Shown here in pieces: positions 1 through 25,408 of a DNA stretch of 25,408 bases. Source of the DNA: a virus; IMG/VR virus record IMGVR_UViG_3300048921_000167, positions 1 to 25,408 of that record. One strand, given 5' to 3'. The notes beneath the pieces were generated by a model. It searched no databases, was not told the origin of the DNA, and worked only from the letters and a program-made list of their open reading frames with translations. Within the stretch, counting starts at the first letter, position 1; every line of letters starts with the position of its first letter. A program made the position numbers and the translations under genes.

Positions 1-256
1 CGATCGTGTGAACCTCGCAGTCCAGAAACACGTGCTGCGCCCACGCCATGCCCTTGCGGTCGTTCAGGATCGTGTGCATGAACGACTGCTTGCGTGACTC
101 CGGCCAGTTAGCCATCGCCTCGAGCAGCTCGTCGAACGTCACCGATTCGATCTCGGCTTGAAGGTGTTCAGAATCGCGCAGGTCAGCCATGTCGATTGCC
201 TCTTGCATCACTTCGTAATTGCGCTCTGCGAGCGTGGTGGTTTGGGTCGGGGTCAT
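1..256 (-). CDS. Hypothetical early phage protein (partial, runs off left edge)
   Basis: Leftward reading frame starting with ATG at 256 and open to base 1, so at least 85 residues with the C-terminus missing. It begins MTPTQTTTLAERNYEVMQEA and is acidic and probably helical. I do not recognise the family. It starts 1 nt after the stop of the upstream gene (TGA A ATG), so it belongs to the leftward operon transcribed from PL at about 874-902 and is probably translationally coupled. In lambda-like phages this position holds early accessory, recombination or host-interaction genes. No domain here points to one of these. Confidence 0.7.
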   Translation of the reverse strand, partial: MTPTQTTTLAERNYEVMQEAIDMADLRDSEHLQAEIESVTFDELLEAMANWPESRKQSFMHTILNDRKGMAWAQHVFLDCEVHTI

Positions 257-257
257 T

Positions 258-473
258 TCAGGCATCCCTGGCACGAAGCATGGCGTCGGCTACTTCATAG
301 GCGCGCATCCCAATTTCTTCTATTCCACATCCCCATGTATCGGCATGCGTGCATATCCCCTGCATTGCCTTAGCTGCTAAGTAATCGCGCAGCGACATTC
401 CCAAGTTGATAAAAGGGGTCTCGTTTAAGTCGCCACACCACGGGAATGCGTGAATGGGTCTATCGTCTTTCAT
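258..473 (-). CDS. Small hypothetical phage protein with GMSLRDYLAAKAMQG motif
   Basis: 71 residues, leftward, third gene of the PL operon. I chose ATG at 473 (MKDDRPIHAFPW) rather than the upstream in-frame ATG because it lies 1 nt after the stop of the preceding gene (TGA C ATG). The central GMSLRDYLAAKAMQG and the C-terminal ending AYEVADAMLRARDA form a pattern I know from many small phage and prophage proteins of unknown function. That pattern is family recognition from memory, not a search. It has no signal peptide, membrane segment or catalytic motif. It is probably a cytoplasmic early protein; function unknown. Confidence 0.7.
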   Translation of the reverse strand: MKDDRPIHAFPWCGDLNETPFINLGMSLRDYLAAKAMQGICTHADTWGCGIEEIGMRAYEVADAMLRARDA

Positions 474-474
474 G

Positions 475-612
475 TCAGCACCACACGACGTTGGAGTAGT
501 CCACCGTCCGCACATAGCCGCCATCGTTGTATTCCATGTAGGCGTGCGAAAGGATGATCAGGACCGTGTGAACCGGGCCGCGGCTGCGTAGGAAGTCGCT
601 GCAGAAGCTCAT
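475..612 (-). CDS. Very small hypothetical early protein
   Basis: 45 residues, leftward. Upstream in-frame starts exist up to 672, but I chose ATG at 612 because it overlaps the stop of the preceding gene in an ATGA arrangement, which this phage uses repeatedly. The sequence begins MSFCSDFLRSRG and ends DYSNVVWC, with a short hydrophobic stretch (HTVLIILSHAY) that is too short to be a clear membrane helix. I do not recognise the family. The coupled position between two better-supported genes is the main argument that it is real. Confidence 0.5.
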   Translation of the reverse strand: MSFCSDFLRSRGPVHTVLIILSHAYMEYNDGGYVRTVDYSNVVWC

Positions 613-827
613 GACAGGGCTCCGGCTGCTTCGCTTTGGTCGATACAGCCATCGTTGATCCAGCCCCAGCATTCGTGCGCGTCGAGCGTCGCGATCACTT
701 CGCCATCGAGCGAAATGTCTTTGCTGTACAGGCGGCGGGAAGACGCTACGGTGAAGCCAAGTTCTGCCAGGGTCTGGTTGAGCGTTAGTCCCTTGGCGAG
801 GGCCGACTTGATCAATTCAGGAGCCAT
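609..827 (-). CDS. Hypothetical early protein, first gene of the PL operon
   Basis: 72 residues, leftward, starting with ATG at 827 (MAPELIKSALAKGLTLNQTL). A GAGAGG ribosome-binding site lies about 8 nt before the ATG. It is the first gene after PL, with an untranslated leader of roughly 40 nt. The N-terminal half (SALAKGLTLNQTLAELGF) could form two helices and may be DNA-binding, but no clear helix-turn-helix is visible. The C-terminal half is acidic. First genes of PL operons are made early and under repressor control. I do not recognise the family. Confidence 0.65.
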   Translation of the reverse strand: MAPELIKSALAKGLTLNQTLAELGFTVASSRRLYSKDISLDGEVIATLDAHECWGWINDGCIDQSEAAGALS

Positions 828-873
828 TTCGTTTGCCTCTCGTGGGGTGTCGCTTGCTGCGACTGTTGAAGCA

Positions 874-902
874 ATATTAGGATGCTATTGAACAGACGTC
901 AA
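874..902 (-). promoter_or_regulatory. Leftward early promoter PL
   Basis: Read leftward, -35 TTGACG (902-897), a 17-bp spacer and -10 TAATAT (879-874). Both boxes match the sigma70 consensus in 5 or more of 6 positions. Two operator palindromes sit on it, one over the -10 and spacer and one touching the -35, in the same geometry as at PR. Confidence 0.8.
876..889. promoter_or_regulatory. Operator OL1 (over the PL -10 box)
   Basis: ATTAGGATGCTATT, an imperfect palindrome AWWAG-N4-CTWWT. The same 14 bp recur exactly at 1578-1591 at PR. The sequence shows the repeat and its overlap with PL; repressor or Cro binding is inferred. Confidence 0.75.
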
Positions 903-914
903 TAGGAAACTTAT
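901..914. promoter_or_regulatory. Operator OL2 (at the PL -35 box)
   Basis: AATAGGAAACTTAT, matching AWWAG-N4-CTWWT in both half-sites. It starts 25 bp from OL1 and overlaps the PL -35 box by 2 bp, as the upstream operator does at PR. Confidence 0.7.
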
Positions 915-993
915 AAAAAGGCGTAAGATTGTTCGGGCCACCACAAAAAGCGGTGCGCTCCCCGAATGGGCGGGATCAACCGAGGGCCAAAAT

Positions 994-1209
994 ATGGAAG
1001 ACGAGGAATGCTCCTGCCGGCAGAAATACGAGGCTGCCGTCAGGATGTTTGAGAAGGAGGTGACTCAGTGGGCGCGGGCGAGTGCCGCGCTCGAAAAGGA
1101 GGGGGCTAGAGGGTTTGTGCCTGGTCCTATTTTCCCAATGCCGCCAGTTTTTCAGCGAGCGTGCTGGCAGCCGTGTCGAGGAGACGCAGCGTTACTTGCG
1201 ACCCATTAG
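994..1209 (+). CDS. Possible small hypothetical protein facing the repressor gene
   Basis: 71 residues, rightward, ATG at 994 with a CGAGGG stretch about 9 nt upstream. The first 40 residues are charged and helical (CSCRQKYEAAVRMFEKEV, then ASAALEKEG) and look like a real protein. The last 28 residues are antisense to the 3' end of the repressor gene (from 1127) and look like shadow sequence. A possible rightward promoter lies upstream (TTGAAC 888-893, TATAAA 912-917), inside the PL operators. It may be a short accessory gene, a truncated remnant or a chance ORF. I do not recognise it. Confidence 0.35.
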   Translation: MEDEECSCRQKYEAAVRMFEKEVTQWARASAALEKEGARGFVPGPIFPMPPVFQRACWQPCRGDAALLATH

Positions 1210-1528
1210 AGTCGCGGAAAACAACCAGCACTATGCCTTCCCGATCCGGGTCGGCAATCGCTGCGATGGTGTCTTCAATCATGGGAGGGTAGTGCAGGGA
1301 CATAGGTGCATTGATCTCGCGCCTCTTCTTCTGCCCCTTCCCGTTTTCAAGCCAGTCAGACTCCACTTCCAGGGCGCGGGCTATGGCGTTAAGGAACGCT
1401 GAGCCCTTGTTGATGCCCTTTTCCATTTGGGAAATCAGCCCCTGAGTCACGCCGGCCCGGCGGGCCAGTTCCTCCTGGGACCACTTTTTGTCTTTCCGCT
1501 CGTTGCGGATCCGTTCGCCGAAGTTCAT
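1127..1528 (-). CDS. XRE-family phage repressor (CI-like)
   Basis: 133 residues, leftward. I chose ATG at 1528 (MNFGERIRNERKDKKWSQEE) because the longer version would run back through the PR operators. Residues about 1-65 are a typical XRE helix-turn-helix with the WSQEELARRAGVTQGLISQMEKG core and the family ending ALEVESDWLENG. The remaining roughly 65 residues are a short domain lacking the Ala-Gly cleavage site and Ser/Lys dyad of LexA/CI-type S24 peptidases. It lies between PL and PR and opposite cro, the place of cI in lambdoid phages. It should bind the AWWAG-N4-CTWWT operators and hold lysogeny. The missing peptidase domain makes RecA-driven self-cleavage unlikely. Its own promoter (PRM) is probably within 1545-1585 but is weak to the eye. 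Confidence 0.85.
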   Translation of the reverse strand: MNFGERIRNERKDKKWSQEELARRAGVTQGLISQMEKGINKGSAFLNAIARALEVESDWLENGKGQKKRREINAPMSLHYPPMIEDTIAAIADPDREGIVLVVFRDSNGSQVTLRLLDTAASTLAEKLAALGK

Positions 1529-1553
1529 GGCTTCGAGTTTATTAGGAAGCTCT

Positions 1554-1567
1554 ATAAGATTGCTATT
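1554..1567. promoter_or_regulatory. Operator OR2 (at the PR -35 box)
   Basis: ATAAGATTGCTATT fits AWWAG-N4-CTWWT in both half-sites. It overlaps the PR -35 by 2 bp and ends 26 bp before the repressor start codon, so a bound repressor could block PR and also touch the repressor's own promoter. Confidence 0.7.
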
Positions 1568-1593
1568 GACATTGATCATTAGGATGCTATTAT
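1566..1593 (+). promoter_or_regulatory. Rightward early promoter PR
   Basis: Perfect -35 TTGACA (1566-1571), 16-bp spacer and -10 TATTAT (1588-1593), directly upstream of the cro-like gene. Operators cover the -10/spacer and the edge of the -35. It should drive the whole rightward early operon. Confidence 0.85.
1578..1591. promoter_or_regulatory. Operator OR1 (over the PR spacer and -10)
   Basis: ATTAGGATGCTATT, identical to OL1 at 876-889. It starts 24 bp from OR2. A weaker overlapping palindrome, ATTATTTGGCTAAT at 1589-1602, could be a third site. Confidence 0.75.
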
Positions 1594-1618
1594 TTGGCTA
1601 ATTATTAGGAGGAAAGAC

Positions 1619-1831
1619 GTGGACTGGAAAAAACTCATCTCCGAGCTGCTCGAGAGCGGCATGACCCAAACGTCCATCGGCGAGCACATCGGCGTGACCC
1701 AAGGTGCCATCTCTCAGGTCCTGAGCGAGCGAGCGGGATCCCGTCGTGGCTTCAAGTGGGAGACCGGTCAAAAGCTCATTGCCCTTCACAAAACGCGTAC
1801 TTCATCGGCCAAAGAGCCGGCCGACGCGTAA
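1619..1831 (+). CDS. cro: Cro-like helix-turn-helix regulator
   Basis: 70 residues, starting with GTG at 1619 behind a strong AGGAGGA (1607-1613). The sequence contains a compact helix-turn-helix: LLESGMTQTSIGEHIGVTQG followed by the recognition helix AISQVLSERAG at about residues 15-40. Small size, first place after PR and divergence from the repressor gene are the hallmarks of Cro. It should bind the same operators as the repressor, shutting repressor synthesis and later damping early transcription. The C-terminal tail (TSSAKEPADA) is probably disordered. The role is inferred from position and fold; the operator preference cannot be read from sequence. Confidence 0.85.
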   Translation: MDWKKLISELLESGMTQTSIGEHIGVTQGAISQVLSERAGSRRGFKWETGQKLIALHKTRTSSAKEPADA

Positions 1832-1858
1832 CAACCAAAAACAACTACGGGGTTCACC

Positions 1859-2161
1859 GTGAACACAGTTTCAGCGGCATCGAATGAACGCGCACGCAAG
1901 TTCGCGTCCCTCGTGTTGCAGCGGCTTACAGCCGTCGGACAGAACAAAGTTGCTGACGAGATCGGGGTTTCAGCAGCGACCGTGTCGCGCTGGACGAGCG
2001 AGGACTTGGAACGCGCCTGCTTGATCTTGGCCACCGTAGGGCTGAAGGTCGTTCCTCTCGATATGCAGTGCTTCCCACCTCGCAAGGTCGCAATCCTGAT
2101 GGAGCTTGCGCGGGATCACTTGAACCAGATGGAAAACGTCGAGCAATTGACGTGGGAGTAA
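1859..2161 (+). CDS. cII: CII-like transcriptional activator
   Basis: 100 residues from GTG at 1859, 27 bp after cro. It resembles lambda CII in length, position and plan: an N-terminal helix with RARKFASLVLQRLTAVGQ, then a helix-turn-helix NKVADEIGVSAATVSRWTSE (about residues 28-47) matching the CII pattern of T-x-A-x-x-V-G-V-x-x-x-x-I-S-R-W. A further helical segment follows, where CII forms its tetramer. In lambda CII activates the promoters for repressor establishment and integrase. I looked for the CII site TTGC-N6-TTGC in the expected leftward orientation near its start and did not find one, so its targets are unknown here. Confidence 0.75.
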   Translation: MNTVSAASNERARKFASLVLQRLTAVGQNKVADEIGVSAATVSRWTSEDLERACLILATVGLKVVPLDMQCFPPRKVAILMELARDHLNQMENVEQLTWE

Positions 2162-2167
2162 GCGGCT

Positions 2168-2971
2168 ATGGCCGGTGACTGGATCAAAATGCGAACAGAC
2201 CTTTCCGAAGACCCCGCAGTTATCGCTGTGGCTGCGCGATTGAACATCGACGAATTTAGTGTCGTCGGACGCTTGCATCGAATTTGGAGCTGGGCCGACA
2301 GCCAGTTGCGCGATGGGTATGCATACGGCATCACCCTCAAGTGGATCGATCGATACGTCCATCTCGATGGCTTCTCGAATGCCCTTCTCGATGTCGGCTG
2401 GCTCGGGAAAATAGAGAACGAAACCCTTCCCGAATCGGGAAACATTGGCCTTCTCGAAGGGAACGCTAATCTTCTCGATCGAGAAGAAATCGAGAAAGGT
2501 TTCGAGAAAATCGAGAAGGGCGTGTTCTTCCCGAATTTCGACAGACACAACGGTGAAACAGCGAAAACGCGTGCCGTAAAGACAAAAAACAAGCAGAACT
2601 CACGGGCAACCAACGGCCAATTCGCACTTCTCGAAGGTGATCTTCTCGATGGAGACAAAACGGGGACTAGAGAAGAGAAGAGAAGAGAAGAGAAGTACAA
2701 CCCCCAGGTGGCTTTCTCGATTTTCTGGAAATCCTATCCACGGAAGGATTCGAAGGTCCCTGCCGAGAAGGCTTTTGCCAAAGTCGCAACTTCGTTTGAA
2801 GTGTTCGACGCGATCATGGCCGGCGTCGAACGCGCGAAACAGTATGACCAGTGGCGCAAAGACCACGGCCAGTTCATCCCCTACGCATCGTCCTGGCTGA
2901 ATCAACGTCGCTGGGAAGATGACATTGACGAGCCCACCACGCACGACAATCCCTTTGCGGAGGCCCTATGA
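2168..2971 (+). CDS. O-like phage replication initiator containing the probable origin
   Basis: 267 residues, ATG at 2168. Residues about 1-85 (GDWIKMRTDLSEDPAVIAVA, HRIWSWADSQ, GFSNALLDVGWL) form the winged-helix type DNA-binding domain seen in phage replisome organisers. Residues about 95-180 are low-complexity, charged and encoded by the repeated CTTCTCGAWG iterons and an AGAAG tandem repeat. The C-terminal domain (FSIFWKSYPRKDSKVPAEKA and QFIPYASSWLNQRRWEDD) is the DnaT/O-type domain that contacts the helicase or its loader. The gene lies just upstream of a DnaB-type helicase, in the place of lambda O. As in lambda, the origin appears to lie inside the gene. The family is clear; the iteron-binding role is inferred. 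Confidence 0.82.
   Translation: MAGDWIKMRTDLSEDPAVIAVAARLNIDEFSVVGRLHRIWSWADSQLRDGYAYGITLKWIDRYVHLDGFSNALLDVGWLGKIENETLPESGNIGLLEGNANLLDREEIEKGFEKIEKGVFFPNFDRHNGETAKTRAVKTKNKQNSRATNGQFALLEGDLLDGDKTGTREEKRREEKYNPQVAFSIFWKSYPRKDSKVPAEKAFAKVATSFEVFDAIMAGVERAKQYDQWRKDHGQFIPYASSWLNQRRWEDDIDEPTTHDNPFAEAL
2361..2721. repeat. Iteron array, probable replication origin inside the O-like gene
   Basis: A 10-bp unit, CTTCTCGAWG, recurs in both orientations. Near-exact forward copies start at 2371, 2384, 2450, 2471, 2627, 2642 and 2712. Inverted copies lie at 2479-2486, 2489-2498, 2501-2510 and 2510-2518. One-mismatch variants (CTTCCCGAAT) lie at 2426 and 2527. A perfect 16-bp palindrome, CTTCTCGATCGAGAAG, is at 2471-2486. 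A purine-rich, AT-richer stretch at about 2565-2600 and the AGAAG repeat follow. This recalls lambda ori, where iterons in gene O sit beside an easily melted purine-rich tract. Confidence 0.7.
2671..2695 (+). repeat. Pentanucleotide tandem repeat (AGAAG)5
   Basis: Five perfect direct copies of AGAAG in frame within the O-like gene, encoding part of the charged linker TREEKRREEKY. The unit is not a multiple of three, so gain or loss of one copy would shift the frame ahead of the C-terminal domain. It also gives a strictly purine strand next to the iterons. Confidence 0.9.
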
Positions 2972-3489
2972 GCCGTCTCCCGCGCAATGGCGAAAACCTG
3001 CTGAACATGCGCCGAGAAGGCAACAAGCCCGAAGGCGTGACGCTCGTGTCGTTCGTTGGAAGCCTGCCGCACTCGAATTTCACGGTCTATGCAGAACCTG
3101 GTGATGCATGCGACTGGACCCCGCTGGCAGGACTCGAGATCGAGGTGCTGGTCAACGCATCAATGCCCATGCCGACGGTCTTGCGACAGTTGTCCGCAAT
3201 TGCCAGTGCCGCACCTGAGCACATGGTCCTGACATACGTCGAAGGCCCACGCATCGACTGCGGACAGGCGCGGTATTCGTTGCAGGCCTTCAACCCGAAT
3301 ACCGGCCGCATGCTCTTCGACTGGTTCCCGATGGCGATTGGTCCGTCTCACCTTGCCGACGCTTCGAAGATCGAGAAGCGCCTCTGGCGCGCGCTCGACA
3401 ACGAAATCCCGATCCCTTTCGATGCGTCTGAAAAGCGCCTCGTCAACCGCATGAACAAGGAGCTTGGCCGTGGCGCAAGTAATCGCTGA
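2968..3489 (+). CDS. Hypothetical early phage protein
   Basis: 173 residues, ATG at 2968 in an ATGA overlap with the O-like gene, so it is co-translated with it. It lies between initiator and helicase, where lambda carries the helicase loader P, but I see no AAA or loader motif. The sequence is mixed alpha/beta with a conserved-looking middle (HMVLTYVEGPRIDCGQARYS) and a basic C-terminus (KRLVNRMNKELGRGASNR). It has no signal peptide or membrane helix. I do not recognise the family; a role in replication is only suggested by position. Confidence 0.7.
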   Translation: MSRLPRNGENLLNMRREGNKPEGVTLVSFVGSLPHSNFTVYAEPGDACDWTPLAGLEIEVLVNASMPMPTVLRQLSAIASAAPEHMVLTYVEGPRIDCGQARYSLQAFNPNTGRMLFDWFPMAIGPSHLADASKIEKRLWRALDNEIPIPFDASEKRLVNRMNKELGRGASNR

Positions 3490-4456
3490 CACCGTCGATT
3501 TTGATGCTTACCTGACCGACGATGATGACGGTCGCGCCAAGGTGCGCCCCGCGTCCGAGTTCACCGACGATGTCGTGAAGCTGATTCACGGCGAGTCGGA
3601 AGAGGCAGCGGGGCATAAAACCCCGTGGCCGAAAGTCGAAAACCGGCTTATGTTCCGCCCGGGCGAGGTGAGCCTCTGGGCTGGCGTCAACGGGCATGGA
3701 AAGTCCGGAACGCTCGGATACGTGATTCTCGACATGCTGACGCAGGGCGCCAAGGCGTGCATTGCTTCGCTCGAAATGATCCCTGCCGCAACGATGGGCC
3801 GGATGTGCCGACAGGCAGCAGCCGGCAACATGCCCACCATCGAATACATCGAGAAATTCCATCGCTGGACGGACGGCAAGCTTTGGCTTTACGCACACCA
3901 GGGCCAGGTGCACGGCGACCGAATGATTGCCGTCGCGCGTTACTGTCGCAAGGAGCTGGGCGTCGATCACATCGTCATCGACAGCCTCATGAAATGCGGC
4001 CTCGCCCCGGACGATTACACCGGCCAGAAGAATTTTGTCGATGCGCTGTGCTCGCTCGCGCGCGATACAGGCCTGCACATCCACCTTGTCCACCACATCC
4101 GCAAGGGCGACACCGAGAAAGCCGCGCCGGACAAGTTCGACATCAAGGGCGCGGGTGAGATCACCGACCTCGTGGACAACGTTCTGATCGTCTTCCGAAA
4201 CAAGCGCAAGGAAGCGGACGTGGTCAAAGCTTCTCGCGAGAAGGATCCGGACAAGCGCGCCGAAGCGTTGCAGAAGCTCGACGGCCAGGGTGACAACATC
4301 ATCATCTGCGACAAGCAGCGCCATTTCACGTGGGAAGGATCCATCAACCTGTTCTTCGACAAGGACAGCCAGCAGTTGCGTGAACACCACAACTCGCCGA
4401 AGCAGTACATCGATTTTGCCTCTGGCCAATGGAAGACCGAATGGAGACGCACATGA
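3470..4456 (+). CDS. DnaB-type replicative helicase / RecA-fold ATPase
   Basis: 328 residues from GTG at 3470. An in-frame TTG at 3464 is possible, but AAGGAG at 3457-3462 is correctly spaced only for the GTG. The RecA-like core has a Walker A (GVNGHGKS, residues 72-79), the SLEM motif with probable catalytic Glu102, Walker B IVIDSL with Asp171, and a later LVHHIRKG histidine motif as in DnaB and T7 gp4/Twinkle helicases. The N-terminal 60 residues show no DnaB N-domain or primase, so it is a core-only version. It should unwind DNA at the origin in the O-like gene. It overlaps the upstream gene by 20 bp and the next by 4 bp. Confidence 0.85.
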   Translation: MAQVIADTVDFDAYLTDDDDGRAKVRPASEFTDDVVKLIHGESEEAAGHKTPWPKVENRLMFRPGEVSLWAGVNGHGKSGTLGYVILDMLTQGAKACIASLEMIPAATMGRMCRQAAAGNMPTIEYIEKFHRWTDGKLWLYAHQGQVHGDRMIAVARYCRKELGVDHIVIDSLMKCGLAPDDYTGQKNFVDALCSLARDTGLHIHLVHHIRKGDTEKAAPDKFDIKGAGEITDLVDNVLIVFRNKRKEADVVKASREKDPDKRAEALQKLDGQGDNIIICDKQRHFTWEGSINLFFDKDSQQLREHHNSPKQYIDFASGQWKTEWRRT

Positions 4457-4533
4457 CCGACAGCTTCGACGCTCTGTGGTACGCCCTCGGCATTCGCCGC
4501 CGCGACTGGACACCCGCCAAGGGGACGAAATGA
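4453..4533 (+). CDS. Tiny hypothetical protein in the coupled early operon
   Basis: 26 residues (MTDSFDALWYALGIRRRDWT then PAKGTK). The start makes an ATGA overlap with the helicase stop, and the stop makes an ATGA overlap with the next start, so it fills an exact slot in the chain of coupled genes. That tight fit at both ends is the main evidence that it is translated. It may be only a ribosome relay to the next gene. No family recognised. Confidence 0.5.
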   Translation: MTDSFDALWYALGIRRRDWTPAKGTK

Positions 4534-4724
4534 GCACCGTTATCGCGCGCGCCAGCGAGACCGATCTCGAGTCTCGAGCCCTGCGCATGCTCACCGACGA
4601 CCAGGCCATGGCGAGCTTCGTACGCTGGCGCACGGGATGTGGCGCTGTCGTCGCGCCCTCGCTGCATGAGCCGGTGAGCGTAGAGGCGTACGTAGATCTG
4701 ATCTTTCAAAAGGTGCCAGCGTGA
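4530..4724 (+). CDS. Small hypothetical early protein
   Basis: 64 residues, beginning MSTVIARASETDLESRALRM. I chose ATG at 4530 because it overlaps the preceding tiny ORF by 4 bp (ATGA); the longer in-frame extension upstream reads as shadow of the helicase. The protein ends VEAYVDLIFQKVPA and its stop overlaps the next gene's GTG start. It is mainly helical and cytoplasmic. No family recognised. Confidence 0.6.
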   Translation: MSTVIARASETDLESRALRMLTDDQAMASFVRWRTGCGAVVAPSLHEPVSVEAYVDLIFQKVPA

Positions 4725-5008
4725 CCATCGAATCGACTTTGAGCGAACGCCACGCCCGCTATGGGCGCTTCTCGGAGCACGCCGTCATTGCCCAAGGCCT
4801 TCAGGACGTGATGCGCGCATCCGCTGGTTGGGGACGCCTCGCCTTCGATCAAAAGCAGGCATTGACAACGATATCCGACAAGATCGCACGGATGCTCAAC
4901 GGCGACCCGGATTATGCGGATAACTGGCACGACATCATCGGTTACGCAAAACTTGTGGAGGATCGATTGCTTAAGCGAGGCCTTCATGCGGGGCAGGAGA
5001 CGTCATGA
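4721..5008 (+). CDS. DUF6378-like phage protein
   Basis: 95 residues starting with GTG at 4721 in a GTGA overlap with the upstream stop. The layout RHARYGRFSEHAVIAQGLQD, then LAFDQKQALTTISDKIARML, then GDPDYADNWHDIIGYAKLVE is the pattern I know for a widespread family of phage proteins (DUF6378 type), with the conserved GDPxxADxWxDIxGYAKL core. The family's function is not established; it is common in early or replication regions. The D/H-containing helices recall small all-alpha nucleotide pyrophosphohydrolases, but I would not claim that activity. The name comes from memory and should be confirmed by a profile search. Confidence 0.75.
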   Translation: MTIESTLSERHARYGRFSEHAVIAQGLQDVMRASAGWGRLAFDQKQALTTISDKIARMLNGDPDYADNWHDIIGYAKLVEDRLLKRGLHAGQETS

Positions 5009-5487
5009 ACAGCATCCGCATCGTCCTGCCATATCCGATATCGGCCAATCGCTACTGGCGTCCTGTGCGCCTAGGTACGCGCATTACGATCGTCCCGACC
5101 AAAGAGGCGAAGCAGTACAAGGCCGATGTCATCTACGCCTGTCGCAGCGCCGGCATCAAGCCAATCTCCGGCCGCGTTTGCGTTCATATCGATCTGTTCC
5201 CGCAGCGTCCGCTCGATTGGCAGAAGCGCATGCGCAAGGACGGCGCGGCGTGGGATGACACCGTCCGCTGCCTCGATATCGACAACGCCCGCAAGGTCGT
5301 CTACGACGCGCTCAAGGGCGTCGCGTTCGACGATGACGCTTGGATCTGGAGCGACAGCGCGGACCGCTGCGAGCCCGATGGAGACGCGCGGATCGTGGTG
5401 CACATCACGGCTATGCAACCTTGCGTTGCGCAGCCATCACTCGATCTGCCCGAGCCCGCGCGTGTGGCCGATCCGCTTGACCTGTAG
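5005..5487 (+). CDS. rusA: RusA-family Holliday junction resolvase
   Basis: 160 residues, ATG at 5005 overlapping the upstream stop (ATGA). The N-terminus (IVLPYPISANRYWR) is the RusA opening pattern. The acidic metal-binding core is present as CLDIDNARKVVYDALKG with Asp91, Asp93, Lys97 and Asp101, followed by VAFDDD at 106-111. These correspond to the D-x-DN...K...D and DD motifs of E. coli RusA. It is longer than E. coli RusA (120 aa) because of a basic loop before the core (QKRMRKDGAAWDD) and a Pro-rich tail. RusA dimers cut four-way junctions symmetrically; in a phage this resolves replication and recombination intermediates before packaging. Confidence 0.9.
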   Translation: MNSIRIVLPYPISANRYWRPVRLGTRITIVPTKEAKQYKADVIYACRSAGIKPISGRVCVHIDLFPQRPLDWQKRMRKDGAAWDDTVRCLDIDNARKVVYDALKGVAFDDDAWIWSDSADRCEPDGDARIVVHITAMQPCVAQPSLDLPEPARVADPLDL

Positions 5488-5512
5488 CACCTCAAACCAC
5501 CAGGAGAAGGAA

Positions 5513-5866
5513 ATGAATCAAGCAGGAACAGCCTCACAAGGCGCAATTGAGCAGCAAATGAAGGCCTTGGCGCAGTCGCAGTATTTGCAGGATCGGTCTG
5601 TAGTCGGACAGGTCGCGAGCGCACCGCCGGTCACTCTGTCGATGCTGATCGGCGATGCCCTTGGGCTGATGGATCGACTCGACGGTGCTATGGCGACCTT
5701 GGAAAAGCATCTCGATCCGCTGCTCGCTCCGAACTATCCGGAACTGAACAGTGACGGCCAGACGGCATCCCAGCCGCTCATCATCGAGGAAATGTGCCGC
5801 TTGCTCGCGCGCCTGCGCGCCACGTGCGTATCGGTCGACAACATCGACCGACGCGTCCGCATTTGA
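5513..5866 (+). CDS. Hypothetical phage protein
   Basis: 117 residues, ATG at 5513 behind a clear AGGAGAAGG. It begins MNQAGTASQGAIEQQMKALA. The middle (SMLIGDALGLMDRLDGAMAT) and the end (LLARLRATCVSVDNIDRRVR) predict helices, probably coiled coil. It has no membrane segment or enzyme motif. It lies between the resolvase and the antiterminator in the rightward early operon. I do not recognise a named family. Confidence 0.7.
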   Translation: MNQAGTASQGAIEQQMKALAQSQYLQDRSVVGQVASAPPVTLSMLIGDALGLMDRLDGAMATLEKHLDPLLAPNYPELNSDGQTASQPLIIEEMCRLLARLRATCVSVDNIDRRVRI

Positions 5867-5931
5867 ACGACAGCGTATGGCACATGCGCGGGCAAACGCC
5901 CGGCCATGGAGAAGTCGAGCCGCAGATCTAA
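5863..5931 (+). CDS. Possible 22-residue peptide
   Basis: TTG at 5863 overlaps the upstream stop as TTGA, the same 4-bp coupling seen elsewhere, and the frame stays open for 22 codons to TAA at 5929 (contains VWHMRGQTPGHGEVEPQI). An alternative start is ATG at 5884. There is no independent ribosome-binding site. Very short, so weakly supported. Confidence 0.25.
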   Translation: MNDSVWHMRGQTPGHGEVEPQI

Positions 5932-5947
5932 TGTGCCGCGCGGATGC

Positions 5948-5970
5948 TGGCGGGTAAGCCGCCAATTATT
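5948..5970 (+). terminator. Weak terminator-like hairpin
   Basis: Six-base stem TGGCGG/CCGCCA (5948-5953 with 5959-5964) and loop GTAAG, followed by the AT-rich stretch ATTATT. It lacks a real T-run, so it may be only an mRNA structure ahead of the small membrane protein gene. Confidence 0.3.
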
Positions 5971-5993
5971 TACACCTTAAAAGCGGGGAAGCC

Positions 5994-6140
5994 ATGTCAG
6001 TGCCCACACAAGGCGAAATCGCCTACGCGAAATTCATGCTGGAACGCTACGCGGCGATTCTCCCGTACGTGTTGATCAGCATTCCGTTCGTCGTCGCCGC
6101 CGTCTTCGGCTTGGCTTGGATTCTCTCGGAGATGCATTGA
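5994..6140 (+). CDS. Small single-pass membrane protein
   Basis: 48 residues, ATG at 5994 behind GCGGGGAA. The N-terminal half is soluble (MSVPTQGEIAYAKFMLERY). The C-terminal half is a strong membrane helix from about residue 23 to 44 (PYVLISIPFVVAAVFGLAWI) with a short tail. Its stop overlaps the start of the antiterminator gene (TGATG). Function unknown; candidates include an early membrane protein acting in superinfection exclusion, but nothing in the sequence decides this. A lysis role is less likely because the lysis cassette is at 24.3 kb. Confidence 0.65.
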   Translation: MSVPTQGEIAYAKFMLERYAAILPYVLISIPFVVAAVFGLAWILSEMH

Positions 6141-6556
6141 TGGATTTGAACGCGCTCGAAGCACGGCTTGAGAACTGGGCGCTCGCGCAGCGTTCGGGCG
6201 GATTCAGCGGCCCGGACATCGGCTCTGTCGAGGGACGCTATCGCGGGCGCTATGCTGACGAGCCCGAAGCAGACCCGGACATCGACGCGGAAGACGCGTT
6301 CAAGGTGAACGAGGCGTGGAAGCGCTGCATGCCGCTGGATCGCGATCTGCTGAAGATGTACTACGTGTGGCGCGCGTCGGCAGCATTCATTTGCCGGCGG
6401 CTGAAGCTGAAGCAGGGGCGCCAATATCCGCACGTTTGGGATTTCGCGCTGTACCATGCGCAGAATTCAATCGATAGCCAATTGAAAAAAGCTGACGGAC
6501 TTGTAAACCCGATTAAGTCGTCCTATACTGCGCGCAGATTACCGATTCCGGCCTAG
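6140..6556 (+). CDS. Q-like late antitermination protein
   Basis: 138 residues from ATG at 6140 (MDLNALEARLENWALAQRSG). The C-terminal part (FKVNEAWKRCMPLDRDLLKM, YYVWRASAAFICRRLKL, ALYHAQNSIDSQL) follows the plan of the phage antiterminator Q / late-regulator families: a helix with an LPxxxRxLLxxxY-type motif, then a sigma-4-like helix-turn-helix and a final helix. Position supports this: it is the last gene before a strong promoter at 6501-6529, two hairpin terminators and the packaging genes. Q proteins load onto polymerase near the late promoter and let it read through terminators. Family assignment is by pattern and context; a sigma-like late activator is the alternative. Confidence 0.65.
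   Translation: MDLNALEARLENWALAQRSGGFSGPDIGSVEGRYRGRYADEPEADPDIDAEDAFKVNEAWKRCMPLDRDLLKMYYVWRASAAFICRRLKLKQGRQYPHVWDFALYHAQNSIDSQLKKADGLVNPIKSSYTARRLPIPA
6501..6529 (+). promoter_or_regulatory. Probable late promoter PR'
   Basis: TTGTAA (6501-6506), a 17-bp spacer and TATACT (6524-6529), near the end of the Q-like gene. Transcription would start near 6536 and meet the hairpins at 6564 and 6605, the classical layout of a Q-dependent late promoter. Confidence 0.65.
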
Positions 6557-6563
6557 CCGAGTG

Positions 6564-6587
6564 AAGCGACCTTATGGGGGTCGCTTT
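6564..6587 (+). terminator. First tR'-type hairpin
   Basis: Stem AAGCGACC (6564-6571) with GGTCGCTT (6579-6586), 7-nt loop, then only a short T-run. It lies about 30 bp after the presumed late start site. It may pause or terminate polymerase. Confidence 0.55.
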
Positions 6588-6604
6588 GCCCGCGCAGACC
6601 TTCG

Positions 6605-6638
6605 AAGCCCCGTACAACGAGAGTTGGCGGGGCTTTTC
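6605..6638 (+). terminator. Second tR'-type terminator
   Basis: Strong hairpin: outer stem AAGCCCCG (6605-6612) with CGGGGCTT (6628-6635), inner stem CAAC/GTTG with a GAGA loop, followed by TTTT. A rho-independent terminator between the late promoter and the first late gene. Confidence 0.7.
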
Positions 6639-6654
6639 TCATTGGAGAGCCGAA

Positions 6655-7212
6655 ATGCTCAAGTTCAACGAAGAGACGAAAGTAGTGTTCGCCAACGATG
6701 ACGCGGCTGTTGCTCCGGTGCGCGAAATCACCGAAGCGGAAGTTGCGGGCCTCGTTGCCAACGGCGCGACGGTCGACGCGAGCGCGAATCTGGGGAAGTC
6801 CGACTCGTCGGCTGGAGCTACGGAAGGCGCTGCCCCGGCTGCCCTGGTGCCGGATGCGCCTGCGACTGGCTCGGTTATGGCAGGTGAGCCGGGAAACGCG
6901 CCCTCGACTTCCGGCATTGGTATCTTGGGCGGCTCGACGACGAGTGCAACCTTGACGCCTGACCAGAAAGCCGCGCAGGACGTGGTAGACGCTGGCACGG
7001 CGCCAGCTGGCAACCCGGCCTCAGGCGAGTTCACCAGCGCTGACGGCACGACCGCACCCACCGACGAAGTTCACCCCGCACACGAAGCCACGAACGCGCT
7101 GGAACGCTTCATGGAGCGCATCAGCAACGACTTCCTGAAGGAAGGCAAAGCGCTGGTCGCGGCTGTGCGCGCGGAAGTCGACAAGCTCGTGCACGGCGTC
7201 GAGAACGACTGA
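6655..7212 (+). CDS. Hypothetical Ala/Gly-rich first late protein
   Basis: 185 residues. I chose ATG at 6655 (MLKFNEETKVVFANDDAAVA) with GGAGAG 6 nt upstream; an in-frame start at 6574 lies within the terminator hairpins and is unlikely. The N-terminal 40 residues look folded. Residues about 45-140 are low-complexity and rich in Ala, Gly, Ser, Thr and Pro, probably disordered. The last 35 residues form an amphipathic helix (ERFMERISNDFLKEGKALVA). I do not recognise the family. First late gene, just ahead of the terminase genes; its role is unknown. Confidence 0.6.
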   Translation: MLKFNEETKVVFANDDAAVAPVREITEAEVAGLVANGATVDASANLGKSDSSAGATEGAAPAALVPDAPATGSVMAGEPGNAPSTSGIGILGGSTTSATLTPDQKAAQDVVDAGTAPAGNPASGEFTSADGTTAPTDEVHPAHEATNALERFMERISNDFLKEGKALVAAVRAEVDKLVHGVEND

Positions 7213-7214
7213 TC

Positions 7215-7373
7215 ATGAAGCGCTGGCACGTGGGAAGCGAAGGCGTGAACGTGAATGAAGGCGGCTACCTGCTGACTTTCTTTTGGTCACGCCGTCGCCG
7301 TTTCATCCGCCTGTGGCTGAAGCTGAACTTCTGGCAGCGCAGCCGCGGCATCGAATGGTCGAGGTGGTACTGA
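7215..7373 (+). CDS. Small basic hypothetical protein
   Basis: 52 residues, ATG at 7215, two bases after the upstream stop, with its own stop overlapping the terminase small subunit start (TGATG). It is strongly basic and Trp-rich (FFWSRRRRFIRLWLKLNFWQ). It might bind nucleic acid or associate with membranes. No family recognised; the tight packing on both sides is the main support. Confidence 0.5.
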   Translation: MKRWHVGSEGVNVNEGGYLLTFFWSRRRRFIRLWLKLNFWQRSRGIEWSRWY

Positions 7374-7753
7374 TGGCCGGCCGTCCGAGCGCCTACAAGC
7401 GGGAATACTGCGAGTTGGCGAAGAACTATTGCCTGCTGGGCGCGACTGACGACGATCTCGCGTCCTTCCTCGGCGTCTCTCGCAAGACGGTCGACAATTG
7501 GCGGACCACGCATCCAGAGTTCGCGGAAGCCGCCAAGGCAGGCAAGGAGCAGGCTGATGCGCTGGTCGCGCGCAGCCTCTACAACAAGGCCGTGGGCGGC
7601 GATACGACGGCCTGCATCTTCTGGCTGAAGAACCGCCAGAAACACGCCTGGCGCGACCGCCACGAGATAGACCACAGCGGCAAGGTGGCAGTCGACCCGA
7701 TTCAGGTCCTGCTTCAGACCGTCGAAGGAACCGGGCTCAAGCCGGCTGAATAA
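7373..7753 (+). CDS. terS: Terminase small subunit
   Basis: 126 residues from ATG at 7373 (MAGRPSAYKREYCELAKNYC). The N-terminal pattern GRPSxY...A...CLLGATDDDLASFLGV followed by SRKTVDNWRTTHPEFAEA is the helix-turn-helix of phage small terminases, covering about residues 5-50. The C-terminal half (SLYNKAVGGDTTACIFWLKN) is the usual oligomerisation and large-subunit contact part. It recognises the packaging site on the phage DNA and hands it to the large subunit, whose gene follows with a 1-bp overlap (TAATG). Confidence 0.88.
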   Translation: MAGRPSAYKREYCELAKNYCLLGATDDDLASFLGVSRKTVDNWRTTHPEFAEAAKAGKEQADALVARSLYNKAVGGDTTACIFWLKNRQKHAWRDRHEIDHSGKVAVDPIQVLLQTVEGTGLKPAE

Positions 7754-9255
7754 TGCCACTCGACCCGCGTATCAATGCCGACGACTGGAAGAACCCGGTC
7801 TGGCGGCTCAGCAACCTTTACTGGATCACGGACAAGAACGGCAAGGTGGTGAAGTTCGCTCCGAACATGGAGCAAACGCGGTTCATCGAGAACCTGCACT
7901 ACCGCAACGTGATCCTGAAGGCGCGGCAGCTCGGGTTCTCGACGCTGATTCAGTTGATCGAGCTCGACGCCGCGGTGTTCACCAGCAACCTGCGCGCGGG
8001 CGTGATCGCGGACACGCTGGAGAACGTCACGACGATCTTCCGCGACAAGATCCGCTTCGCCTATGATCGGCTGCCCGAAGGCATCAGGCAGGAGCGATAT
8101 CCGGTTCAGGACTCGTCGACGGAACTGCTGCTGTCGAACAACTCGAGCGTTCGTGTGGGCACGTCGATGCGCTCCGGCACGCTGCAATACCTGCACATCT
8201 CCGAGTTCGGCAAGATCTGCGCGAAGTCGCCCGAGAAGGCGCGGGAAATCATCACGGGCGCAATACCGGCGGTGGCGCCTGACGGCTTCCTGTTCGTCGA
8301 GTCGACTGCCGAAGGGCGCGAAGGTCCGTTCTACGAGATGGTCGAGCACGCGCGCAAGCGCATTGGCCGCCGCCATCAGCCGATCGAAGAGAAATTCCAC
8401 TTCTTCGCGTGGTTCGGCCGGCCCGAATACGAAGTCGATCCCGAGACGGTCATCGTTTCGCCCAAGGATCACGACTACTTCAATCGCATCGAAGTTTCCG
8501 CACCGTGCATCCTCGGCCCTCGCAAGCGCGCCTGGTACGTGCTGATGCGCGAGAAGCAGGGCGCGGACATGAAGCGCGAGTTCCCGAGCACGCCTGACGA
8601 AGCATTCGAGGCCAGCAATGAAGGCGCGTGGTATCGCGAGCAGTTCGACCGCATGCGCGCTGATCGTCGCATCTGCCGCGTGCCTTACGAGCCGTCAGAG
8701 GTCGTCAATACGTTCTGGGACCTTGGCGCGAACGACACGACCGCGATTTGGTTCCACCAGCAGATAGGCCCGGAGAACCGCTGGTTGCGCTTCTACGAGG
8801 CCAACGGTCGCACGTTGGATCACTTCGTCAGCTACATGAAGTCGACCGGCTACAACTTCGGCAAGCACTACCTCCCGCACGACGCGACGCACAAGCGCTT
8901 GCAGTCGGGGTTTCAGAACCGCTCTGTCGAAGACATGCTCATCGATCTAGGCGTGCGCGATATCGAGATCGTGCCGCGCATCGAGGATGTGACTGTCGGC
9001 ATCAACCAAACCCGCATGGCGCTGAGTTCCTGCTACTTCGACGAAGAGCTGTGCAAGGAAGGGCTCGACCACCTCGAAAAGTATTCGAAGGAATGGGACA
9101 AGAACGGCGGCTGCTGGAAGAACTATCCGAAGCACGACGCGCATTCGAACGCGGCTGACGCGCTGCGCCAGTTCGGCCAGCGCTCCAAGCATCTGCGCAC
9201 ACAAGGTGTGTGGTCCGGTGGCGATCTGCAATATCCCGAACTCAACGTGGCATAG
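7753..9255 (+). CDS. terL: Terminase large subunit (packaging ATPase/nuclease)
   Basis: 500 residues from ATG at 7753. The N-terminal ATPase has a Walker A variant KARQLGFST (56-64). A Walker B-like strand YLHISEFG carries probable catalytic Glu151, with Ser150 where many terminases have Asp. The C-terminal RNase H-like nuclease begins FWDLGANDTTAIW (Asp323) and ends with KHDAHSNAADAL (Asp462, Asp469), matching the usual metal-binding acids. Length is typical. It pumps DNA into the prohead through the portal encoded next and cuts the concatemer. P22-like relatives use headful packaging, but this sequence alone does not decide headful or cohesive ends. Confidence 0.92.
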   Translation: MPLDPRINADDWKNPVWRLSNLYWITDKNGKVVKFAPNMEQTRFIENLHYRNVILKARQLGFSTLIQLIELDAAVFTSNLRAGVIADTLENVTTIFRDKIRFAYDRLPEGIRQERYPVQDSSTELLLSNNSSVRVGTSMRSGTLQYLHISEFGKICAKSPEKAREIITGAIPAVAPDGFLFVESTAEGREGPFYEMVEHARKRIGRRHQPIEEKFHFFAWFGRPEYEVDPETVIVSPKDHDYFNRIEVSAPCILGPRKRAWYVLMREKQGADMKREFPSTPDEAFEASNEGAWYREQFDRMRADRRICRVPYEPSEVVNTFWDLGANDTTAIWFHQQIGPENRWLRFYEANGRTLDHFVSYMKSTGYNFGKHYLPHDATHKRLQSGFQNRSVEDMLIDLGVRDIEIVPRIEDVTVGINQTRMALSSCYFDEELCKEGLDHLEKYSKEWDKNGGCWKNYPKHDAHSNAADALRQFGQRSKHLRTQGVWSGGDLQYPELNVA

Positions 9256-9260
9256 GCGAA

Positions 9261-11711
9261 ATGGACGAATTCAGCGGCTCGCAGGACGAACGCGGCGTAG
9301 ATCAGGCTCCCGCGCCGATGACCGAGCAAGACCTTCGGTACATCACTGATCGCGAGATCAACGATAGCTACGACTGGACGTTCGGCAAGGTCGCGACCGA
9401 GCGCGCCAAGGCAGAGCAGTATTACCTCGGGCTTCCAGTCGGCGACCTCGCAGCGCCCGCCATTCCGGGCCGCTCGTCCATCGTGTCGACCGACGTGTCC
9501 GACACGGTTGAATGGTTGCTGCCAGCGTTGATCGAGATTTTTACGGCGGGTGACAAGGTAGTCGAGTTCACCGCGCAGAAAGAGTCCGACGAGCAGGCTG
9601 CCGAGCAGACGACCGATCTCGTGAACTACGTGTTCTACCAGCAGAACCCCGGCTGGCAGGTGCTCTACACGTGGATCAAAGACGCGCTGATCCAGAAGAA
9701 CGGCATTGTGAAAGTGTGGTGGGATCCGACGCCCGATACAGTGCGCGAGGAATACCACGGCATGACGGACATCCAGTTTGCCATGCTGATGCAGGACAAC
9801 ACGGTCAAGCCGGTCGAGCACACAGCCTATCCCGATCCGATGGCAGTGCAGGCCGCGCAACAACAGTATCAGCAGGCTGTCCAGCAATTCCCGATGGCGC
9901 AGCAGCAATACCAGCAGGCAGCGCAGCAGCGCGCGATGCAGGCTCAACAGCCGCAGCAACCGTCGCAAATGCCCCCAGGCGCGCCGCAACCAGGCCAGCC
10001 GCCCCAGGGCATGCCTCCGCAGCAACAGCCGCTTCCACCCCCTCCGCAGCCCCCGCAACCGCCCGATGTCTCAAAGCTTCCGCAGCTGCACGATGTGGCT
10101 GTCATTCGCACCAAGGCGAGCGGGAAAGTCTGCGTCGACAATGTGCCGCCGGAGGAATTCCTGATATCGCGCCGGTCGAAGCGAATCGGCGACGGGCCGC
10201 ATGGTCACCGTGTCAAGCGAACGATCAGTTATTTGCGCCAGCAGGGCTACAAGAACGTCGATCAGATCACCTCAGACGACATCGCCAATCCGTCACTCAA
10301 TCAAGAAGCCATTGTTCGGCGCTCGCTCGAAGATGCGCCATACGGCTTCGAAGATAGCGACGGTGACGGTGATGAAACGATGCGCGAGGTCTGGCTGACC
10401 GAGTGGTACACCCAGGTTGATTTCGACGGTGACGGCATTGCCGAGTGGCGAAAGGTCGTTCGCTCCGGAGAGGCCATTCTCGAAAATGTCCCGTTCGATG
10501 GCTCGCCGTTCGTGTCGCTGTGCGCTGTGCCGCTGCCGCACCTGTTCTTCGGGCTCTCGCCGGCCGAGCAGGCCATGTCGACGCAGCGCCTGAAGACGAC
10601 GGTTCTGCGCGGCATCATCGACAACCAGCAGATGCAGATCAACGGCCGCATGTACGCGGTCGATGAAGAGGTGAATCTCGATGACCTGCTCACGAATCGA
10701 CCAGGCGGGATCGTGCGTGTCAAGACTCCGCAGTCGGTCGGCACGCTTCAGCAAGGCATGGGCGACACGGCAGGCGCCTACCAGCTTCTCGAATACGCCG
10801 ACACGTCCAAGCAAGAGCGCACGGGCGTGATGAAGCTCACGCAGGGCTCCGACGCGGACATCCTGAACACGACCGCCGCCGGCAACAAGAACATGACCGA
10901 CCGGTCGAATCAGCGCGTGAAGCTGATCGCTCGGATCATCGCTGAAACGGCGATGAAGGACCTGTTCCGGCTGATTCAAAAGCTGCTGTCGGAGTATCAA
11001 GACCGGTCCATGACGATGAAGCTGCGCGGCGAATGGGTCGATGTCGATCCGCGCGCGTGGAAGAACCAATTCGATATGACGTGCGATGTCGGGCTCGGCA
11101 CGGGCGACAAGAGCACGGCAATCGCTCATCTGACGATGATGGGTCAGGCGCAGCAGCAGGCTCTTCAGATCGGCGTGGCGACCCCGCAGAACATCTACAA
11201 CACGCTCAAGAAGGTGCCCGCGCTGCTCGGCTACAAGAATGCCGACGAGTTCTTCACGGACCCGTCCAAGGCCCCTCCCAAGCCGCCGCAGCCTGACCCG
11301 AAGATCGCGCAGATCCAAGCCAAGGGCCAATCCGATCAGCAGATCGAAGCGCAGCGCCAGCAGTTCGACGCGCAAAAGGCTCAGGCAGACCAGCAGCTTG
11401 AAGTGCTGAAAGCGCATCTCGAGCAGCAAACGGCGCTATTCCAGCAACAAGCGCAGGCGCAGCAGGCCGATCAGCAGAACAAGCTCGAAGCGCAGCGCGA
11501 CCTGATCAAGGCGCATTTGGACCAGCAAAGCCAGCACATGCAGTTGCAGTTCCAGGCGCAGATGGCGCAGTTTGAACAGATGGTGGCGCTTCAGATCGCG
11601 CAGATCGGCGCCGCAAGCCGCGTCGAGGTCGCAGAGACGACTGCCGCGACCACGCTGCAAAGCGCGCAGATCTCAGCCGCCAATCAGGCGAGTCAAACGG
11701 AGAGTCAGTGA
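9261..11711 (+). CDS. Portal protein, P22-type, with Q/P-rich insertion
   Basis: 816 residues from ATG at 9261. A longer in-frame start at 9210 would overlap the terminase and is unlikely. The N-terminal EQYYLGLP and SSIVSTDVSDTVEWLLPAL, the TTAAGNKNMTDRSNQ region and the order terminase-portal-scaffold-capsid identify a large P22-type portal. Residues about 194-268 are a Gln- and then Pro-rich insertion that looks disordered. The C-terminal 130 residues are Gln/Ala-rich coiled coil, as expected for the long barrel of P22 portals that projects into the head. Dodecameric portals form the DNA channel and the platform for adaptor and nozzle. Family certain; insertion function unknown. Confidence 0.9.
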   Translation: MDEFSGSQDERGVDQAPAPMTEQDLRYITDREINDSYDWTFGKVATERAKAEQYYLGLPVGDLAAPAIPGRSSIVSTDVSDTVEWLLPALIEIFTAGDKVVEFTAQKESDEQAAEQTTDLVNYVFYQQNPGWQVLYTWIKDALIQKNGIVKVWWDPTPDTVREEYHGMTDIQFAMLMQDNTVKPVEHTAYPDPMAVQAAQQQYQQAVQQFPMAQQQYQQAAQQRAMQAQQPQQPSQMPPGAPQPGQPPQGMPPQQQPLPPPPQPPQPPDVSKLPQLHDVAVIRTKASGKVCVDNVPPEEFLISRRSKRIGDGPHGHRVKRTISYLRQQGYKNVDQITSDDIANPSLNQEAIVRRSLEDAPYGFEDSDGDGDETMREVWLTEWYTQVDFDGDGIAEWRKVVRSGEAILENVPFDGSPFVSLCAVPLPHLFFGLSPAEQAMSTQRLKTTVLRGIIDNQQMQINGRMYAVDEEVNLDDLLTNRPGGIVRVKTPQSVGTLQQGMGDTAGAYQLLEYADTSKQERTGVMKLTQGSDADILNTTAAGNKNMTDRSNQRVKLIARIIAETAMKDLFRLIQKLLSEYQDRSMTMKLRGEWVDVDPRAWKNQFDMTCDVGLGTGDKSTAIAHLTMMGQAQQQALQIGVATPQNIYNTLKKVPALLGYKNADEFFTDPSKAPPKPPQPDPKIAQIQAKGQSDQQIEAQRQQFDAQKAQADQQLEVLKAHLEQQTALFQQQAQAQQADQQNKLEAQRDLIKAHLDQQSQHMQLQFQAQMAQFEQMVALQIAQIGAASRVEVAETTAATTLQSAQISAANQASQTESQ

Positions 11712-11726
11712 TGCCACGAGGACAAT

Positions 11727-12041
11727 ATGACCGATCAAAAGCAAGATCCAAAGCTGCGCAGCGAAGTGGAGCGCGGCCGGCAAGCGAACGAGTTGCTGGA
11801 GAACCCGCTGATCAAGGAAGCATTCGAGACGATTCGCTCGCGCTACATGTCGGAGTGGGAGAACAGCCCGGCCCGGGACTCAGCGGGGCGCGAGAAGATC
11901 TGGACCTATCTCAAGCAGTTGGAGGCGGTCAAGGCGCACCTGAGCGAGGTAGTGACGACCGGGAAGATGGCGCAGATGGAGCAGGAGCAGCGCAGCCTCG
12001 TGGAGCGATTGAAGGATGGGATCGATTCCTTTGTCGGCTGA
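11727..12041 (+). CDS. Hypothetical helical protein between portal and scaffold
   Basis: 104 residues from ATG at 11727 (MTDQKQDPKLRSEVERGRQA) with GAGGAC 7 nt upstream. It is almost entirely charged and helical (ELLENPLIKEAFETIRSRYM, LKQLEAVKAHLSEVVTTGKM), suggesting coiled coil. I have a sense that similar roughly 100-residue proteins often follow the portal in podoviruses of betaproteobacteria, but no function is established. It may take part in prohead assembly. Its stop overlaps a possible CTG start of the next ORF. Confidence 0.7.
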   Translation: MTDQKQDPKLRSEVERGRQANELLENPLIKEAFETIRSRYMSEWENSPARDSAGREKIWTYLKQLEAVKAHLSEVVTTGKMAQMEQEQRSLVERLKDGIDSFVG

Positions 12042-12196
12042 ACGCGCTTGACCACGGCAATCCGGAGCGCCGGCTTGCTCGCATCTGGCACCCGGAGCCG
12101 CGGTGTGCGGTATGGAATGGAATCCACGGCAGCGCGCGCGTCGAGAAGGGCGATTGCGCCTACCAGTGGGGCGACGGTGAGATGGTGACGCTGTGA
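12038..12196 (+). CDS. Small hypothetical protein, possible CTG start
   Basis: 52 codons open from CTG at 12038 to TGA at 12194. No ATG, GTG or TTG is available in this frame at the right place, but CTG overlaps the upstream stop as CTGA and the stop overlaps the next start as GTGA. The peptide (ARIWHPEPRCAVWNGIHGSA, then DCAYQWGDGEMVTL) has a natural-looking composition with many Trp and Gly. No family recognised. The alternative is a non-coding gap or a gene that lost its start codon. Confidence 0.4.
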   Translation: MNALDHGNPERRLARIWHPEPRCAVWNGIHGSARVEKGDCAYQWGDGEMVTL

Positions 12197-12396
12197 CGCC
12201 CTTTCGCGCGATGAGCGACACGAGTCTGATTGTGAATGGCGAAGAGGATTTCTCGCCGCTCGTCTCAGACGCGCTGTACGAGAAGCACGGTTCGCACGTG
12301 AGCTACACACGCTGCCCGTGCGGGTCGATCACCTTCCACCTCACCATGCGCACCGTCGTTTGCGCGCACTGCACGGCCGAGATAACCGGCCACTGA
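12193..12396 (+). CDS. Small zinc-ribbon-like protein
   Basis: 67 residues from GTG at 12193, in a GTGA overlap with the preceding frame. ATG at 12211 is an alternative start without a ribosome-binding site. The C-terminal half has two Cys pairs, TRCPCGSITFHLTM and VVCAHCTAEI, about 20 residues apart, which suggests one small zinc-binding knuckle. Function unknown. It is followed by a strong terminator, so it ends a transcription segment. Confidence 0.6.
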   Translation: MTPFRAMSDTSLIVNGEEDFSPLVSDALYEKHGSHVSYTRCPCGSITFHLTMRTVVCAHCTAEITGH

Positions 12397-12416
12397 CGAT
12401 GACAGTTTTCAACCCC

Positions 12417-12450
12417 AGCCTGCTCGGAGCGATCCCAGCAGGCTTTTTTT
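12417..12450 (+). terminator. Rho-independent terminator before the scaffold gene
   Basis: Stem AGCCTGCT (12417-12424) with AGCAGGCT (12437-12444), 12-nt loop, then seven T. Upstream and downstream genes are both late, so read-through by antitermination is expected. Confidence 0.85.
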
Positions 12451-12493
12451 ATGACCAACCGCTACCCGACCGGGCGCGAACAGGAGTAGGACC

Positions 12494-13444
12494 GTGAATA
12501 TTTCCAAGTTGCTCAAGCGTCTTTTCATGTCGTTCGTACTGTTTGCGGACGGCGACGGGGAGGGCGCTGGTGGTGATCCGATGGACGAGCTTTCCGCTCT
12601 CATTCCCGATGAAGCGGACGAAGGTGAAGACGAGACCGATGCCGGTCAGCAGGGCGGGACACAAACCCAACCCGTGCAGGCCCAAGCGGAAGACCCGAAC
12701 GAACCGACGTTCACTCTGAAGGTCGACGGCGAAGAGCGCGTTGTGAAGCAGAGCGATCTGCTCGCGAGCGCACAGAAGTACCTGGCTGGCGACAAACGGC
12801 TTGAAGAGGCCGCGAAGCTGCGCAAGGAAGTTGAGCCCGAGCGCGCGGCGGTCCTCGCCGAACGCCAGCAGTTGGGCCAGGCGCTTCAGCACTACACCGC
12901 CCAGCTCACGACCGTGTTGCAAGCAACGCAGCCGAACAGGGAGCAACTGGCAGCAGAAAACCCCGGAGAGTACGTCCGCCAACGCCACGCATGGGAACAG
13001 AAGCTGGGCGAATTGCAGCGCGCGCAGGAGGCGCAAGCCATCCTTACGCAGCGTCAGCAGCAAGACCAGATGAAAGCAGCCCAGGCGCGCGGCGCGGAAG
13101 AGCAGGAAAAGCTGCTCACGGTGCTCCCCGAATGGAAGGACCCCGCCAAAGCGAAAACCGAAGCAGCAGCCGTCGATGGATACCTGAAGGCACAAGGCTT
13201 CACTGACGATGAGCGCAACGGGATCGCTGATCACCGTGTAGTGGTGATCACGCGCAAGGCGATGCTGTATGACGAACTCATGAAGTCGCAAGGAACCGCA
13301 GCGCAGCGCGTCAAGAACGTGCCACCGCGGGCCGAGCGGCCGGGAGTCTCGACGCAGACCACGCAAGCGAGCGCGGACCGCTCCAAAGCGCTGGAACGCT
13401 TCTCGAAGGCTCCATCAATCGACACTCTCGCCGACCTCCTGTAG
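12494..13444 (+). CDS. Capsid scaffolding protein
   Basis: 316 residues from GTG at 12494 with AGGAG 7 nt upstream. ATG at 12527 lacks a ribosome-binding site. The protein is acidic at the N-terminus (about residues 20-60, rich in D, E and G), has a small folded part (FTLKVDGEERVVKQSDLLAS) seen in phage scaffolds, then a long coiled coil rich in Q, E, A and K (about 100-220) and a short C-terminal tail. Position directly before the major capsid gene and this plan identify a scaffold that shapes the prohead and then leaves or is cut. No protease domain is visible. Confidence 0.8.
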   Translation: MNISKLLKRLFMSFVLFADGDGEGAGGDPMDELSALIPDEADEGEDETDAGQQGGTQTQPVQAQAEDPNEPTFTLKVDGEERVVKQSDLLASAQKYLAGDKRLEEAAKLRKEVEPERAAVLAERQQLGQALQHYTAQLTTVLQATQPNREQLAAENPGEYVRQRHAWEQKLGELQRAQEAQAILTQRQQQDQMKAAQARGAEEQEKLLTVLPEWKDPAKAKTEAAAVDGYLKAQGFTDDERNGIADHRVVVITRKAMLYDELMKSQGTAAQRVKNVPPRAERPGVSTQTTQASADRSKALERFSKAPSIDTLADLL

Positions 13445-13463
13445 GCGGCACAAAGGACCCAAA

Positions 13464-14414
13464 ATGCCGACGAATACCTTCAAGACGTATGACGTGGTTG
13501 GTAACCGCGAAGACCTGATCGATAAGATCTTCAACGTGTCGCCGACCGACACCCCGTTCACCTCGTCGATCGCCAAGACGACGGCCACGAACGTGTTTCA
13601 CGAGTGGCAGCGTGACACCCTGCGCGCGCCGAACAAGAGCAATGCGGCGGTCGAAGGTGCGGATGCCACCTACAACGCCCAGGCGCCCACGCAACGGCTT
13701 GGCAATCGCTGCCAGATCGTGCAGGACACGTTCTCGATCTCGGGCACGCAGAATTCGGTTCGTCACGCCGGCGGCTCGGAACTGAAGCGCCTGAAAGCGA
13801 AGAAGATGGTCGAGTTGAAGAAGGACATCGAAGCTGCTGCGATCGCCAACACCACGGCGGTTGTCGGTTCGGATTCGGTTGCCCGTCAGATGCGCGGCCT
13901 CGCGGGTTGGATCGCGACGAACAACGATATGGGCGTCGGCGGTGTTGCGCCGGATCCGATCAACAACGTGGCGCCGGTCAACGGTACGGCCCGCGCGTTC
14001 GCTGAGACGAACTTCAAGAACGGCATCCTGCTCGCCTATACCCAGGGCGGCAACGTCACGATGGCGTTGATGAACCCGGCGCACAAGCAGCAAGCGTCGG
14101 CCTTCACCGGCAACGTGACGCGTTTCAACGAAGTGGACGGGGCTCCGCGCGGCAAGACGCTGCAAACCGCCTACACGTTCTACGGCTCGGACTTCGGCAA
14201 TATCAAGATGGTGCCGAACCGGGTGATGTCGAACGGCGTCGACGGCAACGTGTACGGCGTGGACACCGACTACTGGGCGCTCGCGACTCTGCGCGGCTTC
14301 GAAGATGAAGAACTGGCGAAAGTGGGCGACGCCCGCAATTTCCAGATCATCTGGGAAGGCACGCTGGAAGCTCGCGAAGAGCGTTCCTCGTTCGCCGTGC
14401 GCGACCTGTCGTAA
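13464..14414 (+). CDS. Major capsid protein, SU10 type
   Basis: 316 residues, ATG at 13464. The sequence carries the SU10-type signature: NREDLIDKIFNVSPTDTPFT, then TTATNVFHEWQRDTLRAP, FSISGTQNSVRHAG and the ending WEGTLEAREERSSFAVRDLS. These proteins have the HK97 fold and form the icosahedral shell. It follows the scaffold gene and is followed by a strong UUCG-loop terminator, consistent with the high expression needed. There is no N-terminal delta domain; shaping is left to the separate scaffold. Confidence 0.9.
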   Translation: MPTNTFKTYDVVGNREDLIDKIFNVSPTDTPFTSSIAKTTATNVFHEWQRDTLRAPNKSNAAVEGADATYNAQAPTQRLGNRCQIVQDTFSISGTQNSVRHAGGSELKRLKAKKMVELKKDIEAAAIANTTAVVGSDSVARQMRGLAGWIATNNDMGVGGVAPDPINNVAPVNGTARAFAETNFKNGILLAYTQGGNVTMALMNPAHKQQASAFTGNVTRFNEVDGAPRGKTLQTAYTFYGSDFGNIKMVPNRVMSNGVDGNVYGVDTDYWALATLRGFEDEELAKVGDARNFQIIWEGTLEAREERSSFAVRDLS

Positions 14415-14437
14415 ATCAGTCTCCTCGTAGCGCTTTG

Positions 14438-14464
14438 GGGCCTCTTCGGAGGCCCTATTTTTTT
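14438..14464 (+). terminator. UUCG-tetraloop terminator after the capsid gene
   Basis: Stem GGGCCTC (14438-14444) with GAGGCCC (14449-14455) around a C(UUCG)G loop, then TATTTTTTT. A very stable intrinsic terminator that may stabilise capsid mRNA. Confidence 0.88.
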
Positions 14465-14474
14465 GGAGTTCGCC

Positions 14475-14759
14475 ATGTCGGCAGTGAAAGAAATCCACGC
14501 TTACGACGACAAACTTGTTTTCGAGTGCGAAGAGCGCTTCGACGGCTTGGTCGATCGATGCAAGGAACGTCAAAACACGCGCCAATTCGGCGACAGTGAA
14601 TTGCCTCTGCTCGCAGAAGTGCCGGGCATAGTGATCTACGACTATTGCATCCGAAACGGCGTTACGTGGCGCGAGTTCATGACCGAGCCAGCACATGCGA
14701 GAAGGATGCTCAACGATCCTGCGCTTGCCTACTTTCGTATCAAACCGGGAGTCGTCTAA
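14475..14759 (+). CDS. Hypothetical head-region protein
   Basis: 94 residues from ATG at 14475 with TTGGAG 7 nt upstream. The C-terminus (GVTWREFMTEPAHARRMLND, then PALAYFRIKPGVV) matches a recurrent pattern of small phage proteins placed after the capsid gene, ending in a FRIWxGxV-like tail. Their function is not established. The rest is soluble and mixed alpha/beta. A role in head completion is suggested by position only. Confidence 0.7.
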   Translation: MSAVKEIHAYDDKLVFECEERFDGLVDRCKERQNTRQFGDSELPLLAEVPGIVIYDYCIRNGVTWREFMTEPAHARRMLNDPALAYFRIKPGVV

Positions 14760-14761
14760 TC

Positions 14762-15163
14762 ATGTTCGTTATTCAAAAGCACGTCGCCGTCGATTCGTAC
14801 GCGGCGCTCAGTGGCACCATCGGCTGCCCCGGCCAGATCGCGATCGACCAAAGCACGGGCGCCATATGGTGCAAGCTCTCGGGCGGCTGGACAATGATCG
14901 TTGACGCCTCGGGCAATCCAGTTGCGCCGCCGGTGTCGGGCGCCGTGACGGTCAAGAACTCGGCTGGCACGGTCACGCGCTCGCTTACGGCAGTCGCCGG
15001 CGTGGTGACGCTTGCGGCGACGGATGCGATTGTTGCCAACGGCGCTTCCCTCGTCTTGCAGACCTCCGCCGGTGCGACGTCATCGGGCAATGCCACGCTC
15101 AATAGCCCCGCGGTCGCCACGGTTGCGGCCGGTGCTGTGACCGCCGTGAAAGCGAGCGCGTAA
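14762..15163 (+). CDS. Probable head decoration or fibre-like structural protein
   Basis: 133 residues, ATG at 14762, two bases after the upstream stop. The N-terminal 45 residues (MFVIQKHVAVDSYAALSGTI, GAIWCKLSGGWTMI) form a small beta domain of the kind that anchors phage surface proteins. The rest (about 60-133) is a Thr/Ala/Val/Gly-rich beta repeat (VTVKNSAGTVTRSLTAVAGV), typical of head-fibre or decoration proteins. It lies between capsid and adaptor genes. Exact placement on the virion is inferred. Confidence 0.6.
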   Translation: MFVIQKHVAVDSYAALSGTIGCPGQIAIDQSTGAIWCKLSGGWTMIVDASGNPVAPPVSGAVTVKNSAGTVTRSLTAVAGVVTLAATDAIVANGASLVLQTSAGATSSGNATLNSPAVATVAAGAVTAVKASA

Positions 15164-15756
15164 TGCCATTCGGCTCATACGACGAGCTTCAAACGGCAGT
15201 CGGGCGCTGGCTGAAGCGGACGAACCTGAACGACAGCATCCCCGACTTCATCGCGCTCGCCGAGGCGAAGCTGAACACGAAGATCCGCGTTCGGCAGATG
15301 CGTACGTTCTTTTCGATCACGCCGACTCAGCCCTTCGTATCGCTTCCTGGCGACTACGCAGAGGCGATTCGGCTGACGTACGGCACTCGGCGCATGGACT
15401 TCATTTCGGAGAATCTCGCGACCGAGCAGATGAACCGAGACGGGCAGACCGACGAGTTCACGATCGCCGGCAACAAGATCTGGCTGCTGACCTACGTCGA
15501 CGGCCAGACGAAGATGACGCTGCACTACTACCAGAACATCGAATCGCTCAGCGAATCGAACACCTCGAACTGGCTTCTGGAAGACGCACCGAACATCTAC
15601 CTGTATGCCGCGCTCGTCGAGGCAGAGCCATTCATCAAGAATGACGACCGGATCGCCATATGGGCGCAGATGCTCCAAGCCGCGCTTGACGATCTCGAGC
15701 GCAACGACGATTCCGGCCAGCACTCCGGATCGGCGCTCTCGATGAGGGCCGGATAA
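15163..15756 (+). CDS. Head-tail adaptor protein, SU10-adaptor type
   Basis: 197 residues, ATG at 15163 with a 1-bp overlap upstream. The opening [20 protein letters not shown], then [20 protein letters not shown], and the later [14 protein letters not shown] is the characteristic pattern of phage SU10-type adaptor proteins. A C-terminal helical part ([20 protein letters not shown]) packs below the portal. A ring of twelve adaptors extends the portal channel and holds the nozzle encoded next. Family by pattern, supported by order portal-scaffold-capsid-adaptor-nozzle. Confidence 0.82.
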
Positions 15757-17441
15757 TGCCCGCATTCGTTGGCTTCGCGCCGGACATGGATACCACCATG
15801 CCGGGCGTCATCGTCGACTGCGAAGACCTGTTGCCGTCGATTCGCGGCATGCGCGCGGCGCCGAGCGCTGTCTCTACCGCGATGCCTGCTTTACCATCGA
15901 AAGTGCTGGGCGCTGCTGCGGTCGTGAAGCTGGACAACACTCGACGCCTGATCGTGGGCACGGCCACGAAGCTATTCGAGGAAGGTGCAGGCGTATGGAA
16001 CGACGTTTCGCGCACGCACGGCGGACCGTACACCACCTCGACGCAAGGAACCTGGCGCTTTACGCAGTTCGGCAATGAGACGATCGGCACGAACAACGCC
16101 GATACGATCCAGCAGAGCCAGACCGGCGCGTTCACCGACATGCCGAGCCCGCTGGGCTCTTTCACTGTCACTGCGGGCGGCTCGGGCTACACGAGCGCTC
16201 CAACGGTGACGATCACCGACCCTTCTGGCCTTGGCAGCGGCGCTACAGCGGTCGCGACAGTCGCGGGTGGTGTCGTCACAGGCGTGACGCTCACGAACCC
16301 CGGCACGGGCTATGTGACGGCTCCCACGGTCGCGTTTGGCGGTCCCGGAACGGGCGCGGCGGCAACGGCTGTGATCGCCAAGGCGCCGATCGCCGCGATC
16401 ATCGAGTCTGTCGCGGGCTTCGTCTTCCTGTTCAACACCACGGACCCGGTATTCGGCGTGCGTCCGAATGGTTGGTGGTGCAGCGGGCTCTTCGATCAGA
16501 CCATCTGGACGCCCAGCGAGGCTACGCAGTGCGCAAACGGTCTGATCGTCGATACGCCGGGTGATATCCGGGCAGGGCGCGGGCTCGGTCCTGACATCGT
16601 GGTCTATAAAGAGACGGCGATGTATTACGGCACCTATCAGGGTCCGCCGGTTATCTGGGCGTTCAACGTCATCTCGAACCAGATCGGCGCCCCGTGTCAG
16701 GAAGCCGTGATATCGATCGGCACCGCGCATCTATTCCTCGGCAACGACAATTTCTACATCTTCGATGGCACGCGCCCGCAGCCGATCGGCGATCAGATCA
16801 AGAACTGGTTCTTCAATCAGCAAAATCCGGCATTCAAGCAGACCGTCGCGAGCGTTCATGACCACGCGAATAGCCTCGTGTTTTGGTACTTCGTGAGCGT
16901 CAACAGCACCGGCCCGATCGATTCATGCGTCGTCTACAACTACAAGACGCAGCGGTGGGGGAAGGCCGATCGCGCGATCGAGGCGGCGGTTGACTATATC
17001 AACGGGCAGATCACCTGGACGTCGCTGGGCACTCTGGCGGACATTTGGCAGGATATGCCTACCGTGCCGTGGAACTCGCCCTTTTGGACAAGCGTAGGCG
17101 TGCTGCCGTCGATTATCGACATGACGCACACGATTCAGACGCTGACCGGCGCCGCTGGCGAGTCCTCGCTGACGACAGGGGACTTCGGAGACGACGAAAG
17201 CTATTCGCTGCTCTCCTATGTGCGTCCGCGCTTCGCTCAGGATCCGGCATCGGCCACGATGACGACGCAGGAGCGATTCACACTCGGCGGCGCATTCACG
17301 GCCGGCGGCAGCAGCGAGTACTTCGACGGCAAGTTCGACGTCGATATCTCCGCGCGCTATCACCGCGCCATCATGACCATGCAGGGCGACTGCGAAATCA
17401 TCGGCTACACGCCGAAGCTCGTCCCGGACGGTGAAGCATGA
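15756..17441 (+). CDS. Tail nozzle / DNA-stabilisation protein (P22 gp10-like) with inserted beta domain
   Basis: 561 residues, ATG at 15756. The body is beta-propeller-like and resembles P22 gp10-type nozzles: [60 protein letters not shown] and [20 protein letters not shown]. Residues about 136-207 are two copies of the [13 protein letters not shown]-type beta repeat common in phage fibres, which interrupts the propeller. The nozzle closes the portal channel, keeps DNA in the head and may carry the tail needle or spikes. It overlaps the adaptor gene by 1 bp and the next gene by 4 bp. Confidence 0.8.
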
Positions 17442-17764
17442 GACTCCAGGGCCCGCAACTCCCAGACGCGCCGACCGGCGACAACTTCAACTCTAATCTC
17501 GTGGCGAAGCTCAAAGCGCTGCTCACGAAGATGACGGACCAGGTGAACGGCGTCAGCGAGGGCCACGTTCAGGCAGTCACGAACGCCACCACAGCGCCGC
17601 CGACGTCGACCCTGGTCCGCGCGCAAATCGGCGACTTCGTTCGCAACTCGAACCCGACCGTGCAGGGCGCAGCGGGTTCGCACTTCATCGTGATCGGCTG
17701 GACATGCGTTGTCGCGGGCTCTCCCGGCACGTGGGTCCAGAACCGCACGCTCACAGGCACCTGA
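17438..17764 (+). CDS. Small tail-associated protein
   Basis: 108 residues from ATG at 17438, ATGA overlap with the nozzle gene. The N-terminal 40 residues are helical ([20 protein letters not shown]) and could trimerise. The C-terminal half ([20 protein letters not shown], then [20 protein letters not shown]) matches a small beta module found at the ends of many phage tail-fibre proteins. It may be a minimal fibre or a cap on the nozzle. Function inferred from the module and the neighbours. Confidence 0.65.
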
Positions 17765-17765
17765 C

Positions 17766-18182
17766 ATGAAACAACTCGTGCAAATCGCGCCGGCTGACTT
17801 AGCGGCGGTCTGGTCACGTGTGCGCCCCGGACTCGAGTCGATGGATAAAGCCGATGGCTGGATCCCTGAAGACGTCTATTGCTCGCTCAAGTTGGGCCAC
17901 GCGACGCTGTACCTGGTGACGATCGATGAGGTCGAGCACGGCTTTCTGGTGCTGCGCGCGCTTCAGGACTATGACGGCGCGCGGCTGCATATCTGGGTGC
18001 TGCACTCGACGACCGGCGTCGACGTGATGGCAGCGTTTAGCGACGAACTGGATGAAATGGGGCGCCGCATTGGCGCAAAGAAACTTACGTTCGGAACGAC
18101 ACGGCGTGGGTGGGCTAAAACGGCTCCGAAGTACGGATTTAGTCAGCTCGAAGTGATCTGGCAGAGGAGCATCGGTGGATAA
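17766..18182 (+). CDS. GNAT-like phage structural-region protein
   Basis: 138 residues from ATG at 17766, one base after the upstream stop. The order of elements (LYLVTIDEVEHGFLVLRALQ, then LHIWVLHSTTGVDVMAAFSD, ELDEMGRRIGAKKLTFGTTR and RGWAKTAPKYGFSQLEV) follows the GNAT acetyltransferase fold, with the final GF-x-x-x-E-V strand. The acetyl-CoA P-loop motif R/Q-x-x-G-x-G/A is not clearly present, so it may be inactive. Such genes are frequent in podovirus structural regions with unknown role. Its last 44 bp overlap the 3' end of the opposite-strand HNH-type gene. Confidence 0.65.
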   Translation: MKQLVQIAPADLAAVWSRVRPGLESMDKADGWIPEDVYCSLKLGHATLYLVTIDEVEHGFLVLRALQDYDGARLHIWVLHSTTGVDVMAAFSDELDEMGRRIGAKKLTFGTTRRGWAKTAPKYGFSQLEVIWQRSIGG

Positions 18183-18807
18183 GATCCGCGTCGGACAACA
18201 GTTCCACTTTCTTCCATCGATGAACAGTGGAGTAGGGCACCCCGGTTTTATCCGCCAATTCCTTCAAGGTAATCCGCGCGCCGTTCATCTCCACCCATAT
18301 AGCGCACTTTCTATTTCTTACTTGCTCAATGGGTTTGGCCCAGACGCAATTGGATGGCTCGTAGCCGCCAGCGTTGTCGCGTCGTTCGATCGTCAAATCC
18401 GGTGCAGGGCGTGCGCCCATGTCGTCCATAAAAGCCGAGAAGCTATTGAGCCAAGCTTCGCAAACCGTAATGCCTTTTGCCCCATATCGAGCGAAAGCAT
18501 GGTTCTTTGGGTTGGTGCATCGCTGCTTCATTTCAGCCCAAACGCGGTACTCCGGAGTGCCACTCAGGCCGTGTTTGAGCATGCCCCGATGGTTCAGCTT
18601 CGACTGTTTTTCGCGGGCCGTTTCTTTCCGCAGACATCCACACGACGCAATGTCTCCGGACCTAAGAGAGGCCAATTTGGCTCCCTTTTTTATGCCGCAG
18701 TCGCACCTGCAAAGGACGAATCTGGCCTTTTGCGCGCGGTAGACGCGCGGAGCCAGTTCTTCGACGACGGTCATACGCCCGAATCGCAAACCCGCAAGAG
18801 ATTCCAT
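18139..18807 (-). CDS. HNH-type homing-endonuclease-like protein with C-terminal HTH
   Basis: 222 residues on the strand opposite to all surrounding late genes. I chose ATG at 18807 because GAGAG lies 7 nt upstream; ATG at 18846 has no ribosome-binding site. An N-terminal region has a Cys cluster C33-x-C35-x-C37 and C56-x-C58 that can bind zinc. The centre (MKQRCTNPKNHAFARYGAKG, then MGARPAPDLTIERRDNAGGY and EPSNCVWAKPIEQVRNRK) is the pattern of phage HNH-related proteins with an R-x-D-N-x-G-x-Y-x-P-x-N-C-x-W core. A C-terminal helix-turn-helix (ITLKELADKTGVPYSTVHRW) would give DNA specificity. Orientation, AT-richer sequence and insertion between late genes suggest an acquired free-standing mobile gene. 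Confidence 0.75.
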   Translation of the reverse strand: MESLAGLRFGRMTVVEELAPRVYRAQKARFVLCRCDCGIKKGAKLASLRSGDIASCGCLRKETAREKQSKLNHRGMLKHGLSGTPEYRVWAEMKQRCTNPKNHAFARYGAKGITVCEAWLNSFSAFMDDMGARPAPDLTIERRDNAGGYEPSNCVWAKPIEQVRNRKCAIWVEMNGARITLKELADKTGVPYSTVHRWKKVELLSDADLIHRCSSARSLRAD

Positions 18808-18878
18808 GTCGCTGCTCTCAGTTGTCTTGTGAGATCGATGGTACATCAAATTGAATCTGGTATTAGGAGAAAAGCATC

Positions 18879-19916
18879 ATGAGCAGCGGTGGCGGCGGAA
18901 GCCAAACTACGACTCAATCCCTGCCTGGATATGCCCAGCCATACGCCCAGCAGATCCTGCAACAGGGCGCGACGCTCTCACAGCAGCAGATGCCCCAATA
19001 CACCGGGCAGCTCGCAGCGGGGCTCACACCGGGCCAGCAGTCGGGCATCGATAGCATCAATTCGATGGCCGGCCAGTCGAACCCGACGCTGAACGCTGCC
19101 AACAGCGCAGCGCAGGGCGCGATCAGCAATGCGAACAACCCCTACCAGACGTCGAACCAGTACATCGGCCAGAACGTGCAAGCGTCGCAGAATCCATACG
19201 CGACGATGGATAACCCGGATCTCGATGCTCAGGTCAATAAGGCGCAGACCGACCTGACGAACCAGTATGCGGCCGGAACTGCGGCGTCGACGATGGCGCA
19301 GTTCCGCAACTCGGGCGCGTTCGGCGGATCGGCGCAGCAAGAGACACAGCAGTTGAATCAAAACCAACTCGCAAACGCGCTGACGAACGTCGATACGCAG
19401 CTTCGCGGCAACGCCTATGCAGGCACGCAAGCGGCAGCCGGCCAGCAGGCAGCGCTCAACACGAGCACGAACCTCGCGAACCAGACCAACAATCTCGGCT
19501 ACACGCAGCAGCAAAATGCGCTGAACAGCCAAAACTACCAGAACGCGCAGAACAACGCGCTTCAGGGAGCGTCGCTCGCGCCCTCGCTGAATCAGGCTGG
19601 CTATTACGGCGCGGATCAGCAGTTGCAGGCCGGCCAAACGCAGCAGGCAACGAATCAGAACCAACTCGGCGCGCAATATCAGCAGTGGTACAACCAGGCA
19701 TACTCGCCATACCAGCAACTCGGCGTGCTTCAAAGCGCGCTCTCGGGCGCGCTCGGCTCCGGTTCGCAAGGTGTCACGCAGTCCACTCAAAGCGGCGGAA
19801 ACGGCATCACCGGTGCTCTCGGCGGCGCAGCTACAGGCGCGGCCGCGGGCTCGGTATTCGGCCCGTGGGGCACGGCTATCGGTGCTGGTGCCGGGTTGAT
19901 CGGCAGCTATCTCTAA
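18879..19916 (+). CDS. Gln/Asn-rich probable DNA-ejection protein
   Basis: 345 residues, ATG at 18879 with TAGGAGA 8 nt upstream. It begins MSSGGGGSQTTTQSLPGYAQ and is rich in Q, N, A, S and T throughout, with long predicted helices (QNPYATMDNPDLDAQVNKAQ). The last 40 residues are a glycine-zipper hydrophobic segment (GAATGAAAGSVFGPWGTAIG, then AGAGLIGSYL) that could insert in a membrane. This composition and the place after the tail nozzle suit an ejected internal virion protein, as in P22 gp7/gp16/gp20, although there is no direct similarity I can assert. A tail-tip protein is the alternative. Confidence 0.6.
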   Translation: MSSGGGGSQTTTQSLPGYAQPYAQQILQQGATLSQQQMPQYTGQLAAGLTPGQQSGIDSINSMAGQSNPTLNAANSAAQGAISNANNPYQTSNQYIGQNVQASQNPYATMDNPDLDAQVNKAQTDLTNQYAAGTAASTMAQFRNSGAFGGSAQQETQQLNQNQLANALTNVDTQLRGNAYAGTQAAAGQQAALNTSTNLANQTNNLGYTQQQNALNSQNYQNAQNNALQGASLAPSLNQAGYYGADQQLQAGQTQQATNQNQLGAQYQQWYNQAYSPYQQLGVLQSALSGALGSGSQGVTQSTQSGGNGITGALGGAATGAAAGSVFGPWGTAIGAGAGLIGSYL

Positions 19917-19927
19917 GGGGTTAAAAA

Positions 19928-20383
19928 ATGAGTTCAGATGGTAGCGGCGGTTACGACCTCGGCAGCGGTGCAACAGGCGATCTCGGGGGCGGTAGTTCGC
20001 CTTCAGGGTTCTCCATGCCTGACGGCAGCGGGAACACACTCTTTTCAATGCCCGGCGGTGGCGCTGCGGTCCCCGGGCAAGTGCAGTCCAATCCGATGAG
20101 CATGGGCCAGGGCGTCATGAATAGCGGCAACCTGTCCGGCATGACGCAGCAGAACGCCATCCTGCAAAAGATCATGCAGGGCGCAGGCGGCAAGGGCGCA
20201 GCCCAACAGGCCCCGGGCGGCATGGGTGGAATGGGCGGCATGCACGGCGGCGGCAATGGAATGCAAAGCTTCATGCCCTCGTCGGCGATCACTCTTCCGT
20301 ATTCTCTCTCCACGGGCGGCACGCAGTCTCTGCTGAACCAGATCTTGCAGCGTGCGAATTCCAATCCTTCGGCGATGGGGTAA
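19928..20383 (+). CDS. Gly/Met-rich hypothetical virion protein
   Basis: 151 residues from ATG at 19928, 11 bp after the previous gene. The first 60 residues are Gly/Ser-rich and probably disordered (GGYDLGSGATGDLGGGSS). A short helix (MTQQNAILQKIMQGAGGKGA) is followed by a Gly-Met run (GGMGGMGGMHGGGNGM) and a second helix (TQSLLNQILQRANSNPSAMG). No known family. It sits in the block of presumed ejection proteins and may be a small partner of one of them. Confidence 0.55.
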   Translation: MSSDGSGGYDLGSGATGDLGGGSSPSGFSMPDGSGNTLFSMPGGGAAVPGQVQSNPMSMGQGVMNSGNLSGMTQQNAILQKIMQGAGGKGAAQQAPGGMGGMGGMHGGGNGMQSFMPSSAITLPYSLSTGGTQSLLNQILQRANSNPSAMG

Positions 20384-20386
20384 GAC

Positions 20387-22444
20387 ATGGGTCTGCTCGA
20401 CAGTTTTTCCTCGGATCTCGCTGGCCCGGATGGGCAGTTGACGCCGGCCGGTCAGGGCTTGCTCGCAACCGGCCTCGGCATTCTCGCGCACAATCGCGGG
20501 CTGACGTCTGGCACGCAGGCGATCGGCATGGGCGGCCTTGAAGGCTTGAGCACATATCAAGGCGCGAAGCAGGCGCAGATGTCTCAGCAGATGCAAAACG
20601 CACAGCTTCAGCAACTCGCGTTCGGCCTGCAAAAGAATAAGATGCTGATGAATCTGGCATCGCAGTACCTCGCCGGCGATCCGGCGCAAGGCGATCCATC
20701 GCAGGGCGCGCCAGCACCTGCCGCGATGCCTGCCGCTCCCGGTGCTGCGTCGCCTCAGGACGGGCCTGTAGCAGGTCCTCCGGGCGTTCCGCTTCAGATG
20801 GATGCGGGAGCGCCTCCGCAAGCCGCTGGCGGCGCTCCGATGCAGCCCCCGCCACAGATGCCCCCGCAGATGCCGCAAGGCGCTGCACCGCCCGCTATCC
20901 CGCCTCAGGGCGGTGCCGGCGGTCCGGTTCCGGGTAGCCCATTCGGGAACATGCCGCGCGGGCTCGTCGCCTATGGTTTGATGACTGATCCCGGCAAGCT
21001 CTTCGAGAACGCAGCCGCACAGTATTCGCCGACCGACTTCATGAAGACGCTGCGCGCGGCCGGCATCGATCCGAATAGCGATCTCGGCAAGCAAATGCTT
21101 CAGCACCAGGTAGCGGTGCAGAACTCCGACAAGGTCACGGCACTGCGCGGCGGCGGTTACGTGCGCAACGACACGACCGGCGAGATGCAGCAACTCCCGA
21201 CCGTGCCTGAAGGGTTTACGGCAGTGCAGGGGCCGAACGGATGGCAGATCGTGCCGGTTCAGGGAGGCACTGCGGCGATGACTGCAAGCAGCGGGGCGAA
21301 GGCAGCGGGAACCGCTGGATATCAACTGACGCCCGCTTGGGACCCGACCGCGAACGGCGGCAAAGGCGGTATGGTTCAGCAAACTGTCGCGAACGTTGCA
21401 AGCGCGGCCAATGGTGCGCCCCCTGCCGGCGCCACGGGCACGCCAGCGCCGATCGCCAACAACAACCCGGGCGCCATGATGCCGGGCGGCAAGCTGGCGA
21501 CCTATCCGACGATGCAAGCCGGCCTTGATGCGCTCGATGGCAATCTGAAGAGCTACGGGCAACAGGGAATCAATACGCTGGCCGGCGTTATCTCGAAGTG
21601 GGCTCCGCCGAACGAGAACAACACGGCCGCTTACATCCAGGACGTGTCGACGCGCCTCGGATTGAAGCCCGACCAGCCCATCGATCTCAGTAACCCGCTT
21701 GTGCGTCATGCGATCTCGGCCGGGATCTCGTTGCACGAGAACGGCCCTGGCGGCGTCTTCGGTCAACCCGGCGCGCAGGGGTCGCCGGCATCGGCCGCAC
21801 AACCTCCAGCCGGCCCTATGGCGGCCGCGCCCCCGCTTGGACTTCCTACGGCTGCAAATTCATCGCAAGGAGCCCCGAGCAAGCTTATGGCTGATTCGTA
21901 TAGCGGCTTGTCGACTGCCGATGCGAATTACCAGCAGTCGCGCGCGGCGCTTACCCAGATGATGGCTTTGGCGAATCAGAAGGGCGTAGGAGGCGCTGCG
22001 ATCGGTGTTCTGCCATCCGCAGTTGGGACAAAGATCAGCCCGGATGCCGCGGAGTATCAAAAGCTGCACGCGACCTACGTGTCGATGCAAGGGAAAGCGC
22101 TGGGGTCCGGTGGTACGGATGCTTCGCGCGCAAATATCGATGAGTCCGTGCCGACCTACGACAAGCCGCAATCCGCGATGCTCAGCGGTCTGAACACGCA
22201 ACTCAACAACCTCGATCTCTCGCATCTGAAAACGCAGTTTCTCACTCCCGTTTATCAGCAGGGCGACGAAAAGGCGTACACGCAGAAGTCCGCCGGGTTT
22301 GATCAAAACGTCACGCCCCAGATATTGCCCATCCTTCAGATGTCGGGGCCGACTCAACAGGCCGCCGTCAGGGCCGCAGTCAAAGCGAACCCCGCACTGC
22401 GATCGAATTTCGAATGGGCATTCAACAATGGGTTGCTGAAATGA
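20387..22444 (+). CDS. Large ejection protein with muramidase-like segment
   Basis: 685 residues, ATG at 20387. The N-terminus (residues 1-100) is helical. Residues about 105-190 are a Pro/Ala/Gln/Met-rich linker. Residues about 358-450 (NNNPGAMMPGGKLATYPTMQ, then SYGQQGINTLAGVISKWAPP, NNTAAYIQDVSTRLGL and ISAGISLHENG) match a segment common in phage virion proteins: NPGNIR-like opening, WAPP and HENG, usually linked to peptidoglycan cleavage. The C-terminal 200 residues are helical. It probably enters the cell envelope with the DNA and opens the murein locally. The catalytic acid cannot be assigned by eye; the canonical GN-[IL]-R is altered to GAMMP here. Confidence 0.65.
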   Translation: MGLLDSFSSDLAGPDGQLTPAGQGLLATGLGILAHNRGLTSGTQAIGMGGLEGLSTYQGAKQAQMSQQMQNAQLQQLAFGLQKNKMLMNLASQYLAGDPAQGDPSQGAPAPAAMPAAPGAASPQDGPVAGPPGVPLQMDAGAPPQAAGGAPMQPPPQMPPQMPQGAAPPAIPPQGGAGGPVPGSPFGNMPRGLVAYGLMTDPGKLFENAAAQYSPTDFMKTLRAAGIDPNSDLGKQMLQHQVAVQNSDKVTALRGGGYVRNDTTGEMQQLPTVPEGFTAVQGPNGWQIVPVQGGTAAMTASSGAKAAGTAGYQLTPAWDPTANGGKGGMVQQTVANVASAANGAPPAGATGTPAPIANNNPGAMMPGGKLATYPTMQAGLDALDGNLKSYGQQGINTLAGVISKWAPPNENNTAAYIQDVSTRLGLKPDQPIDLSNPLVRHAISAGISLHENGPGGVFGQPGAQGSPASAAQPPAGPMAAAPPLGLPTAANSSQGAPSKLMADSYSGLSTADANYQQSRAALTQMMALANQKGVGGAAIGVLPSAVGTKISPDAAEYQKLHATYVSMQGKALGSGGTDASRANIDESVPTYDKPQSAMLSGLNTQLNNLDLSHLKTQFLTPVYQQGDEKAYTQKSAGFDQNVTPQILPILQMSGPTQQAAVRAAVKANPALRSNFEWAFNNGLLK

Positions 22445-24120
22445 GCGCGTTCGACGATTACCTTGCTGCGCCGGCGACTCAGACGTCGCAATCCTTTGAC
22501 GGCTATCTCGACGCAGCGCCGGGCGCCGCAGCACCGGCTGCATCTGCGCCAGCGGTAACGCCGCCGATCGCCGGTGAGGCGCCTGGTTATCTGGCGTCGC
22601 TCGGCGCTGGTCTCGGGCACGGTTTCGGGTCGACTGTACTTGGCGCTCAGCAACTGCTTGGGCATGGCGCCCAGGCGATCGGGCTCGATGGCGTCGGCGG
22701 ATGGCTCGCCAACGACGCGAGTCAGGGCATCAAGCGCCTCGATTCGCAATATGCGCCGTTCTCCGCGGCAAATCCGATGACGGCGGGGGCCGGGAATATC
22801 GCAGGCAATGTGGCGGCGGCTGCCCCACTCACAGCGGTGGCGCCAGAGATGGCGGGTGCCGGCCTACTCACGCGCGCGGCCACTGGGGCAGCGCTTGGAG
22901 CGGCAAACGGCGCGATTACTCCGGTATCGAATGAGGGCAGTGATTACTGGTCACAAAAGGGCCAGCAGATCGGGCTCGGCGCCGCAGCGGGGGGAATCGC
23001 CACGCCTCTTACGGCGGCTGTGGGCGGCGCAATCTCGGGCGTAACTGATCCGGTCGTTCAGAGGCTCGCGCAGGCCGGCGTAAAGCTCACTCCTGGCCAG
23101 ATCGCGGGTGGGGGATGGTCGACACTCGAGAACAAGCTGACCAGCGTGCCGATCATCGGTGACATGATCCGTAGCGGACAGGGGCGCGCGGTGAACAGTT
23201 TCAACAACGCCACATACAACGAGGTTCTCGCACCGCTCGGACAGAAGTATGCCGGTCCAGTCGGTCAAGACGGGATCGAGGCGGTTAAAAACACGATTGG
23301 CGACGCCTACGACAGCGCGCTTGCCAACATGACGTTCAAGGCGACGGACCCGCAGTTCCAGAGCAGCATCGCGAACCTCGCGGGACTGGCAAACAATCTT
23401 CCGCAAGCGCAACAGCAGACGTTCAAGAACGTCTTGCAGACCCAGATCTTCAACAAGCTCGGCCCGCAGGGGAATATGGACGGGCAGACGCTCAAAGGTG
23501 TGCAGAGCGAACTGTCGAACATCGCGCGCGGCTACACGAGTGATCCTTCTTTCGATAATCGCCAGCTCGGCCAAGCGATCGGCGAGATCAAGAACGCCGT
23601 CGATGCTTCTCTGCCGAACTACAACGCGCCGGCGGACGTCCAGAATCTCGCGAACGCAAATGCCGCGTATGCCAATTTCGTCAGGCTCAGGGGCGCGGCG
23701 GGTTCGCAGGGCGCCATGAACAACGGCGGTGTCTTCACGCCTGCTCAGTTGCAAAGCGCCGTGCGCAGCGCCGACAAGAGCGTCGGCAAAGGTGCGACCG
23801 CAACTGGCAACGCGCCGATGCAGTCGTTTTCTCAGGATGCGATGGGGGTTTTGGGCAAGAGCTACCCGGATTCAGGCACTGCTGGGCGGATCGGCACGGC
23901 CGGCGCGGTGGGGGCGCTCATGTCGCATCCTGCCGCACTGATGAATCCTTTCGTGATCGGCGGCTCTTTACCGGCTCTGGCCTACACGCCGTTTGGACAG
24001 AAGGCGGTCCAAGCTCTTATGTTGAGCCGCCCAAATGGCGCCCAGGCGATAGGCAATGCTGTAACCAATGGGCTCGCGCCCTTGGCTCCGTCGCTTCTCG
24101 CGCCATACCTTAATCGTTGA
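22441..24120 (+). CDS. DNA-injection / ejection protein with hydrophobic segments
   Basis: 559 residues from ATG at 22441, ATGA overlap with the upstream gene. The N-terminus (SAFDDYLAAPATQTSQSFDG, repeated FDGYLDAAP) is a duplicated short motif. Ala/Gly-rich hydrophobic stretches follow (about residues 110-200, for example GAGLLTRAATGAALGAANGA and IGLGAAAGGIATPLTAAVGG). The middle GVKLTPGQIAGG, then LENKLTSVPIIGDMIRSGQG is a pattern I know from phage DNA-transfer proteins. The rest is helical. The hydrophobic Ala/Gly segments would suit passage through or channel formation in the inner membrane during DNA entry. Last gene before a terminator. Confidence 0.7.
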   Translation: MSAFDDYLAAPATQTSQSFDGYLDAAPGAAAPAASAPAVTPPIAGEAPGYLASLGAGLGHGFGSTVLGAQQLLGHGAQAIGLDGVGGWLANDASQGIKRLDSQYAPFSAANPMTAGAGNIAGNVAAAAPLTAVAPEMAGAGLLTRAATGAALGAANGAITPVSNEGSDYWSQKGQQIGLGAAAGGIATPLTAAVGGAISGVTDPVVQRLAQAGVKLTPGQIAGGGWSTLENKLTSVPIIGDMIRSGQGRAVNSFNNATYNEVLAPLGQKYAGPVGQDGIEAVKNTIGDAYDSALANMTFKATDPQFQSSIANLAGLANNLPQAQQQTFKNVLQTQIFNKLGPQGNMDGQTLKGVQSELSNIARGYTSDPSFDNRQLGQAIGEIKNAVDASLPNYNAPADVQNLANANAAYANFVRLRGAAGSQGAMNNGGVFTPAQLQSAVRSADKSVGKGATATGNAPMQSFSQDAMGVLGKSYPDSGTAGRIGTAGAVGALMSHPAALMNPFVIGGSLPALAYTPFGQKAVQALMLSRPNGAQAIGNAVTNGLAPLAPSLLAPYLNR

Positions 24121-24208
24121 TTTGATCGCCGGGATAGCGCCAAGGATGGCCGATGACACGACGAGACGGACGGTTTCTGCTGTTTGCATGAGTGCTTCTC
24201 CCCTAAAT

Positions 24209-24231
24209 GCCGCCACAGAGCGGCTTTTTTT
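24209..24231 (+). terminator. Terminator between ejection and lysis genes
   Basis: Stem GCCGC (24209-24213) with GCGGC (24220-24224), 6-nt loop, then seven T (24225-24231). It lies about 90 bp after the ejection gene, and only 60 bp before the lysis cassette. Confidence 0.8.
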
Positions 24232-24291
24232 ATGCCTTTCGAACGGAAGTATAGACCATGAAAACCGGGGCTTTTGATGGGTGGTGAAGCG

Positions 24292-24753
24292 ATGGTTACC
24301 GATGCCTCATTGAACGTTCTGGTCGAGAGAATGAACAACTATCTCGACGGGCAGAAGCGCATCGAGGGCCAGTTGTCGATGCTCGTTCAAATCCAACTCG
24401 CGCAGCAGTCGATGAGCGAGCAGATCAAGACACTCCAAAACGGGCAGGAAGTGCTGTTCGACAAGTCCAGCAAGATCAACGAGGCCATCCAGCCTCTGCG
24501 CGATGAAATGGTTGGGAATCGTCGCTCTGTGCGCGTTCTAAGCATCATCGGCTCGCTCGTGGTGGCGGCGGCCGGCGGCCTGTATTCGCAGTGGAAGCCG
24601 TGGCAGGAAGACATGCAGAAGGCGAAAAGCCAGCGTGACGATCAGATCTCGAAATATCAATTCGATGTCGGGCAAGAACTCCGGAAAGACGACAACCGGA
24701 TCACGGTGCTCGAATTCCGCGCCAACAACGTCGACAACAAGGCGAGCAAATGA
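24292..24753 (+). CDS. Coiled-coil membrane protein of the lysis cassette
   Basis: 153 residues. I chose ATG at 24292 because GGTGGTGA just upstream pairs well with the 16S 3' end; ATG at 24277 is an alternative. Residues about 1-75 are soluble coiled coil (LVERMNNYLDGQKRIEGQLS). One membrane helix lies at about 80-100 (VRVLSIIGSLVVAAAGGLYS), followed by a charged helical tail (MQKAKSQRDDQISKYQ). Its stop overlaps the holin-like gene (ATGA). It could be a holin partner, antiholin or a membrane-anchored spanin-like component; no lipobox or clear Rz pattern is present. Function inferred from the place next to holin and endolysin. Confidence 0.6.
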   Translation: MVTDASLNVLVERMNNYLDGQKRIEGQLSMLVQIQLAQQSMSEQIKTLQNGQEVLFDKSSKINEAIQPLRDEMVGNRRSVRVLSIIGSLVVAAAGGLYSQWKPWQEDMQKAKSQRDDQISKYQFDVGQELRKDDNRITVLEFRANNVDNKASK

Positions 24754-24986
24754 AACTGGTTTCCTACTGGCGCACCGCGACGAAGCGCAACAGCGTGCGC
24801 GTGATGATCATTCACTTCGTGCTGGCGCTCATTGCGGGTACGTGGTCCGCACTGCCTGGTGCTTTCGTCGATCGCTTTCCGCACTGGGCCGTATGGGCTG
24901 TGAGCGCGTTTCTGGCGGCTCTCGGGCTGCTCGGCGCGTACACGAAGCAATCGAGTCTCGAGGAACCCCATGTCGACGCCGAATAA
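24750..24986 (+). CDS. Holin-like membrane protein
   Basis: 78 residues from ATG at 24750. A basic N-terminus (MKLVSYWRTATKRNSVRV) is followed by two membrane helices (about residues 18-35, MIIHFVLALIAGTWSALP, and about 45-65, HWAVWAVSAFLAALGLLGAY) and a short acidic tail. Size, two-helix topology and direct overlap with an endolysin gene point to a class II type holin, which opens the inner membrane at the set time. As the endolysin carries a signal anchor, this may be a pinholin that only depolarises the membrane. Confidence 0.75.
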   Translation: MKLVSYWRTATKRNSVRVMIIHFVLALIAGTWSALPGAFVDRFPHWAVWAVSAFLAALGLLGAYTKQSSLEEPHVDAE

Positions 24987-25408
24987 GCCGCCGGTCAAGC
25001 GGACCTTGGCCGCGGTCGTCGGGACCGCTGCGGCTGCTGTACTGCTCGCGGCGGTGCCGAAGTTCGAAGGGACGGTGCTGGTAGCCGCGCCCGATCCTGT
25101 CGGCGTGGTGACGGCCTGCAACGGCGAGACGCAGGGCATTCACCTCGGGCAGCGCTTCACGCTCGCGCAGTGCGCCGCGCGTCTCGATCCTCGTCTTGCC
25201 GACTATGCCGCCGGCGTCGATCGCTGCACGCCACTTGTCTCGCGCACGCCGATGCAACGCGTTGCCATCGTGGACTTTGCCTATAACGAGGGCGTGTCGG
25301 CGTACTGCGGCTCATCGATCGCGGCGAACTTTCGTGCGGGCAATGTCGCCGCTGCGTGCCGGTCGTTCAACGAGTCCGCGGCAGGCAATCCGATATGGGT
25401 GTTTGCAG
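24970..25408 (+). CDS. GH24 endolysin with signal anchor (partial, cut by right edge)
   Basis: At least 146 residues from ATG at 24970, with GAGGAA at 24960-24965, overlapping the holin-like gene by 17 bp. The N-terminus (KRTLAAVVGTAAAAVLLAAV) is a weakly hydrophobic Ala/Gly-rich helix, residues 10-29, of the signal-arrest-release kind. The T4/P22-type lysozyme triad follows with exact spacing: Glu33 (KFEG), Asp42 (PDPVG) and Thr48, the E-8-D-5-T pattern. Cys50 next to the active site may exchange disulfides on release. The middle PMQRVAIVDFAYNEGVSAYC is typical of the family. It cleaves the MurNAc-GlcNAc bond of peptidoglycan. About 20-40 C-terminal residues are missing. Confidence 0.88.
   Translation, partial: MSTPNKPPVKRTLAAVVGTAAAAVLLAAVPKFEGTVLVAAPDPVGVVTACNGETQGIHLGQRFTLAQCAARLDPRLADYAAGVDRCTPLVSRTPMQRVAIVDFAYNEGVSAYCGSSIAANFRAGNVAAACRSFNESAAGNPIWVFA

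Follow-up and report, generated by a model that had tools for sequence, protein, structure and literature searches.

Paired 14-bp operators and a probable third OR element in a predicted phage CI/Cro immunity region

The four sites that flank cI in the window (the whole 25,408-bp stretch of viral DNA analysed here) are very probably CI/Cro operators, and the region, judged from its sequence, serves a temperate phage as its immunity region. This assignment follows from the restriction of the motif to OL and OR, the retention of the sites in relatives and the recognition-helix core that CI and Cro have in common. OR is probably not a two-site operator, and the position of OR2 relative to cI points away from the lambda mode of repressor control. 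The features are collected in Table 1.

Table 1. Features of the predicted immunity region and its surroundings
Feature	Position	Strand	Remarks
PL promoter, TTGACG-17-TAATAT	874..902	-	Promoter scan
OL1 operator, ATTAGGATGCTATT	876..889		Over PL spacer/-10; same position in four relatives
OL2 operator, AATAGGAAACTTAT	901..914		2-bp overlap with PL -35; same position in four relatives
Conserved 71-codon ORF, OL-cI interval	994..1209	+	Convergent with cI; 83-bp overlap of cI 3' end
CI-type repressor, 133 aa, HTH_3	1127..1528	-	Pfam: HTH only
Candidate PRM -10, TAATAA	1539..1544	-	Predicted; TAATAA/TAATAT at same distance from cI in five close relatives
Putative OR3, imperfect operator, ATTAGGAAGCTCTA	1541..1554		Abuts OR2; over likely PRM -10
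OR2 operator, ATAAGATTGCTATT	1554..1567		2-bp overlap with PR -35; spaced 24 bp from OR1 in each relative
PR promoter, TTGACA-16-TATTAT	1566..1593	+	Promoter scan
OR1 operator, ATTAGGATGCTATT	1578..1591		Over PR spacer/-10; identical in sequence to OL1
Cro-like regulator, 70 aa	1619..1831	+	Recognition-helix core TQGAISQ; phrog_6831
Candidate CII box, TTGT-N6-TTGT	1831..1844	-	Direct repeat in cro-cII gap; tentative
CII-like regulator	1859..2161	+	phrog_725 and Pfam Phage_CII above cut-off

Operator sites and their conservation

A motif scan recovered all four copies of AWWAG-N4-CTWWT where the initial annotation had placed them, and its measurements were reproduced: all eight half-sites fit AWWAG/CTWWT, OL1 and OR1 are identical across 14 bp, and the site starts are 25 bp apart at OL and 24 bp apart at OR. 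The promoter scan agrees with its description of the promoters, giving an overlap of exactly 2 bp between the outer operators and the -35 hexamers of PL and PR and placing the inner operators over the spacer and -10. As in lambda, cI and cro are divergent, and the operators on PL and PR flank cI. Beyond these four sites, no exact match occurs in the 25,408-bp record; 100 dinucleotide shuffles of the record gave a mean of 0.03 exact matches (largest 1), and a reversed control pattern gave 0. Matches to the exact 14-mer shared by OL1 and OR1 number 82 in viral contigs, a count that alone is not informative. One further site with one mismatch (1589-1602) overlaps OR1, is not conserved in relatives and was dropped.

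Since the motif was derived post hoc from sites in A/T-rich promoter DNA, chance A/T-rich palindromes on such promoters had to be considered, and the real test lies in relatives identified solely by protein similarity. Three IMG/VR phages (L005, L092 and L093) and a prophage region of B. cenocepacia (L099) were found with the CI protein, not with the motif; their CI proteins have 133 aa and are 60-64% identical to that of the window. Each carries all four sites, with the OR pair 24 bp and the OL pair 25 bp apart. Thirteen of the 16 sites are exact and the other three (OR2 of L005, L092 and L093) have one mismatch, against 0.2-0.5 sites per locus expected by chance when up to one mismatch is allowed. 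In all four, the distance from OR2 to the cI start is unchanged and the promoter hexamers of PL and PR keep their register with the operators. Exact matches number six in the whole 3.2-Mb B. cenocepacia record, and four of these are the OL/OR sites. Chance palindromes are already refuted by these comparative data, together with the shuffles and the reversed control, and we give them practically no weight. Random scatter of the motif, which the initial annotation had named as fatal to its reading, is clearly absent from the genome-wide scans of the record and its relatives.

A composite pattern (-35 plus inner site) was found in 43 IMG/VR contigs, in many of which OL and OR pairs lie on either side of a repressor gene. 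As the pattern itself fixes the 24/25 spacing, these loci were not taken as independent proof of spacing, and their use was confined to the third element, to gene content and to the genome-wide restriction of the motif. No exact match lies outside OL and OR anywhere in eight such IMG/VR records (possibly fragments) or in Pseudomonas phage phi297. The repressors of the ATTAG group fall into two size ranges, 133-156 aa and 220-240 aa, and almost all have the recognition helix [TS]QG[LT]I[SG]Q; Peptidase_S24 is present in three of the longer ones tested, and most of the loci also have a Cro like the window's.

The same motif occurs in other arrangements. Five low-GC phages (L107, L121, L124, L134 and L141) have three sites at a regular spacing of 24 and 23 bp, and in L107 and L124 the array adjoins a repressor gene of 224 aa. 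On the Pseudomonas cerasi plasmid p58T5 (L165 2098-2483), ATAAG-type sites, most with one mismatch and spaced 23/24 bp and 25 bp apart, adjoin the gene of a LexA-family repressor.

Repressor, Cro and neighbouring genes

The gene order is of the lambda type: cI, cro, cII-like, O-like and helicase. The candidate CII box, which in a lambda-type region would belong to a CII-dependent PRE, is kept as tentative because no good -10 follows it. Elsewhere in the window, a 236-aa ORF (18139-18849, minus strand) lies within the late genes on the opposite strand and has, by eye only, the look of an HNH-type insertion.

A Pfam search of the 133-aa CI found no S24/LexA-like self-cleavage domain. Among solved structures, the DNA-binding domain is best matched by the 434 repressor; the AlphaFold model of the protein (mean pLDDT 57), weak outside the HTH, was not of the quality that a fold search requires. 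Translation from an upstream ATG in the same frame (1579) would add 17 residues to CI in the five close relatives. Synonymous and nonsynonymous rates in this extension are not separable and the frame breaks in the wider relatives L106, L109 and L118, so the 133-aa start was kept.

At the contact positions, the recognition helices of CI (VTQGLISQ) and Cro (VTQGAISQ) carry the same residues, and their common core TQGxISQ argues that both proteins would read the same sites. The two could instead bind different subsets, as in phiKO2, where the repressor CB, likewise without self-cleavage residues, occupies three sites at OR and two at OL and Cro binds only OR3 (PMC4997575). Set against the common core, such a division of sites seems unlikely here, and we keep to the reading that CI and Cro share their operators.

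The length of the 71-codon ORF, exactly 71 aa, does not vary among the five close relatives, and its leaders are purine-rich and SD-like. The pS value exceeds pN in 10 of 10 pairs, by a narrow margin in two of the window's pairs, and neither Pfam nor PHROG gave a match to the ORF. A promoter-like sequence, TTGAAC-17-TTATAA, was read by eye at 888-916; its -35 is not conserved. As this sequence overlaps OL2, CI may control the ORF, which could be a small gene governed by OL or an antisense arm of the switch.

A third element at OR

The initial annotation described a complete switch with two sites at each end. The CI/Cro operators at PL and PR stand; two sites only at OR are not supported, since a conserved OR3-like element (1541-1554) abuts OR2. 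It takes the form ATTAG-N4-CTC, with two mismatches to the motif in the window and up to three in relatives. Of 17 nonredundant ORs, 14 have an element with at most three mismatches at offset -13 from OR2; none occurs at any OL. All 14 retain CT in the half distal to cI and read ATTAG (once ATAAG) at the cI end. In L118, L119 and L120, the element is only one mismatch away from the motif. L111, L129 and L130 have no element at this offset; in L130, a one-mismatch site lies 23 bp from OR2 instead. Lambda has three OR operators at steps of ~23-24 bp, whereas the third element here is imperfect and 13 bp from OR2.

The element covers TAATAA/TAATAT, the best PRM -10, and its left half overlaps this presumed hexamer, so its conservation could be conservation of the promoter. 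OR would then hold two operators only, and 1541-1554 would be the PRM -10 region with leader sequence, a reading that the mismatches, the poor right half (CTCTA) and the hexamer inside the element all allow. The CT retained in the other half at the right distance, the one-mismatch elements of L118, L119 and L120 and the clear three-site OR of phi297 count against it. We therefore hold the two-operator reading to be the less probable, though a serious one, and somewhat favour the assignment of the element as OR3.

Position of PRM and control of cI

No recognisable -35 was found for the candidate PRM. In each of the relatives examined, 25-27 bp separate OR2 from the cI start. The centre of OR2 would thus precede the likely start of PRM by ~29 bp, compared with ~42 in lambda-type activation; both the cI start codon and the PRM start are predicted positions. 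CI bound near -29 should block PRM instead of activating it. Positive autoregulation, with CI at OR2 stimulating PRM, has the precedent of lambda, 434 and P22 and would suit a PRM without a -35, as is often the case for activator-dependent promoters; given ~29 instead of ~42 bp, and a cI start that keeps to 25-27 bp from OR2, we consider it improbable. Unlike in lambda, cI is more likely autorepressed through OR2 than autoactivated, a view that we put at about an even chance. The lambda-like complete switch of the initial annotation thus becomes doubtful, as the OR2-cI distance would leave no position for lambda-type activation of PRM and CI has no S24 domain.

Proposed mechanism

We propose that dimers of the 133-aa CI would fill OL1 and OR1 before OL2 and OR2. 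Bound CI would cover the -10/spacer and the -35 edge of PL and PR, turning the lytic genes off, and Cro, with the same recognition-helix core, would be expected to read the same sites. OR3 is predicted to be weaker and to cover the likely PRM -10, and its occupation by Cro or by excess CI would shut off cI. The order OR1 > OR2 > OR3 is suggested by the quality of the matches, and CI at OR2, near -29 of PRM, would more likely exert negative than positive autoregulation. As CI lacks an S24 domain, RecA-stimulated self-cleavage should not inactivate it, and induction would take another route, for example an antirepressor.

These elements may amount to a widespread design, in which OR3 and OR2 are mutually exclusive because they abut (13 bp between centres), cI is autorepressed and, in the window's branch, the OL-linked 71-aa gene runs antisense into the cI 3' end; we put this forward tentatively and with considerable doubt. 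The pairing of the helix family TQG/SQG-x-I-S/G-Q with the half-site ATTAG across many phages would constitute a testable operator code, and with such a code immunity groups would be predictable from sequence. If the repressor-side geometry is true, the region would be a natural switch without the positive feedback of lambda and would bear on the need for such feedback in stable lysogeny.

Comparison with known systems

The initial annotation knew of no described phage with this recognition sequence. Phage phi297 (NC_016762), however, has five fitting OL/OR sites, all ATAAG-N4-CTTAT, spaced 25 bp apart at OL and 23 and 24 bp at OR, with no others in 49 kb; they carry no operator annotation in the record. 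Unlike the window, phi297 has a clear three-site OR of regular spacing and a repressor with an S24 domain. Among named phages, a DNA search with positions 1-3000 and a tblastn search with Cro gave no match. A literature search found no paper describing these operators, most subscription papers lying outside its reach.

The N15/phiKO2 immB region resembles the window in having three OR and two OL sites and a repressor without self-cleavage residues (PMC4997575). Its operators, however, are 16 bp long and of other sequence, and all three OR sites are full operators. Pseudomonas phage D3 (NC_002484) shares the 14-bp dyads with a 4-bp centre, the 24-bp steps and the cI/cro/cII order, and its record annotates the dyads as putative operators; it differs in an ATGRG-like half-site, three regular OR sites and a longer CI. 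The operators of 434 are 14 bp long. In the 434 contact scheme, which we used to compare the helices, Gln28 contacts A1 and Gln29 contacts position 2. The HTH of the window CI is nearest to the 434 repressor and has Gln in place of Gln28 but Gly in place of Gln29; the half-sites of 434 are of the ACAA type and its CI is annotated as LexA-like.

With the same set of sites at the same spacings in many phages, the switch is real but of a familiar kind, with a less usual arrangement on the repressor side. The half-site common to the group and the probable OR3 abutting OR2 mark it as a variant of the known CI/Cro system.

Follow-up and report, generated by a model that had tools for sequence, protein, structure and literature searches.

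A phage replication initiator gene very probably carries its own replication origin as an iteron array in its linker-coding part

Why does a phage gene for a replication protein carry, in the part that encodes a linker, many copies of a short DNA repeat? The question is raised by positions 1 to 25,408 of IMG/VR virus record IMGVR_UViG_3300048921_000167, a stretch of 25,408 nucleotides called the window below. A preliminary description had read the repeats as an origin embedded in an O-like gene. The protein is an initiator by profile match over its sequence to PHROG 2509 (E 1.5e-47) and PHROG 9474 (E 4.1e-41), termed 'replication initiation protein', and its gene lies in an early region of lambdoid type, with a CI-like repressor gene (minus strand) and Cro-like and CII-like genes upstream and genes for a DnaB/RepA-like helicase and RusA downstream. 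The helicase gene is two genes downstream of the initiator, where lambda has P; what accompanies the initiator is this AAA_25/DnaB-like helicase rather than a P- or DnaC-type helicase loader. The 173-aa ORF between the two genes (2968-3489) had no Pfam or PHROG match, and a similar 161-aa ORF occupies the same place in L219, the contig of relative L171 (see below). Elsewhere in the window, an ORF antisense to the late genes (18139-18849, minus strand) has, by eye, the look of an HNH/AP2-type homing endonuclease.

The AlphaFold2 model of the initiator has a confident N-terminal domain (pLDDT >90 for residues 11-80) that is winged-helix-like by secondary structure, followed by a long helix and a disordered linker and ending in a helical C-terminal domain. 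Helix 57-64 of the model is probably the recognition helix. Foldseek searches using the full model and the domain model gave no match below E 0.1, and no solved structure is confidently similar; the weak matches were to winged-helix domains of the MarR and Rep types. The C-terminal domain probably recruits the helicase or its loader. The name O-like is apt for how the protein seems to work, but not as a family assignment: none of 66 members of the initiator family matched PF04492 (Phage_rep_O) at E 0.1, whereas lambda O itself scored 5.7e-36, and the domain profile did not align with lambda O (probability 0.1%). Membership in the lambda O family was rejected on both grounds.

Exact copies of the core TTCTCGA/TCGAGAA number 11 in the array, seven on the plus strand and four on the minus strand. 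The count rises to 15 when TTCCCGA variants are included and to 15-16 with a further variant, CATCTCGATG, at 2360-2369, 5' of the first exact iteron. The earlier figure of about a dozen copies in both orientations thus stands. The repeat unit then proposed, CTTCTCGAWG, does not, as only four array copies fit it exactly (the others carry one or two mismatches) and the true core is the 7-mer. Likewise, the palindrome placed at 2471-2486 is perfect but is 18 bp long (TCTTCTCGATCGAGAAGA) rather than 16 bp. The repetitive LLD, LLE, and IEK peptides of the linker are present as described, together with FSN, FSI, DRE, and FEK.

Another 13 exact copies of the core are scattered over the rest of the 25-kb record, a density of 0.18 per 349 nt as against 11 in the array. 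Two protein-preserving nulls were run, each of 2000 trials. Redrawing codons from the window usage gave a mean of 2.7 copies (maximum 8) and permuting synonymous codons within the gene gave a mean of 2.5 (maximum 7), with none of the 2000 synonymous shuffles attaining 11. As the observed copies exceed both nulls, neither the amino acid sequence nor codon usage explains the array, and chance and codon usage were ruled out as explanations. Array copies occupy all reading frames and both strands and fall into two half-arrays (2372-2534 and 2628-2720). A DNA hairpin or cruciform was rejected, as no consistent signal was seen (z-scores +0.3 to -2.3).

Table 1 Features of the initiator locus in the window
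Feature	Position	Strand	Evidence or remark
Replication initiator gene, 267 aa, holds the array	2168-2971	+	PHROG 2509, PHROG 9474
Predicted winged-helix DNA-binding domain, aa 1-82	2168-2413	+	AlphaFold2; fold as we infer it
Iteron array, 11 exact TTCTCGA, both orientations	2372-2720		Exact count and shuffles
Iterons 1, 2	2372-2378, 2385-2391	+	Same aligned places in L176 and L183
TTCCCGA variants	2403-2409, 2427-2433, 2435-2441	-, +, -	T-to-C change
Iterons 3, 4	2451-2457, 2472-2478	+	Exact match
18-bp perfect palindrome	2470-2487		Formed by iterons 4 (+) and 5 (-)
Iterons 5-8	2479-2485, 2490-2496, 2502-2508, 2511-2517	-	9-12 bp apart, about one helical turn
TTCCCGA variant	2528-2534	+	T-to-C change
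Spacer between half-arrays, A+C-rich on + strand	2535-2627	+	Tentative candidate unwinding region in the window
Iterons 9, 10	2628-2634, 2643-2649	+	Exact match
Purine tract GAGAAGAGAAGAG, coding REEKRREEK	2669-2695	+	Beside second iteron cluster
Iteron 11	2714-2720	+	Start of C-terminal domain; codes FSI; same aligned place in L176, L171, and L183
C-terminal domain (FWKSYPRK ... WLNQRRWEDD)	2714-2923	+	Common to initiators with other N domains
DnaB/RepA-like helicase gene, probable partner	3464-4456	+	AAA_25 E 2.5e-8; PHROG 5482, 239, 19

The 2.9 million viral contigs of IMG/VR were searched for three successive TCGAGAA copies, no use being made of protein information. Four of the 61 stretches found were dense and of mixed orientation, and three of these (L171, L176, and L183, with 20, 18, and 15 copies, or 14-20 per 400 nt) lie inside the closest homologues of the window protein, which are 42-51% identical to it. 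The remaining one, L194, lies between genes, close to a DUF5906 gene. As a control, a permuted 7-mer hit 120 loci in IMG/VR, none of them dense and mixed and none in the initiator gene family. The genes that accompany these iterons vary: a DnaB-like helicase in the window and L171, a weakly P-like protein in L183/L217, and a nearby gene with a weak helicase-loader match in L176 and L218. The same iteron with different partner genes indicates that the iterons go with the DNA-binding domain rather than with whichever helicase partner is present.

L218, which came from a protein-profile search, is 78% identical to L176 (230/295) and carries TTATCGA 14 times. Nine aligned sites that read TTCTCGA in L176 read TTATCGA in L218, the same base being changed on plus and minus strands, and all nine switches are nonsynonymous (LLD to LID, IEK to IDK). 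A single TTCTCGA, at nt 205, has stayed the same, and there are several gains and losses of copies. Such a pattern would be expected if the specificity of the binder had changed by one base and the sites had followed. The two DNA-binding domains are identical at 71 of 80 residues, and among the nine differing positions T10A and Y63F set L218 apart from all four TTCTCGA proteins. As candidate specificity residues these are only a lead, drawn from one switch. Relatives thus keep the DNA repeat while the protein yields, which supports the earlier reading of the array as an origin. The GC-skew check proposed with that reading placed the cumulative minimum at 525, a value that is uninformative in a 25-kb fragment.

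The family was sampled as 83 non-redundant relatives (<75% identity). A de novo test, which called a repeated 7-mer significant when it lay beyond all synonymous shuffles (p ~0.001), was positive in 28 of the 83 and in none of 77 neighboring genes. Note that the test is conservative, because the iterons of lambda O, used as a control, reach just 50/500. One of five motifs could be assigned in 75 of the 83 relatives: GCGGAC in 37, GCGTGAC in 20, CGTTAC in 12, TTCTCGA in 4, and GTAGAC in 2. On the tree of the DNA-binding domain the motif changes seven times, compared with 33.1 times when shuffled, and 0 of 200 shuffles were as low; motif class was scored from linker sites past nt 303 alone, a part of the gene that did not enter the tree. 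Members of the TTCTCGA class, just four independent ones plus one switched, form a single supported clade, and other lineages have a different array at the same place in the gene. Mixed orientation, pointed out earlier for the window, is found there but is not peculiar to it, being the rule throughout the family. Exact-spacing DNA scans placed 46 of 49 loci of the GCGTGAC class and 118 of 120 of the GCGGACA class in or beside the initiator family; these were not taken as independent proof, because some sites encode conserved domain residues.

The other motif classes have two clusters of sites, the first in the domain-coding part and the second ending at the purine tract, with spacings of 11 bp (same orientation) or 12 bp (diverging), about one helical turn. 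This layout and regular spacing are looser in the class of the window. The two-cluster layout of a class-specific motif is also seen in phiPSA1, epsilon15, and the Rac phage of E. coli 442/2. The purine tract is near-universal across motif classes and adjoins iterons in most of the family, although it is absent from L171, L176, and L183. Regardless of motif and frame, most of 67 genes have a copy starting at a distance of 7/8, 18/19, or 31 nt from this tract. The A+C bias of the spacer is seen in the window and is clearer in L176, L171, L183, and L218. In close relatives the half-arrays are separated by a G/T-rich and then A/C-rich, AT-richer spacer, an arrangement that is not clear in the window. 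A 40-nt AT scan of the window showed no clear AT-rich unwinding element: its maximum, inside the array, was 62.5%, compared with 65-72.5% in close relatives and 80% in lambda.

Does the array serve replication, or something else? The recurrence of LLD and IEK peptides could suggest that selection for a repetitive, low-complexity linker at the protein level produced the repeats incidentally. However, the synonymous-shuffle nulls fall short of 11 copies, the sites in different frames and on both strands code for unlike peptides, and L218 shows parallel L-to-I and E-to-D changes. On present evidence this explanation is refuted by the L218 changes and the frame and strand spread of the sites, and we regard it as hardly credible. 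An operator through which the initiator represses its own operon or counts copies, with the origin elsewhere, is an unlikely alternative on different grounds. Iteron proteins often autoregulate, and the array is inside the early operon, downstream of the CII-like and Cro-like genes, but the sites lie 200-550 nt into the gene rather than at a promoter, are far more numerous than an operator needs, and have the placement of the lambda origin.

It is quite improbable that the sites are bound by a host protein or another phage protein rather than by the initiator. Non-coding DNA near a Prim-Pol/AAA_25 gene (L376) and near the DUF5906 gene of L194 does contain TCGAGAA/TCGATAA arrays, as do initiators with other N domains (L163 and L222), and the presence of such arrays beside the replication genes of unrelated phages means that the binder could be another protein. 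Within the initiator family, however, the motif changes with the N domain, and two otherwise very similar phages differ by a one-base switch, as a host site should not.

The array of L376 (IMGVR_UViG_3300009702_000042, 2183-3352) has 20 TCGATAA/TTATCGA copies, mostly in DNA with no convincing gene, and begins directly after the Prim-Pol and AAA_25 primase-helicase gene; from its sequence it resembles an origin whose iteron is almost that of the window but which has no initiator around it. That of L194 (IMGVR_UViG_3300028833_000338, 3849-4107) has eight mixed TCGAGAA copies and is apparently intergenic, upstream of the DUF5906 replication-type gene. L222 and L163 combine unrelated N domains (MARIRTIKPEFF... 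and MPNRIIRES...) with the same C-terminal domain and have six TCGATAA (mixed) and three TCGAGAA copies; either convergence or domain swapping may account for them. Seven more loci that share the C-terminal domain (L231, L250, L251, L270, L271, L282, and L285) have 7-mer arrays in or near the linker, often 10-12 bp apart and in one orientation. An intragenic array may therefore be a general design. The Rac origin oriJ exists (PMC3945230), but its position was not found in the literature searched. A link between the window family and oriJ was rejected, as K-12 ydaU encodes a different, DUF1376 protein. That gene (L215, 4120-4977; Rac, E. coli K-12) has TGTTCAAAC at gene nt 393 (+), 426 (+), and ~450 (-), a possible site of oriJ.

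Iteron plasmid origins are arrays of initiator sites, often phased, in which the repeats are usually longer, direct, and located outside the rep gene. The window likewise has an array of putative initiator sites, but its initiator gave no match in a Pfam search, plasmid Rep families included. A closer parallel is ori-lambda, an established intragenic origin within the O gene (PMC6022878, PMC7466680): in lambda and Stx phages, as here, initiator-site repeats lie mid-gene between the DNA-binding and partner-binding parts, with additional iterons lengthening the O protein (PMC7466680). In lambda the iterons number four, are 18-19 bp long, and adjoin an AT-rich region, with gene P next, whereas the window has 11-15 short, half-site-like cores of 7 bp that point both ways, shows no clear AT-rich block, and has a helicase gene downstream of the initiator gene. 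The earlier contrast with lambda as having direct iterons only was inexact, since the lambda iterons are themselves inverted repeats (PMC7466680, PMC6022878). The PHROG 2509/9474/270 initiators of epsilon15, phiPSA1, and the Rac phage of E. coli 442/2 belong to the same family by sequence; compared with them, the window class uses TTCTCGA, has more copies, and shows no cluster within its first 180 nt. For two replication genes, the O-like gene of Pseudomonas phage MD8 and ORF43 of Francisella phage KIRK, published accounts mention internal repeats or a putative origin, and the available portions of those accounts describe neither motif classes nor a spacing rule nor concerted switching (PMC8508860, PMC7924643). 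Intragenic origins in O genes are thus already known, and what appears to be new is the motif classes, the spacing rule, and concerted switching, which were not found described for the family in literature covering few subscription journals. That literature also gave no binding or replication experiment for any family member.

An iteron array bound by an initiator and lying inside that initiator's gene is very probably an origin, and we therefore consider it very probable that the array is the phage replication origin, made of sites bound by the protein of the same gene and working as follows. The N-terminal winged-helix domain would bind the TTCTCGA sites of the two half-arrays in either orientation, at intervals of about one helical turn. 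Several initiator copies would wrap or distort the DNA in a structure like the lambda O-some, the spacer or purine-tract region would be opened by the bound initiators, and the C-terminal domain would deliver the downstream DnaB-like helicase. Because the sites sit in the linker-coding part, the linker residues (LLD, LLE, IEK, DRE, FEK) are whatever the sites spell. When the recognized base changed in evolution, the sites would change together and the linker would follow.

On balance, we think it more likely than not that a large initiator family, uncharacterized in the literature searched, carries its origin as fast-changing short sites in its own linker, with two-cluster layouts and a fixed purine-tract register. 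New specificities would arise by concerted replacement of most sites and a few domain residues (T10A and Y63F are candidates), the initiator and origin co-evolving as a self-specific unit. It has long been asked how an origin and its initiator can change specificity in step, and here both are in one gene. At least five motif classes can be read from sequence, and nature supplies a pair, L176 and L218, in which nine aligned sites each differ by a single base, so that a few protein and DNA variants would suffice to test co-change. The arrays would also give a simple route to origin prediction in many uncharacterized temperate phages and would explain the odd repetitive linkers of their initiators.
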